The translations under genes and the position numbers were made by a program. From assembly GCA_023665085.1 (NCBI GenBank), contig JAMPEQ010000009.1, positions 1-64,000 of the forward strand: a DNA stretch of 64,000 nucleotides, in the 5' to 3' direction. Each line of letters starts with the position of its first letter. The stretch's first letter is position 1. Of this stretch, positions 1 through 64,000 are shown one piece after another. The notes under the pieces are model-generated. The model saw nothing but the letters and a program-made list of their open reading frames with translations, was not told the origin of the DNA and made no database searches. Source of the stretch: Bacteroides sp. (GTDB taxonomy: Bacteria; Bacillota; Clostridia; Oscillospirales; Acutalibacteraceae).

Positions 1-229
1 TAGAAGGTCGTTCAGTATTGTAATACTGAACATATTTAGATATCAAAGTTTCAATCCGAGTAACAGCGAGCTTGACGAAATGAAACAACGCTTACGTTCT
101 GAGCTTGACAGGTGTGTTTAAATCGGTTGATAAAAGGATATAACAAATTCATAAAAATAATTTATTGTAAGTTTTGGGTAATTATAGTATAGTAAAAATG
201 GAGTTGATTGATTTTCTGTGAGGTAGATT
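1..229. other. Intergenic/leading region with perfect palindrome
   Basis: I recognise no gene here. Positions 11-30 form a perfect 9-bp inverted repeat (arms TTCAGTATT and AATACTGAA, 2-base loop). Bases 48-98 contain a second stem (GTTTCA with TGAAAC), and the 9-mer GAGCTTGAC occurs twice (near 69 and 102). It may be the tail of an upstream transcription unit or a dispersed repeat. No T-tract follows the palindrome, so I do not call it a terminator. Confidence 0.4.
165..193 (+). promoter_or_regulatory. Sigma-A promoter for the APH-like gene
   Basis: A -35 box TTGTAA (165-170) and a -10 box TATAGT (188-193) are separated by 17 bp. They lie about 37 bp upstream of an ATG preceded by GTGAGGT. 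Confidence 0.55.
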
Positions 230-1138
230 ATGGATACCACGGTTATTATTGAATATATTTCAAGTCATACGCAATTTAAGGTTGAGGGTATTTCTCTTAT
301 AGGCAGGGGTGCAACAGCATCAGTCTACAGGGTGAAAACAGCTGACGGGCCATATAATCTTGTCGTTAAATACAGCAGCAATGCTGAGCTTTTAACGCAG
401 GAATACAAGCAGATTAAGTTTATCAATGACAGGGTTGACTGTAAGCTACCTAATTTATATCATTTTGGAAAAGCCGAGAATGGATTTGCTGTTATGATAA
501 TGGAGTATTTTGATGGCGTAAGTGCAAATAAGTTAAAGTATACCAGGAAAGTAAAGCGGATTCTGCCTGATATGGTAATTGATAATCTACTGAAGATTCA
601 GTCAGTGCATAATGACAAATACGGTCATATAAATAATGCTGTTTATGATACTTGGTATGATTATTATTCTGAATTTGCTAAGGAAATTTATGAATATACA
701 TTTCATCTTTATTGCAGTAAAAGAATTGAAAAAAATGTTTTCAAAGCAGTAGAATTGTCATACAAAAAGCTTGAGCTGATTCTTAATAAATGTCATGGCA
801 AGCCGACACTGATTCATGGTGATTATTGGCAGCCAAATTTTATAATAGATAAGAAGACATATGAGCTTATCGGTGTAATAGATCCATTTAATGTAATATG
901 GGCTGAACCTGAGTATGAGCTGTTTCAGCTGACTACAGGCGGCAACCGGAAACTCAAGCTGTACAATAATTATAAAAGAAAGGTATCTGCTACTGATTAC
1001 TGTGATTTAAAGACGGAAATGTATGCCTTGTACAATGAATTGCTGTGGCACAAAAAATTAGGTGATGTAAGTCATTCGTATTTGCTTTATCGTTCAAAAC
1101 GGCTTATTAAGCAGATGAAAAAGCATAAATTATTATAA
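230..1138 (+). CDS. Aminoglycoside/choline phosphotransferase-fold kinase
   Basis: A 302-residue APH/choline-kinase-like small-molecule kinase. Visible motifs: a glycine-rich nucleotide loop near residues 25-31 (GRGATAS), a lysine near 47 (VVKY) as the likely ATP-contacting residue, the catalytic loop HGDYWQPN (H196, D198, N203) and the metal-binding aspartate in VIDP (D218). The acceptor cannot be read from sequence. The family includes antibiotic kinases, choline kinases, fructosamine kinases and spore-coat relatives, so I do not call it a resistance gene. It is probably cytosolic: no signal or membrane segment is seen. The downstream Nudix gene starts 11 bp after its stop, so the two are likely co-transcribed. 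Confidence 0.75.
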   Translation: MDTTVIIEYISSHTQFKVEGISLIGRGATASVYRVKTADGPYNLVVKYSSNAELLTQEYKQIKFINDRVDCKLPNLYHFGKAENGFAVMIMEYFDGVSANKLKYTRKVKRILPDMVIDNLLKIQSVHNDKYGHINNAVYDTWYDYYSEFAKEIYEYTFHLYCSKRIEKNVFKAVELSYKKLELILNKCHGKPTLIHGDYWQPNFIIDKKTYELIGVIDPFNVIWAEPEYELFQLTTGGNRKLKLYNNYKRKVSATDYCDLKTEMYALYNELLWHKKLGDVSHSYLLYRSKRLIKQMKKHKLL

Positions 1139-1149
1139 TTGGAGAAATT

Positions 1150-1611
1150 ATGGAAGATTATATTAAAAAGGTTAGAAAAAAGATAGGGCATGAGGAATTA
1201 ATTTTAAATTATGCAGGATGTATCATTTTTGATGAGCAGGGCAGACTGCTTTTGCAAAAGCGTTCTGACTGTAATCAGTGGGGAATTCTCGGCGGAATGG
1301 TAGAATATGGTGAATCAGTTGCAGAGGCTGCAATAAGAGAAATAAAAGAAGAAAGCGGTCTTGATGTTAAAATAACTTCGCTATTTGGTGTTTATTCGAA
1401 GTATTATGCAGAGTACACCAATGGCGATAAGGCACAGCCGATTGTGCATTTGTTCAAAGCAGAAATAATCGGCGGAGAATTGATTGAACGAAATAATGAG
1501 ACTCTTGAGCTGAAATTTTTTGATTTAAATGATGTTCCATCACTTTTTTGTAAACAACATCAGGATATGCTTGATGATATAATTGCAGGCAGAGAGTATG
1601 TTTATAGATAA
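1150..1611 (+). CDS. Nudix hydrolase
   Basis: A 153-residue protein with a complete Nudix box at residues 49-71 (G49, E55, R63-E64, E67-E68, G70), so it should hydrolyse a nucleoside diphosphate linked to another group in an Mg2+-dependent way. The N-terminal ~20 residues precede a typical YAGCIIFDEQGRLLLQKR strand. This layout resembles ADP-ribose/MutT-type housecleaning enzymes, but the substrate is not predictable. A GGAG ribosome site lies 8 bases before the ATG. It is second gene of a two-gene unit with the APH-like kinase and ends before a bidirectional terminator shared with the convergent phosphonate operon. Confidence 0.85.
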   Translation: MEDYIKKVRKKIGHEELILNYAGCIIFDEQGRLLLQKRSDCNQWGILGGMVEYGESVAEAAIREIKEESGLDVKITSLFGVYSKYYAEYTNGDKAQPIVHLFKAEIIGGELIERNNETLELKFFDLNDVPSLFCKQHQDMLDDIIAGREYVYR

Positions 1612-1651
1612 AAGTTATAAGGCATATAAATTGTGAAGAGTCTTGAAAATA

Positions 1652-1686
1652 AATAATGCAGTCGATTTTTCGACTGCATTATTTTT
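1652..1686. terminator. Bidirectional intrinsic terminator
   Basis: A 13-bp stem (1652-1664 with 1671-1683) closes a 6-base loop and is followed by T's on the plus strand and preceded by A's. It sits between the convergent Nudix gene and the 968-residue fusion gene and can serve both strands. Confidence 0.85.
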
Positions 1687-1692
1687 ATGATT

Positions 1693-4599
1693 TTATTGCT
1701 GTTCGGCAGTATTCTGTTCAGCGAATTCATTATGAATTACAAATGCATGCTTTCTTGATTTTAATACGCTGAATGGCGGAATTGTGTCATAATTACTGCC
1801 ATAGATTGTTTTGAGCATATATTCTGATTCTTGCGGAACGGGAAGCGGATGTCCCATAAACATAACATATCTTGGCTCTCCGAAGAAGGCGGTAGGGAAG
1901 GTTTCTTTTGTGCATGGATAATAGCTTGTTAAGTGAGCCAGATACTTTCTTTTAATTATATTGCCGTTATCGTCATAATCTTCAAACATTCTCAGCGAAT
2001 TATCCAGATACTTGTAAATCCATTTCATTGGTACAAAGGGAAGAATCATTCTGAGTATGTACCTTTGTGGTTTAGCTTTCATAACAAGAGAGTATTTTGT
2101 TTTTATAAACAGCATTCTGCGTACAAAACGTGTTCTCTTGCTCTGCTTAAGCTGTTTTTTGCTCATTGGCTTTGGCACATAATCCAGCGGAAAAACATCC
2201 ACATAAGGACCATTATATTTTGTCAGTCCATATGTTTTTTCCTGAACAAATTTTGTAGGTCTCTTCATCTGAACTTTAGCAGCAAGAACCCAGTGCTTGT
2301 TATTATTTTCATAGCAGTCAAGAGCTAAGCCCTCGGGAAGCTTTCCTTCCATTCCAAGCTTTATGAACCTGTCGTAGCTTTCTCTGGGAATCATAATATC
2401 AACATCATCATCCCATGGAATAAAGCCGTTATGACGCATTGCACCAAGCAGTGTACCCTCCGAAAGATAATATGTTATATTATTTTCACGGCAGAATTTG
2501 TCAAGCTGAAGCAAAATTTCAAGAGTATAGCCCTGAAGCTCTTTTATTTCACTTCTTAATCTGTCCCAAGTCTTTTTGGGAGGCTTATTTCTGTTTTTGA
2601 ATTCAGCAAGTCTTTTCTTCAGAGTTTTTTTTTTCACTTCCTGAGGCTCTTCGTCAACAATAAGACCGAAAACATATTGGTAGATACGATAAATTGTATC
2701 ATAATCCAATGGTTCGGGATTGTTGCCAAGTCTTACAGGATTAACTGAATTAGAAAGTATTTCTAAATGCTCTTCAGTCTTAAGCTCAGGAGAGTCTAAC
2801 TCAAGAACATCCTTAACGATGAATTCATACTGCTTAATTGCCTTGTTTGTTGAGCTCATGCCGAATTCTTTTTTGAGAATCTGGAAAGCACTGACAAGAA
2901 TTTCTCTTGTGCTCATTTCAGAAACAGGTTTGAATTCTGCATTTTCATGATTTTTGCTGATATAAAGATTTTTAACAATAGGAAGCTCTGAATGATTCTC
3001 AATTCCAAGCTCTTCCATCTCAACAGCACGGCGCGAGTTTTCCTGATTATTCATATAGCGCCATACCTTTGGCAGACAAAGCGCAACAGCGTATCCGTGA
3101 GGAAGATTATAGAGTGATGTGAGCTTGTAGCTCAGTGCGTGGCCTGCAGTTGTCTGCGAAATATTGATAGCCTTTCCGCTGTAGTTTGCTGCTATCTGCA
3201 TATAGTGCAGGGCTTCCTTTTCGTTTCTTAGATAAGGCATCATGTATTTGAGTATAAGACGCATGCCTGTAACAGCATAGTTACGGCATTTTTCATTTGT
3301 ATTAACACTCCAGATAGCCTCAATACACTGGCTGAGTGCATCTAAAACAGTGCATTTCTTTTGAAAAAGGGGAAGTGTTTCAAGCAATGATGTGTCTAAA
3401 ATTACGTATTCAGGAACAATGCAGTCATGAGTTACAGAGAATTTTTCACCCTGATAGTATACAACACTGTATCTTGTTGAATCACTGCCTGTTCCGGAAG
3501 TTCCAGGAATGCACAAATGCTTAATAGGAGAATAAATAAATTCCTGCTTAACGTAAGGTCCGTTTGCCTCGTCAAGCTGAGTGAAAAGTTTGATGTTCTT
3601 TGCGGTGTCAATTGAGCTTCCGCCGCCGATTGAGATTATAAAATCACAGTTTTCTTGTTTGAAGAGGTTTACACCTGCAACAACCTGCTCGTATGTTGGA
3701 TTTGATGAAAAATCTTTAAATAAAACAAAATCGTAATTAAGACTTTCAATATAATCGTGGCATGAAAGCACATCAAAGAAATCACAAACAATCATAGGCT
3801 TTTTTGCACCCTCTTTTTTCAAAATCTGAGGGAGCATGGAAATTGCATTGTCCTGTGAATAAATAACCTGTTCGTCAAAATCAAACTGGCGTATATCAGA
3901 TGAAACACGGGCAAGGTCATCAAGGTTATCAACCTCGTCAACATAGTAATTCTCATATGAAAAAGGCTTAATATTAAGATTTGATGCAATTTCATTAAGT
4001 GCATTTTCAGCATAAACCTGATCATTACCGTCTTTAATAAATTCCTCAACCTTATCAAGCCAAGCCTTCAAAGTGTCCTTGCTGAGCTTATAAAGAGGCT
4101 GAAATGCAAAGCAATCCTCATCAAATATTTTGATAGAAACCTCAACAATTTTATCGTCGGTGATTCTTGCCTTAAAGTCTTTTTCAGGAAGTGCCTTAGC
4201 TTTGTTAATCATACCAAGGTTTTTTTCCTCGCTGTTAATTACGTCTTCAAGCAGTTTTTTGTCGAAAACCAGATCACCATGCATTAGAAGAACGTCATCA
4301 TCAAGATATTCCTTTGCAAGATACATTGAATAGATGTAGTTTGTCTGATCAAAAATGGGGTTTTCAACAAATGTGATATTCAGATTTGAAAACTGAGGCT
4401 TGCCGGCACCGTTTTCAAGCTGTTCTTTGAAAGGGCCGGTGGTAATTACAAAATCAGTAACTCCGCATTCAGAAAGAAGGCGAAGCTGTCTTTCAAAGAT
4501 AGTTTCGCCATTTTTTAATGGAGCTTGTGATTTGTGGTGGGTTTTTGTAAATTCACCCATTCTTTTACCATAACCGGAATTAAATATTACGGCTTTCAT
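1693..4599 (-). CDS. Trifunctional fusion: nucleotidyltransferase, Fe-alcohol dehydrogenase, LicD transferase
   Basis: A 968-residue three-domain fusion. Residues 1-~235 are a MobA/LicC-like NTP transferase (start MKAVIFNSGYGKRMG; acidic MHGD near 107). Residues ~240-650 are an iron-type alcohol dehydrogenase (GGGSSIDTAKN; GTSGTGSD; GHALSYK; LPHGYA). Residues ~690-968 are a LicD transferase (GTLLGAMRHNGFIPWDDDVD). The gene directly follows pepM and ppd, so I infer that it reduces phosphonoacetaldehyde to 2-hydroxyethylphosphonate, activates this with CTP and transfers it to a glycan. Relevant known precedents are PhpC-type reductases, Treponema PntC (CTP:2-aminoethylphosphonate cytidylyltransferase) and LicD phosphocholine transferases. 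Oddity: the usual first metal-ligand His of the dehydrogenase (DAxxH) reads DALSQ; this may be a subfamily trait. The individual domain calls are firm; the joint pathway is inference. Confidence 0.85.
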   Translation of the reverse strand: MKAVIFNSGYGKRMGEFTKTHHKSQAPLKNGETIFERQLRLLSECGVTDFVITTGPFKEQLENGAGKPQFSNLNITFVENPIFDQTNYIYSMYLAKEYLDDDVLLMHGDLVFDKKLLEDVINSEEKNLGMINKAKALPEKDFKARITDDKIVEVSIKIFDEDCFAFQPLYKLSKDTLKAWLDKVEEFIKDGNDQVYAENALNEIASNLNIKPFSYENYYVDEVDNLDDLARVSSDIRQFDFDEQVIYSQDNAISMLPQILKKEGAKKPMIVCDFFDVLSCHDYIESLNYDFVLFKDFSSNPTYEQVVAGVNLFKQENCDFIISIGGGSSIDTAKNIKLFTQLDEANGPYVKQEFIYSPIKHLCIPGTSGTGSDSTRYSVVYYQGEKFSVTHDCIVPEYVILDTSLLETLPLFQKKCTVLDALSQCIEAIWSVNTNEKCRNYAVTGMRLILKYMMPYLRNEKEALHYMQIAANYSGKAINISQTTAGHALSYKLTSLYNLPHGYAVALCLPKVWRYMNNQENSRRAVEMEELGIENHSELPIVKNLYISKNHENAEFKPVSEMSTREILVSAFQILKKEFGMSSTNKAIKQYEFIVKDVLELDSPELKTEEHLEILSNSVNPVRLGNNPEPLDYDTIYRIYQYVFGLIVDEEPQEVKKKTLKKRLAEFKNRNKPPKKTWDRLRSEIKELQGYTLEILLQLDKFCRENNITYYLSEGTLLGAMRHNGFIPWDDDVDIMIPRESYDRFIKLGMEGKLPEGLALDCYENNNKHWVLAAKVQMKRPTKFVQEKTYGLTKYNGPYVDVFPLDYVPKPMSKKQLKQSKRTRFVRRMLFIKTKYSLVMKAKPQRYILRMILPFVPMKWIYKYLDNSLRMFEDYDDNGNIIKRKYLAHLTSYYPCTKETFPTAFFGEPRYVMFMGHPLPVPQESEYMLKTIYGSNYDTIPPFSVLKSRKHAFVIHNEFAEQNTAEQQ

Positions 4600-4600
4600 A

Positions 4601-5719
4601 TTATTCTGCTTCCTCCATAAATTCTTTCATCATGTTAAGCTTGTTCTGCTCAGGTGCAATGGTAGGTCTTCCTAAATCATCTCTTGAGCCTTGGTTTACA
4701 TAGATAACAAGGGCAGAATTAGCTTCATCCTTAAGCTTGCTGATGCCGTCTGCAACCTCGTCTCTTGTTTCAGCAGTGTAAACATTTCTGAAGCCAACTG
4801 CCTTTAAGATAGTCTCAATGTCCATATCAAAGGCAATTGTAGGTTGTCCTCCAACTGATTCGTGAGCACCGTTGTTTATTAAAATGTATTTAAAGTTTGC
4901 ATCTGCATTTTTTGCAGCAATACCCATTCCGCCCATGTGCATAATGAATGAGCCGTCGCCGTCAATGCAGTAAATATTTTTTTTGCTGCCGATTGACATA
5001 CCAAGTGCAATTGAAGCAGTATGTCCCATTGAGCCGACTGTTAAGAAATCATGTGAATGACCTTGATTTCTTCTCTCTCTGATTTCAAAAATCTCTCGTG
5101 AGGTTTTGCCTGTTGTTGAAACAATGAATGCATCATCCTCAATAACACTCATTGCTGCCTCAAGTGCATCCTCTCTTTTAATCTGATATCTCGGAGTTTC
5201 CTTTGAAATTTTATAATCTGAAAATGTGCCTTTCTGAACAACTAAAGCATAAGGCTTATTTTCTTTTTTCATATATGTTAAGGCTGTTTCCAGCTGAGCC
5301 TTGTAATCATCATTTAAAATCTGATATTCAATTCCCATGCATTCAAGAAGCGGTAATGTAAGCTTACCCTGCTTAACATGCTGAGGCTCATCCTTTTTAC
5401 CGGGCTCACCGCGCCAGCCTACAATCAAAAGCATAGGCACACGGTAAACATCCTCGTCTGCCAGTGAAAGAATAGGATTAACAGTGTTTCCTAAACCTGA
5501 ATTTTGCATATAAACAACACCGTAGTTGCCTGATGCGATGTGATAACCTGAAGCAATAGCTACTGCATTGCCCTCATTAGCTGCAATGATATTGTTCTGG
5601 CTGGGACTGTTTTCTTTAACACAAGCACAGAAGTTTGCAAGAAGTGAGTCAGGAACACCTGTGAAAAAGTCAACCTGATTATCTAATAAATAATCATAAA
5701 ATTCTTTTGTATTAACCAT
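4601..5719 (-). CDS. ppd: Phosphonopyruvate decarboxylase
   Basis: A 372-residue thiamine-diphosphate enzyme predicted to decarboxylate phosphonopyruvate to phosphonoacetaldehyde, the step that pulls the unfavourable PEP mutase reaction forward. Visible features: the N-terminal pyrimidine-binding part with GVPDSLL and the conserved glutamate in ANEGNAVAIA, the GWRGEPGKKDEPQH segment typical of Ppd, and the C-terminal ThDP/Mg motif GDGSFIMHMGG followed about 20 residues later by NN. Length is typical for Ppd, which is shorter than the pyruvate decarboxylases. It begins 1 bp after the pepM stop and ends 1 bp before the fusion gene, so the three are translationally linked. Confidence 0.92.
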   Translation of the reverse strand: MVNTKEFYDYLLDNQVDFFTGVPDSLLANFCACVKENSPSQNNIIAANEGNAVAIASGYHIASGNYGVVYMQNSGLGNTVNPILSLADEDVYRVPMLLIVGWRGEPGKKDEPQHVKQGKLTLPLLECMGIEYQILNDDYKAQLETALTYMKKENKPYALVVQKGTFSDYKISKETPRYQIKREDALEAAMSVIEDDAFIVSTTGKTSREIFEIRERRNQGHSHDFLTVGSMGHTASIALGMSIGSKKNIYCIDGDGSFIMHMGGMGIAAKNADANFKYILINNGAHESVGGQPTIAFDMDIETILKAVGFRNVYTAETRDEVADGISKLKDEANSALVIYVNQGSRDDLGRPTIAPEQNKLNMMKEFMEEAE

Positions 5720-5720
5720 A

Positions 5721-7034
5721 TTATTGTTTACCTCCGGGAATTAATCCAAGAACTTCCTTGATAGAAATGATTTCATCATCAACTTCCTTGCTTCTTCCAC
5801 ATTCCAAAATCTTGTCTGCAGTCTGCTTCATTGCACGGTAAGCTGATCTCAAAAGATGATTTGCGTGGATTATGATATTTGCACCCCACTCGCAAAGCTC
5901 TTCCTCTTTGATATGGTTGTATGATGTAGGAACAAGGATAACAGGAACATCAGGGAATTCTGCACGGAACTGGCGGAGAAATTCTTTGATTTCTGCTCCG
6001 TCCTTGAGTCTGCTGTGAATCATAACGGCATCAGCACCGCCCTCGTTAATATAGATTCTCGCTCTCATCATAGCGTCTTCCATACCCATTCCGGCAATAA
6101 GACTTTCGAGTCTTGCAACAATCATAAAGTCACGGGTAACCTGAGCCTGCTTACCTGCCTTAATTTTTGCAGCAAATTTGTGCGGATCGTCAAGAACCTG
6201 CTTTGCATCTGTGCCGTAAAGAGAGTTCTGCTTTAAGCCGGTTTTGTCCTCTATAATAACAGCAGAAACACCGATTCTTTCAAGTGTTTTTACATTGTAG
6301 ACAAAGTGCTCAACCTTTCCGCCGGTGTCACCGTCAAGAATGATTGGTTTTGTTGTAACTTCCATTATATCGTTGATGGTTGTAATTCTGCTTGTAAAGT
6401 CCACAAGCTCAATATCAGGCTTACCTTTGAAGGAGGAGTCACATAAGCTGGAAACCCACATTGCATCATATTCTTTAACCTGCATGTTTTCTTCGTCAAC
6501 ATAGCGTGAATTTTCAACAATTAAGCCTGAAAGACCGTTAGAAGCCTCCATAACACGAATATATGGCTTTAATTTTAAAAGCTTGCGAAGTTTTGCACGG
6601 CGGATGTCAGGAGTGTTGAAAACGGGGCGAAGCTTCTCATCAACATCTGTTCCCGAAACTCCCTCAGTGTACGGAACTTCAATCAGCTGACCGCCATATT
6701 GAGCAAGAAGCTCAATAGCTTCTTCGCGGACATTTGACTGAATGCCTGTCTGCCAGTCGTCACCGTGTACAATATAGTCAGGCTTAAGACTTTCAATATT
6801 TGCTTTATAAGAAAGAGTATCCTGCTTAACAACTTTTGTAACCTGCTTGAGATTTTCAAAAATTCTTTTTCTTGTTTCATAGTCAAGAACAGGAAGTCTT
6901 TTGTATGTCGCAATAGCTTCGTCTGTAAGAAGACCGATAACTACATCGCCGTATTTAGCAGCCTCTTCAATAACATTCATATGACCGCTGTGAATAATAT
7001 CTGATGCAATTGCTACATAAGAAATTTTGTTCAT
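5721..7034 (-). CDS. pepM: Phosphoenolpyruvate mutase with N-terminal cytidylyltransferase domain
   Basis: A 437-residue two-domain protein. Residues 1-~135 are an HxGH-type cytidylyltransferase-like domain (H15-S-G-H18). Residues ~150-437 are PEP mutase of the isocitrate-lyase superfamily, with the mutase signature EDKxxxxxNS at residues 262-271 that separates it from hydrolases and lyases. It converts PEP to phosphonopyruvate, the entry reaction of nearly all phosphonate synthesis. It lies upstream of ppd by 1 bp. N-terminal nucleotidyltransferase fusions of PepM are known; here the pathway has a second cytidylyltransferase domain in the 968-residue fusion, so the HxGH domain may be structural, redundant or act on another substrate. 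Confidence 0.93.
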   Translation of the reverse strand: MNKISYVAIASDIIHSGHMNVIEEAAKYGDVVIGLLTDEAIATYKRLPVLDYETRKRIFENLKQVTKVVKQDTLSYKANIESLKPDYIVHGDDWQTGIQSNVREEAIELLAQYGGQLIEVPYTEGVSGTDVDEKLRPVFNTPDIRRAKLRKLLKLKPYIRVMEASNGLSGLIVENSRYVDEENMQVKEYDAMWVSSLCDSSFKGKPDIELVDFTSRITTINDIMEVTTKPIILDGDTGGKVEHFVYNVKTLERIGVSAVIIEDKTGLKQNSLYGTDAKQVLDDPHKFAAKIKAGKQAQVTRDFMIVARLESLIAGMGMEDAMMRARIYINEGGADAVMIHSRLKDGAEIKEFLRQFRAEFPDVPVILVPTSYNHIKEEELCEWGANIIIHANHLLRSAYRAMKQTADKILECGRSKEVDDEIISIKEVLGLIPGGKQ

Positions 7035-7091
7035 AGTGTTTCTCCATCCTTTTATCTCAAATCAGCTTTCGCTGTTTTTTATAAATTTTTG

Positions 7092-7997
7092 TTATTCAAA
7101 ATTGTTAAAATGGTGCTTGCTTTTCCTTTTTTCTACAGGTGGCATTTTCATATAATCTTTGTAGAGTGTTTTCAACACCTTGTCCGAATCTGACGGAGCA
7201 TAAAATTTGTGTCCCTCAAATTCAATTTCAATCGGATTGCCGTACCATTCTTTTTTAAATGTTTCTTTACTTACATGATACAAACTTGCGAAATTTATCA
7301 GATATTCATTTTTCGCATCACTTGTTTTCAGCATAAGCTTATTAATAGCCTTGTGCAGACTTTTTATAGAAGAAAATGCTGAAATAAGTCTGCATGGGTA
7401 ATAATAAGCAAATTTTCGCTTCAGACTCTTATACTTGGATTTAGTGTGGAGTCCTGTTTTTATCCACAAGGACCGTTTTAATGTTCTGATAATTTTACCT
7501 CTTATTCTTAAATCCAGATTAACATCGCTTGGTGTATAATCCAGCGGAAAAATATCTATGTTTGGTCCGCAGTTAAGAGCAATTCCTCTAAACATTTCCT
7601 TCTCAAATTCAGTGTGCCGTGTAATTTGAATGGTGGACGGAATTGACCAGTGCTTAGGGTTGGTAGCAAGGCAGTCAAGCTGATATCCGTCCTCCAGTCC
7701 ATCTGCAGCAAGTTCCAAAAATCTTTCGTAGTCCTCACGGAGCATAACGATATCCGCATCATCATCCCATGGAATAAATCCACCGTCTCTTACAGCTCCT
7801 AAAAGAGTGCCCTCACCAAGATAGTAGGTTATGTTGTTTTCTCTGCAAAACTTGTCCACAGCAAGCATGATTTCGAGAATATAGTTATGGAGCTTGTTCA
7901 TTTCGTCATATTCTTCAACTGTTAAAGCAAGCTGTACACCCTTATCGGTGACGGCGTATTGCTTGTCTTTAGGCAAAGAAACGTCTGTATTCTCCAT
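7092..7997 (-). CDS. LicD family phosphotransferase
   Basis: A 301-residue LicD protein; members move a CDP-activated phospho-group such as phosphocholine onto surface sugars. The core motif GEGTLLGAVRDGGFIPWDDDAD is near residues 62-84 with the metal-binding aspartates intact. It is clearly paralogous to the LicD domain of the 968-residue fusion (shared KHW, PxxDxFPLDY and F-x-G-x-P blocks). I chose the ATG at 7997 because it has GGAG 11 bases upstream; the longer reading frame starts at a TTG inside that ribosome site. It is first gene of the phosphonate subunit and has its own promoter. Likely acceptor-specific transfer of the phosphonate or another phospho-substituent. Confidence 0.85.
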   Translation of the reverse strand: MENTDVSLPKDKQYAVTDKGVQLALTVEEYDEMNKLHNYILEIMLAVDKFCRENNITYYLGEGTLLGAVRDGGFIPWDDDADIVMLREDYERFLELAADGLEDGYQLDCLATNPKHWSIPSTIQITRHTEFEKEMFRGIALNCGPNIDIFPLDYTPSDVNLDLRIRGKIIRTLKRSLWIKTGLHTKSKYKSLKRKFAYYYPCRLISAFSSIKSLHKAINKLMLKTSDAKNEYLINFASLYHVSKETFKKEWYGNPIEIEFEGHKFYAPSDSDKVLKTLYKDYMKMPPVEKRKSKHHFNNFE

Positions 7998-8079
7998 AAT
8001 AATTATCTCCAAATCATAGTAGTGTGACAGCCTTATTGCTTATAGAAAAAGTAAAATTTGGCTAACAGCGGATTATAAT

Positions 8080-8108
8080 ATTATATCAAACAGAAATATC
8101 TATTTCAA
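8080..8108 (-). promoter_or_regulatory. Promoter for licD-pepM-ppd-fusion unit
   Basis: Read on the minus strand: TTGAAA (8103-8108), 17-bp spacer, TATAAT (8080-8085). Transcription would start near 8073, giving a leader of about 75 nt before the LicD start at 7997. It lies in the 138-bp gap after the DegT gene, so the phosphonate genes can be expressed separately from the upstream sugar genes. Confidence 0.65.
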
Positions 8109-8135
8109 TAAATTTTTGCAATAAGCTATTAGCAA

Positions 8136-9233
8136 TTAAGAAAGAATTATTTTGCAAATTCTGTCGATATCATCAGCTTTCAAATCAGAATATAATGGCA
8201 GACAGATTACCCTTTTTGCTGTATATTCTGCAACAGGTGTATTTTGGATACCGCATTTTTCCTTAACGGCAGTAAGCTCGCTGGTTAATGGATAAAAATA
8301 TTTTCTTGCGTGGATATTTTCATTTGCAAGCTCTTCAATAACCTGCTCTCTTGTTTTTGAAAATTCTTCGGTAAAAACAACAGGATAGTAAGCGTAATTC
8401 CTATCAACAGTATTATCGGGCTTTAATACCTTTAGTCCCTTTTGGTTTTGCAAATGACTGTCATATCTTTCATAAGCAGCACGTCTTTTTGCCTTTTCTT
8501 CATCAGTGTGGCGAAGATTGCATATTCCCATAGCCGCATGAATTTCAGACATTTTTGCATTTGTGCCGATAAAGGAGGCGTCCTCATCCTTATTCATTCC
8601 AAAGCTTTTGATTTTGTATATTGAGTCCTTTTCTTCAGGTTTGCAGACAATGCAGCCGCCCTCAACTGTATTGTATACCTTTGTTGCATGAAAACTGAAG
8701 GTGGACATGTCACCATAGCAGGCAATGCTTTTTCCTTTAATTTTAACTCCGAAAGCATGGGCTGCATCGTATAATACTTTAAGATTATGCTTTTTTGCAA
8801 TACGTTCAATTTCATCAACATTGCATGGTGTGCCGTAAACATGAACAGGTACAATAGCCACAGTTTTGTCTGTAATCAGCTCTTCGATTTTTGTTGTGTC
8901 AATGCAAAGAGTGTCCTTGTCAATGTCACAGAAAACAGGGGTTAATCCACATCTGAGAATTGACAGTGTAGTTGATGCAAAGGTGAAAGGTGTCGTTATA
9001 ACTTCACCTTCGTTTAAGCCCATTGCCTGAAGTGCAATTTCCAGAGCCATGTGGCCGTTTGTTACCAGACAGGCAGAGTCAACGTTTAAAAATTTTTCAA
9101 TTTCCGATTCAAGCTTTTGATGCTTTGGCCCGTTGTTTGTCAGCCATTTTCTGTCCCATATATCTTTAATTTCTTCAACAAACTCCTCGTAAGGAGGCAT
9201 TGACGGTGATGTTACGTTAATTATTTCTCCCAT
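8136..9233 (-). CDS. DegT/DnrJ/EryC1 sugar aminotransferase
   Basis: A 365-residue PLP-dependent nucleotide-sugar aminotransferase. The PLP lysine is K185 in SFHATKVYNTVEGG and the ring-stacking/aspartate pair is D156-A-A-H. With RmlA and RmlB in the same operon and no RmlC or RmlD, the likely substrate is dTDP-4-keto-6-deoxyglucose, giving dTDP-4-amino-4,6-dideoxyglucose (VioA-like). A 3-amino product would need a ketoisomerase, which is not seen. It starts 7 bp after the ATP-grasp gene without a strong ribosome site, which suggests coupled translation. Regiospecificity is inferred from context and family resemblance. Confidence 0.85.
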   Translation of the reverse strand: MGEIINVTSPSMPPYEEFVEEIKDIWDRKWLTNNGPKHQKLESEIEKFLNVDSACLVTNGHMALEIALQAMGLNEGEVITTPFTFASTTLSILRCGLTPVFCDIDKDTLCIDTTKIEELITDKTVAIVPVHVYGTPCNVDEIERIAKKHNLKVLYDAAHAFGVKIKGKSIACYGDMSTFSFHATKVYNTVEGGCIVCKPEEKDSIYKIKSFGMNKDEDASFIGTNAKMSEIHAAMGICNLRHTDEEKAKRRAAYERYDSHLQNQKGLKVLKPDNTVDRNYAYYPVVFTEEFSKTREQVIEELANENIHARKYFYPLTSELTAVKEKCGIQNTPVAEYTAKRVICLPLYSDLKADDIDRICKIILS

Positions 9234-9240
9234 TTGTTAA

Positions 9241-10530
9241 TTACCAACCTATATTTTTCCAGTCAATTAAGGCTTCTATTTCGTCAAGATCAAATACATT
9301 TATTCCGCATTTATCCATAACGTCCTTTCTTTCTCTAAAGGAATCGTCAATGAATATAGCGTCTTTTTCTTTTATGTAGTCCGATTTCTTTTCATCGGCC
9401 TTAAGATGAATTATCTCGTCAAATAAATCCTTTGATACCTTGTGCTTCTTTAAGGTTTCATCAATAACTCTTGCGTGGCGGGAAATCAGAACAATCTTCT
9501 TTCTCTCATTTACACATTGATACAGAAACATCAAAAGCCACTGATTAACCTTGTTTCCAAGCTCAAGAGTATCGTCAAGGTCAACATAAACTGTGCTGTA
9601 GCTTTGGTTTATGGTATATCTGTTGATTAATGCTCTGTCGACCTCAATATCATAGTCATGTGCCAGCACATCAACCTCATATCCAAGCATATTATATATT
9701 GTCAAAACAGGAAAGTTTATTCCTCTGTTTCTTGAAAGTCCCATTGTTCCGGGAATACGCGGTGAGATTTCCAGCAGTTTATATTCACTATCGTTATTTC
9801 TTTTTAGCTGAAAGAACCATGCACCATTGAACTCAAGTCTGCTGTTAATTGTCTCAGCAATTTCAATCAGTCTGCTGTCAGTAATAAGCTTTCTTGAATT
9901 CATACTTATTCCGCTTTTTGTACGGATTCTGTCACGCAGGCTTGCAACTCTCAGTTTTCCGTGAATATCAGTAAAGCAGTCAATAGTATATTCTGTTCCG
10001 CTGAGATATTCGCATATAACGACCTCGTCTTTTTCAAGAAGTCTTATATCAAGCTCCTGTTCAGAGTTAATCTTTATTGCACCATTAGAGCCCTGACCGA
10101 CTGATGGCTTCACAAAAACAGGGTATCCTGTAATTTCGCTCTTGTCAGCAAAGGTTTTTGGAATGAAATCCTCACCTGCAAAAAAACTGTAGGTTTTTGC
10201 TTTTGAACGGCAGATGTCCACTGTTTTGAGTGCAGATGTAACAACTTTTGCATCAATTTCATTCTGATGTTCAGTGAGCTTTAAGCAAACACTGTCGTGA
10301 GCAGGGTAGATGAAATCAATGTTGTTTTCTCTTACTATATTATTAATTTTTTCAATGAAATCATCATCCGTTACAAACGGAACGTCATTTATGATATTTT
10401 TGTAAACCATTCTTGCATGGTCTGTTGCACTGGTTGCTCCTATAACATTAAGCATTTTAGAAAACTTAAGTGCGTTGTAAATTTCTAATCCGATTTCAGT
10501 TCCTGCGGGAAAAATAAGAATATTATACAT
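9241..10530 (-). CDS. ATP-grasp ligase fused to a HAD-like domain
   Basis: A 429-residue fusion. Residues ~1-300 are a CarB-like ATP-grasp ligase: YPVFVKPSVGQGSNGA nucleotide loop, CEYLSGTEYTIDCF, and LLEISPRIPG as the metal-binding strand. Residues ~305-429 are a HAD domain with motif DLDDTLE and a late IFIDDSFRER motif. ATP-grasp enzymes join a carboxylate to an amine. Its place immediately before the aminotransferase suggests acylation of the amino sugar, perhaps with an amino acid; the HAD part could remove a phosphate from an intermediate. Neither substrate is shown by sequence. A weak AGGATA ribosome site precedes the start. Confidence 0.75.
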   Translation of the reverse strand: MYNILIFPAGTEIGLEIYNALKFSKMLNVIGATSATDHARMVYKNIINDVPFVTDDDFIEKINNIVRENNIDFIYPAHDSVCLKLTEHQNEIDAKVVTSALKTVDICRSKAKTYSFFAGEDFIPKTFADKSEITGYPVFVKPSVGQGSNGAIKINSEQELDIRLLEKDEVVICEYLSGTEYTIDCFTDIHGKLRVASLRDRIRTKSGISMNSRKLITDSRLIEIAETINSRLEFNGAWFFQLKRNNDSEYKLLEISPRIPGTMGLSRNRGINFPVLTIYNMLGYEVDVLAHDYDIEVDRALINRYTINQSYSTVYVDLDDTLELGNKVNQWLLMFLYQCVNERKKIVLISRHARVIDETLKKHKVSKDLFDEIIHLKADEKKSDYIKEKDAIFIDDSFRERKDVMDKCGINVFDLDEIEALIDWKNIGW

Positions 10531-10553
10531 TTGTTTTATCCTGATATTGTTTA

Positions 10554-12029
10554 TTATTTCTTTTCAAAAATAGAATTTCCGTTTTTCAGCTCAATGCTGT
10601 TTCCTGTTCTGCATACGGCAATTACGTCGCCATTCTTATCAGTAAGCTTAGTTCGGCTGACTCTGGAGTGAATAATGTAACATACCGTAAAATAGTATTC
10701 ACTGCCCTCTTTTAAAGAGTCCAGCTTGCTTTTGCTGAGATTAAAGCCAAAAAACAGCTTTTTATTGTTTATCGAAGTCTTTTCAGCCTTAAGTCTCATT
10801 TTTTCTCTCTTGCCTTTGTTCATTAAATATACACAGGCAAGCTCCGGCTTACAGCTATCCCATATATCAGCATGAACAGAAAATGAATATTCCTGCTCGG
10901 TTTCAGTCACCTCAGCATTGAACTCGGGTATAAAAAATCTGTTTTGAGTGCGAAATTCCAAAGGAATTTCCAAGTCGTCGTATTCATAAACAACTTTGTC
11001 ATCTTCTGCCGTGTGCTTATGCTTGCTTTCCATACTGATAAAGTGTTTAAAATCGTCAAAGCGTTTTGACTTTATAAGATACGCCAGTGTTTTAACACGG
11101 TATGTTAAAAATTCACATTCGCTGATTTCTTCATAACAAAAGCTTTTTAAATATTTATGCATTTCTTTAAGATAAAGTTCTCTGAATTCTTCATTACCGG
11201 CAGTATCAACTGCTAAAATAAGCAGCCGCATAAGACCGCTTATTCTGCTGTATGCATACATTTGCTCCCAGCCCTTTTTCCTGAAAAGCTTGTCTGTTTT
11301 TTCCATCATTCTCATACGATCTTCAAAATTGCTTTTTTCAGATCTGGTTCGGGTTACAGACTGATAGCTGTCGCCATTTGTATCATGCTTTCGCCAGTGA
11401 TAAGTAATACCTGTGCAGGTGCATATTTTTTTTGCGTGCATAAATGCTTTGCAGTTGAAATTTCTGTCAGCATTCATTGCACCCTTTTCAAGATATATTT
11501 TATTACTCGTGAGCATTTTTCGTTTATAAAGACGTCCCCAATAATATGGATTGAAGGAAAGAAACGGTGCCTGTCTTATGTCATTAACCGATACTTCTCT
11601 TTCCCATGTAATCCAGTCGGGAACATAGTCAAGGTTATAGAGCCTATCGTTTCTGAGTATTTTTCCTCTGCCGATAACGATGTCACTGTCATGCTTATCT
11701 GCTTTGGTAATAAGTCTTTTAAGGCTTGATTTAGGTAGCTTGTCATCAGAGTCCATAAGGAATATATATCGTCCTTTAGCAATTTTTATTCCCTGATTGC
11801 AGGCCTCTGCTCCGCCTGTATTCTTTTTGTTTTGAATATAGATTACATTGTTTTTTTGGTCAATGCTTTTTTTGATTATTGCATCAAGCTCTTCATCATT
11901 GTCATTGTTAATAATTATAAGTTCAAAATTTGTAAAGGTCTGTGCAAAAATTGAGTTTAAGCATTCCTCTATCCACTTTTTTGTATTGTATACAACAAGA
12001 ATAACACTAATATCAATGTTACTTGACAC
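10554..12029 (-). CDS. Family 2 glycosyltransferase
   Basis: A 491-residue GT2 enzyme. The N-terminal GT-A domain begins ISVILVVYNTKKWIEECLNSI, with NNDNDEE and the DXD-like FLMDSDDKLP near residue 95. A C-terminal extension of about 250 residues holds a beta-rich module (residues ~370-490) of the type seen in teichoic-acid and capsule transferases. The start is GTG at 12029, with AAGGAG 9-10 bases upstream. It is expected to act at the inner face of the membrane, extending the repeat unit with a nucleotide sugar. The donor may be the dTDP-amino sugar made by neighbours; this is inference. Confidence 0.85.
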   Translation of the reverse strand: MSSNIDISVILVVYNTKKWIEECLNSIFAQTFTNFELIIINNDNDEELDAIIKKSIDQKNNVIYIQNKKNTGGAEACNQGIKIAKGRYIFLMDSDDKLPKSSLKRLITKADKHDSDIVIGRGKILRNDRLYNLDYVPDWITWEREVSVNDIRQAPFLSFNPYYWGRLYKRKMLTSNKIYLEKGAMNADRNFNCKAFMHAKKICTCTGITYHWRKHDTNGDSYQSVTRTRSEKSNFEDRMRMMEKTDKLFRKKGWEQMYAYSRISGLMRLLILAVDTAGNEEFRELYLKEMHKYLKSFCYEEISECEFLTYRVKTLAYLIKSKRFDDFKHFISMESKHKHTAEDDKVVYEYDDLEIPLEFRTQNRFFIPEFNAEVTETEQEYSFSVHADIWDSCKPELACVYLMNKGKREKMRLKAEKTSINNKKLFFGFNLSKSKLDSLKEGSEYYFTVCYIIHSRVSRTKLTDKNGDVIAVCRTGNSIELKNGNSIFEKK

Positions 12030-12052
12030 AGCTTACACTCCTTATAGCAGAA

Positions 12053-13072
12053 TTACTTTTTGCCGTAATGTTTTTCGTAATAATCCTGATATTCACCTTT
12101 GATAATAGGTGTCCACCAATCCTTGTTTTCAAGATACCAGCTGACTGTCAAATCAATGCCGTCGTCAAATTTTGTGTTAGGTGTCCATCCAAGCTCTTTT
12201 TCGATCTTGGATGCATCAATAGCATATCTCATATCATGACCTGGTCTGTCAGTTACATATTCTATAAGACTTTCAGGCTTACCCAGCTTTTCAAGTATTG
12301 TTTTAACAACCTGAAGATTTGTTCTTTCGTTGTGACCGCCTATGTTGTAAACATTTCCTTCTTTGCCGTTTCTTATGATAAGGTCAATTGCTGCACAGTG
12401 ATCCTCAACATAAAGCCAGTCACGAACATTTTCGCCCTTGCCGTAAACGGGAAGCTTTTTGTCTGCCAGTGCATTAATAATCATCAGCGGAATAAGCTTT
12501 TCAGGGAAGTGGAAAGGACCATAGTTATTTGAACAGCGTGAAATACTTACAGGCAGATTGAATGTTCTGTGATAAGCAAGCACCAGCAAATCTGCAGAAG
12601 CTTTGCTTGCTGAGTATGGTGATGAGGTATGAATAGGAGTATCCTCAGTAAAGAATAAGTCAGGTCTGTCAAGAGGCAAATCACCGTAAACCTCATCGGT
12701 TGATACCTGATGATATCTTTGAATTCCATACTTTCTGCAGGCATCCATAAGCACCTGAGTACCAAGAATATTTGTTTTAAGGAAGATTTCAGGATTTTCA
12801 ATTGATCTGTCAACGTGGCTTTCAGCTGCAAAGTTGACGACAATATCAAATTTCTCGTTTTCAAAAAGATTAAAAACAAGCTCTCTGTCTGCAATATTGC
12901 CCTTAACAAATTTAAAGTTAGGATTTTCACTTGCTTTGTCAAGTGTTGCAAGATTGCCTGCATATGTTAATGCATCAAGGCAGACAACTTCGTCCTCCTT
13001 GTGATTATTTAAAATATAGTAAACAAAATTTGAACCAATAAAACCGGCTCCTCCGGTTACTAAAAGCTTCAT
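12053..13072 (-). CDS. rmlB: dTDP-glucose 4,6-dehydratase
   Basis: A 339-residue extended short-chain dehydrogenase: NAD-binding GGAGFIGSN at residues 7-15, catalytic TDE near residues 125-127 and YSASK (tyrosine/lysine pair near 150). It makes dTDP-4-keto-6-deoxy-D-glucose from dTDP-glucose. Length is typical of RmlB. It follows rmlA by 11 bp, with a GGAG ribosome site. rmlC and rmlD are absent from this window, so the product probably feeds the DegT aminotransferase rather than rhamnose, unless those genes lie elsewhere. Confidence 0.93.
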   Translation of the reverse strand: MKLLVTGGAGFIGSNFVYYILNNHKEDEVVCLDALTYAGNLATLDKASENPNFKFVKGNIADRELVFNLFENEKFDIVVNFAAESHVDRSIENPEIFLKTNILGTQVLMDACRKYGIQRYHQVSTDEVYGDLPLDRPDLFFTEDTPIHTSSPYSASKASADLLVLAYHRTFNLPVSISRCSNNYGPFHFPEKLIPLMIINALADKKLPVYGKGENVRDWLYVEDHCAAIDLIIRNGKEGNVYNIGGHNERTNLQVVKTILEKLGKPESLIEYVTDRPGHDMRYAIDASKIEKELGWTPNTKFDDGIDLTVSWYLENKDWWTPIIKGEYQDYYEKHYGKK

Positions 13073-13083
13073 GTTATTCTCCT

Positions 13084-13953
13084 TTAATTCTGGTTTGAGA
13101 GAGTTAAAAGATACTGACCGTAATCAGTCATTTTAAGTTCCTCTCCAAGCTTCATAAGCTGTTCGTCATTTATAAAACCACGTCTCCATGCGATTTCTTC
13201 AATGCATGAAATGTAAAATCCCTGTCTGTTCTGAACAGCCTCAACATATTCGCTTGCCTTAAGCATACCCTGCGGTGTGCCGGTGTCAAGCCATGCCATT
13301 CCTCTTCCGAGGAGTGATACATATAAATCTCCTCGTTTGAGATATTCGTTGTTTATAGACGTAATTTCTATCTCACCACGTTCAGAAGGTTTAACGTTCT
13401 TTGCAATTTCCACAACATCATTGTCGTAAAAATATAATCCCGGAACGGCAAAATTTGACTTCGGCTTTTCAGGCTTTTCCTCAAGGGAAATGACTTTTCC
13501 GTCTTCACCAAATTCAACAACGCCGAATGCTTTCGGGTTTTTAACAGGATATCCGAATACTGTTGCACCGCTCTTTCTGGCAGTAGCAGATCTGAGAATT
13601 TCCGTAAAATTTGTGCCGAAGAAGATATTGTCACCAAGTACAAGGCATACATTGTCATTTCCAATGAATTCATCACCGATAATAAATGCTTCGGCAAGGC
13701 CTCGCGGCTGCTCCTGCACCTTATATGAAATGCTTATACCTATTCTTGATCCGTCACCTAAAAGTGATTGGTAAATCGGAGTATCCTCCGGTGTTGAAAT
13801 AATAAGAATATCTTTAATACCTGCAAGCAGTAATACCGAAAGCGGATAGTAAATCATCGGCTTGTCGTAAATAGGCAGAAGCTGCTTTGAAACAACCTTT
13901 GTCATAGGATAAAGACGTGTACCCTTACCGCCGGCTAAAATTATTCCCTTCAT
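13084..13953 (-). CDS. rmlA: Glucose-1-phosphate thymidylyltransferase
   Basis: A 289-residue Rml[21 protein letters not shown] nucleotide/Mg loop at residues 8-27, then [13 protein letters not shown] and the EEKP segment, all characteristic of the short homotetrameric form. It makes dTDP-glucose from dTTP and glucose 1-phosphate in the cytosol. GGAG lies 8 bases before the ATG. A 70-bp gap separates it from the upstream GT2/TagF-like gene; I see no convincing promoter or terminator there. Confidence 0.94.
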
Positions 13954-14023
13954 GTTTTTCTCCTCTAAATTTCAATTCAGTAATCAAACAAAATTGTAAA
14001 GTTAAATATTACTTTTGCTGATT

Positions 14024-16321
14024 TCAGCCCAGCATTTGCTTAACCTTTTCTATAATTCGTTCTGAATTATTTTTGTCGTTTGCAGACATGTCGTACATAG
14101 TATCTTTTGTACGCTGACGAAGCTCTTTGTCTATTGTCGGATCAGCAAGTCTTGCTTCAACCATGTCCATGGCCTCCATCCAGTCAGCAGTCTGTTGACC
14201 GGGCATAATCTTGTCGTAGTCATACAGCATAGGTGTAGCATCAAGATATATGTCCTTGTCATTATTGAATATAACCACAGGCTTGTTCATAAGAATAAAA
14301 TCAAACATTGAATTGCCGTAGTCGTTAATCATAAGCTCATAGTTCGGCAGATTGCAGAATAAATCACCTGCATTAAGAGTGTTAATGTGGCTGTATCTGT
14401 CAAGTATGCCGTTTAGTCTTGTCTTTTCAACAGGAGAATATCTCTTGTCAAGGAAGAAATCCATGAAAACATCAAGGTTTTTTAAGCGTTCGTTAATCTG
14501 TTCTGCATGCTTAAAGAAGTTATTGAGATAAGCCTCCTGATTGATTATGGATTTTCGCGGTGCAGGGGAGAGGAGAATTTTTCTTCTCGTATCACCCTTG
14601 TTGTCACGTACTGCATAGCTTCTCGGTGCACCGCAAATCATTATATTCTCTTTTGGAATATTGAAAAATTCTTCTTGAATTTTTGCGATTTTTTTATTTG
14701 GAGCTATGCTTAAAAATGTATCTTCATAATTTTCAACAAAATAATTTTTATTGATGTTATCCAGAGTAACAGAGCTGTATCTTTCAGGCTTGCTGTCAAC
14801 AACCTTCTGAGGATTTCCGTTTGGTGAAAATTCATCCTCTTTATAGATATCATCTTTAGTGAAATCTCTTATATACGAGCCTTTTCCAAGTCTGACGATT
14901 TTGGTTCCTGCGTTAAAGCCTTTGACATTTAAAGCTTTTGTTTTGCTGTCGTTTACAAATGCAACAGAAGCCTTTTTCATTATCTCTGTACATTCCTCAG
15001 AGCCTATTTTTACCATTGGAAGATTTTCAGCTTCGGCTAATTTCAACAGGCTTTGATTTTTTGTTATCCACACAGGATGAATTTCAGGATGATAAGCAAT
15101 AACGTATTCGTAAAGATTTTTTGTGTTGCCTGAAAAAGATTTTCTGCCCTCGCAGCTGAATACCCAAAGGCTTTTGTCCTTGGGAGCGTCTGCAAATGAA
15201 GAGTAGAAGCAAACCTTTTTAACAGCACTGTCTGTGAGCTTTTCTTCACGTTTCTCAAGCTTTTTGTTAATGCTTTTCTGAACTTTTTTGTCCTTTAATA
15301 ACAGGTTGACACCTTCTACAGTGTAGATACCATTAAGGGTGTTCATTCTGCGGCGAACAGCATCATTGCTTTCTGCTGCCAGGCTTGCGGCATAAGGATA
15401 TTTTTCATATGCCTCTTTAAGAAGCTCAAAATCACCTGTTTTTATGATGTATCTGATATAGTTGTTAAATTCAACTGCAATTCTGTTTCTTATATCCTTA
15501 TTGGCAAAGGAATTATAATACTTTTTAAAATAATTTTCCAAATCCATTGCCATTTCAATCCAGCTTGCACGGCTTTTTAAAAAGTGATCTGTCTTGCTGT
15601 CAAACATAATAACGCCGACTTCAGATCTTCTGTAAACAGACATAGTGTCAGGAATAAATCCTATTGGTTCGTCACCTGCCTGAATCATCATCAGTGAATG
15701 ATCGCCGTAAATGTGACGGTAATACCATTCGGGAATATCTCTGCTGTTGTCCCAGCGGTAAAAAATTGAAGATGTATGTGCAGGCCCGTATTTTATATAA
15801 TAATCCATATATATAGTGGTTAATGAGTTGTCATAACCGGGTATAGAGCTTGGAATGAAAATATCTCCGTTTTCATCAGGAATATACCAGTCATTCAAAT
15901 ACCACGATTCATCAGCCTGAATTCTCGTGTTATGAAAGCATGCTCTGTAGTCAGGATTTTCCTGCATAAAGTCAAACTGCTTCTGAAGCTTGTACTCATC
16001 AATCCAGTAATCATCACCCTCACAAAAGGCAACATAGGGTGTTCCTGCTCTTCTGCATAAATCAATAAGATTTCTTTGAGCACCCATATTTTGTTCTCTG
16101 ATAAAAGGGATAATTAAATCAGGGTACTTTTCTGCATATTCAAGAACTATTTCGGCTGTTCTGTCAGGACCTTTATCTTCACCGACCAAAATCTGATATT
16201 TAAAATTAGTTTTCTGTGACACAAAGCTGTCTAAAGCCTGTGCTATATAATCCTCATGGCCATAGGTAATGCAAATTACCGATACAAGAGGCTTGTCATT
16301 TTCTGAAAAATTATTCTCCAT
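14024..16321 (-). CDS. Bifunctional GT2 glycosyltransferase / degenerate TagF-like transferase
   Basis: A 765-residue protein. Residues ~10-340 are a GT2 domain (SVICITYGHEDYIAQALDS; CEGDDYW as the DXD-like site). Residues ~365-765 align in layout with CDP-glycerol glycerophosphotransferases, but the usual motifs are changed: KGSYIRD in place of HGTPLK, CGAPRSY for GYPRND, SPAPRKS for APTWRD, INDYGNSMFD for TDYSSVFFD. The family His in HGTPLK is therefore missing. It could use another CDP- or CMP-linked donor or be inactive in that half. The canonical version of the same domain is at 21170-22438, which makes the contrast visible. GGAGG precedes the ATG. Confidence 0.75.
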   Translation of the reverse strand: MENNFSENDKPLVSVICITYGHEDYIAQALDSFVSQKTNFKYQILVGEDKGPDRTAEIVLEYAEKYPDLIIPFIREQNMGAQRNLIDLCRRAGTPYVAFCEGDDYWIDEYKLQKQFDFMQENPDYRACFHNTRIQADESWYLNDWYIPDENGDIFIPSSIPGYDNSLTTIYMDYYIKYGPAHTSSIFYRWDNSRDIPEWYYRHIYGDHSLMMIQAGDEPIGFIPDTMSVYRRSEVGVIMFDSKTDHFLKSRASWIEMAMDLENYFKKYYNSFANKDIRNRIAVEFNNYIRYIIKTGDFELLKEAYEKYPYAASLAAESNDAVRRRMNTLNGIYTVEGVNLLLKDKKVQKSINKKLEKREEKLTDSAVKKVCFYSSFADAPKDKSLWVFSCEGRKSFSGNTKNLYEYVIAYHPEIHPVWITKNQSLLKLAEAENLPMVKIGSEECTEIMKKASVAFVNDSKTKALNVKGFNAGTKIVRLGKGSYIRDFTKDDIYKEDEFSPNGNPQKVVDSKPERYSSVTLDNINKNYFVENYEDTFLSIAPNKKIAKIQEEFFNIPKENIMICGAPRSYAVRDNKGDTRRKILLSPAPRKSIINQEAYLNNFFKHAEQINERLKNLDVFMDFFLDKRYSPVEKTRLNGILDRYSHINTLNAGDLFCNLPNYELMINDYGNSMFDFILMNKPVVIFNNDKDIYLDATPMLYDYDKIMPGQQTADWMEAMDMVEARLADPTIDKELRQRTKDTMYDMSANDKNNSERIIEKVKQMLG

Positions 16322-16338
16322 ATAATCCTCCGAGTATA

Positions 16339-17208
16339 TTACTGCTTCTTTTCATCAAAAAATACTACCTTGTCAAAGTGCGGCTTTCTGTCTTCTATCT
16401 TAGGCATTTCCATGAAATTGCCGTACATAGAGGTCAAAACGTTTTCAGGGCGGTTAGGTACTGCAACCTCAACACCCTCAAAGACAAGCTTTTTAGTTGG
16501 AAATACATCGTTATACTCGAATGAACATTCAATTATTGTATCCTTATTGCCTACGCAGATTTTTTCATCACTGCTGTTAATTTTCTTTTTTAGTTTTTTC
16601 AGTTTAAGCTTGTCCCTTAAATCTCCTGCAAGATATTTAGGAAATGACAAAAGACTTTGTGTAGGTGCTTTTTTGCTGTATTTACTGTCTCTTGATTTGA
16701 TTCTGCACTCAAGTTTCTTGACAGCATCTGAATAAATATACTCATTTTTGTTGACGAGTGTTACCTTTAAAATATCAACACATATTCCGTGATATTTAAA
16801 TTTTCTGTCCATTTTCCATAGTGACTCATAGGTATCACTGTTAAGATCTCTTACCTTTGTCCATTTCGGCCAGTAAATAGGATCTGTTCTTCTGTTGTGT
16901 GCAATCATGTCAGACGGAAGTTCGCGCCTTAACAGCTCAACAGCTCTTGCATAGTCCCAGTCAAAAACAAATAAATCACAGTCATCATCCCATGGAATGA
17001 AACCATTGTGCCTGATTAAGCCCAAAAGAGTACCATGTGCCAGTACGTATGCAATGTTATGCTTTTCAAAAATATCTACAACGACTTTCAGCATTTCAAC
17101 GGATTTTTTCTGACATCTTTTTATGTCTTCAATTCCGTAGCTGTCGCTTACATAAAATTCAATACCATTCTTATCCTTGTATAATGAAAATCGGTTTTGT
17201 TTCTCCAT
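16339..17208 (-). CDS. LicD family phosphotransferase
   Basis: A 289-residue LicD protein, third LicD domain in this locus. The core motif GTLLGLIRHNGFIPWDDDCD is near residues 56-75. The longer frame begins at a TTG; I prefer the ATG at 17208, which has GGTGGGGG just upstream. It is first gene of the long minus-strand operon, 17 bp ahead of the GT2/TagF-like gene. Probably cytosolic or membrane-peripheral, transferring a phospho-substituent to a lipid-linked glycan. It is more distant from the other two LicD domains than they are from each other, so a different donor or acceptor is likely. Confidence 0.82.
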   Translation of the reverse strand: MEKQNRFSLYKDKNGIEFYVSDSYGIEDIKRCQKKSVEMLKVVVDIFEKHNIAYVLAHGTLLGLIRHNGFIPWDDDCDLFVFDWDYARAVELLRRELPSDMIAHNRRTDPIYWPKWTKVRDLNSDTYESLWKMDRKFKYHGICVDILKVTLVNKNEYIYSDAVKKLECRIKSRDSKYSKKAPTQSLLSFPKYLAGDLRDKLKLKKLKKKINSSDEKICVGNKDTIIECSFEYNDVFPTKKLVFEGVEVAVPNRPENVLTSMYGNFMEMPKIEDRKPHFDKVVFFDEKKQ

Positions 17209-17289
17209 TTCCCCCACCAATATATTTATATCCGAATTTTATTATTATAACTAAAATTTTAGTAAAAAGTTATAATTTAATTTTATAAT

Positions 17290-17318
17290 ATTATAGTACA
17301 AATGTACAAAAAAGTAAA
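17290..17318 (-). promoter_or_regulatory. Promoter of the surface-glycan operon
   Basis: On the minus strand: TTTACT (17313-17318), 17-bp spacer, TATAAT (17290-17295), about 75 nt ahead of the first LicD start. A self-complementary ACTAAAATTTTAGT lies in the leader near 17250-17263. The gap 17209-17487 holds this promoter and the divergent clc promoter; I see nothing else in it. Confidence 0.6.
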
Positions 17319-17451
17319 GACCTAACAGCACTGTGTATAAAACTTAAAATTTCCATAAATTTATGCATGATTTTCTCAATATTATACAACTGTTAATTAG
17401 CTGAGGTGTTGTAACAAAGTATTTATTTCCTGCAGTAAATGAAGATTACTA

Positions 17452-17480
17452 TTGCCTAAGCCGTAAAAATAGATTAAAAT
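17452..17480 (+). promoter_or_regulatory. Promoter of clc gene, close enough for a leaderless mRNA
   Basis: TTGCCT (17452-17457), 17-bp spacer, TAAAAT (17475-17480), then 7 bases (AGTCAGT) and the ATG at 17488. Transcription would begin at or next to the start codon. No Shine-Dalgarno sequence is present upstream of the ATG. Confidence 0.6.
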
Positions 17481-17487
17481 AGTCAGT

Positions 17488-19053
17488 ATGAAACAGAAAG
17501 AAAAAAATACATTCAGAAAAATTGAATATCATAAAAAAGAAAGCTTTTATCTTATTGTGCGCGGATTAGAGGTTGGTATTGTTGCAGGACTTTTGGCTGT
17601 TTTGTATCGATATCTGCTGTCCTTTGCCGAAGACGGACTTATGAATGTGCTTGATTATATTAAAGGCAGCCCTATAAAAACAACTGTCTGGTTTGTTATT
17701 TTGATAATTCTCGGTGTGCTTGTTTCGTTTATAAATAAATGGTCACCAACGGCAGCAGGCTCGGGAATTCCGCAAATCAACGGTGAGGTTAAGGGGCATC
17801 TTACATCTAACTGGTGGAAAACAATTATAGGAAAGCTGATTGGCGGTACGGTTTCGGTTTTCTGCGGATTGTCTCTCGGCAGAGAAGGTCCGAGTGTACA
17901 GCTTGGAGGTATGGCAGGAAAAGGTGCAGCAAGGCTTACTAAAGCTGATAAAACAACGGAGCTTCGCATGATCAGCTGCGGTGCAGGTGCGGGTATGGCA
18001 TCTGCATTTAATGCTCCGCTGGCGGGAATAATGTTTGTTCTCGAGGAAATACATCATTCGTTTGATAAAAGTATTCTCTGCATGGGCATTGTGGCGACTG
18101 TTACAGCCGATTTTGTGTCAAAGTTGTTTTTTGGACAAAGTACAATTTTCAATTATGACACAAGCAATTTTCCTCTTCAAAAATATTGGATACTCATACT
18201 TATGGGTATTATTATGGGCGTAAGCGGTGTGCTTTATAATGTTATAATGGTAAAAATGCAGGATGTTTATAAGAGTATAAAAAAGATACCTGATTATATA
18301 AAACTTCCGATTATATTTGTTATCAGCGGTGTGGTAGGCTTGGTAATGCCTCAAATTCTATGCGGCGGTCATTCTATGGAAGAGCTTCTCATAAATGAAC
18401 GGCCTGAAATACTTACCATGCTTGTTTTGGTAACTGCAAAATTCATTTTCGGTGCAGTTTGCTTTGCATCAGGTGCACCCGGCGGAACACTGTATCCTCT
18501 TTGCATACTCGGAACTTATCTTGGTGCAATAATCGGCTCTGTGTCGATAGATTTGTTTGATTTACGACCTGCTTTGTGGGAGGAGTTTGTTGTAATGGGT
18601 ATGGCAGGATTTTTCTCATCAATAGTTCGTGCACCGATTACAAGCATAGTACTGGTGTTTGAACTGACCGGAAATATGAACAATCTTCTGCCAATTGCCA
18701 CTGTAAGCCTTATCAGTTATGCAACAGCAAATCTTATCGGCGTAAATCCTTTTTATGAGTCATTGCTGGAGAGAATTATCAGCACCAAGCACGAAGAGCC
18801 TAAATTCAGAAAAACTAATGAAAAAATTCTGAAAAGCTTTGTTATACCTGTAGGAAGTTCATTAAAGAATAAAAAGGTTATGGAGGTTGACTGGGGGAAG
18901 CATTGCCTTGTAGTAAGTATTGAAAGAGATGATGTTTCAATTACTCCAAAGGGTGAAACTCTTCTTAAAGAAGGCGATGAGCTGGTTATTCTGGTAAGCC
19001 AGCGCAGATTCAGCAGAGATAATGAAAGACTTGAAAGAATTATAAATGGGTAA
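17488..19053 (+). CDS. ClC chloride channel/antiporter with TrkA-C domain
   Basis: A 521-residue membrane protein. The ClC signature loops are present: GSGIPQ near residue 91, GREGP near 131 (gating glutamate retained, which favours H+/Cl- or H+/F- exchange over a pure channel) and GAPGGTLYP near 331. About ten hydrophobic helices span residues 20-420, and a cytosolic TrkA-C/RCK-C regulatory domain follows (residues ~445-520; SLKNKKVMEVDWGKHCLVVSIERD). The start codon has no ribosome site and sits 7 bp after a -10 box. The GH30 gene begins 5 bp after its stop, so both are on one transcript. Confidence 0.9.
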   Translation: MKQKEKNTFRKIEYHKKESFYLIVRGLEVGIVAGLLAVLYRYLLSFAEDGLMNVLDYIKGSPIKTTVWFVILIILGVLVSFINKWSPTAAGSGIPQINGEVKGHLTSNWWKTIIGKLIGGTVSVFCGLSLGREGPSVQLGGMAGKGAARLTKADKTTELRMISCGAGAGMASAFNAPLAGIMFVLEEIHHSFDKSILCMGIVATVTADFVSKLFFGQSTIFNYDTSNFPLQKYWILILMGIIMGVSGVLYNVIMVKMQDVYKSIKKIPDYIKLPIIFVISGVVGLVMPQILCGGHSMEELLINERPEILTMLVLVTAKFIFGAVCFASGAPGGTLYPLCILGTYLGAIIGSVSIDLFDLRPALWEEFVVMGMAGFFSSIVRAPITSIVLVFELTGNMNNLLPIATVSLISYATANLIGVNPFYESLLERIISTKHEEPKFRKTNEKILKSFVIPVGSSLKNKKVMEVDWGKHCLVVSIERDDVSITPKGETLLKEGDELVILVSQRRFSRDNERLERIING

Positions 19054-19058
19054 ATATT

Positions 19059-20402
19059 ATGAAAATTAATTTATTATCAGCAAAAAAGATAAAGAAAATT
19101 AAAGGCTTCGGAGGTTCTTCTGCATGGTGGAGCCAATATGTTCCGGAGGAAAAAGCAGACGAAATAGTTGATTTGCTTTACGGTGACAGCGGACTTAAAA
19201 TGAATATATACCGCTATAACGTCGGCGGAGGCTGGTGCGAAAATAATCTGCGGATAAGCAATCCGTGGCGCAGAGTAGAGACGTTTATGAAGGACGATGG
19301 GAGCTTTGACTACAGCAGAGATAAAAATGCTGTCAGAATAATGAAAAAGGCTCTTGCTACAGGCAATGTTGATACACTGATTTTCTTTGCCAACTCTCCT
19401 CATTATCTTTATACGGTAACAGGTCAGACCAGCGGAGGATTAACTGAGCATTTTTCTAATCTTGATAAATCTCATTACAGTGATTTTGCAAAATACTTTA
19501 TAGATATCGCAGAGCATTTTATCAGCGAGGGATATCCTGTAAAATACATAAGTCCCATAAACGAACCTCAATGGAAATGGGGAGGTGAGAATGTGTGGCA
19601 GGAGGGCTGCCATTATGAGCCTGAAGAAGTAAGAGATTGTTTTCTTGCATTTGCAAAAGAACTTGACAGGAGAAACTCTTCACTGCTTCTTTACGGCGCT
19701 GAAAGCGGAAATATAAAAGATCATACTAAAGAATATTATGCTCTTTTGTCGGCCGAGCCGCTGATTATGAAATATCTTGATACCTTTGCTTATCATTCTT
19801 ACGGCAGTGATGACAATGTGCAGGAAAAAATTGATTTTGGTAAATGGGCAGAGAATAATATAAAAACCAATCGTTTTGACATGAGCGAATGGTGCGAGCT
19901 TCCATGCAGGCACAGCACGGACTCTATAGACGGTGCGTTGATTATGGCAAGAATTATCGGTGAAGATTTGATTTATACAAAGACAGACAGCTGGACTGCG
20001 TGGGTTTGTGCAAATCAGTGGAGCATAAATGATGACGGAAAAAGCTATAGCGACGGCTTGCTGGTGGCGAAAGATGATTGGTCATGCTATCATATTGCCA
20101 TGAGATATTATGCTATGGCACATTATTCAAAATATATACCTGTCGGCAGTACAAGTATGGATATAGATTATTATACAAGCAGGGGATTTAGCCTTTTTGC
20201 TTTCGAGAATAACAGCAGTAAAATTATTGTTGCCGTAAATAACAGCAGAGCGAAAAGAGTAATTGAAACGGATGCAGAATACATAAGTGCAAAAGTAATT
20301 ACAACAACTCAGGAAAAGCAGTTAGCCGAAACAGAAACATCATCATCTAAAATAACTGTTCCGCCAAAAAGTATTGTTACGGCAATTTTAAATTGTATAT
20401 AA
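19059..20402 (+). CDS. Glycoside hydrolase family 30-like enzyme, cytosolic
   Basis: A 447-residue (beta/alpha)8 glycosidase with a small beta-side domain. FGGSSAWW opens barrel strand 1. The acid/base is E169 in PINEPQWKW and the nucleophile E277 in MSEWCEL, the paired-glutamate pattern of GH30. The NEPQWxW plus QEGC arrangement resembles endo-beta-1,6-galactanase-type members. There is no signal peptide or sorting motif, so it probably acts inside the cell on imported oligosaccharides. It has no clear ribosome site and is likely translated by coupling from the clc gene. A strong terminator follows. Confidence 0.8.
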   Translation: MKINLLSAKKIKKIKGFGGSSAWWSQYVPEEKADEIVDLLYGDSGLKMNIYRYNVGGGWCENNLRISNPWRRVETFMKDDGSFDYSRDKNAVRIMKKALATGNVDTLIFFANSPHYLYTVTGQTSGGLTEHFSNLDKSHYSDFAKYFIDIAEHFISEGYPVKYISPINEPQWKWGGENVWQEGCHYEPEEVRDCFLAFAKELDRRNSSLLLYGAESGNIKDHTKEYYALLSAEPLIMKYLDTFAYHSYGSDDNVQEKIDFGKWAENNIKTNRFDMSEWCELPCRHSTDSIDGALIMARIIGEDLIYTKTDSWTAWVCANQWSINDDGKSYSDGLLVAKDDWSCYHIAMRYYAMAHYSKYIPVGSTSMDIDYYTSRGFSLFAFENNSSKIIVAVNNSRAKRVIETDAEYISAKVITTTQEKQLAETETSSSKITVPPKSIVTAILNCI

Positions 20403-20408
20403 AAATGC

Positions 20409-20444
20409 AAAAGCACAGCAGAAGTTAAATTCTGTTGTGCTTTT
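20409..20444 (+). terminator. Intrinsic terminator after GH30 gene
   Basis: A 15-bp stem with one G-U pair (20409-20423 with 20430-20444) around a 6-base loop ends in TTTT. It is 7 bp past the GH30 stop and can also work for the convergent regulator genes. Confidence 0.85.
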
Positions 20445-20483
20445 ATGTTGTGTTTGATTTTTTATGGGAAACAGTGGTGTGCT

Positions 20484-20726
20484 TTATTCTATCTCTTGTT
20501 CCAAATTTCTAAAAACATCTGTGCTGAAAAAATCAGTGATAGAAATTTCAAGACCATCACAAATTTTTTTAATAGTGGCAATTCCCGGATTCTTGCTTTG
20601 ATTATAAATTATTGATTTCACTGTTGTGTATGGTATTCCTGAAATTGTTGCAAGCTTACAAAAATTTATATTTCGTTCTGCACAAAGTTCTTCGATTCTT
20701 GATTTTGTTGCCTCTGCTATATTCAA
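20484..20726 (-). CDS. Small XRE-family transcriptional regulator
   Basis: An 80-residue single-domain helix-turn-helix protein of the Cro/C1 type: CKLATISGIPYTTVKSIIYNQSKNP is the HTH, followed by IATIKKICDGLEISITDFF. I chose a TTG start at 20726 because AGAGGTG lies 6-7 bases before it; the upstream ATG at 20753 lacks a ribosome site. It follows the 56-residue protein by 64 bp. Such stand-alone regulators usually act on their own promoter or a neighbour; no target operator is evident. Confidence 0.75.
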   Translation of the reverse strand: MNIAEATKSRIEELCAERNINFCKLATISGIPYTTVKSIIYNQSKNPGIATIKKICDGLEISITDFFSTDVFRNLEQEIE

Positions 20727-20790
20727 TAAAATCACCTCTAACAAAATTATCATACTAATTTCATTAAAGGCTGATAGACTATATATTATA

Positions 20791-20961
20791 CTAGTTACTA
20801 TTTATAGTCTTTTTTACTTTGGCTGACATTAATGATATTGCCGTTTCAGGCGAACACTCATAACCTGACTGCAAGAGCGCAATTCGTATTTCTCTATCTA
20901 CATCTTCTGGTGTAGTATTATGAAATTCCGCAACCTTTTTAATTAAATCTTTATATGTCAT
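20791..20961 (-). CDS. Small 56-residue helical protein, possible Spo0A C-terminal-like
   Basis: A 56-residue frame with a strong AAGGAGG ribosome site 7 bases before ATG 20961. The protein begins MTYKDLIKKVAEFHNTTPED and continues with an amphipathic helix (VDREIRIALLQSG). The TTPEDVDREIRIAL pattern recalls the TTPSRVERAIRHAI stretch of the Spo0A DNA-binding domain and of short Spo0A_C-like proteins common in Ruminococcaceae; this is a resemblance from memory, not an alignment. It lies upstream of the XRE gene on the same strand and may be co-transcribed. Confidence 0.55.
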   Translation of the reverse strand: MTYKDLIKKVAEFHNTTPEDVDREIRIALLQSGYECSPETAISLMSAKVKKTINSN

Positions 20962-21085
20962 ATTATACCTCCTTTTTGATATCGTATAATATATAGTCTG
21001 TGAATATTGTCGATTATTGCGATTTACAAAAAAAATAAAAGCATTTGGGCTTGTTATATCCCTAATGCTTTACTTTAATACACTC

Positions 21086-21115
21086 TGTAGGGAATGCCGT
21101 TCTCGGCATTCCGAA
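21086..21115. repeat. 30-bp hairpin repeat, copy a
   Basis: A perfect 9-bp stem (GGAATGCCG with CGGCATTCC) in a 30-bp unit with conserved flanks GTAGG and CCGAA. Related copies of the same length are at 43456-43485 and 47555-47584. Confidence 0.6.
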
Positions 21116-21149
21116 ATAATTATATATCAATTACGTATAAATATTAAAT

Positions 21150-21179
21150 AAATGCATAGAAAGAGACTTCTATGCATTT
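21150..21179 (-). terminator. Terminator overlapping tagF-like stop
   Basis: A perfect 12-bp stem (21150-21161 with 21168-21179) and 6-base loop. The stem contains the stop codon of the glycerophosphotransferase gene; on the minus strand an AT-rich, T-leaning tail follows. Confidence 0.7.
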
Positions 21180-22438
21180 ATTATTGTTTCGGTTACTCTT
21201 TTTGCAGCGCTGCCGTCATCAAGATAATTATATTTATCATGAAAGGCTATATATTTGCTGCCATAACTTTTTATATATTTTTTTTTGTCGTCAACTGCTC
21301 TGATTTCATCAATCAGCTTTTGTTCGTCGGCGTTTTTAATTATTGCACCGGGGAGCTCGTCAATATCAATATAAAAATCTCTCATTTCATTTTTATAAGC
21401 ATCAAAATCGTACATATAAAAAATCATTGGCTTTTTCAGGTTTGCATAATCAAAGAAAACACTTGAATAATCAGTTACCAGAATATCTGATGCAATATAC
21501 AAGTCGTTGATATCATCATATGAAGATACATTGTATACAAATCCGCTGTATTTTTCAAAATCAAAGCTGTTTACAACAAGGTAATGAGCCCTGAAAAGTA
21601 TGATGTATTCATCACTGAGGGCATCGCGGAGCTTGTCAAAATCAACGGCTGTTTTGTAAGTATATCCGATTGATGAATCATGTTGATTATCGCGCCATGT
21701 GGGTGCATACAGAATGATTTTTTTATCTGTATCAATACCGAGTTTTGATTTTATTTTATTAAAATCATTTTCAGTGTAATTAATCAGCATATCATTTCTC
21801 GGATAACCCTGCTCAACAACAGTACTTTCTTTGCCGAAAGCCTTTAAGTTCCATGCGGTAATGAACTTTTCGCTGGCAAATTTTGACGGAGAAATAATAT
21901 ACTTAAATTTTTCTGCATCAACTCTGTACTTAAAGCGGATTTCTTCTGCAGTGTTAAGCACGTTGTTTCCTGATTTAATATCATAGCCTAGACGTTTGAG
22001 CGGTGTGCCGTGCCAGCACTGAACATAAATCTGATTTTCCTTTGGATAAATATGATCTGCAACACGATAGTTATGTATCCAGTATTTGCTGGCAGCCATG
22101 GTGTTGTAATAATCCTTGCCTATGGTGTTGATAACCTTTGTGTTGCGGTTATTCTCAAGATATTTGTATTTTTCAGGTTCTTTAAATGCCCATACAAATT
22201 TGAAATCTTTATATTTATCCTGAGTAAGCATATATTCATAAATTGCTTTAGGAGAGCAGGAATATGACTTTCCGTTAAATGACTTAAAACAGATAAGCTT
22301 ATTGTCAACTTCATTTCTTCTTTTTGCAGCCGAGTATTCAATATATCGTTTGCGGTAAAGCAGCCATCGAATAATCTTTCTGACAGTAACGCTGTGCTTT
22401 GTAAGCTCAATAGCAATAGCCTTTATTTTCTGTTTCAT
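21170..22438 (-). CDS. CDP-glycerol glycerophosphotransferase family (TagF/TagB-like)
   Basis: A 422-residue transferase carrying the canonical motifs: CWHGTPLKRLGYD, GYPRNDMLIN, LYAPTWRD and VTDYSSVFFDYA. Family members polymerise or prime poly(glycerol/ribitol phosphate) teichoic acid or substitute capsule repeat units, working as peripheral membrane proteins through a basic N-terminus (KQKIKAIAIELTKHS here). The ATG at 22438 is chosen because GGAGG lies 7 bases upstream; the frame extends 21 codons further without support. It stands alone, away from the operon upstream, but may contribute to the same surface polymer. Confidence 0.88.
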   Translation of the reverse strand: MKQKIKAIAIELTKHSVTVRKIIRWLLYRKRYIEYSAAKRRNEVDNKLICFKSFNGKSYSCSPKAIYEYMLTQDKYKDFKFVWAFKEPEKYKYLENNRNTKVINTIGKDYYNTMAASKYWIHNYRVADHIYPKENQIYVQCWHGTPLKRLGYDIKSGNNVLNTAEEIRFKYRVDAEKFKYIISPSKFASEKFITAWNLKAFGKESTVVEQGYPRNDMLINYTENDFNKIKSKLGIDTDKKIILYAPTWRDNQHDSSIGYTYKTAVDFDKLRDALSDEYIILFRAHYLVVNSFDFEKYSGFVYNVSSYDDINDLYIASDILVTDYSSVFFDYANLKKPMIFYMYDFDAYKNEMRDFYIDIDELPGAIIKNADEQKLIDEIRAVDDKKKYIKSYGSKYIAFHDKYNYLDDGSAAKRVTETIINA

Positions 22439-22581
22439 CTGAAACCTCCAAATTAACTTGCAAACATTGTAACATATTAGCGAAAAAAAATAAAGAGGCA
22501 AGATATTTCCACTAAAAATATAAATTATTGTTTATGTGTATATGTCTTGTTTATTGGATTATTGTTATCTATATAAATATA

Positions 22582-22715
22582 TTTGTGCTGACGCATGGTC
22601 GTATCATTCTTTTGTGTCGCAAAAGAACGATACCAAGAAAACGAATCAAGGGGAAATTTGCAAGCAAATTCTTATTCCCCTTGATAATCCCCTATAAGCG
22701 TGTGCCGCGCGCACA
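22582..22715. repeat. ~130-bp dispersed intergenic repeat, copy 1
   Basis: This closely matches 47636-47763 in the same orientation: TTTGTGCTGACGCA, GGTCGTATCATTCTTTTG, GAACGATACCAAGAAAAC, a GGGG/CCCC hairpin and the ending GTGTGCCGCGCGCACA. The central hairpin segments differ in sequence but keep pairing (AATCAAGGGG with CCCCTTGAT here). No transposase or tRNA structure is seen. It fills much of the gap 22439-22788. Confidence 0.75.
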
Positions 22716-22762
22716 ATGCGCACTGCGGCACAGGACGCTAAATAATAATATTATATATAATA

Positions 22763-22790
22763 AAAATGGGCTGTAAAAACAACCCATTTT
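22763..22790 (-). terminator. Terminator at the end of the Gx-transporter gene
   Basis: AAAATGGG (22763-22770) pairs with CCCATTTT (22783-22790), with two further base pairs inside. It overlaps the stop codon of the gene read on the minus strand and is followed there by T-rich sequence. Confidence 0.6.
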
Positions 22791-23301
22791 ATTTAAAATT
22801 ATTATTTTTTACTTTTTCAATTCTTTCAACTGTCAGCTTTGAGACTATGCCAATCAGCAAGCCGGTAGCAACGCCGGCTACCAGAAGAACCGGCAAATAG
22901 TATGCAATGCGTTTAGTATTCATTATAATTGCCGCAACGATTATCTGTCCGATATTATGGCAGATACCGCCAAGCATGCTTACACCTATAACAGACAGCT
23001 TTGTCTTTTTTACCAGAAGCATTACTGCAAAGCTGAGAACTCCTCCGCACAGACTGTATGCAATGCTGTACGCATTGCCGAAGGTTAATCCCGCAAGAAA
23101 TACGCGTATCAGAACTATTGAAAAGGCTTCGCCCGGCTTCATTGTATAAAGAGCAATTACTACAACCAGATTAGCAAGTCCGAGTTTTATTCCGGGTATA
23201 CCGAAATTAAACGGAATAAGGCTTTCTAAGTAGCTGAAAGTAAAAGCAAGAGCTACCATCATACCGAACAAGGCAATATGTTTAACTTTATTTTTTTTCA
23301 T
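22789..23301 (-). CDS. Gx transporter family membrane protein (EetB/HepI-like)
   Basis: A 170-residue integral membrane protein with five to six hydrophobic segments and the family pattern ESLIPFNFGIPGIKLGLANLVVVIALY. It belongs to the ECF-like Gx transporter family (formerly heptaprenyl diphosphate synthase component I). As far as I recall, EetB of flavin-based extracellular electron transfer loci in Listeria and lactobacilli is of this type. It is last gene of the apbE-FMN-NusG_II-Gx unit, 43 bp after the NusG-II gene. Its substrate is unknown; a role in quinone or flavin electron transfer is inferred from context. Confidence 0.8.
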   Translation of the reverse strand: MKKNKVKHIALFGMMVALAFTFSYLESLIPFNFGIPGIKLGLANLVVVIALYTMKPGEAFSIVLIRVFLAGLTFGNAYSIAYSLCGGVLSFAVMLLVKKTKLSVIGVSMLGGICHNIGQIIVAAIIMNTKRIAYYLPVLLVAGVATGLLIGIVSKLTVERIEKVKNNNFK

Positions 23302-23344
23302 AAAACACCATATATATCCTGCCGAACAGGAGCTGAATTATGTT

Positions 23345-23716
23345 TTAAGCTACTGCATCGATATCCGCATCATCCGAAAGTTTGTCAACAACAGAAACAA
23401 CCAGTTTGTGCGGAAGGCAGATTATTGATTCACCGCTTCTTTTTATCGGCATGTGATTTGAACAGATGCCGTCAGGGCAATTTGCATCTGATATTACTGC
23501 AGTGCCGTCTTTAATAACAAGGGTATTAGTTGCGTTGTCATCTGTTTCGTACACTTTTTCTATATCCTCATTCAGCGGAATTGTGTCTGCCACTTTTCCG
23601 TCAATTTCCACTTGCACATATTTGCCGTCATTTCCGTTTATGACATAGAGGAAAAAAAGCAGTACGCAAACGATAACTGCAACAACGGATATTATTATAA
23701 AATCTGCTTTCTTCAT
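23345..23716 (-). CDS. NusG domain II-containing membrane-anchored protein (EetA-like)
   Basis: A 123-residue protein with one N-terminal membrane anchor (residues ~5-28) and an extracytoplasmic NusG-II domain: VEIDGKVADTIPL, then NCPDGICSNHMPI and ICLPHKLVVSV. The CPDGIC and CLPH cysteines are the usual family pattern. Despite the name it is not a transcription factor. Family members sit next to Gx transporters and ApbE-type flavin transferases. It begins 2 bp after the FMN-binding gene. Confidence 0.82.
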   Translation of the reverse strand: MKKADFIIISVVAVIVCVLLFFLYVINGNDGKYVQVEIDGKVADTIPLNEDIEKVYETDDNATNTLVIKDGTAVISDANCPDGICSNHMPIKRSGESIICLPHKLVVSVVDKLSDDADIDAVA

Positions 23717-23718
23717 AA

Positions 23719-24309
23719 TTATTCAGCAGGTTTAGCAGACTCAAAGTTAGCCTGAACAAAATCCTGTGCCTTGTTTACACCATCTATAACTGCCCTTGAA
23801 GAGATAGTTGCATTTGCAATTGCGTCAATACTTGAGCCCTTATCTGTGTCTGTTGATACCTTTACAGGAAGATATCTACCGGTAAACTGATTTTTAAAGC
23901 CGTCCTCAACAATTCTTACACCAAGGTATTCTGTTTCTTTCTGCTCAAGAATATCAATGCCGCAAACAAGTGTGCCGTCAGCAGAGATAATAGTTTCCAT
24001 TTTTATCGGGCTTTCCTGATTATAACCAACAGTTGCGCTTTCAACAATATATGCAACTGTTTTGCCGCTGTTGTCATAAGCCTCTTCAACTGCGGTTACA
24101 TTATATTCATCTGCATTGAGCGATGAAATATCTACAGGCTTTGATGAAGAAACTGTAAAGCCGATTCCTACAGGCTCATTGTATTTTTTATTTGCAAGAT
24201 TATCAATAGCAATTGTGCCGAAAATAACTCCTGCACAAATTACAATCATAACGCCGAGGGAAATCAGCCATGTCAATGACTTGGGGTTAAAATGTGCTTT
24301 CTCTTTCAT
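23719..24309 (-). CDS. FMN-binding domain protein with altered flavinylation motif
   Basis: A 196-residue protein with an N-terminal membrane anchor (residues ~12-36) and an extracytoplasmic FMN_bind domain (RnfG/NqrC type): GVRIVEDGFKNQFTGRYLP followed by DAIANATISSRAV. The usual target of ApbE is D-x-x-(S/T)-G-A-T; here residues 165-168 read A-N-A-T, so the acceptor threonine T168 is kept but SG is replaced. It may be a poor or alternative ApbE substrate. It starts 18 bp after apbE, with AAGGAG upstream. Confidence 0.82.
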   Translation of the reverse strand: MKEKAHFNPKSLTWLISLGVMIVICAGVIFGTIAIDNLANKKYNEPVGIGFTVSSSKPVDISSLNADEYNVTAVEEAYDNSGKTVAYIVESATVGYNQESPIKMETIISADGTLVCGIDILEQKETEYLGVRIVEDGFKNQFTGRYLPVKVSTDTDKGSSIDAIANATISSRAVIDGVNKAQDFVQANFESAKPAE

Positions 24310-24327
24310 AATCTATACTCCTTAAAA

Positions 24328-25377
24328 TTATTGTTTTATATATTTTTCAAAGCCGTTGCTGTAGGTTTTATTATAATTTTTGTCAACCCAAACAGCTTCT
24401 GTATCCTGCATGCTGTTAACCATTTTCATTCCATCATCAATACTCATATTAAAGAGCGTTGTTGAAAGAGCATCTCCGAGAGCTGAATCACTGCATATAA
24501 CTGAAACGCTTGCCATGTATTCACTTGGCATAAGAGTTTTAGGATTTATTATGTGGCAGTATTTTTTACCATCAACTGTATAATAGCGCTGATAGTCACC
24601 GCTGGTGACAACGGATAAATCGGTTATTGCTATGTTTTCAAGATAGTCCTTTGATGACAAATCGGGATTTTCTATTCCGATATTCCATAGTGTGCAGCCA
24701 TTATCATTTTTATATCCGAAGGTTGATACGTTTCCGCCGATACTGATTGCCGCAGAGGTCCATAAATTTTCTTTTGCCCACAGAGTAATCTCTTTCACTG
24801 CATATCCCTTTGCTATAGCACCTACATCAAGCTTAAGCATTGAATCAGCAAAATATATTGTTCTGTTTTCCTTGTCAATCACAAGATCATCAATGTCCGT
24901 ATGCTGTGAGGCATTTTTTAACTCACTCATATCGGGAAGATATGCCTTGTCAGGATTATTTGTTGATGTCTCTCTGGCATCATGCCATATTGAAAGAACA
25001 GTACCGCAGCAGATATTTGTTTTTCCGTCACTGAGTTTATAAACCTCTTTGCCGTATTCAAGCAAATCAATAATTCTTGCATCAACCTTCACAGGTTTTT
25101 TGGAAGCCTCTTGGTTGACAGTGCAGAGGTTTGCAATTCCATCATAGGAGTTATAAATATCATAAAGACGATCATATTCAGCAAGCCTGTCATAAAACTC
25201 CTTGAAATGCTCATCAAATTTTTGCTGACTTTCGTCATATGCAATAATAGTTGATGCTGTGTCAAAAAGGTCAAGAAAGCTTGAGCTGTACCGTTCTTTT
25301 TTATTAATATTTACACTGCATGAACAGCAGGTCATAGCAATTAAAACAGCTAATGCTGCACAAAGAAATTTTTTCAT
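24328..25377 (-). CDS. apbE: FAD:protein FMN transferase (lipoprotein)
   Basis: A 349-residue ApbE. The signal peptide and lipobox are at MKKFLCAALAVLIAMTCCSC, so it is anchored outside the membrane. Family motifs are GAIAKGYAV, SIGGNVSTFG and SALGDALSTTLFNM (metal-binding D and T). It attaches FMN through a phosphoester bond to threonine in RnfG, RnfD and similar proteins, several of which are encoded just upstream. The ATG at 25377 is chosen for the signal peptide; the frame extends 17 codons further. A -10 box lies 7 bp before this ATG and there is no ribosome site, which suggests a leaderless message. Confidence 0.92.
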   Translation of the reverse strand: MKKFLCAALAVLIAMTCCSCSVNINKKERYSSSFLDLFDTASTIIAYDESQQKFDEHFKEFYDRLAEYDRLYDIYNSYDGIANLCTVNQEASKKPVKVDARIIDLLEYGKEVYKLSDGKTNICCGTVLSIWHDARETSTNNPDKAYLPDMSELKNASQHTDIDDLVIDKENRTIYFADSMLKLDVGAIAKGYAVKEITLWAKENLWTSAAISIGGNVSTFGYKNDNGCTLWNIGIENPDLSSKDYLENIAITDLSVVTSGDYQRYYTVDGKKYCHIINPKTLMPSEYMASVSVICSDSALGDALSTTLFNMSIDDGMKMVNSMQDTEAVWVDKNYNKTYSNGFEKYIKQ

Positions 25378-25384
25378 ATAGAAA

Positions 25385-25413
25385 ATTATAACAGAAATTT
25401 GAACCTGTTTCAA
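25385..25413 (-). promoter_or_regulatory. apbE promoter, leaderless geometry
   Basis: On the minus strand: TTGAAA (25408-25413), 17-bp spacer, TATAAT (25385-25390), then 7 bases and the ATG at 25377. Expected initiation is at or within a base or two of the start codon. Confidence 0.65.
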
Positions 25414-25445
25414 TATATTAGCGTGCAAATATGCCTTTATTTTGC

Positions 25446-25485
25446 AAAAAAAAAGAAGAGCCTCAGCTTTAACAAGGCTCTTCTT
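25446..25485 (-). terminator. Terminator of the lipoprotein gene
   Basis: A perfect 11-bp stem (25453-25463 with 25475-25485) and 11-base loop. On the minus strand it is followed by a run of T's (A's at 25446-25452 on the plus strand). It separates the lipoprotein gene from apbE. Confidence 0.9.
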
Positions 25486-25501
25486 CGATTTTTATACAGA
25501 A

Positions 25502-26479
25502 TTAAACTGCAGCAGCCTTTGCTGCGTTAGCAACGATTGAGCTTACAATGATTGTGCAGCCTGCACTAAGGTCTGCATCAGCTGACTTACCGTCAGTGCC
25601 TGCACCTGCTTTGATCTCATCAGCATTTTTACCCTTTGCCCATGTTTCAAAAGCAGCAGCCTGCTCATACCATTCTTTGCCGATTGGTGAAGCCGGCTTC
25701 ATGTTGTAGCTGTCCTTGAGCTCCTTCTTTGAATCAAAAGAACCTGCAGCAACAGTGAATTTGCCGTCAGCAATTGTGCATTTAGCCTGTGAAGCATCAA
25801 TGAGACAAGATGTTACCTTACCGTCAGCATCAACTGTAACAGCAGCATAGTTTGAATCATACTGAAGATTTGTTTCATTGCTCTCGTAGTATTTTTCTGT
25901 TGAAACAGCAATCTTGAGAGTATCTGCAGCTGAAGCACCAAGGTCAGCAGCATTAGCTACAGCCTTTGAAATAGCAGAAGCAAAACCGTTTACATTAATT
26001 GTGCAGCCTGCACTAAGATCTGCATCAGTAGGAGCGCCTGTAGCATCTGCACCTGCATTAATTTCATCAACAGTTTTGCCCTTTGCCCAAGCTTCATAAG
26101 CAGCAACCTGCTCATACCATTCTTTGCCGATTGGTGAAGCCGGCTTCATTGCATAATCATCCTGCTTTTCAAGCTTTGTTCTGAGGTCTGTTACATTGCC
26201 TGCATCTGCTGCAAGGTCAGGTTTTGTCTGAGCTTCGTCGATTTTTACGTCAAGAATTTTGCCGTCAGCATCAACTGTAACTGCAGCAGCAACAGAATCA
26301 ATTGTGAGAGTTGTATCAGTAACATCCTGGATTTCACTTACAATTCCGAGACCTGTCTTTACAGCAGCACTATTGTCAGCATCACTGTCACCTTTTCCTG
26401 CACCGTTACTGCATGCGGCAGCAGTTACTGCAATAAGTCCTGCAAGACCTACAGCAACAAGTTTTTTCATTTTTGTCAT
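25502..26479 (-). CDS. Lipoprotein with two divergent FMN-binding-like repeats
   Basis: A 325-residue lipoprotein with lipobox cysteine C23 (AVTAAACSN). The mature part is two repeats of about 140 residues, each with VDADGK, then MKPASPIGKEWYEQ, W-A-K-G-K and DADLSAGCTI (S156-T160 and S305-T309). The order W..Q..W.KGK..EI..D..SxxxT matches the F..QF.GK..D.iSGAT layout of FMN-binding domains, with SAGCT where SGAT is expected. By position it could be a PplA-like extracellular flavoprotein, but flavinylation is not established. I chose the ATG at 26479 with AAAGGAAAG upstream. It has its own strong promoter and terminator, so high expression is likely. Confidence 0.7.
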   Translation of the reverse strand: MTKMKKLVAVGLAGLIAVTAAACSNGAGKGDSDADNSAAVKTGLGIVSEIQDVTDTTLTIDSVAAAVTVDADGKILDVKIDEAQTKPDLAADAGNVTDLRTKLEKQDDYAMKPASPIGKEWYEQVAAYEAWAKGKTVDEINAGADATGAPTDADLSAGCTINVNGFASAISKAVANAADLGASAADTLKIAVSTEKYYESNETNLQYDSNYAAVTVDADGKVTSCLIDASQAKCTIADGKFTVAAGSFDSKKELKDSYNMKPASPIGKEWYEQAAAFETWAKGKNADEIKAGAGTDGKSADADLSAGCTIIVSSIVANAAKAAAV

Positions 26480-26535
26480 AATTTTCTTTCCTTTCAAAAA
26501 ATAATAAATACATCTGTACTATGTGTATTTTCTTC

Positions 26536-26564
26536 ATAATATATTAAAATCAATACATTGTCAA
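26536..26564 (-). promoter_or_regulatory. Strong promoter of the lipoprotein gene
   Basis: On the minus strand: consensus TTGACA (26559-26564), 17-bp spacer, TATTAT (26536-26541), about 57 bp upstream of the ATG. A Rex-like palindrome overlaps the -35 box. Confidence 0.75.
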
Positions 26565-26575
26565 TGTTTTATCAA
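26558..26575. promoter_or_regulatory. Weak Rex-like operator
   Basis: TTGTCAA-TGTT-TTATCAA resembles the clostridial Rex site TTGTTAA-N4-TTAACAA with one change in each arm. It covers the -35 box of the lipoprotein promoter, where binding would repress. Weaker than the sites at 53185 and 62043. Confidence 0.4.
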
Positions 26576-26598
26576 TCAAATTTTTCCAATTTTATATA

Positions 26599-27399
26599 TT
26601 AATAAGTTTTTATTATTTTTCGAGGACATTTTTCGGCACAAAGTCCGCAATGAGTACATTTTGTGTAATCAATTTTTGCAATATTGTTTTCAATAATAAT
26701 AGCATCGGAAGGGCAGTTCTTTTCGCAGATACCACAGCTGATACAGCCTGCAGTACAAGCATTTCTCACATCCTTGCCCTTTGAATGTGATGCACACTGA
26801 ACTCTGTTTTTTGCGCCGGCAGGAATAAGCTCAATCAAATTATGAGGACATATTCTTAAGCATTTTCCGCAGGCAATACAAAGATCCTCGTCAACTACAG
26901 CCTTGTTATCAATAATTCTGATAGCTCCTTGCGGACAAACCTTTGCGCATGAGCCAAAACCGAGACATCCGAACTTGCATGAGTATGGACTTGATCCCGG
27001 CATTTTTGAAGCGTATACACAGCTGTCAATACCAAAATATTTATAGTCCTTTTCACGTTTTTCGCTGTTACCGTCGCATTTTACATAGGCAACCCTGCGC
27101 TCAATGTCACCGACTTCCTGTCCCATAATTGCAGCGATTTTTTCAGCAACAGGCTTTCTGCCCACAGGGCAGGCAGAAACGGGAGCTTCTCCCTTTACAA
27201 TAGCCTTTGCAAGACTGTCACAGCCGGCATAACCGCATCCGCCGCAGTTGCTTCCCGGAAGCACTTCTCTTACTGCAGCTTCTCTTTCGTCAGTTTCTAC
27301 CTTGAAAACCTTTTCCGCTATGCCAAGGACAATACCAATAATAAGACTGATAATACAAACAACTGCAACCGCAGTAATAATTTCAGTAATATTCATCAT
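26599..27399 (-). CDS. rnfB: Rnf complex subunit B (ferredoxin-like)
   Basis: A 266-residue iron-sulfur subunit with one N-terminal membrane helix (residues ~5-28). An Fe-S domain follows (PGSNCGGCGYAGCDSLA...CPVG), then several 4Fe-4S ferredoxin motifs (CAKVCPQ; CIACGKCLRICP; CISCGICEKNCP; CTHCGLCAEKCP). RnfB accepts electrons from reduced ferredoxin on the cytosolic side. GGAGG precedes two adjacent ATGs (27399 or 27396). It is last gene of rnfCDGEAB, 8 bp after rnfA. Confidence 0.94.
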   Translation of the reverse strand: MMNITEIITAVAVVCIISLIIGIVLGIAEKVFKVETDEREAAVREVLPGSNCGGCGYAGCDSLAKAIVKGEAPVSACPVGRKPVAEKIAAIMGQEVGDIERRVAYVKCDGNSEKREKDYKYFGIDSCVYASKMPGSSPYSCKFGCLGFGSCAKVCPQGAIRIIDNKAVVDEDLCIACGKCLRICPHNLIELIPAGAKNRVQCASHSKGKDVRNACTAGCISCGICEKNCPSDAIIIENNIAKIDYTKCTHCGLCAEKCPRKIIKTY

Positions 27400-27407
27400 A
27401 AAACCTC

Positions 27408-27986
27408 CTATGCAAATACATTAAAGCCATAGAAAGCAATAGACATAAGGCATGCTGTCATAAGTACGGCAGGAGTACCCTTAAAGCTTTCGGGGAAATC
27501 ATTGTTTTCTGTTTTTTCTCTGACACCTGCCATAATTACAATAGCAATACAGAAGCCTACTGAAGTGCCGATACCTGTTACAACGCTGGTAACAAAATCA
27601 TTTGATGCCTGAACATTTGTTAATGCAGTGCCAAGAACGGCACAGTTTGTTGTAATGAGCGGAAGAAATACTCCAAGGCTTTTGTAAAGGCTTGGAACTG
27701 CTTTTTTTAGAAACAGCTCAACAAGCTGAACAAGAAAGGCTATTACAATGATGAACACAATTGTTTTAAGATAAGTTAAATTAAATTTCACTAATACATA
27801 ATTATAAAGCAGGCTTGATACAGCAGAGGAAAGAGTGATAACAAATACTACTGCACCTCCCATGCCGGCGGCAGTTTTCATGTTCTTTGAAACGCCAAGG
27901 AAAGGACATATGCCGAGAAACTGGCTCAAAACAACATTGTTGATAAGAGCAGTTGTAAGAAGCACTAAAAATAAAGTTTTAACCAT
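27408..27986 (-). CDS. rnfA: Rnf complex subunit A
   Basis: A 192-residue integral membrane subunit with six hydrophobic helices and the conserved NNVVLSQFLGICPFLG and TTNCAVLG segments. The cysteines in these two half-channels are known to hold a membrane-embedded Fe-S centre shared with RnfE. It starts in the stop region of rnfE (shared base at 27986). Confidence 0.95.
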   Translation of the reverse strand: MVKTLFLVLLTTALINNVVLSQFLGICPFLGVSKNMKTAAGMGGAVVFVITLSSAVSSLLYNYVLVKFNLTYLKTIVFIIVIAFLVQLVELFLKKAVPSLYKSLGVFLPLITTNCAVLGTALTNVQASNDFVTSVVTGIGTSVGFCIAIVIMAGVREKTENNDFPESFKGTPAVLMTACLMSIAFYGFNVFA

Positions 27987-28657
27987 TATTCCTCTACCTC
28001 CTTGCCTGATTTACAGTTTTTGCAGTCACCGCTGCATCCGCCGTTTCCTTTTACGTGTCGGTTAGCACCTTTAAGCTTGAATTTATTCTGCAGTGCGCAA
28101 AGAATCGCAAGAACAAAGAATGCACCCGGTGCAAGAACGAATATTGAAACAGGCTGATAGCTTTCCGGCATAATGTTAAATCCGAAGATTGTTCCGTTTC
28201 CGAGAAGCTCTCTTACGATACCGATAACTGTAAGACCGATTGTGAAGCCTAATCCGATACCTACGCCGTCAAAAATTGAAAGAAAAATATTATTCTTTGA
28301 AGCATATGTTTCTGCTCTGCCGAGAATAATACAGTTTACAACAATCAGCGGAATGAAAATTCCCAGATTACTGTAAAGAGAAGTCAGATAAGCATGCATA
28401 AGCATTTCTACTATTGTTACAAATGATGCTATGATAATGATATATACAGGAACTCTTACGCCCTGAGGTATAACCTTGCGAAGCAGTGAAATAAGCAGAT
28501 TTGACATGATTAAAACTGCCATTGTTGCAACGCCCATACCAAGACCGTTTTTTGCACTGGTGGTTACAGCAAGGGTGGGACACATGCCAAGCATTAGAAC
28601 AAAAGTAGGATTTTCTTTAATGATACCGTTATAAAGTCTTTCTAAAATACCCTTCAT
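27986..28657 (-). CDS. rnfE: Rnf complex subunit E
   Basis: A 223-residue homologue of RnfA with six membrane helices (ENPTFVLMLGMCPTLAVT; PLIVVNCIILGRAE). The C-terminus adds a Cys-rich tail (GNGGCSGDCKNCKSGKEVEE) that could bind an extra metal or cluster. I chose the ATG at 28657 with AAGGAG 10 bases upstream; a GTG three codons earlier would overlap rnfG. Confidence 0.92.
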   Translation of the reverse strand: MKGILERLYNGIIKENPTFVLMLGMCPTLAVTTSAKNGLGMGVATMAVLIMSNLLISLLRKVIPQGVRVPVYIIIIASFVTIVEMLMHAYLTSLYSNLGIFIPLIVVNCIILGRAETYASKNNIFLSIFDGVGIGLGFTIGLTVIGIVRELLGNGTIFGFNIMPESYQPVSIFVLAPGAFFVLAILCALQNKFKLKGANRHVKGNGGCSGDCKNCKSGKEVEE

Positions 28658-28662
28658 ATATC

Positions 28663-29745
28663 TCACGCTCCTTCCTTGACACTTGCACCGGCGGTAACAT
28701 CTGCCTCGTTTTCGGCATTCGCAGCCTTTTCCTTTAAGCTGTCAGACAATCCTCCGCCGTAGTTTTCCTGATAATACATAATTGCACCGTTTACAGCAAT
28801 TTCAACAGCCTTTGTAGTATATGTTGCGCCTGAGATAGCATCAACCTCGTTATTTTCTGTTTTTGCACCTGATGCAACGGTTGAAACGGCGTCAGCATTT
28901 AAGCCTATGAACTGCTTTGCATAATCTTCACTTGTGCAGACTGCACCGTAACCCTCTGTTTCGTTAGATGCAAGCACCTGAAATGCTGTAATAACTGCTG
29001 ATTTGTCTATTTCAACTGCAAGCTGAATGTTGCCTGCAAAGCCTTTGTTTGTTGTTACAGTAATTTTATAACCATTTTCAGTTTCTTCTGCGTTATCAAT
29101 TGTATAAAGCTCAACACTTTCTTTGATTCCGCCGCCGAAGTTTTCCTGATAGAACAGGATAGCTGCGTTTGTTGCCTCGGTTACTGCACTTGAAGTGATT
29201 GTAGCACCGCTGATAGCATCTATCTCATTGTCGTTGGCAGCACCGGATTTTGTGCATTCGAGAAGTGATGCAGGCTTTCCTGCAAACTGATTTTTAAATT
29301 CAGGCTCAGTACATTTTGATCCGAGACCTGCTGTTTCGCTGTTTGAAACAACATCAAATCCTGTTAATTTTCCGTCTTTAATACCCACAGCAATCTGAAT
29401 ATCGCCGCCATATCCGCTTGGTGAGGTTGCTGCGATAACATAACCCTCAACACTTCCTGATGCAGATGTTACTGCAAGCACATCGTTGACACTGCATCCG
29501 TCCAAACCGTTTTGAGAAAGCATATCAGGAGCTTTTTCAAGAATTTCTTCAGAGTTTTCAACCTCTGTAAAGTTTGCTGCTGATGGATAAACAACCTTGT
29601 AAATTTCTGCTCTGGCATTGATTTCCGCCTGCTTGATAGGTTCTTTTGTAATTTGATTAACCACAGCAAGTGCAAGAATTGCAACAAATGTTACTAATAC
29701 CAGAACTAAAGTATTGATTACAATACTTGATTTTTTCTTTGCCAT
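28663..29745 (-). CDS. rnfG: Rnf complex subunit G with two FMN-binding domains
   Basis: A 360-residue membrane-anchored flavoprotein. One N-terminal helix (residues ~8-30) is followed by two complete FMN_bind domains, each ending in a canonical ApbE target: DAISGATITS (T182) and DAISGATYTT (T308). Usual RnfG proteins are near 200 residues with one site, so this copy has a duplicated domain and could carry two covalent FMNs in series. It overlaps rnfD at its start (29745). Confidence 0.93.
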   Translation of the reverse strand: MAKKKSSIVINTLVLVLVTFVAILALAVVNQITKEPIKQAEINARAEIYKVVYPSAANFTEVENSEEILEKAPDMLSQNGLDGCSVNDVLAVTSASGSVEGYVIAATSPSGYGGDIQIAVGIKDGKLTGFDVVSNSETAGLGSKCTEPEFKNQFAGKPASLLECTKSGAANDNEIDAISGATITSSAVTEATNAAILFYQENFGGGIKESVELYTIDNAEETENGYKITVTTNKGFAGNIQLAVEIDKSAVITAFQVLASNETEGYGAVCTSEDYAKQFIGLNADAVSTVASGAKTENNEVDAISGATYTTKAVEIAVNGAIMYYQENYGGGLSDSLKEKAANAENEADVTAGASVKEGA

Positions 29746-30686
29746 TATTTTGCATCTCCTTTCGCTTTTTCACAGCCGAAAGGCTTTGGAACTGTAATCT
29801 TTTCAATGATAGGAACAAGAAGATTACCGATGATAATTGCATATGAAACACCCTCTGCAGATGATCCGAGAGTTCTGAACAATGCAGTCATAAGACCAAG
29901 GAAAAGTCCGTAAATAATCTGTCCCTTAGCGGTTATAGGACTTGTTACATAGTCAGTTGCCATGAAAAATGCGCCAACAAGAAGTCCGCCTGAAAGAAGC
30001 TCACCTAAAAGATAATTTACAGACAAATCATTTCCTGCAATAACATTAATAACGGCTATAAATGCAACAGTAGAAAGAATATATGTCAAAGGAATTCTGA
30101 TAGAAATTACTTTCTTCACAACTAAATATAAGCCGCCTGCAAGAATAGCGAGAGCTGAAACTTCACCTATACATCCGCCGTGCAGACCAAGGAATAATGT
30201 AAGCAGATCAGGTGATCCGCCGTCCTTGAGTACAGCAAGCGGTGTTGCACCTGAAACACCATCCATACTGAAATCATTCATAATAGATGTGAATGAGATA
30301 AGCAGGAAACAGCGTGCTGCAAGAGCAGGGTTCATGAAATTCTGACCTATTCCGCCAAACAGCATTTTTACTGCTACAATGGCAAACACACCGCCAATAA
30401 CAGGAATCCACCACGGAACAGTTGCAGGCAGATTGACTGCCAGAATAAGACCTGTTACTACAGCACTGTAGTCAAATACAGTGATAGGTTTTTTTGCAAT
30501 TAATTCAAACAGTGCTTCGCTTACTACACATGTTACCACGCTGATTGCAGTAACAATAAGTGCTGAAACACCAAAATGATAAACACCGAAAGCAATAATC
30601 GGAAGGAGTGCTATGGCAACATCACGCATAATTGCTTTTGTAGTGCTTTGTGATCTCACATGAGGAGATACTGATACATTATACAT
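29745..30686 (-). CDS. rnfD: Rnf complex subunit D
   Basis: A 313-residue integral membrane subunit with eight to ten helices. It carries the covalent-FMN motif DGVSGATPLA (T148) in an extracytoplasmic loop, and MNPALAARCFLL just before it. It is part of the ion-translocating core. The coding region lies 18 bp after rnfC and shares a base with rnfG. Confidence 0.94.
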   Translation of the reverse strand: MYNVSVSPHVRSQSTTKAIMRDVAIALLPIIAFGVYHFGVSALIVTAISVVTCVVSEALFELIAKKPITVFDYSAVVTGLILAVNLPATVPWWIPVIGGVFAIVAVKMLFGGIGQNFMNPALAARCFLLISFTSIMNDFSMDGVSGATPLAVLKDGGSPDLLTLFLGLHGGCIGEVSALAILAGGLYLVVKKVISIRIPLTYILSTVAFIAVINVIAGNDLSVNYLLGELLSGGLLVGAFFMATDYVTSPITAKGQIIYGLFLGLMTALFRTLGSSAEGVSYAIIIGNLLVPIIEKITVPKPFGCEKAKGDAK

Positions 30687-30704
30687 TTACACTTTCCTCC
30701 TTAC

Positions 30705-32024
30705 TTAACTTGCTTTTTCACGAAGCTTGGCTTTACCCATTTTAAACATCTGGGTAAGCGGAATTTTTGCAGGGCATGCATATGAACAGCAGCCGCACTC
30801 AATGCATTCCATACCGCCGAGATTACTGAATTTGTCAAAATCAAGTGCTTTTACTGATTTAGCCATCATCTGAGGTACAAGAAACTGCGGACATACCGAA
30901 ACACATCTGCCGCAGTGAATACATGCAGATTGTGGAAGTGCTGCAACATCATCCTTCGTAAATGCAAGGATTGATGATGAGGTTTTTACAACAGGCACAT
31001 CAAGACTGCTCATTGCCATACCCATCATCGGACCTCCTGAGATGAATTTTACAACTTCTTCCTTTGCACTGCCGCAAGCCTCTAAAAGCTCTGCATGACT
31101 GATACCGAGAGGTACATCAACATTACATGGTGAATTTACTCCTTCGCCTGTAATAGTCATAACCTTGTGAATTAAAGGAATATTTTTATAAACTGCTTCA
31201 TAAACCGCATAACAGCTTGCAGTGTTCATAACAACACATTTAACATCGGCGGGAAGCATTTTTGAGTTTACCTTTCTGCCTGTTACTGCGTAAATCAGCT
31301 GGCGCTCGCTGCCCTGAGGATACTTTGTTTTAAGGCTCATAACATTTATATTGTCATTTCCTGATGTAAGCTCTTCCATGTGCTTTACTGCATCCGGTTT
31401 GTTATCTTCAATGCCTATGACAGCCTTTGCATTCGGAAAAAGTTTGAGAACAGCAGTAATACCTTTTACTATCTCAGTGCCTCTTTCGAGCATAAGACGA
31501 TAGTCTGCTGTAAGATATGGTTCGCATTCAGCACCGTTTATTATAAGGGTGTCAATCTCTTCTGCGTTTTTAGGTGAAAGCTTAACACCGGTAGGGAAGC
31601 CGGCACCGCCTAGACCGACAATACCTGCTTTCTTGATTATCTCAATAATTTCTTCTTTATTGAGTTCGTTAATGTTTCTGTCTTTTCCAAAACCATCAAC
31701 AGTTTCGTATACATTATCGTTCTCAATAATAATAGATTCAACTCTCCCTCCGCTGACAACCTCACAAGGTTCGATTGATTTAACCGTGCCCGAAACAGAG
31801 CTGTATATTGGAGAGGAAACAAATCCGCCTGCTTCTGCAATCATCTGCCCTTTAAGTACTCTGTCACCAACAGCTATAACAGCCTTTGCAGGTGCACCTA
31901 TATGCTGGGATAAAGGGTATATCATTGTTGCAGAAGCGCTGATTTCTTTAATAGGTTTATCCTTTGAAAGCTCTTTGCCTTCAAATAGATGTACGCCTTT
32001 TTTGAAAAATCTTTTTTGCTTCAT
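30705..32024 (-). CDS. rnfC: Rnf complex subunit C (NADH-binding)
   Basis: A 439-residue peripheral subunit. A flavin/NAD-binding domain like NuoF is present (GLGGAGFPTGVKL near residue 137; GAECEPYLTADYRLM), with a SLBB-like region and two C-terminal 4Fe-4S motifs (CIHCGRCVSVCP and CIECGCCSYACP). It passes electrons to NAD+. First gene of the operon. Confidence 0.95.
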   Translation of the reverse strand: MKQKRFFKKGVHLFEGKELSKDKPIKEISASATMIYPLSQHIGAPAKAVIAVGDRVLKGQMIAEAGGFVSSPIYSSVSGTVKSIEPCEVVSGGRVESIIIENDNVYETVDGFGKDRNINELNKEEIIEIIKKAGIVGLGGAGFPTGVKLSPKNAEEIDTLIINGAECEPYLTADYRLMLERGTEIVKGITAVLKLFPNAKAVIGIEDNKPDAVKHMEELTSGNDNINVMSLKTKYPQGSERQLIYAVTGRKVNSKMLPADVKCVVMNTASCYAVYEAVYKNIPLIHKVMTITGEGVNSPCNVDVPLGISHAELLEACGSAKEEVVKFISGGPMMGMAMSSLDVPVVKTSSSILAFTKDDVAALPQSACIHCGRCVSVCPQFLVPQMMAKSVKALDFDKFSNLGGMECIECGCCSYACPAKIPLTQMFKMGKAKLREKAS

Positions 32025-32066
32025 TTAACTACATCCTTTCTTGAAGTGTATATCTGTACAGAATAT

Positions 32067-32095
32067 ATAATACCATAAAGTTAATATGTTTTCAA
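32067..32095 (-). promoter_or_regulatory. rnf operon promoter
   Basis: On the minus strand: TTGAAA (32090-32095), 17-bp spacer, TATTAT (32067-32072), about 43 bp upstream of rnfC. No Rex-like palindrome is seen here. Confidence 0.65.
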
Positions 32096-32156
32096 TCTTC
32101 ATTCAAATTATTTATAATAAAATATGAACGAGTTTTGTAATTATAAAAACTATTTG

Positions 32157-32186
32157 TTTGACCTTAGTAATATATAATAGTATAAT
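32157..32186 (+). promoter_or_regulatory. Promoter of aldo/keto reductase gene
   Basis: TTTGAC (32157-32162), 18-bp spacer, TATAAT (32181-32186), 35 bp upstream of the preferred ATG. Confidence 0.6.
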
Positions 32187-32220
32187 AATGATGTAGAATA
32201 ACGCTATGGAGAAAAGAATT

Positions 32221-33228
32221 ATGTATATTGCAAGTGAAAATCGTTACGATAATATGAAATATAATTACTGTGGAAACAGCGGGTTAAAGCTTCCTGCTAT
32301 TTCTTTAGGATTGTGGCAGAATTTTGGTGACAATGCAGATTATGATGAAATGAAGGATATTATTCTTACTGCTTTTGACATGGGCATTACCCATTTTGAT
32401 TTGGCAAATAATTACGGTCCTGCTCCGGGCAGTGCAGAGATTAATTTCGGAAAAATTTTTAAAGAAAATCTTAAACCCTATCGAGATCAGCTTATTATCA
32501 GCACAAAGGCAGGATATGAAATGTGGGACGGACCATATGGATGCAGGGGAGGAAGCAGAAAGTATCTGACAGCCTCACTTGATCAAAGCCTTCGGCGAAT
32601 GGGGCTTGATTATGTGGATATTTTTTACCACCACTGCGTAGATGAAGATACACCGCTTGAAGAGACAGCACTTTGCCTTTCTGATATAATAAGACAGGGA
32701 AAGTCTCTTTACGCAGGAATCAGTAACTACTACGGCAAGCGTATGCATAAGATGCACCACAGGTGTGATGATTTTAATGTGCCGTTTATTATCAATCAAA
32801 ATAGATATTCTCTTTTTGACAGAGAGATTGAAAAGAATGGATTAAAAAAACAGGCTGTGAAAAAGGGCAAGGGTATTATTGCGTTTTCTCCTCTTGCACA
32901 GGGGCAGTTGTCAGGAAAATATGCAGGTGGAATACCTAAGAATTCACGCCTTTATAAAAATGAAGCACTTCAGGAAAAACTTAATTACAATACTGTAAGA
33001 CAAAAGCAGATAGATGATTTGAATGAAATTGCAAAAAGCAGAGGCCAGACGCTGTCTCAGCTTGCAATACAGTGGCTTGCACAGGATAAGGCAGTAACAT
33101 CAGTTCTTATAGGTGTGCACTCAAAGGAACAGCTTTTGGAAAATATTAAGGCTCTTGATTACCCCGCATTTTCTGAAGAGGAACTTAAAAAGATAGATGA
33201 AATAAGCAGAATAAACTGCAAGCTGTAG
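32221..33228 (+). CDS. Aldo/keto reductase, YghZ-like
   Basis: A 335-residue NADPH-dependent (beta/alpha)8 oxidoreductase. Visible family elements are the catalytic D/Y in FDLANNYG, the lysine in STKAGY, HH in YVDIFYHHCVDEDTPLEET, and the late SVLIGVHSKEQLLENIKAL nucleotide-binding stretch. The WDGPYGCRGGSRKYL segment is typical of the YghZ/L-glyceraldehyde-3-phosphate reductase branch, which reduces methylglyoxal and related aldehydes. I prefer the ATG at 32221 with GGAG 10 bases upstream; the ATG at 32206 has no ribosome site. Monocistronic. Confidence 0.85.
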   Translation: MYIASENRYDNMKYNYCGNSGLKLPAISLGLWQNFGDNADYDEMKDIILTAFDMGITHFDLANNYGPAPGSAEINFGKIFKENLKPYRDQLIISTKAGYEMWDGPYGCRGGSRKYLTASLDQSLRRMGLDYVDIFYHHCVDEDTPLEETALCLSDIIRQGKSLYAGISNYYGKRMHKMHHRCDDFNVPFIINQNRYSLFDREIEKNGLKKQAVKKGKGIIAFSPLAQGQLSGKYAGGIPKNSRLYKNEALQEKLNYNTVRQKQIDDLNEIAKSRGQTLSQLAIQWLAQDKAVTSVLIGVHSKEQLLENIKALDYPAFSEEELKKIDEISRINCKL

Positions 33229-33251
33229 GCAAGCAAGATACTAAAAATAAA

Positions 33252-33301
33252 AAAACAGAGATTCGCATATAGCACTTTAGCTAAAAGCGAGTCCCTGTTT
33301 T
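33252..33301. terminator. Bidirectional terminator
   Basis: AAAACAG...TCGC (33253-33265) pairs imperfectly with GCGA...CTGTTTT (33287-33301) around a 21-base loop. It lies between the convergent aldo/keto reductase and radical SAM genes. Confidence 0.6.
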
Positions 33302-33316
33302 GTCATTCAATATATT

Positions 33317-34735
33317 TTATTTTTTAGCGGCAAGCTCTGCTTTGCCTTCGGGTGTATCACGGTAATACTGAGTGAAAGGATGAAAACGCTCCTGCTCCTC
33401 CCATATTTCCTTTGCTTTTGGAGCCCACAGCTTTGCATATTCATCGCATTTTGAGCAAAGCTCATCTGCGCTTTCAGGATGAGCAAGGTTGGTGGACTTT
33501 GCACCGGTCTTTTTAACCATATAGCGTAATGCCTGTGGGTTTTCCAGCATAGGACATGGACGAAGCATATTATCGTTAAACGGCTGACCTTTATAGTATT
33601 CCTTAAACAATGGTGATTTCAGACATTCGATAATGCTTTTTTCCCTGATATTTGAGTCACTGTAGTGAACAAATACACACGGCTCAACATCCCCCTCACT
33701 GTTAATATGAAAATAGTTTCTTCCGCCTGCAATACATCCGCCTACAAATTCAGCATCATTCTGGAAGTCAACGGTAAATATAGGCTTTCCTGTTTTTGAA
33801 TTACGCTTTGCACGAATTTCTCTGTAAACACGTTCACGCTGCTGAGGAGTTAAAAGCAAATCAACATCAGCATCACTGCCTACAGGCATGTAATGGAAAT
33901 ACCATGCGTATCTTGCACCGTTTTCTATCATGAAATCATAAAATTCATCAGATATAACAGCATCACAGTTTTTGCTGGTGTAGCAAACGGATGTACCGAA
34001 AAGACATTTGTTTTTCTTAAGAAGCTTCATAGCCTTAAGGGTTGCCTGATATGCACCATCGCCGCGTCTGAAATCCGTTGTTTCTTCATTTCCTTCAATA
34101 GAAAGAGCAAGAGCAAGATTTCCGCATGCTTTCATATCTTCGCAAAACTGCTGGTCGATAAGAGTTCCGTTTGTGAATGAAAGGAAAATGCAATCACTGT
34201 TTTCTTTTGCAATTGTAAGAATTTCTTTCTTTTTAATAAGCGGTTCACCGCCTGTATACATAAAGAAATGAGTGCCGAGTGCTTTGCTTTCGCTGACAAT
34301 TTTTCGCATTTCATCAAGGGTAAGATTTGATTGATGACCATATTCAGATGCCCAGCAGCCCTTGCACTTCATATTGCACGCAGAGGTAGGATCAAGAAGA
34401 ACTACCCATGGTATATTGCAGTGCTCTTCATCTCTTTTTTTTCTGAGAGTTGAAGTGCCGATTAAGCCTAAGTCTATGCCAAAGGTAAGAATAGCCTTTC
34501 TGAGAAACTCATGATCAACTTCTTCGAGACCTCTGAACAGAAATTGATTCCATACATTTGATTCATCTGATACGATTTCAATAGGCTTTGTAAAAGTCGC
34601 TTCAGGATACATGCTGCCTGTAACTGCTTTGCCCACCTTGATTAGCTTAACAATATTTTGTTTTGGATTTTTATAAATGTACTTAAAAAGCCTGTTGCCT
34701 ATGATGTGCAAAACTTTACTTTTTAATTGAGCCAT
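33317..34735 (-). CDS. Radical SAM protein with C-terminal Cys-rich domain
   Basis: A 472-residue radical SAM enzyme. The cluster-binding CNMKCKGC motif (CxxxCxxC) is near residue 119, followed by a GGEP motif (YTGGEPLIKKKE). A C-terminal SPASM-like region has several cysteines (GGCIAGGRN; EPCVFVHYSD; RPCPML; ELCSKC) that may bind auxiliary clusters. The substrate is not evident. It is last gene of the ddl-DUF1934-argS unit, 16 bp after argS, but nothing suggests a shared pathway. No precursor peptide was seen nearby. Confidence 0.8.
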   Translation of the reverse strand: MAQLKSKVLHIIGNRLFKYIYKNPKQNIVKLIKVGKAVTGSMYPEATFTKPIEIVSDESNVWNQFLFRGLEEVDHEFLRKAILTFGIDLGLIGTSTLRKKRDEEHCNIPWVVLLDPTSACNMKCKGCWASEYGHQSNLTLDEMRKIVSESKALGTHFFMYTGGEPLIKKKEILTIAKENSDCIFLSFTNGTLIDQQFCEDMKACGNLALALSIEGNEETTDFRRGDGAYQATLKAMKLLKKNKCLFGTSVCYTSKNCDAVISDEFYDFMIENGARYAWYFHYMPVGSDADVDLLLTPQQRERVYREIRAKRNSKTGKPIFTVDFQNDAEFVGGCIAGGRNYFHINSEGDVEPCVFVHYSDSNIREKSIIECLKSPLFKEYYKGQPFNDNMLRPCPMLENPQALRYMVKKTGAKSTNLAHPESADELCSKCDEYAKLWAPKAKEIWEEQERFHPFTQYYRDTPEGKAELAAKK

Positions 34736-34751
34736 AGCCTAACCTCTTCTT

Positions 34752-36440
34752 TTACATAACCTCTGGGGTTGTAATTTTCAGCATAGTTAAAATGTTTTTG
34801 ATAGTGTCTTTTACAGCGGTGCAGAGATAAAGCCTTGCCATAGTTAATCCCTCATCTTCTGTCATAACACGCTGTGCGTTATAAAATTTGTGGAATAATG
34901 TTGCCAGTTCTACAATATAATGAGTAATCTTGGCAGGATCATATGTCCTTGCTGCAGAAACAATTTCTCCTGTCAGAGCGGAAAGATGTCTTATAAGCTC
35001 TTTTTCTTCATCACTGCTGAGAAGAAGCAATTCTTTATAATCAGGTTCTCTGAGAGTAATACCTTTTTCCTGTGCCTTTTTAAGTATTGAACAAATTCTG
35101 GCGTGAGCATACTGTACATAGTATACAGGGTTTTCGCTTGATTCCTTTGCAGCAAGCTCTAAATCAAAATCAAAGTGTGAGTTCGGCTCACGGAGATTGA
35201 AGAAGAATCTTGCAGCGTCAAGCGGAACTTCGTCAATAAGTGTGTTCAGTGTAATTGCTTTACCGGAACGCTTTGAAAGCTTGATTGTTTCACCGTCGCG
35301 GACAAGTCTTACCATCTGCATAATTACTGCATCAAGTCTGCCGGCATCAATTCCGAGAGCGGTAAGAGCTGCTTTCATTCTGGGCACATAGCCATGGTGG
35401 TCTGCACCAAGCACATCAATTGCCTTGTCATATCCACGCGTTACAAGCTTGTTATAATGATAAGCAATGTCAGGTACAATGTAGGTAGGAATTCCGTTGG
35501 CACGTACGAGAACTACATCCTTATCATTGCCAAATTCCGAAGCCTTAAACCATAATGCACCATCCTGCTCATATGTTACACCCTTCTCCTTGAAGGTGTC
35601 AATAATCTTCTGTACAGAGCCGTCATTGTGAAGAGTTGATTCATGAAACCACTTATCATAAGTAATTCTGTATCTTCCCAAATCTCTTTCAAGACCTGCA
35701 ATATTCTGCGGAAGTGCAAAATCAACAAGAGCCTTTCTTCTGTCCTTGCTGTCTGCATCAACAAATTTGTTTCCGTATTCTTTGATGAAGTTTTCAGCAT
35801 GCTCTGTTATGTCAGCACCCTTGTATGCATCCTCCGGAAGCTCAATACCGTCATCAAAATGCTGAAGATAACGCACCTCTAAAGAGGTTGCAAATTTTTC
35901 TATCTGATTACCTGCATCATTAACATAGAATTCTCTGCTTACCTCATATCCTGCCCAGTCAAGCACTGATGCAAGACAGTCACCTATAGCACCTCCTCTT
36001 GCGTTTCCGATATGCATAGGTCCTGTGGGATTTGCTGAAACAAATTCAACGAGGATTTTTTTGCCCTGACCGTAATCAGATTTTCCGTAGTTTTCACCGC
36101 AGGCGAATACATCTTTTATGATTTCGCTGTAATATTGCTGTGATAAGAAGAAATTCAAAAATCCCGGTCCTGCAATTTCAACTCTTTCAAACAGAGTATC
36201 TTCGAGATCAATATGCTTTACTATAGCCTCTGCAATCATTTTAGGAGCTTTTTTAAAAGCTCTTGCACCGGCCATTGCAATGTTTGATGAGTAGTCACCG
36301 TTTGCTTTGTTTGAAGGTATTTCAATAATAAACTGAGGAATTTCCGCCTGAGGCAGATCTCCTGAATTTATTGCACCTTCAACTGCGCTTATAAGTTTGT
36401 TTTTCAATATGTTATTTGTTTTTTCTACAAGCTTTGACAT
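34752..36440 (-). CDS. argS: Arginyl-tRNA synthetase
   Basis: A 562-residue class I synthetase. The N-terminal Arg-tRNA-S domain is at residues 1-~85. The signature VSANPTGPMHIGNARGG carries the HIGH-type motif as HIGN, with the KLSKRSG loop (KMSKS equivalent) near 375, and a C-terminal DALR anticodon-binding domain (VYYVQYAHARI). It charges tRNA-Arg. It starts 9 bp after the DUF1934 gene. Confidence 0.96.
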   Translation of the reverse strand: MSKLVEKTNNILKNKLISAVEGAINSGDLPQAEIPQFIIEIPSNKANGDYSSNIAMAGARAFKKAPKMIAEAIVKHIDLEDTLFERVEIAGPGFLNFFLSQQYYSEIIKDVFACGENYGKSDYGQGKKILVEFVSANPTGPMHIGNARGGAIGDCLASVLDWAGYEVSREFYVNDAGNQIEKFATSLEVRYLQHFDDGIELPEDAYKGADITEHAENFIKEYGNKFVDADSKDRRKALVDFALPQNIAGLERDLGRYRITYDKWFHESTLHNDGSVQKIIDTFKEKGVTYEQDGALWFKASEFGNDKDVVLVRANGIPTYIVPDIAYHYNKLVTRGYDKAIDVLGADHHGYVPRMKAALTALGIDAGRLDAVIMQMVRLVRDGETIKLSKRSGKAITLNTLIDEVPLDAARFFFNLREPNSHFDFDLELAAKESSENPVYYVQYAHARICSILKKAQEKGITLREPDYKELLLLSSDEEKELIRHLSALTGEIVSAARTYDPAKITHYIVELATLFHKFYNAQRVMTEDEGLTMARLYLCTAVKDTIKNILTMLKITTPEVM

Positions 36441-36449
36441 TTTGTTCTC

Positions 36450-36872
36450 CTAAATCTCTTTAAAATTCAGCTTTATATCGTTTCTTGAAGCAAGAGCACC
36501 GTTAATATCAATATCGTATGCAAGATAAAAACTGCCCTTGCCGTTATCAATATCAACATCAATACTATGCCCTGAAATACCCATTAGAATATCACCGTAT
36601 TCAGTGCCGTATTTGCAAAGCCGTCGGTTTGATTTTTCGATGTTCAGGCAGGAATAAACTGCTCCGCTTCGTATAACCTCGGCTGATTTTTCATTTTTAT
36701 CAACTGTAAGAGAGACAGCAATAGGTGACATCGGCGGTTCTTGCTGTTCATCATATTTAATTATGTAACTGCTGTCAGTTTCCTCAAGTGTGCCGACTGT
36801 TGTCATTTCAACCTTATCTTTTTCGCTGTCAACACGCTGAGAGCCGACTATTTCCAATAATACTTTTGACAT
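36450..36872 (-). CDS. DUF1934 (YwiB-like) beta-barrel protein
   Basis: A 140-residue cytosolic protein predicted to be an all-beta, lipocalin-like barrel of the DUF1934 family (B. subtilis YwiB). The order ywiB-argS is also found in Bacillus, so the linkage is conserved. SDKVEMTTVGTLEE and YSCLNIEKSNRRLCKYGTEYG are the recognisable stretches. Function unknown. It is 12 bp after ddl. Confidence 0.75.
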   Translation of the reverse strand: MSKVLLEIVGSQRVDSEKDKVEMTTVGTLEETDSSYIIKYDEQQEPPMSPIAVSLTVDKNEKSAEVIRSGAVYSCLNIEKSNRRLCKYGTEYGDILMGISGHSIDVDIDNGKGSFYLAYDIDINGALASRNDIKLNFKEI

Positions 36873-36884
36873 AATTTCGTTTCC

Positions 36885-37949
36885 TTAAAATATTCCGCCT
36901 CTTTCAAGCGCAAAGTTAATTAATTTATCAATAAGATCTTTGTAAGGCACACCAACAGCTTCGAAAAGCTTTGGATACATGCTGATGTCTGTCTGACCGG
37001 GGATGGTGTTGATTTCATTGAGAAGAATCCTTCCGTCGTCAGTAACAAAGAAATCAACTCTTGACATTCCCTCACATCCAAGTGCTTTAAAAGCCTTGAT
37101 TGCCTGAGCCTTTACTTCATTTCTTTTTTCTTCATCTAAAAGAGCAGGAATATGAAGCTGGGATGCAGGATTGTTGTATTTTGCATCAAAATCATAGAAT
37201 TCAGCAGCAGCAACAATCTCGCCTACCTCGCCGGCAGTAACATTATTGTTTCCCATAACGGCACATTCAACTTCCTTACCCTGAATAAATTCCTCAAGAA
37301 CTGCCTTTTTGTCTTCTTTAAAAGCAGTTTCCATTGCGGAAAAAAGCTCTTCCTTTGTATGAGCCTTTGATATACCTACCGAAGAACCTGCGTTTGCAGG
37401 TTTAACAAATATAGGAAAGCCCAGCTTTTCAATAGCAGCATTAAGCTGTGCTTCGGGATTTTTTCTGTAGTCGTAAATATTTACAGCACACCATTTTGCC
37501 TGTTCTATGCCTACTGCGTCAGCAACGGCATTGGCAACTGCCTTATCCATGCAAACTCCTGATGATGTGGCATCACAGCCAACATAAGCAATTTGTGCAA
37601 GCTGAAGAAGTCCCTGAATAGTGCCGTCCTCGCCGTTCTTGCCGTGAAGAACAGGAAATACTGCATCAAGTCTGATGATATCACCGTTTGAAGTAATTAT
37701 GCCGTGAACAGATGCATCAGGTGATATGAATGCGGGAATAAGGCTCTTGGAGCTTAGCCATCTGTCGTTCGGCAAAAGTTCAACATCATCGTTGAAAAGA
37801 AACCATTTTCCCTGCTTTGTTATTCCTAAAAGTACAACATTGTACTTGTTATAATCCATGTTTTTGATAATACTTTTTGCAGATACACAGCTTATGTCAT
37901 GCTCTGATGAAACTCCGCCGAAAAGTATAGCAATAGTCTTTTTGTTCAT
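36885..37949 (-). CDS. ddl: D-alanine--D-alanine ligase
   Basis: A 354-residue ATP-grasp ligase making the D-Ala-D-Ala dipeptide of peptidoglycan. Seen: GGVSSEHDISCVSA (first-substrate glutamate), KPANAGSSVGISK with the conserved serine, EFIQGKEVECAVMG, a DAKY-containing omega loop with the tyrosine typical of D-Ala-D-Ala specificity, and NEINTIPG as the metal-binding strand. There is no D-lactate-type histidine in the loop, so vancomycin-type depsipeptide synthesis is not suggested. First gene of a four-gene operon. Confidence 0.94.
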   Translation of the reverse strand: MNKKTIAILFGGVSSEHDISCVSAKSIIKNMDYNKYNVVLLGITKQGKWFLFNDDVELLPNDRWLSSKSLIPAFISPDASVHGIITSNGDIIRLDAVFPVLHGKNGEDGTIQGLLQLAQIAYVGCDATSSGVCMDKAVANAVADAVGIEQAKWCAVNIYDYRKNPEAQLNAAIEKLGFPIFVKPANAGSSVGISKAHTKEELFSAMETAFKEDKKAVLEEFIQGKEVECAVMGNNNVTAGEVGEIVAAAEFYDFDAKYNNPASQLHIPALLDEEKRNEVKAQAIKAFKALGCEGMSRVDFFVTDDGRILLNEINTIPGQTDISMYPKLFEAVGVPYKDLIDKLINFALERGGIF

Positions 37950-37982
37950 TTATAAGCCTGCTTCCATAAAATTATTCATAAT

Positions 37983-38011
37983 ATTGTATCACAATAAAAT
38001 ATAATAATCAA
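37983..38011 (-). promoter_or_regulatory. ddl operon promoter
   Basis: On the minus strand: TTGATT (38006-38011), 17-bp spacer, TACAAT (37983-37988), about 34 bp upstream of ddl. Confidence 0.55.
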
Positions 38012-38069
38012 CAGTGTATTTATATTTACATATCCATATTTTTAATTTATAAATAATAATAAAAAATTA

Positions 38070-38098
38070 GTGACAAATATATTTTATGATGATATAAT
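38070..38098 (+). promoter_or_regulatory. Promoter of five-gene membrane locus
   Basis: GTGACA (38070-38075), 17-bp spacer, TATAAT (38093-38098), 43 bp upstream of the first ATG (38141), which has GGAG 9 bases before it. Confidence 0.6.
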
Positions 38099-38140
38099 AC
38101 AAAGGATTGAGAAGAGCAATAATATTTTTGGAGTGTAAAA

Positions 38141-38323
38141 ATGTCCAGACTTGATAAATACAGGAAAAATGTGTTTGTAAAAGCGGTTGTAATTCCGCTT
38201 ATAATTACTTTTACAACAATAATAATTTTGCTTTTTGCTTTGCCGAAAATTCAGGCTTGTCTGCCTAATGCACAGAAGTACTCACAACAGATGCAGACCG
38301 AAGAGGTGCAGAAGAATGAATAA
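38141..38323 (+). CDS. Small single-pass membrane protein
   Basis: A 60-residue protein with a basic N-terminus (SRLDKYRKN), one long hydrophobic segment (VVIPLIITFTTIIILLFAL, residues ~16-35) and a polar Q/E-rich tail. Not recognised. Its last codons overlap the start of the next gene by 8 bp, so the two are translationally coupled. The arrangement suggests an accessory subunit of the membrane proteins encoded downstream. Confidence 0.65.
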   Translation: MSRLDKYRKNVFVKAVVIPLIITFTTIIILLFALPKIQACLPNAQKYSQQMQTEEVQKNE

Positions 38324-39194
38324 ATTACGATTTTCTGTTTACCGCTTTTTCAGTTATATTATATCATTTGCCTTGTCACTTTGCATTGTTATGGGTGTGC
38401 TGGGAACAATTTCGGTGTTTACTCTGGCAAGCGAGAATTATATGGTTGATTTTTTTCAAAAAAATCAAAGCATACAAATGCTTAGTGATGAGCTTGATAA
38501 AGAATATGAAGAGTTATCAAAAAAATCAAAGATACCCAAAGAGGTTTTTTCAGAGGCGGTGGGGTATAATTTTATAAGATCCGTGCAGCGCAGTGTCGCA
38601 GAGGGTGCACAAACCTTTGCCAGTGATGATTTTACAGGCAGTACCGATTTGGAAACCAGAATTGAAAACGCTGTTGATAAATATGACAGTGAAAATGATA
38701 TCAAACGCAGCGATAAGGCAAAAAAGAAAATTTGTGCTCAGGCAGCAGATTTATTTAATAAAACCTGTGCCGTAACAAATAACGCCCAGCTCAGACCGAT
38801 ATATTCACTTGTAAACGGCAAATCATTTTTTATCGCAATAACATCTTTTGCCGGTGCGGTGCTTTGCATTGCATTGATTGTTTTTCTGAACGGAAGACGG
38901 CATAAAAGCTTTAATTTCGTTGCTATGAGCTTTGTAATCAGCGGAGAGGTTATGACTGCTGTGCCCGTTGTTCTATTGATAAAAAATGTTTTAAGCAATT
39001 TGTGTATTACAAATATTGAGGCTTATAATATTGCAATCAGCTCTGCGGTAAAATCTGTACTGATGATTATTATTGCAGCAGGAATTGTAATGATGATTAT
39101 AGGCGTAGTTATGTTTGCAATGGTTTATAAATATTACTATACTAAACTTATTGACAGTGATACCGAACAGTCAATAGCAGATAATCTTATTTAA
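38316..39194 (+). CDS. Unrecognised four-TM membrane protein, paralogue A
   Basis: A 292-residue membrane protein: one helix at residues ~10-36, an exposed mostly helical domain of about 140 residues containing IPKEVFSEAVGYNFI, then three helices near 175-280. The same plan (one helix, exposed domain with IPxxVF, three helices) recurs in the gene at 40730, so the two look like paralogues flanking the sortase-like gene. The start at 38316 is chosen for its GAGGTG ribosome site and overlap with the upstream gene. No family recognised. Confidence 0.7.
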   Translation: MNKLRFSVYRFFSYIISFALSLCIVMGVLGTISVFTLASENYMVDFFQKNQSIQMLSDELDKEYEELSKKSKIPKEVFSEAVGYNFIRSVQRSVAEGAQTFASDDFTGSTDLETRIENAVDKYDSENDIKRSDKAKKKICAQAADLFNKTCAVTNNAQLRPIYSLVNGKSFFIAITSFAGAVLCIALIVFLNGRRHKSFNFVAMSFVISGEVMTAVPVVLLIKNVLSNLCITNIEAYNIAISSAVKSVLMIIIAAGIVMMIIGVVMFAMVYKYYYTKLIDSDTEQSIADNLI

Positions 39195-39224
39195 TTAAAG
39201 ATACTAAAATATAGGAGAGCTTAT

Positions 39225-40076
39225 ATGGAACTTAACGAAATATTCAGACTTGTTGAAAAACAGCTTTCTTCAGTTAATGAAGAATTGCATTTTAATAAGG
39301 CAGATGAAAGTGAAGACAGTATTACATTTACAGGCAATAAGGGCAGCTACAAAATTTCCTACAACGCAGAAAGCACTGTTATGGAGTTTAGCTGTGCTTA
39401 TGGTGAAATTAGTAAAGAAACGGAATTCGGTGTTATTTCCAAAAGTCTTTTTGATGCTGAAGCTTATGACGAAAGGGATGTAAAATCTTTTGCAAATGAG
39501 GTTGCAGATGAAATTACATCATTGTTTAAGTCAAAGAAAAAGGTCGATATTGATAAGGTGAAAATGCCAAAGGCTGTTTCAAGAACAAAGGCTAAAAACG
39601 GTGTAATCAGCTATGATGCCGATTCTCTCGCCAACAGATTCGGTACAATGTTCCCTGAAATGAAAGATTTGATTAAGCAGAATATCATTGATTACGGTGA
39701 ATTCCTTCCTGAAACCTTCTTTACAGAGCACGGCACTGCAAGAGTGCTCGAGGTTATTGCTGACGGCACTGAAACAGAACGTAAAAAGCTGTTTAAAATG
39801 CTGAATGAAATTTATGAGGACGGTACTAACGAGGTACAGGATATTATCGGCGTTACTATTCTTGGTGAAATGAAAAATGACAAGGCTATGATGGAGATTG
39901 CAGACAAATATATGTCTGAATACATGGCAGGTCCCGTTCATGAGATCAATAAGATTACAAGAAAAAATAATTCATTAACCAAAAAACTTAAGAATCCTCC
40001 TCCATACAAACCAAAGAAAAAGAAAAATAATCTAAGTCAAAGAATGCTTGACGCAAATAACTTAAATAATAGATAA
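39225..40076 (+). CDS. Unrecognised soluble protein with helical repeat-like C-half
   Basis: A 283-residue protein without signal or membrane segment. Residues 1-~110 look alpha/beta (QLSSVNEELHFNKADESEDSI onward). Residues ~140-245 look helical and HEAT-like (FPEMKDLIKQNIIDYGEFLPETFF ... VQDIIGVTILGEMKNDKAMMEIADKYM). The C-terminus is strongly basic (KNPPPYKPKKKKNN). It is the only cytosolic product of the locus and could be an adaptor. No family recognised. Confidence 0.65.
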   Translation: MELNEIFRLVEKQLSSVNEELHFNKADESEDSITFTGNKGSYKISYNAESTVMEFSCAYGEISKETEFGVISKSLFDAEAYDERDVKSFANEVADEITSLFKSKKKVDIDKVKMPKAVSRTKAKNGVISYDADSLANRFGTMFPEMKDLIKQNIIDYGEFLPETFFTEHGTARVLEVIADGTETERKKLFKMLNEIYEDGTNEVQDIIGVTILGEMKNDKAMMEIADKYMSEYMAGPVHEINKITRKNNSLTKKLKNPPPYKPKKKKNNLSQRMLDANNLNNR

Positions 40077-40091
40077 ATTAAGGATTAATTA

Positions 40092-40715
40092 ATGGAACGC
40101 TATAAAAAAGATTTTATAAAAAAAGAATTTGTGTTTCCGGTAATAACTGCAATAATAGCTGTGTTAATCACAGCTATTGTTCTTTGCGGATATATTAACA
40201 CTCTTCCTTTTTATAACAGTGAACTGAAAATTGCAGATAATCCCGCCAGTAAGATTAAGAATGCTGAAAATATTGATATATCATCTGTTACATCTGACAC
40301 CTTCAGCATGCTTGGCGCTGATACAAATATAGGCTCTCTTAAAGCGGGCGGTACAGAGCTGCCGTTGATTTATAATGCATCTTATGAGAATACAAATGAT
40401 GCCTTTTGTATATCAGACGGCAGTAAGCTTATCGGTGAAACAGGGAATACCTTAATATATTGCAGTAAGGCAAACGGAAAAGATATACGAAAGCTTGTCA
40501 AAGGTGATATAATAACAATTAACACCTGCTACGGCGAATATACCTATACTGTTGTAAAAACAGATACTGCTGATGATGCCGGACTTGAGCACAATGCTGA
40601 TGGTATCGGAAGTGCAATAACGTTATACACAAGCAAGGATGAGAGTATCGGATTATCTGACAGCTATTTTATTGCTGTATGTGAAATGACTTCCGGTACG
40701 AAGATTGCAGAATAG
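40092..40715 (+). CDS. Sortase-fold protein lacking catalytic residues
   Basis: A 207-residue protein with an N-terminal membrane anchor (residues ~14-34) and an extracytoplasmic sortase-like barrel. GETGNTLIY (115-123) corresponds to the sortase GxPGNTVIAGHR strand, and LVKGDIITINTCYGEYTYTV matches the LxxGDxIxVxTxxGxYxYxV block. The catalytic His site reads YCSK instead of AGHR, and the Cys site TLxTC reads ITLYTS (S181). The usual Arg in the last strand is also not seen. It is thus predicted to be a non-catalytic sortase homologue, perhaps a binding or scaffold module for the flanking membrane proteins. Confidence 0.7.
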   Translation: MERYKKDFIKKEFVFPVITAIIAVLITAIVLCGYINTLPFYNSELKIADNPASKIKNAENIDISSVTSDTFSMLGADTNIGSLKAGGTELPLIYNASYENTNDAFCISDGSKLIGETGNTLIYCSKANGKDIRKLVKGDIITINTCYGEYTYTVVKTDTADDAGLEHNADGIGSAITLYTSKDESIGLSDSYFIAVCEMTSGTKIAE

Positions 40716-40729
40716 ACAGGAGGTTTTTT

Positions 40730-41557
40730 ATGGAATTAAAAAAAGCTAGAAATCTGCTGTGCATATTTTTTTCTATTATAGCTGCAATAGGTGCAATTCT
40801 TACTGTGGGAACATTAGTGACCTATTCAACCTTGTGTAACAGCAGATATATGAGCAATAAGCTGAATTCAAAAAGCATAGTGAATCAGCTTGACGCAAGC
40901 TATGATGCCAAGCTTCAGGCACTTTCTGCCGAAACAGGTATTCCGCTGAGAGTATTTCAGGCAGCTAAAAATGAATTTATTTCTACCGAAACTAATGTGC
41001 AGAGACTTTTCTCCGAACAGGATGCAACGATGTTCAGCGAGGACAAAACAGAGATTTATGAAAGGATTTGCACTGAATATCTTGATGGAAACGGTATAAA
41101 ATATAATAAAGCGGATATTCATATGACTGCTGAAAAAGCAAGCAGTATATATTCCTCCTGCTACGGTATATCAAACGGACAGGCACTAAGTGATTTTATT
41201 AGTACATTTAAATCAAAAGTCACAGGATTTACAGCTCTTGGATTGCTTTTGATGATAATACCTTTTGTTATTGTTCTTATGCTTTTTACAAAAAACGAAA
41301 AGCTTTTCGCTCAGTTGCTTAATTATGTTACTGCCTGCGGATTTGCATTGATATTATTTGGTTTATCAGGACTTGTATTTGGTATCGGCAGTGAAATAAT
41401 GATTAATCCTGAAATATATGCCAATGCAATTATAAGGGTTATTAAAACCGACTTTTTGATTTCACTGATAATAGGAATTGCGGTCAGTGTATTTGGCATA
41501 ATAACAGCCATAAAAACCAACAGCAAAATCATTGAAAATAGAATAAATAATAGTTAG
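40730..41557 (+). CDS. Unrecognised four-TM membrane protein, paralogue B
   Basis: A 275-residue membrane protein with one helix (residues ~8-32), an exposed domain (IPLRVFQAAKNEFI matches the IPKEVFSEAVGYNFI of paralogue A) and three helices near 162-262. AGGAGG lies 7-8 bases before the ATG. It closes the five-gene unit and is followed by a strong terminator. Confidence 0.7.
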   Translation: MELKKARNLLCIFFSIIAAIGAILTVGTLVTYSTLCNSRYMSNKLNSKSIVNQLDASYDAKLQALSAETGIPLRVFQAAKNEFISTETNVQRLFSEQDATMFSEDKTEIYERICTEYLDGNGIKYNKADIHMTAEKASSIYSSCYGISNGQALSDFISTFKSKVTGFTALGLLLMIIPFVIVLMLFTKNEKLFAQLLNYVTACGFALILFGLSGLVFGIGSEIMINPEIYANAIIRVIKTDFLISLIIGIAVSVFGIITAIKTNSKIIENRINNS

Positions 41558-41593
41558 TATATAATAGTTTTAAATATTTATATTATAATGTAT

Positions 41594-41626
41594 AAACAGT
41601 CTGTAAGAAGCTTACAGGCTGTTTTT
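41594..41626 (+). terminator. Intrinsic terminator of the five-gene locus
   Basis: A stem of about 13 bp with one G-U pair (41594-41607 with 41611-41623), a 3-base loop and a following T6 run. Confidence 0.85.
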
Positions 41627-41900
41627 TGTATAAATTTTAGTCAAAAATGCAAAATTGTCGAATTTTCTGAAAAATATTTTGAAAAATGCATATTGTATCG
41701 AAGTTGAATATTATTAAAAAATTACACAATATATTGCGTTTTATGAGAAAACGGAATTTAAATATTACAAAATGTAAGATTTAAAAAGGCAAATTTTTAT
41801 TGATTTAACAAAATTTTTTAATCACACGCTAAAGCACTAAATTTTATAACCACAAGATATGGGAATCAAAAGGAAAAAATATCATAGTCAAAAATAATCC

Positions 41901-41919
41901 TTTGTGCATGTTGCACAAA
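41901..41919. promoter_or_regulatory. Perfect dyad upstream of the 3D-protein promoter
   Basis: TTTGTGCA-TGT-TGCACAAA is a perfect 8-bp inverted repeat ending 18 bp before the -35 box. It looks like an activator or repressor operator; the cognate protein is unknown. The rest of 41627-41937 is AT-rich and I see no gene in it. Confidence 0.5.
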
Positions 41920-41937
41920 ATCACAACTTTTGAAAGA

Positions 41938-41966
41938 TTGACACATTATGCACTTGTGACTATAAT
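41938..41966 (+). promoter_or_regulatory. Consensus promoter for the 3D-domain gene
   Basis: TTGACA (41938-41943), 17-bp spacer and TATAAT (41961-41966) match the sigma-A consensus exactly. Initiation would be near 41973, leaving a leader of about 137 nt. Confidence 0.85.
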
Positions 41967-41972
41967 GGCTAA

Positions 41973-42109
41973 TGCTCGTGGAAATACTAACGGTAGCAGA
42001 AAATTTTACTAACTTCTGTTTTGTGCCAAAATCAAGATTTTAAAGGCACAAATATTAGGACCTAGATTCAAGCACAGCCTAATATTTCCGAAGAACAAAG
42101 GAGATTAAG
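41973..42109 (+). ncRNA. Structured 5' leader, candidate cis-regulatory RNA
   Basis: Three successive hairpins can form in the ~137-nt leader: CAGAA with TTCTG near 41998-42018; TTTTGTGCC with GGCACAAA near 42020-42053; and AAATATTAGG with CCTAATATTT near 42051-42090 with an 18-base loop. The last ends about 10 bases before the AAGGAG ribosome site. I do not find the conserved blocks of the c-di-AMP riboswitch often linked to such genes. Identity unknown. Confidence 0.45.
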
Positions 42110-43339
42110 ATGAATAACCAATCAACAGCCAAAAGCTTCAAGGGCATCAGCCGTGCAGTACTTTTGGCAGTAACGGCATTCATTCTCTCAATTACATTTT
42201 TTGCATCTACTGCATTTGCTGATCTTGTAAAGCAGTACAATGTTGAAATTAAGATTGATAACGAGAGTGTTGTTGTTACAACTAATGAGACGGAAGCAAT
42301 CGAAATCTTGTCACAAGCTAATATCACATTAGCACAAAACGACAAGCTGGACCTCAGCAATTTTGTTGAGGGAGAGGGCGGCGTAATTTCAATTGATAGA
42401 CTGAAGAATGTAAATATTGAATTTGATTCAGCTATCAATACCTACAGTGTTTATGCCGATACAGTCGGTGATGCACTCAATGAACTTGGCATTACTGTAA
42501 ATGGTGATGATAAAATCAGCCATGATAGGTCTGCCAATGTTATTGACGGAATGATTATCACAATTCATTCTTCAAAATCTGTCAGTCTTAAGGTTGACGG
42601 AAAAACAACTAAGTATGCAATCTATCAGGGCACAGTCAGGGATTTGCTGGAGCTGGCACAGGTTGAACTGGGCAGTGACGATTTCACAAAGCCTGCTCTT
42701 GATACAGTACTGAAAGAAAATATGACTGTAGCTGTTTATAGAGTAAGCTATAAAACAGTGGAAAAAGCAGAGGAAACTGCTTATAAAACAAAAAAGACCA
42801 ATGACTCATCCATGACCGCGGGCAAAACAAAAACTGTTGTAAAGGGTATTAAGGGTGAGGATAAGGTAACCTACAAGGTTAAGTATGTCAACGGTAAGAA
42901 AAAAGAACAAACTGAGGTTAAGAGATTAACTGTAAAAGCTCCTCAGAATGCTGTTGTTAAGGTTGGCACAAAGAATTCAAATAAAGTAAAGTCAAATGGT
43001 ATTACCTCAAAGAACGGCTATAGTGTAGGTCAGAAAATCAAGGGCAGATATACTCATTACTGTGCTTGTGCAACCTGCAACGGTAATTCACGAGGTATAA
43101 CCTCAAGCGGTAAAAAAATATCAAATGGTATGGCAGATCCGTACTATGTTGCATGCAACTGGCTTCCTCTTGGCTCTGTAATTAGAGTTGACGGCAAAAA
43201 TTACACTGTAGTTGACCGCGGAGGCTCAGGACTTTCAACAGTCGGCAGAATTGATATTTTTACACCTGAGGGACATAAAGCCTGCTATAAATACGGAACA
43301 GGCTCATGTTCAATCGAAATTGTCCGCCTTGGCTGGTAA
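42110..43339 (+). CDS. DUF348/G5/3D-domain cell-wall protein (YabE/RpfB-like)
   Basis: A 409-residue exported protein. A signal/anchor is at residues ~12-38 (ending STAFA), two DUF348 repeats at ~40-175 (VEIKIDNESVVVTTNETEAIEIL; KSVSLKVDGKTTKYAIYQGTVRDLL), a G5 domain at ~215-285 and a C-terminal 3D domain at ~300-409 (HYCACATCNGNSRGITSSG; VVDRGG; GRIDIF with the conserved aspartates). Related proteins act as peptidoglycan lytic enzymes in resuscitation, germination or stationary phase. Ribosome site AAGGAG. Monocistronic, with a consensus promoter, upstream dyad and structured leader, so probably regulated. Confidence 0.88.
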   Translation: MNNQSTAKSFKGISRAVLLAVTAFILSITFFASTAFADLVKQYNVEIKIDNESVVVTTNETEAIEILSQANITLAQNDKLDLSNFVEGEGGVISIDRLKNVNIEFDSAINTYSVYADTVGDALNELGITVNGDDKISHDRSANVIDGMIITIHSSKSVSLKVDGKTTKYAIYQGTVRDLLELAQVELGSDDFTKPALDTVLKENMTVAVYRVSYKTVEKAEETAYKTKKTNDSSMTAGKTKTVVKGIKGEDKVTYKVKYVNGKKKEQTEVKRLTVKAPQNAVVKVGTKNSNKVKSNGITSKNGYSVGQKIKGRYTHYCACATCNGNSRGITSSGKKISNGMADPYYVACNWLPLGSVIRVDGKNYTVVDRGGSGLSTVGRIDIFTPEGHKACYKYGTGSCSIEIVRLGW

Positions 43340-43352
43340 TATAATATATGAC

Positions 43353-43384
43353 AAATCCACGAACTGATGTTCGTGGATTTTTGT
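43353..43384 (+). terminator. Intrinsic terminator after 3D gene
   Basis: A perfect 12-bp stem (43353-43364 with 43369-43380), 4-base loop, then TT-G-TT. Confidence 0.85.
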
Positions 43385-43455
43385 TATGCGGAGCAATGTT
43401 TTTCAATTCTGTGACGGAATTTACTACGATTTGATGTGTGCAGATTATGTAATTT

Positions 43456-43485
43456 CGTAAGGTGCCGTCGTATCGGTGCACCGAT
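43456..43485. repeat. 30-bp hairpin repeat, copy c
   Basis: The same length and framework as copies at 21086 and 47555 (CGTA.GGTGC ... CGG.GCACCGA). The outer 5-bp stem is intact; the inner stem is degenerate. Confidence 0.5.
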
Positions 43486-43542
43486 GTCATACATAAATTC
43501 AAATCAATATAAGTATTCTGTTTTATTTATAAATCAAGGATA

Positions 43543-43571
43543 TTGACTTATTATTTATTTAATAGTAAAAT
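43543..43571 (+). promoter_or_regulatory. glyS promoter
   Basis: TTGACT (43543-43548), 17-bp spacer, TAAAAT (43566-43571), 40 bp upstream of the glyS start. It lies inside the longer open frame and supports the later start. No T-box leader is seen. Confidence 0.65.
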
Positions 43572-43611
43572 ACTAAGGAATATGAATAATTATAAATGGA
43601 GGTTTAATTAT

Positions 43612-44994
43612 ATGATTAATACAGAAAAAACACTTGATCAGCTTGTAGCTCTTTCAAAGGGCAGAGGTTTTGTTTATGCCGGCTCTGAAATCTACGGCGG
43701 TCTTGCAAACACATGGGATTACGGTCCTCTTGGTGTTGAGCTTAAAGAGAATATTAAAAAAGCTTGGAGAAAGAAATTTATTCAGGAAAATCCATATAAC
43801 GTTGGTCTTGATTCTGCAATTCTCATGAATCCGCAGACTTGGGTTGCCTCAGGCCATCTCGGTGGTTTCTCTGATCCTCTTATGGACTGCTGTGAGTGTA
43901 AAACAAGACACAGAGCAGATGATCTTATTGAAAATTTTGACGGCACTAATGTTGCCGGCTGGAGCAACGAGGAAATGTCTGCTTATATTAAGGAGCATAA
44001 TATTCCATGTCCTAACTGTAATGCAACTAATTTTACAGATATCCGTCAGTTTAACCTTATGTTTAAAACCTTCCAGGGTGTAACAGAGGACTCTAAGGAT
44101 GAGATTTATCTTCGTCCTGAAACTGCACAGGGTATATTTGTTAATTTCCAGAATGTTCAGAGAACTACAAGAAAGAAAGTTCCTTTCGGTGTGGCTCAGA
44201 TTGGTAAATCATTCAGAAATGAAATTACTCCGGGTAAGTTCATCTTCCGTGTAAGAGAGTTTGAGCAGATGGAGCTTGAGTTCTTCTGTAAGCCTGGTAC
44301 AGATCTTGAATGGTTTGATTACTGGAGAAGCTTCTGCCGTGACTGGTTATATTCTATCGGAATTAAAGAGGAAAATCTTCGTCTTCGTGACCATGATCCT
44401 GAAGAGTTGTGTTTCTATTCAAAGGCTACAACAGACTTTGAATATCTTTTCCCGTTCGGCTGGGGTGAGCTTTGGGGCGTTGCAGACAGAACTGACTACG
44501 ATCTTACACAGCACATCAAAACAAGCGGAAAGAATATGGAGTATTTTGATCAGACAACAGGTGAAAAGTATGTTCCTTATGTTATTGAGCCGTCACTTGG
44601 TGTAGAGCGCTTGTTCCTTGCTCTTTTGACAGAGGCTTATGACGAAGAAGTTATTGATGCTGAAAAGAACGACAGCAGAGTTGTAATGCATTTTCACCCT
44701 GTTATTGCACCTTTTAAGGCTGCAGTTCTTCCTCTGTCAAAGAAGCTAAGTGAGCAGGCTTCAGAGGTATTTTCTACCCTTGCTAAGAAGTTTAATGTTG
44801 ATTATGATGAGGCGGGCTCTATCGGCAAAAGATATCGCCGTCAGGACGAAATCGGTACACCTTACTGCATTACCTATGACTTTGAGTCTGAAGAGGATGG
44901 CTGTGTTACTGTTCGTGACCGCGACACAATGGAGCAGGTAAGACTTCCAATCAGCGAGCTTGTTTCATTCATAGAAGAAAAAATGGAATTTTAA
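43612..44994 (+). CDS. glyS: Glycyl-tRNA synthetase, dimeric type
   Basis: A 460-residue class II synthetase of the alpha2 kind. [14 protein letters not shown] opens the catalytic domain, a zinc-like [12 protein letters not shown] insertion follows, motif 2 is [21 protein letters not shown], motif 3 is [14 protein letters not shown], and an anticodon-binding domain fills the last ~100 residues. [12 protein letters not shown] is typical. The ATG at 43612 has GGAGG 9 bases upstream; the longer frame begins inside the promoter. It leads a group with the DUF975 and flavodiiron genes. Confidence 0.95.
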
Positions 44995-45024
44995 TAAACT
45001 TATATTTATGAAAAGAGTGACATC

Positions 45025-46278
45025 ATGAACAATTTAAACAGACCACTTATTAAAAAGCAGGCAAAGGCTCTTGTAAAGCCTGAATTATTCAAATTATTTG
45101 TAATTTCACTTATAGTTACTCTGCTGACAGGCTCAGGCGGATTTAATATAAATTTGAATTATAATAATAATTCTTTTAATAATAGCAGTAATGATTATTA
45201 CGAAGATTATGAAGATTTCTTTGATAATTATTATGACGATTATGATGATTATGACTTTGATGATTTTTATAATGATCATCAGGAGGGTGCAGAGGATAAT
45301 CCGTTTAACGATTTTGATCCTACTGCCGTTTCCGAAAGCAGTAAAATAGTTCCTGTAGACAAAATCAGCGAATTCGATGCATTTGAAGATGCCTTTGAGA
45401 ATTCTTTTAAAAATATTTTCGGTACTTTTGGCATATTTGCAGTATTAGGATGTGTAGTTGCTGCTATTGTAAGTCTTATATTTGCACCTTTGCAGGTTAC
45501 AGAAGCCGGAATATATCTTACGTTAATAAGACGCAGATCGGGTGACAGCTTCTCTCTCGGAGATCAGCTGAGACGATTGTTCAGGGAGTCATTTAATTCC
45601 AGCTATATCAGAAAGCTTGGTCTTGTTGTATTGCAGGGACTGGTTACGATTCTGCTGACATGTTTATTTATTGTTCCGGGATTAGTCTATTATTACAGTA
45701 CCCGCTTTGCCTTCCAGCTTATGAATGATAATCCTGATTTAAGTCCTACAGAGGCTCTTAAGCTTTCAAGAAGAATGAATAAAGGACATCGTTCAGAGTT
45801 GCTTGTGCTTGATTTAAGCCTTATTCCATGGCTTTTGCTTACTGCTATAACCTTTGGTATTGCAGGCATTTATACACTCCCTTATTTTAAGACTATAAAT
45901 GCTTTGTATTATGAGAATTTCAGGCTCAGAGCAATGGCCTCAGGTGTAATATCTGCCGATGAATTAAGGTCTAAAACACAGTCAGAAAATAATTTCTTCG
46001 GCGGACAGAATAATTATTACTATGGCAATGCGCAGGAAAATCAGCAAAACAGCTATTATCAGCCACAGAGTAGTGAGCAGAATTATTATAATCAGCCGCA
46101 GCAGAGCAATCAGCCTCAGCCTGATTATTACAATGCACCTGAAAATTCTGCAGAATACTACAGCCCTGACAGTAATAACAAAACTGAAGAGTATAAGTCT
46201 GTCACTGAGGAAAACGGCACAAATTCTGATTTGGATAATGATGAGCCGTCGGATTATTCCGCAACATTTAAATATTAA
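45025..46278 (+). CDS. DUF975 membrane protein with low-complexity tails
   Basis: A 417-residue membrane protein. One helix near residues 22-38 is followed by an acidic Asp/Tyr/Asn-rich stretch (residues ~45-95). A DUF975-type core with four helices (residues ~130-300; PLQVTEAGIYLTLIRRR; VPGLVYYYSTRFAFQLMNDNP) comes next. The last ~100 residues are Gln/Asn/Tyr-rich. Function of the family is unknown. The acidic insert and prion-like tail are unusual beside the conserved core. It starts 30 bp after glyS. Confidence 0.8.
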   Translation: MNNLNRPLIKKQAKALVKPELFKLFVISLIVTLLTGSGGFNINLNYNNNSFNNSSNDYYEDYEDFFDNYYDDYDDYDFDDFYNDHQEGAEDNPFNDFDPTAVSESSKIVPVDKISEFDAFEDAFENSFKNIFGTFGIFAVLGCVVAAIVSLIFAPLQVTEAGIYLTLIRRRSGDSFSLGDQLRRLFRESFNSSYIRKLGLVVLQGLVTILLTCLFIVPGLVYYYSTRFAFQLMNDNPDLSPTEALKLSRRMNKGHRSELLVLDLSLIPWLLLTAITFGIAGIYTLPYFKTINALYYENFRLRAMASGVISADELRSKTQSENNFFGGQNNYYYGNAQENQQNSYYQPQSSEQNYYNQPQQSNQPQPDYYNAPENSAEYYSPDSNNKTEEYKSVTEENGTNSDLDNDEPSDYSATFKY

Positions 46279-46296
46279 TTAGGAGAAACTAAAACA

Positions 46297-47451
46297 ATGG
46301 ATGTTAAAATTTCTGATTCTATAAAATATATTGGTGTAAATGACCGCGATATAGATTTATTTGAAGGTCAATATATTGTTCCAAACGGAATTGCATATAA
46401 CTCATATGTAATTATTGATGAAAAAATAGCAATAATGGATACTGTCGACAAACGCAAGGCAGATGAATGGATAGAAAATCTTAAATATGCTCTTGACGGC
46501 AGAACACCTGATTATATGGTAATTCAGCATCTTGAGCCGGACCATTCAGGCTGTATAAAGGCAGTTACAGAGCTTTATCCGGAAATAGAGATTGTATGCT
46601 CCGCTAAGGCAATGGCAATGATGCCTCAATTTGCAGATGTTGATGCTGATAAGCTGATTGCAAAAAATGAGGGTGACACTCTTGAGCTCGGCAGTCATAC
46701 ACTTACATTTGTTATGGCACCGATGGTGCACTGGCCTGAGGTAATGCTTTCTTATGAAAGTAGTGAAAAGGTGCTTTTTTCTGCTGATGCATTCGGTAAG
46801 TTTGGTGCACTTGATGCAGACGAGGGCTGGTCATGTGAAGCGAGAAGATATTATTTCAATATTGTTGGTAAGTATGGTGCAGCAGTGCAGACAGTATTAA
46901 AGAAAGCATCTGCTCTTGAAATAAATACAATATGTCCGCTTCATGGCCCTATTCTTACTGATACTATTGCAGATGTTCTCAGTTTATACAATACATGGTC
47001 ATCCTATCAGCCTGAAAATGATGGCGTATTCATTGCTTATGCATCTATTCATGGCAATACTGCTGAGGCTGCAGAAATCATGAAGAAAAAGCTTGAAGAA
47101 AAGGGATGCCCGAGAGTAGCAATTGCAGATCTTTCAAGAGATGATATTGCAGAATGCGTAGAAGATGCTTTCAGGCACAGTACTCTTCTTTGTATGGCAT
47201 CAAGCTATGACGGAGGAGTTTTTGCTCCTATGTCAGATTTCATTCATCATCTTAAGAGCAAGGCTTTTCAGAACAGAAGAGTTGCTCTTGTTGAAAATGC
47301 TTCATGGGCAGCAAGTGCTGTAAGAACTATGAAGGCTGAATTTGAGCAGATGAAGAACATCAGCATTGTTGAAAACACAGTTACAATAAAAACTACTGTT
47401 AAAGATGCGGATATAGCTGCTCTTGATGCTCTTGCAGAAGAGTTGAAATAG
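46297..47451 (+). CDS. fprA: Flavodiiron protein (FprA-type)
   Basis: A 384-residue oxygen or NO reductase. Residues 1-~250 form a metallo-beta-lactamase-like diiron domain with HLEPDHSG (H-x-E-x-D-H ligands), then MVHW and CPLHGP. Residues ~255-384 form a flavodoxin domain (YASIHGNTAEAA as the FMN phosphate loop). It protects anaerobes by reducing O2 to water. It lies 18 bp after the DUF975 gene. Confidence 0.94.
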   Translation: MDVKISDSIKYIGVNDRDIDLFEGQYIVPNGIAYNSYVIIDEKIAIMDTVDKRKADEWIENLKYALDGRTPDYMVIQHLEPDHSGCIKAVTELYPEIEIVCSAKAMAMMPQFADVDADKLIAKNEGDTLELGSHTLTFVMAPMVHWPEVMLSYESSEKVLFSADAFGKFGALDADEGWSCEARRYYFNIVGKYGAAVQTVLKKASALEINTICPLHGPILTDTIADVLSLYNTWSSYQPENDGVFIAYASIHGNTAEAAEIMKKKLEEKGCPRVAIADLSRDDIAECVEDAFRHSTLLCMASSYDGGVFAPMSDFIHHLKSKAFQNRRVALVENASWAASAVRTMKAEFEQMKNISIVENTVTIKTTVKDADIAALDALAEELK

Positions 47452-47471
47452 TTATATATAATAATTTCATA

Positions 47472-47504
47472 AAAAGGAGCTGTTTTTATACAGCTCCTTT
47501 TTTC
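47472..47504 (+). terminator. Intrinsic terminator after fprA
   Basis: A perfect 11-bp stem (47472-47482 with 47491-47501), 8-base loop, T-run. Confidence 0.9.
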
Positions 47505-47554
47505 ATATAAATTATTGTCTATATTTGGTTTAAGTATTGCATAATATATAGGAA

Positions 47555-47584
47555 CGTAGGGTGCGACGTCCTCGGCGCACCGAA
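47555..47584. repeat. 30-bp hairpin repeat, copy b
   Basis: GGTGCGACG pairs with CGGCGCACC with one mismatch. Compared with copy a (21086), three stem pairs are changed on both sides, so pairing is kept while sequence differs. Confidence 0.6.
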
Positions 47585-47635
47585 CAAATATGATTTGTCA
47601 AATTGTTATTCTGTATATATTTATTGTGTAAATTT

Positions 47636-47763
47636 TTTGTGCTGACGCACGGTCGTATCATTCTTTTGAGTCGCAAAAAGAACGATACCAAGAAAACAAA
47701 TCAGGGGGATAGCCTACGCTAATTCCCCCTGATAACCCCCTCTAAACGTGTGCCGCGCGCACA
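47636..47763. repeat. ~130-bp dispersed intergenic repeat, copy 2
   Basis: The same orientation and order of blocks as copy 1 (22582-22715): GTGCTGACGCA, GGTCGTATCATTCTTTTG, GAACGATACCAAGAAAAC, a GGGGGA/TCCCCC hairpin and GTGTGCCGCGCGCACA at the end. Confidence 0.75.
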
Positions 47764-47816
47764 GGTAACTTTTTCTTAAATGTTACAAATATCCAGAACG
47801 CCTTTAAATTTATGGA

Positions 47817-47917
47817 TTTTTTCGTTAGGCTAGGCTTTGGTAAAATTTCATCGACGGGAGCATATGTGGATATGTGACCGAGTGGAATTTTGCCTATAAC
47901 GACGCTTAACGAAAAAA
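47817..47917. repeat. ~100-bp nested inverted repeat
   Basis: An outer 14-bp stem (TTTTTTCGTTAGGC, 47817-47830, with GCTTAACGAAAAAA, 47904-47917) encloses a 12-bp stem (47839-47850 with 47883-47894, G-U pairs allowed). It could be a structured RNA, a palindromic repeat unit or a cruciform. It lies in the 490-bp gap between fprA and the minus-strand operon end. Confidence 0.5.
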
Positions 47918-47941
47918 GACATAATTTAAATAAACAATAAT

Positions 47942-48646
47942 TTACTGTTTATTTGCCTTCTTTATATGAAGCTCTTTCATTCCCTCAACTTCATCACATA
48001 TTTCTTTCAAATTGCATGTTGAACAGTCAAACATAACATTGTCAAGAATGTGATTCAGTGCTGATGTTGTACTTTTTATTTTATCTGCTGTCATATAAAG
48101 CTCGTCAAACTTATTGTCAAAATCAGTTATAAATATTATCTGTACACTTTTTACGATTGGATTTTTAAGATATTCTTCAATAAGAGCATTTCCGTAATCC
48201 TTAAAAGAAATTTTCTTTTTAACAATATTCTTGCTTATGCGTATTTGTTCACGCATGCTTAGTGCGGACGCCCTTGTCATAAAGCCGACAGGACTGTAAT
48301 TGTAACGCACCAGTTCAATTTCTTTTATAGTGTCAAAAGCGGTTTCCTCGTCAATATCCTCAATCTGCAGAAGAATGATTTTGCCGAATTCATTATCCTT
48401 CTTCAGCTCATACAAATCTTTTCCGTACAGCAAAACAGAATTATCAAATTCCATACTGCTTGATACTGCCATAGTGCTTACACAGTGTGTCTGGCTTCCA
48501 CCCAGCTCAAAGGCAGTTTCATTTAAAAAGAGTATTTGATTCTTGTCGCCTTTTTTCAGTTTTGGTTTTTCATAAGAAAACCTTTTACCTGATTTTTCAG
48601 GTAAAAGGTTTTTTATTTGATTTATGAGAGAATTATATAAATTCAT
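47942..48646 (-). CDS. Protein with C-terminal Cys motif, possibly related to CODH/ACS components
   Basis: A 234-residue soluble protein ending in a metal-binding-type motif CSTCNLKEIC (C208, C211, C217) followed by DEVEGMKELH. An LGGSQTHC segment lies near residue 50. The C-terminal block reminds me of a segment in acetyl-CoA synthase/CO dehydrogenase-related proteins, which would fit the CooC-like ATPase in the same operon, but this is recollection and not an alignment. It starts on the last base of the upstream small gene's stop (TAATG) and is the last gene of the operon. Confidence 0.5.
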   Translation of the reverse strand: MNLYNSLINQIKNLLPEKSGKRFSYEKPKLKKGDKNQILFLNETAFELGGSQTHCVSTMAVSSSMEFDNSVLLYGKDLYELKKDNEFGKIILLQIEDIDEETAFDTIKEIELVRYNYSPVGFMTRASALSMREQIRISKNIVKKKISFKDYGNALIEEYLKNPIVKSVQIIFITDFDNKFDELYMTADKIKSTTSALNHILDNVMFDCSTCNLKEICDEVEGMKELHIKKANKQ

Positions 48647-48804
48647 TATAATTTTCTGTCCTTTTCAATATTATCATAATGCTTTCCGAGAAGGTCATAA
48701 ATCTTTCTTACAAGCTTCATATCAAGATTAAAATAATATATTGTAAAGGTGAGAACAAAAAGTACCGCGATAACAATTAATAATATTATTAATGCTTTTA
48801 ACAT
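48646..48804 (-). CDS. 52-residue single-pass membrane protein
   Basis: A short frame placed exactly between two operon genes: its ATG follows the activator stop without a gap and its TAA shares a base with the next ATG. Residues ~3-25 are a hydrophobic helix (LKALIILLIVIAVLFVLTF); the rest is a charged amphipathic tail (MKLVRKIYDLLGKHYDNIEKD). AAAGGA lies about 10 bases upstream, inside the activator gene. Perfect packing in the operon supports it as real. It may tether the enzyme to the membrane. Confidence 0.7.
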   Translation of the reverse strand: MLKALIILLIVIAVLFVLTFTIYYFNLDMKLVRKIYDLLGKHYDNIEKDRKL

Positions 48805-49596
48805 TTATGCCAATCCTTTCTGTCTTGAATATTCTGCTGCACCAAGAGCACCCATAAGCTGAGGATCTATGTCAAGATCAACGACCTTGATTTTAAGCAC
48901 ATGCTCTATAGCCTTTTTTAATCCTGCATTTTTTGCACAGCCGCCTGTTAATGTAATGCTGTCAGTAGCACCTGATTTTTTTGCCATAACAAAGCAGCGC
49001 TTAGCAACAGCAAGCTGAATGCCTGCAGCAATTTCCTCCATAGGCTTACCCTCACCAACAAGGGAAATAACCTCACTTTCAGCGAAAACAGTGCACTGTG
49101 CAGTAATCGGAATAGTGTTCTTTGCCTTTAATGAAAGCTGGCAGAATTCAGGTAGTGTCATTTCGAATGCACTTGCCATTGCCTCAAAAAATCTTCCTGT
49201 GCCTGCAGCACACTTGTCGTTCATTGCAAAGTTTTTAACTGTTCCGTCAGTGTCAATAGCAATTCCCTTAACGTCCTGTCCGCCAATATCAATAATAGCC
49301 TTTACATTCGGATTTGTTACATGAACACCCATAGCGTGACAGCTTATCTCAGAAATGTTTTCATCAGCAAAAGGCACTTTGTTTCTGCCGTAGCCTGTTC
49401 CGATAAGATAGCTGAGTTCTTCAGCAGAATTAAGTCCGTCAATTTTGCTGATTGCCTCATCAAGTGCCAGCTCAGCACTTTTTACAGGATTGATTTTACT
49501 TCTTACAGTTGCATCAGCAGCAATTTTGCCGTTTTCATCAAGAATAACACATTTTGCATAGGTTGAACCTACGTCGCATCCGCCAAAATATTTCAT
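48805..49596 (-). CDS. ATP-dependent activator of 2-hydroxyacyl-CoA dehydratase-type enzymes
   Basis: A 263-residue BcrAD/BadFG/HgdC-family ATPase of the ASKHA fold. GCDVGSTYAK is phosphate loop 1, IDIGGQDVK the second, and TGGCAKNAGL the adenosine motif. The two cysteines that hold one 4Fe-4S cluster between subunits are in NDKCAAGTGRF and ITAQCTVFAE. It drives a single low-potential electron into the partner protein at the cost of ATP. The start at 49596 is chosen because GGAG lies upstream; the longer frame overlaps the previous gene. Confidence 0.92.
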   Translation of the reverse strand: MKYFGGCDVGSTYAKCVILDENGKIAADATVRSKINPVKSAELALDEAISKIDGLNSAEELSYLIGTGYGRNKVPFADENISEISCHAMGVHVTNPNVKAIIDIGGQDVKGIAIDTDGTVKNFAMNDKCAAGTGRFFEAMASAFEMTLPEFCQLSLKAKNTIPITAQCTVFAESEVISLVGEGKPMEEIAAGIQLAVAKRCFVMAKKSGATDSITLTGGCAKNAGLKKAIEHVLKIKVVDLDIDPQLMGALGAAEYSRQKGLA

Positions 49597-49610
49597 ATCA
49601 GTTTTCTCCT

Positions 49611-51173
49611 TTACCAAGCCATAGTATCATCAAAATCAACAAGAGTAGGATCAACAGGCTCTTCCTGAAGCACTGTAGTCATGTACTTGTTAATCTGCTC
49701 ACGCATATCTCTTCTTGAAATTGTTCTTGGATCCATAAGATCCTGCTGTACCCAGATGAAATTAACATTTCTTTCTCTTGCCTGATCGTCAAATATGCCG
49801 TTAAGTCCATCCATACCCTTGCAGGAAATCTGGTCATACATAATTACTGTGTCGGCATTAAATTCATCAACAATTCTCCAAAGCTCGTCAACAACATTTT
49901 GATATCCGCCCTTTGTGTGCTTTCTCATTGTTGTTCGCTGAAGAGTTTTTGCATAAGTGCCGAGAGACTTTTCTTTGTCCTCTGTGTCGTACATGATGTA
50001 TGAAATCATTGTTTCCATATCCATTACAACATTTACACCCCAGCAGTTTTCAAGCCAGTTAGCAAGGCTTGTGTAGTAGTTTGCAGGGCATGACCAAACA
50101 ATTGCTCTGTGGCGCATTTCCTTTGAACAAGGTGTTTTCTTTTTATAAGCATTCATCATAATTTTATTAACTTTCTTGTCAATTTTAAGAAAACGCTTAT
50201 CATAACCGCCTGAAATATGGAAATAGAAAAGACGATAAAGCCAGAAGGTTGCACCTGTCATCTGAGGATAATCAGTTCTGTTTATTTCCCACTTCTGAAG
50301 CTCATATTCAAGCTGTTTATTATAATCTCTCATTGCACTGAAGAAGGCATCCCAGTCAAACTTTTCACCGGTTTGCTTCTCAATAAACTTGATGCATTCC
50401 TTAACTTCTGTTACAGCATATTCCTGAACCTCCTCCTCAGTATAACGAAGAGGTACGTTGATAACATAGGTCGGAATTCTGAATCTTCTGTCAATATACG
50501 CAGAATTCATAACAGAGCCGTCACAAGGCATATTGCAGGTGATTGAGCATTTGCCAAGCATGGGATAATCATCATTGATTGCAACGCCTGCCTCTGCTGA
50601 CGGAAGAGGGCAAATATCGGCAGGAACACCATATCCCTCTGTAATATCAAGATAATGCGGAGTAATCTGCTGGTCTACCATTGACGCAAGGAAAATCGGA
50701 ACAGTTGAAACATGATTATCTTTAAGATTAGGAAAGCCTGCCATAAGCTCTGATGAAAAGATTTCGTCAACATTTACTGTTCTGTCAGCCATTTTTGGAT
50801 TTTTGTGAAAATGCTTGTCGTTAGCAAGCAAATAATTAATCATATCGGTTGTAGGCTTAACAAGACCATTAAAATGGAGGTGGGTAATCCTGAGCTGCGG
50901 ACCTCGAAGACCTTCTGTATGGCGGTCAACCCATGCAGGAGCAGAAAGATAGCTTGCCATCCAGCGATAATTCCAAATTCCTCTGATTGATGAGATCGGT
51001 GCTTTGAGCACCATAACAATCATGTCCTTCCAGGTTATCAGCCAGCGGTAGTAGTCATACATGGTGTCTTTAATTCCACGCCACTCTCTGTGCTTTAATA
51101 AGCCTGTTTTATCCTGATGCAGATTGCCGAGATTTTTCGGCTGATTTTGCCAAATATTTTTCAGCTTACTCAT
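49611..51173 (-). CDS. 2-hydroxyacyl-CoA dehydratase-family subunit (large, 520 aa)
   Basis: A 520-residue member of the HgdA/HgdB/BcrBC family. The Cys positions of the family are recognisable (GKCSITCNMPCDG; WSCPANYYTSLANWLENCWGVN; YDQISCKGMDGLNG), so it should bind an Fe-S cluster with the partner subunit. It is longer than typical HgdA (~480), with an N-terminal extension of about 100 residues. It begins at TAATG overlap with the upstream 398-residue gene. The substrate is unknown: dehydratase, benzoyl-CoA-reductase-like and double-cubane proteins share these features. Confidence 0.85.
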   Translation of the reverse strand: MSKLKNIWQNQPKNLGNLHQDKTGLLKHREWRGIKDTMYDYYRWLITWKDMIVMVLKAPISSIRGIWNYRWMASYLSAPAWVDRHTEGLRGPQLRITHLHFNGLVKPTTDMINYLLANDKHFHKNPKMADRTVNVDEIFSSELMAGFPNLKDNHVSTVPIFLASMVDQQITPHYLDITEGYGVPADICPLPSAEAGVAINDDYPMLGKCSITCNMPCDGSVMNSAYIDRRFRIPTYVINVPLRYTEEEVQEYAVTEVKECIKFIEKQTGEKFDWDAFFSAMRDYNKQLEYELQKWEINRTDYPQMTGATFWLYRLFYFHISGGYDKRFLKIDKKVNKIMMNAYKKKTPCSKEMRHRAIVWSCPANYYTSLANWLENCWGVNVVMDMETMISYIMYDTEDKEKSLGTYAKTLQRTTMRKHTKGGYQNVVDELWRIVDEFNADTVIMYDQISCKGMDGLNGIFDDQARERNVNFIWVQQDLMDPRTISRRDMREQINKYMTTVLQEEPVDPTLVDFDDTMAW

Positions 51174-52369
51174 TACTTGCCCTCCTTTGCCTTTTGAATT
51201 TTTTTAATTTCAAGACTTTCTACAAAAGCCTGAACTCTTGTTCTCAGCTGACCTGACGCACTTGCAGTATACTGCCTGTCAACTGTAACTGACGGAATTC
51301 CGAATTCGTTTGTCATTATGTGTGAGGCAAGAGCTCTTTCATAACCCCAGTACTCACAGAATTTTAACTGCTCATAAATGACACCGTCAGCATTGTATTC
51401 ATTAACAAGATATTTTACGTATTCTTTTCTGCCGTCAACCTTTTCGGTGCTCATATATCTAGGACACTGGCAGGTCTTCATATAATGAAGAACAATCTGC
51501 TCTAAAACATCATCAGTATCGTTAAGAATTATCTCTTCTCTTCCCGGCAGAGAGCCGAAGCAATATCTGTCTGCCACAACAAGTGCACCTGATTCTTCAA
51601 TAAGCTTTGTGAAATCAGGATCATCCATTTCTGAGCCGACTATAACTACTTTTGCACGGTAATTTTTCTTTTCGTCAGGAGTTCTTGTTTTAAGCTCTTC
51701 AGCTGTTTCACGGAGTTTGTCAACAATAAGATATTTAGGACAGCAGTATGTAACAAGGTTTAACACATGAAATTCATAGCCGGTGATACGCGGATTTTCT
51801 TCCTTCCTGTATTCGCCGATTTCAGTTATAAGTCTGCAAATCTCATTGTGAAGCTCAACTGCTTTTCTGAGTGATGCCTCGCTGATATCAATTCCGTATA
51901 CCTCGTGAAGCTTGTCAAGAACCTTCATCTGCATTTGATTTTTATAGTGCTTGATTGTATGAGGCTCTATCTTGAACGGAATATCAGCAATGGATACAAA
52001 AAACTTATCGTTATTAACAAGATTCAGTAATTCAAAATGCTCATACGCTCTGTTCATTTCTGAGCATGATTCAGAGCCGATTAACGCAGAAAGGAAGTTA
52101 TATCCTCCTTCAATTCCTCGTTCTAAAAGAGCTTTTGAATATCCGCATAAATATGAACTCATATAATATGTTGCAATATCCATAGAACCTGTTCTAGGAG
52201 CTCTTAAACGAACTGAAAAACAGTTGTCAAGGTTTAACAGCACCTCGGGAATATGATAGCAGGTGTATGCAAGAGCTTTTTTGCCTTCGCTGATAGCCTG
52301 CTGAACTAACTCATTATTTGCTTCCTGAAGCAAATTTTCAAAGTAGATTAAATGTTTTAAGTCTTTCAT
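51173..52369 (-). CDS. 2-hydroxyacyl-CoA dehydratase-family subunit (small, 398 aa)
   Basis: A 398-residue HgdB/BcrC-like partner: YTCYHIPEVLLN near residue 36 (first ligand Cys), a middle stretch VVIVGSEMDDPDFTKLIEESGALVVADRYCFGSLPG, and QLKFCEYWGYERALASH near 330 (later ligand Cys). These match the Fe-S-binding fold of the family. It starts on the shared base of the CooC-like gene's stop (TAATG at 52369). No acyl-CoA transferase, hydroxyacid dehydrogenase or acyl-CoA dehydrogenase is nearby, so classic amino-acid fermentation is not indicated by context. Confidence 0.85.
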   Translation of the reverse strand: MKDLKHLIYFENLLQEANNELVQQAISEGKKALAYTCYHIPEVLLNLDNCFSVRLRAPRTGSMDIATYYMSSYLCGYSKALLERGIEGGYNFLSALIGSESCSEMNRAYEHFELLNLVNNDKFFVSIADIPFKIEPHTIKHYKNQMQMKVLDKLHEVYGIDISEASLRKAVELHNEICRLITEIGEYRKEENPRITGYEFHVLNLVTYCCPKYLIVDKLRETAEELKTRTPDEKKNYRAKVVIVGSEMDDPDFTKLIEESGALVVADRYCFGSLPGREEIILNDTDDVLEQIVLHYMKTCQCPRYMSTEKVDGRKEYVKYLVNEYNADGVIYEQLKFCEYWGYERALASHIMTNEFGIPSVTVDRQYTASASGQLRTRVQAFVESLEIKKIQKAKEGK

Positions 52370-53130
52370 TACAGCACCTCGATATTTTTAAGCGCTTCCT
52401 TCACGCCGATAACTACATTAGAGTCGCTTGGAAGATTGAAAATATTTTTTCCCTGAATGTCAAACATTGACAAATTTTTGTCGTCATTGATATAGCTTAA
52501 CACCTCTATACCATTTGTATCTATGTACTCTTTAAGAGAATCGTCTGCCATTCTGTTTACAATTGCACCGATTTTGTCATACATAACAAGATCGTCTGCA
52601 ACTTTTTTTATCGTATTGATAACCTGACATCCTTTTTTGCTCGGATCAGTTATAAGTAAAAGGTGCGAAACCTTTTCCATAACACGTCTGTTAATCTGCT
52701 CAATGCCGGCTTCTCCGTCAATTACGACATAATCAAATTCGTTTGATAAAATTGAAATAACCTCTTTGAGATACGAATTGATTTTGCAGTAGCATCCTGC
52801 CGTTTCAGGTCTGCCAACTGCAATGAAGGAATAACCGTCAGTTTCAACGAGTGCATCAAAAATGCGGTATTTTGCTTCGCCGAGAAGCTCAACAGCACCT
52901 CTTGTGTCACCCTCATCTACAGATGCAATGATTTCCTTTCTGATATCGTCAATAGTCATTTTTACATCAATTCCCAGTGCGGTTGATAATCCCACAGCAG
53001 GATCAGCATCAATGGCAAGTATTTTTTTGTCCTTATGCTTTTCTACTAAGCATCTTACTATTGTTGCAGAAAGAGAGGTTTTGCCTACTCCGCCTTTTCC
53101 TGCAACTGCAATAATTGTTGCTTTACTCAT
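52369..53130 (-). CDS. CooC-like nickel-insertion ATPase
   Basis: A 253-residue MinD/ParA-type ATPase. Deviant Walker A GKGGVGKTS (residues 11-19), DADPAVG at 41-47, and the CXC motif C113-Y-C115 (AGCYCKINSYL). That CXC is the nickel-binding site of CooC, which matures carbon monoxide dehydrogenase. It is first gene of an operon with a dehydratase-type pair and activator, and no CODH gene is in the window. It may mature a Ni or Fe-S site in those proteins or act in trans on a CODH elsewhere. Confidence 0.85.
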   Translation of the reverse strand: MSKATIIAVAGKGGVGKTSLSATIVRCLVEKHKDKKILAIDADPAVGLSTALGIDVKMTIDDIRKEIIASVDEGDTRGAVELLGEAKYRIFDALVETDGYSFIAVGRPETAGCYCKINSYLKEVISILSNEFDYVVIDGEAGIEQINRRVMEKVSHLLLITDPSKKGCQVINTIKKVADDLVMYDKIGAIVNRMADDSLKEYIDTNGIEVLSYINDDKNLSMFDIQGKNIFNLPSDSNVVIGVKEALKNIEVL

Positions 53131-53148
53131 TTTTCATCACCATGTTAA

Positions 53149-53177
53149 ATTATACACAATCCTGTCGATTAATGCAA
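53149..53177 (-). promoter_or_regulatory. Promoter of the CooC-like/dehydratase operon
   Basis: On the minus strand: TTGCAT (53172-53177), 17-bp spacer, TATAAT (53149-53154), about 19 bp upstream of the ATG at 53130. GGTGATG serves as the ribosome site. Confidence 0.6.
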
Positions 53178-53184
53178 TTAGTTT

Positions 53185-53202
53185 TTGTCAAATAATTAAC
53201 AA
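53185..53202. promoter_or_regulatory. Rex-like operator upstream of the CooC-like/dehydratase operon
   Basis: TTGTCAA-ATAA-TTAACAA: both arms are identical to those of the site at 61896 upstream of adhE. It ends 7 bp upstream of the -35 box. Rex senses the NADH/NAD+ ratio, so redox control of this operon is suggested. Confidence 0.65.
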
Positions 53203-53299
53203 TAATAAGAATAAATATTTATTAATGTACAGCAGGGTGTAAACTGTTCATATATTTTGATTTTCAGCATGGATTTATGTGTCGGCTTTGTTAATAATA

Positions 53300-53328
53300 T
53301 TGTAAAATATTATTAGTTGTGATAAAAT
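53300..53328 (+). promoter_or_regulatory. polA promoter
   Basis: TTGTAA (53300-53305), 17-bp spacer, TAAAAT (53323-53328), 29 bp upstream of the ATG; ribosome site GTGAGG. A perfect 9-bp hairpin overlaps the -35 region. Confidence 0.55.
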
Positions 53329-53357
53329 ATATTCAATTATATATGTGAGGTATTTAT

Positions 53358-55958
53358 ATGAAATTATTAGTTCTTGACGGCAATAGTATTGTAAACCGTG
53401 CCTTTTACGGAATAAAACTGCTTACCACAAAAAATGGTGAATATACTAATGCTGTTTACGGATTTTTGAATATTCTTTTAAAGCTGAAGGATATGTGCAG
53501 CCCCGACTGCATTGCAGTTGCTTTTGATGTTCATGCACCTACCTTCAGACATAAAATGTATGATGCATACAAGGCAGGGCGTCATGGTATGCCTGATGAG
53601 CTTCGCTCGCAGATGCCGATTCTTAAGGAATTGCTGTCAAATCTCGGTATAGTAACTCTTGAAAAGGAGGGCTGGGAGGCCGATGATATTCTTGGTACTC
53701 TGGCAGAAGCATGCCGTAATAATGGTGATGAATGCTTCATTGCTACAGGTGACAGGGACTCTTTACAGCTTGCTCACGGCGGAGTAAAGGTTTTGCTTGC
53801 CAGAACAAAAATGGGACAGGCTGTAACAGATGTTTACGAGGAAAAAGCAATTGCCGAGGAATACGGAGTTACACCGCAGGAGCTTATACAGGTTAAGGCA
53901 CTGCAGGGTGACAGCTCTGACAATATTCCCGGTGTTGCAGGTGTAGGTGCAAAGACTGCTCTTGATCTTATTCAGCGTTTCCATAGTATTGATTATATTT
54001 ATGAAAATCTTGATGAAATTGATATAAAAGCAGGTGTAAGAACAAAGCTTGCAAAGGATAAGGAAAAAGCATACCTATCTCTTGATCTGGGCACTATCAG
54101 AACTAATGCTCCCGTAAGCCTTAATATTGAGGATTATAAGGTTGCAGACGGTGACAGGCAAAAAGCAGTATCACAGTTTGTAAGGCTGGAGCTGTTTTCG
54201 CTTATACCTAAATTCAATCTTGATCCTAACCAGGCGGCTGAGACACAGTCAGAAGCTGTTAAGCCCAGAGAAATAAGTCGTCTCACCTGTGTTGATGCTG
54301 ATTATCTTCTTGACAGAATACGCGGAAATGACACATACTTTTATCCTGCCATGGTGGACGGCACAATTACTGATTTGTATTTTTCTTTTGACGATGAAAT
54401 CATTGTAATGCCAAGTGAAACTCCTGAATATTCCTATTTTGTCCGTAATTTTTTTATGGACGAAAATACGAAAAAATACAGCTATAATACAAAAGAGCTT
54501 CACAGACTTGCATGCAAATATGGTGTTGAGTTAAAAGGTGTCGGCGGTGATTTAATGCTTTCAGCTTATTTGCTGAGACCAAGTGACAGCAATTATGAAT
54601 TAGAACATCTTTGTGTGGAATATGGTGTGGCAATTCCGGAATTTGTTGACTCTCTTGGTAAAAAGGATATGACTGTAGCTGTATCGTCTGCCGTTAAGCC
54701 ATTGTTTGAGAAAACAAATAAGCTCCTTGAAGAAGCAAATGAAATAAATCTTCTGACAGATATCGAATTACCGCTTTCAGCAGTGCTTGCAAAGATGGAA
54801 TATGCAGGCTTTGAGGTTGACCGAGAAGGAATAGAGCAGTTTGGAAAAATGCTTGGAGACAGAGTGAAGAGCCTTACCGATGATATTTATGAAAGTGTCG
54901 GCAGAGAATTCAATATTAATTCTCCCAAGCAGCTTGGTACAGCACTTTTTGAGGATTTAGGTTTGCCTTGCAAAAAGAAAACCAAAACAGGTTACTCAAC
55001 AAATGCAGAGGTTCTTGAGGGACTTATCAATGAACATCCTGTTATTTCAATGATACTTGAATATCGTTCCATTTCAAAGCTGAAGTCCACCTATTGTGAC
55101 GGTCTGCTTAAGGTTATTGAAGAGGACGGAAGAATTCATACACGCTTTAATCAGGTTGAAACAAGAACCGGCAGAATATCATCTCTTGAACCTAATCTGC
55201 AGAATATTCCTATTCGCACAGAGCTTGGAAGGGAAATGCGAAAATTCTTTGTCGCAGGAGAGGGGAAGAAGCTTGTAGACGTTGACTACAGCCAGATTGA
55301 GTTAAGAGTGCTTTCTGATCTTGCCGATGACGAAACGATGATAAATGCCTTCAACAATGGTGATGATATTCATACAATTACTGCATCGCAGGTATTTAAT
55401 ATGCCTGTCGAAATGGTTACATCACAGATGAGAAGCAGTGCAAAGGCAGTTAATTTCGGCATAGTTTACGGTATCGGTGCATTTTCTCTTGCCAAGGATA
55501 TAGGTGTAAGCAACAAAGAAGCAAAACAGTATATTGATAATTATCTTGCTACTTACAGCGGTGTTGACAGATATATGAAAGCTATGATTGATCTGGCAAA
55601 GGATAAGGGTTACAGTGAAACTCTGTTCCACAGAAAAAGATATCTTCCAGAGCTTGCATCTTCAAATCACATGATGCGGGCATTCGGTGAGCGTGTAGCA
55701 AGAAACATGCCTATACAGGGTACAGCTGCCGATATTATTAAAATTGCTATGGTGAAGGTTGATGCCAGATTAAAGGCAGAAAATATGAGATCGCATCTTA
55801 TTCTGCAGGTTCATGATGAGCTTATTGTTGAAGCACCTGATGAAGAGGCTGAAAAGGCACTTGCCATAGTTACGGAAGAAATGGAAAATGCCTGCAAAAT
55901 GAAAGTGCTTCTACGTGCTGACGGAAAAATCGGAAATACATGGTACGATGCACATTAA
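53358..55958 (+). CDS. polA: DNA polymerase I
   Basis: An 866-residue repair and Okazaki-processing polymerase. Residues 1-~290 are the 5'-3' exonuclease (FDVHAPTFRHKMYDAYKAGR; EADDILGTLA; ATGDRDSLQL; GDSSDNIPGV). Residues ~300-470 occupy the 3'-5' exonuclease fold but lack the acidic DEDD residues, so proofreading is probably absent, as in many Firmicutes. Residues ~490-866 are the polymerase, with DYSQIELRVLSD, SAKAVNFGIVYG and QVHDELIVEA. It is followed by rimI 10 bp later. Confidence 0.96.
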   Translation: MKLLVLDGNSIVNRAFYGIKLLTTKNGEYTNAVYGFLNILLKLKDMCSPDCIAVAFDVHAPTFRHKMYDAYKAGRHGMPDELRSQMPILKELLSNLGIVTLEKEGWEADDILGTLAEACRNNGDECFIATGDRDSLQLAHGGVKVLLARTKMGQAVTDVYEEKAIAEEYGVTPQELIQVKALQGDSSDNIPGVAGVGAKTALDLIQRFHSIDYIYENLDEIDIKAGVRTKLAKDKEKAYLSLDLGTIRTNAPVSLNIEDYKVADGDRQKAVSQFVRLELFSLIPKFNLDPNQAAETQSEAVKPREISRLTCVDADYLLDRIRGNDTYFYPAMVDGTITDLYFSFDDEIIVMPSETPEYSYFVRNFFMDENTKKYSYNTKELHRLACKYGVELKGVGGDLMLSAYLLRPSDSNYELEHLCVEYGVAIPEFVDSLGKKDMTVAVSSAVKPLFEKTNKLLEEANEINLLTDIELPLSAVLAKMEYAGFEVDREGIEQFGKMLGDRVKSLTDDIYESVGREFNINSPKQLGTALFEDLGLPCKKKTKTGYSTNAEVLEGLINEHPVISMILEYRSISKLKSTYCDGLLKVIEEDGRIHTRFNQVETRTGRISSLEPNLQNIPIRTELGREMRKFFVAGEGKKLVDVDYSQIELRVLSDLADDETMINAFNNGDDIHTITASQVFNMPVEMVTSQMRSSAKAVNFGIVYGIGAFSLAKDIGVSNKEAKQYIDNYLATYSGVDRYMKAMIDLAKDKGYSETLFHRKRYLPELASSNHMMRAFGERVARNMPIQGTAADIIKIAMVKVDARLKAENMRSHLILQVHDELIVEAPDEEAEKALAIVTEEMENACKMKVLLRADGKIGNTWYDAH

Positions 55959-55968
55959 CGGTGATTTT

Positions 55969-56394
55969 ATGACTATTGAAAAAATGTCTGAAAAATATAT
56001 TGATAATGTATATGAGATAGAAAAAATCTGCTTTTCTAATCCGTGGAGCAGAGAAGATTTGCGAAAACAGCTTGATATTTCTACATCTCATTTTATTGTT
56101 GCTGTTTCTGACAATAAAGCAGTAGGGTATATGGGTTTGCAGATTTTTTCAGGTGAGGGATATGTAACTAATGTGGCAGTTCTTCCTGAATACAGGGGGC
56201 AGGGAATTGCAAAAGAGCTGATAGCAGAACAGCTGAAAAATGAAATGACTTTTATTACTCTTGAGGTAAGAGAGAGCAATATCCCTGCAATAAAGCTTTA
56301 TGTCAAAATGGGCTTTGAAAATATGGGTATTCGTCCGAAATTTTATTCAAGCCCAACTGAAAATGCAGTTATTATGACAAGATATATGATTTAA
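55969..56394 (+). CDS. rimI: GNAT acetyltransferase, ribosomal-protein alanine acetyltransferase type
   Basis: A 141-residue GNAT protein: CFSNPWSREDLRKQL near the start, acetyl-CoA loop VTNVAVLPEYRGQGIAKELI, then LEVRESNIPAIKLYVKMGF and RPKFYSSPTENAVIMTRYM. This set is typical of RimI, which acetylates the N-terminus of ribosomal protein bS18. RimI and tsaD are commonly close in Firmicutes, as here. The ATG at 55969 is preceded by GGTG; the longer frame overlaps polA. Confidence 0.88.
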   Translation: MTIEKMSEKYIDNVYEIEKICFSNPWSREDLRKQLDISTSHFIVAVSDNKAVGYMGLQIFSGEGYVTNVAVLPEYRGQGIAKELIAEQLKNEMTFITLEVRESNIPAIKLYVKMGFENMGIRPKFYSSPTENAVIMTRYMI

Positions 56395-56404
56395 TGGAGA
56401 ATTT

Positions 56405-57715
56405 ATGGCGAAAAGAGAAAAAGAAGCCTATGAGCTTGCAAAGAAAGTATTTGATGATTATTTCAGTAGACTTGCTGTAGAAAATATAAACATCAAATTT
56501 ATAACCTATCAGGAAAAGGCTGATGAAAAAAACAACAGAGTTTACAGCGCTGTTATTGATTATGATAATTTCAGGCAGTATGTAAATTTTTATGAAAAAG
56601 ATATGGGTAATGCGTTTGTGAACTGCGCATTTGAGTTTGACAAATATCTTTGCCATTTCGGTGAAATTCTGAATGCAATTGATTCAGATGATTTGTCTTT
56701 CTACTCTTATCCTATGTGCTATAATGAAAATCTTATATTGTCTGCTCTCAGCAATATAATGAACGCAACAGAAAAATATATGGCTGACATCAGCTATATT
56801 GCAAATTCTGCAGAAATGCAGGAAAAGATTTATACAAATCTTGCAGAGCATGTTGATGAGGAAACGATTGCTGAAAAAGATGTTTTAACAGATTATGATG
56901 AGCAGTATTTTATTTTTGATGCTTTGATTTTTAATCTTGATGAGGGCTATCAGGATTTTTTAAATTCACTGAAAAGAAAGAAAAAGAAAGGCAAGCTTAC
57001 AGATGCTTACGAAATCAGAGCAGAAAGAGTATTATCTAAGCTAAGTAAAAAAGAACTGAAAAACGTTCATACCAAAGTAAAAAAGACCAAAGCAGATAAA
57101 TTTTATATGTATGCTCCTTATGCGGTAATTGCGGTGATTTTTGCGATAATATTTGGTGCTGTCGGAGTTAAAGTTCAAATGAGTCTTTATAACGGATGTA
57201 TTGGTGTTGATTACTTCAGCTCTGCATTGGGATTTGGTGTTGCAGGTGCATCGCTTTCTGTTATACTGACAAGTCTGATTAATGATAAAATTTATAAAAT
57301 TATTGTTCCTAAAAGTAAAAAAGATCATTTTGAAATGATTCTTGAGCTTGAAAAAAGCTCAGTGTGGGGAACGGTTTTGATAGCAGCCGGCACGATAGCT
57401 ATAGCAGTGTTTTCTATTGTTATGTTTACTTGTTCGGGTTTTGGATTTAAGAATAATGAAATAAGACACAGGGAATATATATTTGAAACGTTTGAAACCT
57501 GTTATTTTGAAGATGTTGAAATTGCAGAGGTAAAGGGAACTGTAGACAGTGACGGCTACAGCGAATATATTGATACAGCGTATGCATTTAAGATTGGCGG
57601 CGAATGGTTTGATTATGGTGTGCCGGATGATGATGCAAAAAAGCTTATTGAAAGCAATATAGAAAAATATAACAAGCAGCTGAAAACTGCTGACTCGATA
57701 GAAGATTTAGAATAA
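56405..57715 (+). CDS. Unrecognised membrane protein
   Basis: A 436-residue protein. Residues 1-~230 look soluble and helical and end in a basic region (KRKKKKGK; HTKVKKTKADK). Three hydrophobic segments follow: ~238-258, ~277-300 and ~328-352. A C-terminal domain of about 75 residues is acidic and aromatic (FETCYFEDVEIAEVKG; AYAFKIGGEWFDYG). It sits between rimI and tsaD with 10- and 17-bp gaps, so it is co-transcribed with them, but nothing ties it to tRNA modification. Confidence 0.7.
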   Translation: MAKREKEAYELAKKVFDDYFSRLAVENINIKFITYQEKADEKNNRVYSAVIDYDNFRQYVNFYEKDMGNAFVNCAFEFDKYLCHFGEILNAIDSDDLSFYSYPMCYNENLILSALSNIMNATEKYMADISYIANSAEMQEKIYTNLAEHVDEETIAEKDVLTDYDEQYFIFDALIFNLDEGYQDFLNSLKRKKKKGKLTDAYEIRAERVLSKLSKKELKNVHTKVKKTKADKFYMYAPYAVIAVIFAIIFGAVGVKVQMSLYNGCIGVDYFSSALGFGVAGASLSVILTSLINDKIYKIIVPKSKKDHFEMILELEKSSVWGTVLIAAGTIAIAVFSIVMFTCSGFGFKNNEIRHREYIFETFETCYFEDVEIAEVKGTVDSDGYSEYIDTAYAFKIGGEWFDYGVPDDDAKKLIESNIEKYNKQLKTADSIEDLE

Positions 57716-57732
57716 AAGCCAAAGGAAAGACT

Positions 57733-58752
57733 ATGAAAATTTTAGGTATAGAATCCTCATGTGATGAAACTGCGGCAGCAGTGGTTGAGGACGGAAGAAA
57801 AGTTTTATCAAATGTAATAGCCACCTCGCTGGAGGAGCATAAACTTTACGGTGGTGTTGTGCCTGAGATTGCCTCACGCCGTCATGCAGAAAGTATAAGT
57901 TCCGTGGTTGAAGAGGCATTAAAAAATGCTGACTGCAAAATGTCTGATATTGATGCCATTGCAGTTACATATGCACCGGGTTTAATTGGTGCTCTTCTTG
58001 TGGGTGTTAATTTTGCTAAGGGACTTGCGCTTGCAACAGATACGCCTCTTGTTCCTGTTCATCATATAAGAGGTCATATTGCATCAAATTATATTTCAAG
58101 TGATGCCAAACCTCCATTTTTATGCCTTGTTGTCAGCGGCGGACATTCGCATATCGTTGCTGTAAACAGCTATACAGATTTTGAAATAATCGGAAAAACA
58201 CGTGATGATGCAGCAGGCGAGGCACTTGATAAGGCAGGCAGAACAATGGGGCTTGAATACCCCGGCGGAGTCAGCATTGACCGTATCAGTGCACAGGGTG
58301 ACGAAAATGCTTTTAAATTCCCTAAACCGAGAGTATCAGGAAGTCCTTATGATTTTTCCTTCAGTGGTTTAAAAACATGTGTAATAAATACTGTGCATAA
58401 TTCTCAGCAAAAGGGAATAGACATTAATACTGCTGACTTGGCGGCTTCGTTTCAAAAAGGTGTTGTTGACTGTCTTATAACTAATCTTGAAAAAGCGGCA
58501 GTTGATAAAGGCTTTGATAAGATTGTTATAGCAGGCGGTGTTTCTGCAAATTCAAAACTCAGAAAAGAGGCGGAATGCCTGTGCAAAAAGCACGGATGGC
58601 AGTTTTATCTTCCGCTTATGAAGTACTGCGGTGATAATGCAGCAATGATTGCTTCGCAGGGATATTATGAATTTAAGCAGGGCGTTCAGGCTGCTGAAAA
58701 TCTTAATGCCTATGCAACTATGCCTATTGATAAAAGCTACAAAACTGATTAA
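57733..58752 (+). CDS. tsaD: tRNA N6-adenosine threonylcarbamoyltransferase
   Basis: A 339-residue ASKHA-fold enzyme of the universal t6A pathway. ESSCDETAAAVV phosphate loop, PEIASRRHAE, the metal-binding HHIRGH (His pair H111/H115), CLVVSGGHSHIV and GGVSANSKLR are all present. It transfers threonylcarbamoyl from TsaB/TsaC products to A37 of ANN-decoding tRNAs. Ribosome site GGAAAG. The tsaB and tsaE genes are not in the window. Confidence 0.96.
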   Translation: MKILGIESSCDETAAAVVEDGRKVLSNVIATSLEEHKLYGGVVPEIASRRHAESISSVVEEALKNADCKMSDIDAIAVTYAPGLIGALLVGVNFAKGLALATDTPLVPVHHIRGHIASNYISSDAKPPFLCLVVSGGHSHIVAVNSYTDFEIIGKTRDDAAGEALDKAGRTMGLEYPGGVSIDRISAQGDENAFKFPKPRVSGSPYDFSFSGLKTCVINTVHNSQQKGIDINTADLAASFQKGVVDCLITNLEKAAVDKGFDKIVIAGGVSANSKLRKEAECLCKKHGWQFYLPLMKYCGDNAAMIASQGYYEFKQGVQAAENLNAYATMPIDKSYKTD

Positions 58753-58800
58753 ATACAAATAACCTTATTGTTACATTTTAATGAATTTTGATATGTTCTA

Positions 58801-58828
58801 TTGAATTTTTGCTATTTTTTGCTATAAT
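58801..58828 (+). promoter_or_regulatory. pckG promoter
   Basis: TTGAAT (58801-58806), 16-bp spacer, TATAAT (58823-58828), about 67 bp upstream of the ATG; AAAGGAG ribosome site. Confidence 0.6.
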
Positions 58829-58895
58829 AGTGTGGAATGAAAAGTTATATGCTTTTTCATCTGTATTACAAACTATATAATAAAGGAGATAAATT

Positions 58896-60677
58896 ATGGA
58901 AACTAATCTTACATCAAACAAGTCATTACTTGCTTGGCTGGATGAGAAGATTGATCTTCTTAAGCCGTCTAACATTGTTTGGATTGACGGATCTAAAGAA
59001 CAGATTGACGCTCTTAAGGCAGAAGCAGTTGAAACAGGCGAAATGATTAAGCTCAATGAAGAGACACTGCCTGACTGTTATCTTCACAGAACTGCTGAAA
59101 ACGACGTTGCTCGTGTTGAGGACAGAACTCTTATCTGCTCAAAGAATGAAAAGGATGCAGGTCCTACTAATCACTGGATGGATCCTGAAAAGTGCTACAA
59201 GATGCTTTATGACATCGCAGCAGGTTCATATGAAGGCAGAACAATGTACATCATCCCTTATTCAATGGGACCTGTAGGTTCACCTTTCTCAAAGATTGGT
59301 ATTGAGATTACAGATTCAATTTATGTTGTTCTTAACATGAACATCATGACAAGAGTAGGTTCTGCTGTTCTTGATTGTCTTGGTGACAGTGATGACTGGG
59401 TACGCGGTATGCACTGTAAGTGTAATGTTGATCCTGAAAACAGATGGATCTGCCAGTTCCCTGAGGATAACACAATTATTTCAGTAAACTCAGCTTACGG
59501 CGGTAACGTACTTCTTGGTAAAAAGTGCTTTGCTCTTCGTATAGCTTCATATCTTGGCAAAAACGAAGGCTGGCAGGCTGAGCATATGCTCATTCTCGGT
59601 CTTCAGAAGCCTGAAGGCGATATTAAGTATGTATGTGCTGCATTCCCATCAGCTTGCGGCAAAACAAACCTTGCAATGCTTATTCCGCCTGAAGATTATC
59701 TTAATAAGGGCTACAAAGTATGGTGTGTTGGTGATGATATCGCTTGGATCAGAAAAGGTCCTGACGGAAGACTTTATGCCATTAACCCTGAAAATGGTTT
59801 CTTCGGTGTTGCTCCGGGTACAAACATGAAGTCAAATCCAAATGCTCTTAAGTCAACAATGAAGGGCACAATCTTTACAAATGTTTGCCATAATCTTGAC
59901 ACTAATACTGTTTGGTGGGAAGGTCTTGACAAGAATCCTCCAACAAATGCTATTGACTGGAAGGGTAATGAGTGGAATGGTGCTGAGTCTGATGAAAAGG
60001 GTGCTCATCCAAACTCAAGATTTACAGCTCCTGCAGTAAACTGCCCTTGCATTTCAAGTGAATTTGAAAACCCACAGGGTGTTCCTGTATCAGCTATCGT
60101 ATTCGGCGGACGCCGTGCAAAGCTTACTCCTCTTGTATATCAGTCAAAGAGCTGGAATCACGGTGTATTCGTTGGTTCAATCATGGGTTCGGAAACAACA
60201 GCTGCAGCAACAGGTGCAGTAGGCGTTGTTCGTAGAGATCCTATGGCTATGCTTCCTTTCTGCGGTTATAATATGGGTGACTACTGGAAGCATTGGATTG
60301 AAATCGGTGAAAACCTTGATGCTGATAAAGCACCTAAGATTTTCAACGTAAACTGGTTCCGTAAGGATGACGAAGGTAACTTTATGTGGCCTGGATTTGG
60401 TGACAATCTTCGTGTTCTTGACTGGATTGTTGACCGCTGCGACGGTAAGGTAGATGCTCAGGAAACAGCTATCGGTTATCTTCCATATGCTAAGGATATC
60501 AATCTTGACGGTCTTGATATGACAACAGAGGATCTTGATAAGATTCTTGATGTTGATAAGGCTGCCTGGGAGGAAGAGCTTAAGGGTGTTGAAGAGCTTT
60601 ATGCTAAGTTTGGCGATACTCTTCCAACAGAGCTTTCAGACATTCTTGCAGAGGTTAAGGAAAATCTTAATAAGTAA
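58896..60677 (+). CDS. pckG: Phosphoenolpyruvate carboxykinase (GTP type)
   Basis: A 593-residue GTP-dependent PEPCK that interconverts oxaloacetate and PEP. Visible: SPFSKIGIEITDS, the P-loop with the reactive cysteine FPSACGKTNLAML, WCVGDDIAWIRKGPDGR, NPENGFFGVAPG and FVGSIMGSETTAAATG. Codon choice here is noticeably biased towards C-ending and abundant-tRNA codons, as in highly expressed genes. In anaerobic gut Clostridia this enzyme often works in the carboxylating direction (PEP to oxaloacetate). It would also influence the PEP pool used by PepM. Confidence 0.96.
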   Translation: METNLTSNKSLLAWLDEKIDLLKPSNIVWIDGSKEQIDALKAEAVETGEMIKLNEETLPDCYLHRTAENDVARVEDRTLICSKNEKDAGPTNHWMDPEKCYKMLYDIAAGSYEGRTMYIIPYSMGPVGSPFSKIGIEITDSIYVVLNMNIMTRVGSAVLDCLGDSDDWVRGMHCKCNVDPENRWICQFPEDNTIISVNSAYGGNVLLGKKCFALRIASYLGKNEGWQAEHMLILGLQKPEGDIKYVCAAFPSACGKTNLAMLIPPEDYLNKGYKVWCVGDDIAWIRKGPDGRLYAINPENGFFGVAPGTNMKSNPNALKSTMKGTIFTNVCHNLDTNTVWWEGLDKNPPTNAIDWKGNEWNGAESDEKGAHPNSRFTAPAVNCPCISSEFENPQGVPVSAIVFGGRRAKLTPLVYQSKSWNHGVFVGSIMGSETTAAATGAVGVVRRDPMAMLPFCGYNMGDYWKHWIEIGENLDADKAPKIFNVNWFRKDDEGNFMWPGFGDNLRVLDWIVDRCDGKVDAQETAIGYLPYAKDINLDGLDMTTEDLDKILDVDKAAWEEELKGVEELYAKFGDTLPTELSDILAEVKENLNK

Positions 60678-60692
60678 TTTGGCTAGTATAAT

Positions 60693-60727
60693 AAAGGTCT
60701 TGTTTGTTAATCAAACAAGACCTTTTT
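60693..60727 (+). terminator. Intrinsic terminator after pckG
   Basis: A perfect 14-bp stem (60693-60706 with 60712-60725), 5-base loop, T-run. It may also act for the convergent S1 gene. Confidence 0.92.
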
Positions 60728-60777
60728 GTTTATTTTCACAGATGTTTTTGTAAAAATACTGTTTGCAATACTTTATA

Positions 60778-61692
60778 TTATTGTTCAAAATCAGTATAAA
60801 TCTGCTTTGAGCTTATGGCAGGGGAGTATTGCCAGAAATCTATATGTCCGTCAGAGATAAAGTAGCTCAGAGGATCAGGCTTCGCGATATCGGAAAATGT
60901 TTCAACAATAACCAGCTTGATTTTCATTTTTTCTTCTATAACAGATTTTACAAATACTGCAACCTGCTGGCCGATAATGAGATTATCATGGGGCTCTGCA
61001 AGTCCTGCCAGATTTGGTGTGAGCTCAACAAAGACGCCATAATCCTCGATGCTTCTTACTACTCCTGTTGTAGTTTCTCCTGCCGAAAACTGATCGGAAT
61101 TCTGTTTCCATGTTCCCAGTAGTTCTTTTAGAGAAAAAGTCAGCTTTTCGGGTTCGCGCTTGCGTAAAACCACCTTTATGCTTTCACCCTCAATCAGTCT
61201 TTCGTTCGGATGGCTTATTCTTGATACCGACAGCATGTCGATAGGAATGAGAGCATTTATTCCTGCACCGATATCTATAAAAGCACCGAATCTTTCAAGA
61301 TGCGTTACTTTAGCATCAATTATGTCTCCCTCTGAAAGCAATGATAAATATTCGTCTATGCATTTCTGCTGAACTGCTCTGCGGGAAAGAATTGCTATGT
61401 AATTGTCATATATATCTTTTTCAAAACCTATAACGTTGAAGCAAACGGTTTTATTTACTTTTGAGATAAGAGCAATATCTCTTGTAGTGCCCTCTTCTAT
61501 GCCGACAGCACCCTCTGTTCTGGGAATTATTCCACGAATTCCCCCAAGGTCGACATGAAGATTGTGCTCGCGGTCACATAGCAGTACCTTTCCTTCAATG
61601 ATTTCATTATTCAGCATTGCCTTCTTTAATTCATCAACATCTTCAAATTTTCGGCAAAGGCTTTTATTATTCCCCTCCGGATAGAATTTCAT
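60778..61692 (-). CDS. S1 RNA-binding domain protein (short RpsA-like)
   Basis: A 304-residue protein with three S1/OB domains, at about 30-100, 115-190 and 205-275 (EGKVLLCDREHNLHVDLGGIRG; GDIIDAKVTHLERFGAFIDIGAG; AGETTTGVVRSIEDYGVFVELTP). In Firmicutes such short S1-like proteins bind RNA or ribosomes and are not equivalent to the six-domain S1 of Proteobacteria. The ATG at 61692 is chosen because the upstream extension is AT-rich and unlike coding sequence; the ribosome site (GTGAGTG) is weak. Confidence 0.82.
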   Translation of the reverse strand: MKFYPEGNNKSLCRKFEDVDELKKAMLNNEIIEGKVLLCDREHNLHVDLGGIRGIIPRTEGAVGIEEGTTRDIALISKVNKTVCFNVIGFEKDIYDNYIAILSRRAVQQKCIDEYLSLLSEGDIIDAKVTHLERFGAFIDIGAGINALIPIDMLSVSRISHPNERLIEGESIKVVLRKREPEKLTFSLKELLGTWKQNSDQFSAGETTTGVVRSIEDYGVFVELTPNLAGLAEPHDNLIIGQQVAVFVKSVIEEKMKIKLVIVETFSDIAKPDPLSYFISDGHIDFWQYSPAISSKQIYTDFEQ

Positions 61693-61895
61693 AACATCAC
61701 TCACTTTGTTAAAAACATTATTAATATAGACTGTTAAATATAAAAAAATAAAGGATTGCTTCAACGGTCTCTAAATTAAATGTATGCACGATAATTAAAG
61801 AAAATTACTCCTGTTTGACTTATGATGACGGTAATGCATAGAATAGATGTGGTGAAGAAAAATGAGATGTATTTATGTTAAAAATATAAATGATA
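61693..61895. other. AT-rich intergenic part upstream of adhE
   Basis: No gene seen. The 390-bp gap between the S1 gene and adhE contains the two Rex-like sites and the promoter listed separately; this first half holds only AT-rich sequence with occasional TTGTTAA half-sites (near 61707). Confidence 0.5.
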
Positions 61896-61913
61896 TTGTC
61901 AAGAAATTAACAA
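61896..61913. promoter_or_regulatory. Rex-like operator, distal adhE site
   Basis: TTGTCAA-GAAA-TTAACAA, one mismatch from the palindrome TTGTTAA-N4-TTAACAA. It is 147 bp (14 helical turns) upstream of the proximal site, so Rex dimers could loop the DNA. Confidence 0.65.
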
Positions 61914-62001
61914 TTAATAGCGTTTTAAATTAAATTTCATACAAAAATATTGTTATTTATTTGTCGTTTTTATTATAAATGCAGAAATTTGTTAAAAGAT
62001 A

Positions 62002-62030
62002 TTGATATTTAAATTAAATAAGATTATTAT
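62002..62030 (+). promoter_or_regulatory. adhE promoter
   Basis: TTGATA (62002-62007), 17-bp spacer, TATTAT (62025-62030). Initiation is expected near 62037, just before the proximal Rex-like site. Confidence 0.65.
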
Positions 62031-62042
62031 TATGACAACATA

Positions 62043-62060
62043 TTGTTAATAAATTAACAA
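62043..62060. promoter_or_regulatory. Perfect Rex operator, proximal adhE site
   Basis: TTGTTAA-TAAA-TTAACAA is an exact palindrome in the clostridial Rex consensus. It lies immediately downstream of the predicted transcription start and 25 bp before the ATG, a classical repression position. adhE is a known Rex target in Firmicutes. Confidence 0.85.
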
Positions 62061-62085
62061 ATATATTATCTATGGAGGCAAAATT

Positions 62086-64000
62086 ATGGCTAGAGAAATA
62101 ATTGACAGTGTTGAAAAGCTTGAAGCTGAGCTTGATAGAGTTCGTAAAGCTCAGGAGAAATTTTCAACATATACTCAGGAGCAGGTTGACAAGATTTTTC
62201 TTGCGGCAGCTAAAGCTGCAAATATGGCAAGAATTCCTCTTGCAAAAATGGCTGTTGAAGAAACAGGAATGGGTATCGTAGAGGATAAGATTATAAAGAA
62301 CCACTATGCTGCAGAGTATATTTATAATAAGTATAAAAACACAAAAACATGCGGTGTTATTGAGGAAAATAAGGCATTCGGTACAATGAAGGTTGCAGAT
62401 CCTATCGGTGTCATTGCTGCAGTTATTCCTACAACAAATCCAACATCAACTGCAATTTTCAAAACTCTTATAGCACTTAAGACAAGAAACGGAATTATTA
62501 TTTCTCCTCATCCAAGAGCAAAGCAGTCAACTGCTGCAGCAGCTAAGATTGTTCTTGATGCTGCTGTTGAGGCAGGTGCACCTGAAGGCATTATTTCATG
62601 GATCGATGCTCCGTCACTTGATATGACTAATCTTGTTATGAAGGAAGCTGATATCATTCTTGCTACAGGTGGTCCGGGCATGGTTAAGGCTGCTTATTCA
62701 AGCGGTAAGCCCGCTCTTGGTGTAGGTGCAGGTAATACTCCTGCAATCATTGATGAGAGTGCAGATATTCTTAAAGCTGTAAACTCAATCATTCATTCCA
62801 AGACTTTTGATAATGGTATGATTTGTGCTTCAGAGCAGTCATGCATTGTAGATAAGAAGATATATAAGGCTGTTCGCAAGGAGTTTGAAAACAGAGGATG
62901 TTATTTCCTTAAAGATAATGAAATTGAAAAGGTAAGAAAAACAATCATTATCAACGGTGCACTTAATGCAAAAATTGTTGGTCAGAAGCCTGTTACAATT
63001 GCTGCTCTTGCAGGTGTAAAAGTACCTGAAGAGACAAAGGTTCTTATCGGTGAGGTTGAAAGTGTAGATATCAGTGAGGAATTTGCTCACGAAAAGCTTT
63101 CTCCGGTTCTTGCCATGTATAAAAGTGAGAATTTTGAGGATGCACTTGCAAAGGCTGAACAGCTTATTGCTGACGGCGGTTATGGCCATACATCTTCTAT
63201 TTATCTTAATGAGACTACAGAGAGAGCTAAGATTGACGAGTTTGCAAAACGCATGAAAACCTGCCGTATTCTTGTAAACACACCATCATCATTTGGTGGT
63301 ATCGGTGATCTTTATAACTTCGATCTTGCTCCTTCACTTACACTCGGATGCGGCTCTTGGGGCGGAAACTCTGTATCTGAAAATGTTGGTGTTAAGCACC
63401 TTATTAATATCAAGACAGTTGCTGAAAGAAGGGAAAATATGCTTTGGTTCAGAGCACCTGAAAAGGTTTATATCAAAAAGGGATGCCTGCCTGTTGCTCT
63501 TGATGAGCTTGGCACAGTTTTGGGCAAGAAAAAGGTATTTATTGTAACCGACTCTTTCCTTTACAACAACGGCTATACTAAACCGATTACAGATAAGCTT
63601 GACTCAATGGGTATTACTCATTCAACATTTTTCAATGTTGCTCCAGATCCCACTCTTGCCTGTGCAAAAGAGGGTGTTGCTCAGATTAATGCATTCCAGC
63701 CTGACTGCATTATCGCAGTAGGCGGCGGTTCTGCAATGGATGCCGCTAAGATCATGTGGGTGCTTTATGAACATCCTGAAGCAGATTTCTTTGATTTGGC
63801 TATGAGATTTATGGATATCAGAAAGAGAGTTTATACATTCCCTAAAATGGGTGAAAAGGCATACTTCATTGCTGTTCCTACTTCTGCAGGTACAGGCTCA
63901 GAGGTTACTCCTTTCGCTGTAATTACTGATGAAAAGACAGGAACAAAATATCCTCTTGCAGACTATCAGCTTATGCCTAATATGGCAATTGTTGATGCCG
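62086..64000 (+). CDS. adhE: Bifunctional aldehyde/alcohol dehydrogenase, 3' end outside window
   Basis: About 638 residues are visible; a full AdhE is about 870. Residues 1-~440 are the CoA-acylating aldehyde dehydrogenase (catalytic cysteine in GMICASEQS; HEKLSPVLAMY; GGIGDLYN), and from ~450 on the iron-dependent alcohol dehydrogenase begins (VFIVTDSFLYNNGYT; AVGGGSAMDAAKI; VPTSAGTGSEVTPFAV). It converts acetyl-CoA to ethanol with two NADH and usually forms spirosomes. GGAGG lies 7 bases before the ATG. The reading frame is open to the window end, so this is a partial copy by boundary only. Confidence 0.96.
   Translation, partial: MAREIIDSVEKLEAELDRVRKAQEKFSTYTQEQVDKIFLAAAKAANMARIPLAKMAVEETGMGIVEDKIIKNHYAAEYIYNKYKNTKTCGVIEENKAFGTMKVADPIGVIAAVIPTTNPTSTAIFKTLIALKTRNGIIISPHPRAKQSTAAAAKIVLDAAVEAGAPEGIISWIDAPSLDMTNLVMKEADIILATGGPGMVKAAYSSGKPALGVGAGNTPAIIDESADILKAVNSIIHSKTFDNGMICASEQSCIVDKKIYKAVRKEFENRGCYFLKDNEIEKVRKTIIINGALNAKIVGQKPVTIAALAGVKVPEETKVLIGEVESVDISEEFAHEKLSPVLAMYKSENFEDALAKAEQLIADGGYGHTSSIYLNETTERAKIDEFAKRMKTCRILVNTPSSFGGIGDLYNFDLAPSLTLGCGSWGGNSVSENVGVKHLINIKTVAERRENMLWFRAPEKVYIKKGCLPVALDELGTVLGKKKVFIVTDSFLYNNGYTKPITDKLDSMGITHSTFFNVAPDPTLACAKEGVAQINAFQPDCIIAVGGGSAMDAAKIMWVLYEHPEADFFDLAMRFMDIRKRVYTFPKMGEKAYFIAVPTSAGTGSEVTPFAVITDEKTGTKYPLADYQLMPNMAIVDA

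Follow-up and report, generated by a model that had tools for sequence, protein, structure and literature searches.

An open frame on the minus strand at positions 1693..4599 of the window, the 64,000-nucleotide stretch of DNA analyzed here, starts with ATG and encodes a protein of 968 amino acids. Three domains are joined in it in the order nucleotidyltransferase (NT), iron alcohol dehydrogenase (ADH), and LicD. The original prediction had described this chain and its domains without giving the strand; the frame is a real one according to the ORF list, and the matches to PF12804, PF00465, and PF04991 all exceed their cut-offs. The PntC/LicC-like NT domain (residues 1–238, 3886..4599, minus strand) matches PF12804 at residues 3–123 with 40.0 bits (cut-off 27). 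The ADH domain, a predicted phosphonoacetaldehyde reductase (residues 239–640, 2680..3885, minus strand), matches PF00465 at residues 246–403 with 119.9 bits (cut-off 31.3) and ADH_Fe_C at residues 417–533 with 68.7 bits. The LicD domain (residues 703–934, 1798..2493, minus strand, motif EGTLLGAMRHNGFIPWDDDVDI) covers positions 1–227 of the 227 of profile PF04991 with 139.9 bits (cut-off 22.6). An assembly artefact or a chance run-on was ruled out by the same three domains in the relative L034 and by the NT-ADH-LicD order in L128 and L130. The structure model of the whole protein had a mean pLDDT of 54.3 and a pTM of 0.33, being poor over the ADH and LicD domains and usable for the NT domain only.

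As originally claimed, the gene stands directly behind ppd and pepM, with one base between pepM and ppd and one between ppd and the 968-aa gene. The phosphonopyruvate decarboxylase Ppd (4601..5719, minus strand) scored 440.4 bits against TIGR03297 (cut-off 312.5), and the PEP mutase PepM (5721..7034, minus strand) scored 379.8 bits against TIGR02320, also over its cut-off, and matched PF13714. The N-terminus of PepM (residues 1–140, 6615..7034, minus strand) carries a PF01467 cytidylyltransferase domain (CyT), which had been overlooked before. Beyond PepM, eight genes follow on the same strand up to position 17220: a second LicD (7092..8012, PF04991, 150.7 bits), a DegT/DnrJ-type aminotransferase (8136..9233, PF01041, 337.9 bits), an ATP-grasp protein (9241..10530, PF15632, 82.8 bits), a family 2 glycosyltransferase (GT2; 10554..12029, PF00535, 108.8 bits), two rmlB-/rmlA-like genes of dTDP-sugar synthesis recognized by eye among the ORFs (12053..13953), a fusion of a GT2 and a CDP-glycerol glycerophosphotransferase-type domain (14024..16321, PF00535, 70.0 bits, and PF04464, 91.8 bits), and a third LicD (16339..17220, PF04991, 118.4 bits). 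Overall, the genes up to 17220 look like a surface-glycan cluster.

A search of genomes for the same fusion, proposed as a check of the original prediction, retrieved NT-ADH-LicD in L034 (Eubacterium sp. RGIG7045, a sheep-rumen MAG), with the same three domains over residues 1–958 and about 80% identity. NT and ADH were found in one frame in at least 11 of the 398 genomes of the family, the window's own included, and in five genera; this count is a lower bound, since the family search scored the two best candidates per genome. All 11 genomes hold PepM over the cut-off, and in 10 of them the order CyT-PepM, Ppd, NT-ADH is kept in one stretch; in G525, Ppd alone adjoins NT-ADH and PepM lies on another contig. 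Seven of the 11 proteins are 601–622 aa long (frame lengths in the genome comparisons run from stop to stop). The tails observed after NT-ADH are LicD, LicD-GT2, GT2 with a further tail, and LicD-GT2-TagF-like: the protein of G685 has LicD and GT2 appended (1244 aa), that of G727 has LicD, GT2, and a TagF-like domain, thus five domains in all (1848 aa), and that of G104 has GT2 and an unassigned tail (1203 aa) which appears LicD-like by eye and gave no Pfam LicD match at 1e-5. L128 and L130 continue from NT-ADH-LicD into further domains. The LicD tree unites the fused LicD of the window with those of L034, L128, and L130 in a single group (95/97). Moreover, G465 encodes an ADH-LicD fusion without NT (664 aa) along with a PepM frame of 680 aa, the size of an NT-CyT-PepM triple fusion. 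Such triple fusions were represented by 23 rows, and 17 of the 23 stretches also hold a stand-alone ADH of the group of 43 tree rows described below. The view that known precedents are only separate or two-domain proteins was therefore an understatement: besides the NT-ADH proteins, 42 triple PF12804-PF01467-PepM fusions are reported in PMC6697681. The novelty is the fused, modular architecture, not new chemistry.

The ADH domain was placed in a 55-row tree (each row at least 300 aa and more than 75 bits, PDB rows as aligned stretches only, midpoint root). It belongs to a group of 43 rows that a 100/100 branch separates from AdhE, methanol dehydrogenases, BkTauF, and a T. maritima ADH. A clustering with ordinary ADHs was thus not seen in this tree, which was built without rows for PhpC, FomC, DhpG, or the butanol and lactaldehyde dehydrogenases, and the assignment of the middle domain as a phosphonate-linked ADH was upheld. 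Within the 43 rows, L151 adjoins a PhnX-PhnW fusion and L046 adjoins PhnW, both over cut-off, and a PhnL-like gene just under its cut-off (242.4 of 256.3 bits) lies two genes away from L148. ADHs of the same genus, also among the 43, stand beside ispE-like and other housekeeping genes, and no phosphonate genes were seen in their neighborhoods as read by eye. Three ADHs from pepM clusters (L154, L054, and L091) fall outside the 43, on the side of AdhE and BkTauF. L042 (G340) and L152 (G731) bear the tree label "other", yet PepM is present on another contig of each genome. A stand-alone homologue from Segatella copri (L094, 39% identity), encoded behind aepX and aepY, is annotated as phosphonoacetaldehyde reductase. 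Membership in the PsrA family (TIGR03405) was negative, the score of 127.2 bits being far under the cut-off of 423.7.

Among solved structures, BkTauF, a sulfoacetaldehyde reductase, comes closest to the ADH domain in sequence (102.8 bits). By alignment with its structure 6JKO, the predicted metal ligands are D420, Q424, H487, and H501, the same Asp, Gln, His, His set as in BkTauF; the motif DALSQ runs from D420 to Q424. In the original prediction, DALSQ in place of DAxxH was thought to mark a distinct dehydrogenase subfamily. This idea had to be abandoned, because BkTauF binds zinc through the Gln of this motif (PMC6616044), and the 43 tree rows are split at this position between Gln (20 rows) and His (23 rows), with both residues occurring even among the fused proteins. 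The common ligands and a common Thr might speak for an ADH that acts on another aldehyde, such as sulfoacetaldehyde, and the paralogue L129, which has lost its metal ligands in the motif table, for one that is only structural. Both options seem very improbable, however, as BkTauF lies across the 100/100 branch, Ppd next door makes phosphonoacetaldehyde, and relatives of the domain stand beside PhnX and PhnW. In our judgement, which is not a computed value, the ADH domain is very probably a phosphonoacetaldehyde reductase.

Among the genomes of the order, 24 have PepM (23 over the cut-off; G294 has only PepM fragments under it). NT is present in 15/15 of those with a close ADH vs 3/9 of those without (Fisher p 0.0006 over the 24 PepM genomes, with kinship not corrected). 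Close here means at least 42% identity (E ≤ 2e-59), the other nine genomes having 33% or less, or no ADH at E ≤ 1e-8. Rescoring of every candidate in the NT-ADH table again gave 15/15 and 3/9. In comparison, PhnW over cut-off occurs in 0/15 of the close-ADH genomes, the window's own included, vs 2/9 of the others, numbers too small to stand alone. The absence of PhnW over cut-off from the profile search of the own genome disfavors AEP as the product. The DegT-type aminotransferase at 8136–9233 may be a source of an amine.

The NT domain has the PF12804 fold with GxGxR, the catalytic Lys, the Asp, and the Glu/Asp metal sites of PntC-type enzymes. Residues R13, K23, D109, E198, E222, and D224 are kept, and H107 replaces Glu104 of Treponema denticola PntC (Tde-PntC). 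In a residue table of 51 rows of at least 140 bits, the window included and two start-incomplete rows counted as gaps, every catalytic residue checked is kept in at least 48. The place of Glu196 is kept in all 51 rows, and that of Glu104 is His in 50. Glu104 and Glu196 are the pair of acidic residues that lie close to the amine of AEP in Tde-PntC (PMC6697681). A His in the former place fits an uncharged hydroxyl, and lacking Glu104, the NT was not filed as an AEP enzyme. By sequence, the PDB search put PntC (39.7 bits) before LicC (30.8 bits), both weak matches. In the fold search with the NT model, PntC-AEPT was best by E-value (6.1e-13) with LicC close behind (5.1e-11), and CTP:inositol-1-phosphate cytidylyltransferase and LicC surpassed PntC-AEPT by TM-score of the target.

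The domain also occurs on its own. Stand-alone NTs of 63–65% identity are encoded in six genomes (76–99% complete) that gave no PepM hit at E ≤ 1e-30 and lack a close ADH. Five of the six adjoin an MFS gene with a common motif, and the sixth lies at a contig end; scans of two of these MFS genes gave antiporter-like matches, to PgtP, GlpT, and UhpC, below the cut-offs. Such antiporter-linked NTs and the nearness of LicC in the fold search, LicC and the lic operon serving phosphocholine (PMC6697681), would agree with an NT and a LicD that work on phosphocholine or on a different phosphate ester taken up from outside, the ADH being an unrelated passenger. Against this improbable reading stand the presence of PepM in all 11 NT-ADH genomes, the closer, if weak, sequence match to PntC than to LicC, and the His at a position where PntC has one of its two acidic residues by the amine. 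We judge, again without a computed value, that the NT domain probably makes the CMP ester of 2-hydroxyethylphosphonate (CMP-HEP).

An important complication is the CyT domain on PepM. It scores 166 bits to 5x3d and is Fom1-like, with the motifs HSGH and YTEGVSGT where Fom1 has HPGH and YTPGISST; the PepM motif EDKTGLKQNS follows at residue 262. The protein thus shows the Fom1-type architecture, with CyT N-terminal to the PEP mutase and the HxGH, TxGxS, and EDKxxxxxNS motifs, and together with NT it leaves two plausible cytidylyltransferases in one operon. In the CyT table (at least 80 bits, with L034 included and G525, whose PepM stretch fell outside the sample, having no row), the CTP motif is kept in 8/11 CyT-PepM rows where the genome also encodes an NT-ADH fusion, and in 0/32 other PepM- or NT-linked CyT domains. 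Stand-alone CyT rows keep it in 2/3 by pattern. This distribution suggests that CyT may make CMP-HEP in the window's own operon, as does the Fom1 CyTase (PMC6697681), leaving NT redundant or in charge of activating another small organophosphate which LicD would attach; the stand-alone NTs without PepM, most of them (five of six) next to an antiporter-like gene, would suit the latter role. In the NT-CyT-PepM triple fusions, however, the CyT motif is lost in 23/23 and NT is kept (two NT rows are incomplete), which makes NT the likelier activator there, and in 17 of these 23 stretches an ADH from the group of 43 is present as well. Moreover, NT and the close ADH go together in 15/15 genomes and are fused in the 968-aa protein. 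Synthesis of CMP-HEP by CyT is a serious alternative, albeit an unlikely one.

The reading we prefer is that the 968-aa protein is a single enzyme with three activities, working in a surface-phosphonate (Pnt-type) pathway. PEP would first be converted to phosphonoacetaldehyde by PepM and Ppd. The middle domain, predicted to bind a divalent metal through Asp, Gln, His, and His, would reduce this aldehyde to 2-hydroxyethylphosphonate (HEP) with NAD(P)H. The N-terminal NT domain would then turn HEP and CTP into CMP-HEP, and LicD would load the HEP-phosphonyl group of CMP-HEP onto a hydroxyl of a surface glycan produced by the cluster's own genes; intermediates may be handed over from domain to domain. 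That LicD takes CMP-HEP as its donor is suggested by the fusion and by the LicC-LicD logic. The original prediction that one protein reduces, CMP-activates, and loads the phosphonate holds in part: it agrees with the domains, the grouping of the ADH, and the fold match to PntC-AEPT, but it had not reckoned with the second, Fom1-like cytidylyltransferase. From the sequence evidence, the chance that all three steps take place together in this protein is about even, perhaps a shade better. For a HEP-bearing glycan, the relevant C–P signal region in 31P NMR would be 18–27 ppm, as used in PMC8931226.

A wider and distinctly speculative reading is that these proteins are phosphonate assembly lines, in which a common NT-ADH front end making CMP-HEP is combined with exchangeable tails. 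After transfer, HEP still has a free hydroxyl, which AEP does not, so a TagF-like module could link HEP units head to tail; if true, this would yield a teichoic-acid-like polymer joined through phosphonodiester bonds. Proteins of the PF04464 family lie next to the phosphonate genes of G369 and G465 and a short distance from those of G602, and TagD over the cut-off was found in none of these three genomes (G465 and G602 being about 80% complete). In Segatella copri, a protein annotated as PF04464-type follows the reductase. TagF uses CDP-glycerol. TagD is present in the window's own genome (185.8 bits) and in G727 with its five-domain protein, which makes CDP-glycerol the plainer donor there, and an argument for poly-HEP from the absence of TagD is unsupported in the own genome.

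A literature search, mostly at the abstract level, recognized no published description of a reductase-NT-LicD fusion. The abstract of PMC6697681 calls the steps after C–P bond formation in surface-phosphonate pathways enigmatic, and the passages of that paper covered here follow the pathway as far as CMP-AEP; the 968-aa protein names a candidate final transferase, predicts CMP-HEP as its donor, and offers one construct for assaying the reductase, cytidylyltransferase, and LicD steps. Further candidate transferases come from those fused relatives whose tails contain GT2 and TagF-like modules.

PhpC, FomC, and DhpG are phosphonoacetaldehyde reductases that stand alone, and so does L094 of S. copri, for which the same reaction is predicted as for the fused ADH of the window. 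BkTauF (PDB 6JKO/6JKP) shares with this domain its zinc-binding Asp, Gln, His, and His as well as Thr257 (PMC6616044), and its substrate is chemically similar, but it is a stand-alone enzyme from another part of the tree, and its Phe265 is Tyr in the window ADH. Fom1 of the fosfomycin pathway shares its architecture and CyT motifs with the PepM gene of this operon, not with the 968-aa protein, which has neither a CyT nor a PepM domain, and the setting here is a glycan cluster. The NT-CyT-PepM triple fusions use the same NT family and pathway genes, yet they carry NT on PepM, while here it is joined to ADH and LicD. LicD phosphotransferases use CDP-choline; the window LicD, a full-length PF04991 domain fused to donor-making domains, would be expected to use CMP-HEP. 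A close known parallel is PntC-AEPT (Tde1415, PDB 6PD1/6PD2), in which an NT of the same fold is likewise fused to a phosphonoacetaldehyde-using enzyme, a transaminase that makes the substrate of the NT (PMC6697681). The two NTs match with 39.7 bits only and differ in the Glu104-to-His replacement, and the transaminase of PntC-AEPT gives AEP and comes without LicD, whereas the window protein combines its NT with a predicted HEP-forming reductase and a LicD.

A second member of the 43-row group, the side of the ADH tree that holds the window's predicted phosphonoacetaldehyde reductase domain, is encoded in the window's own genome (L099, G000:C27:75123-75530; 40% identity), and its relatives in the genus adjoin an ispE-like gene. 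Another member follows PhnW in a genome without PepM (L046:4412-6673). By analogy, this pair may serve the use of AEP as a nitrogen source, with HEP discarded as waste; isethionate is the parallel waste product in taurine use. The PepM cluster at L053:300-7753, read by eye, carries two transketolase-like genes between PepM and Ppd; it also holds a gene resembling SDRs and, as a second NT, a distant one. No ADH was seen in this cluster by eye, and its product may be another phosphonate.

The NT domain also occurs in genomes without PepM. In five stretches from such genomes (L140, L141, L143, L144 and L145), the stand-alone NT gene is adjoined by an MFS gene, and these MFS genes have a motif in common; those of L140 and L141, the two scanned for this, resemble organophosphate antiporters. 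NT-CyT fusions were found at L057:6276-7424 and L085:3091-4215, in genomes where PepM was not found at E<=1e-30. Both fusions have lost the CyT motif, and their surroundings, judged by eye, are of glycan type.

Genome G727 codes for a second NT-ADH-type protein of 1384 aa (L129:2438-6589), in which the NT domain has diverged, the ADH domain has lost its metal ligands, and the NT-ADH part is joined to two further domains, one TagF-like, with a strong match, and one MptE-like. In genome G602 (L132:5165-7891), an NT-ADH frame is followed by a LicD frame, the two being separated by a single stop codon in an identical reading frame. The arrangement in G602 is either split or joined, whereas NT-ADH and LicD are fused in the window.
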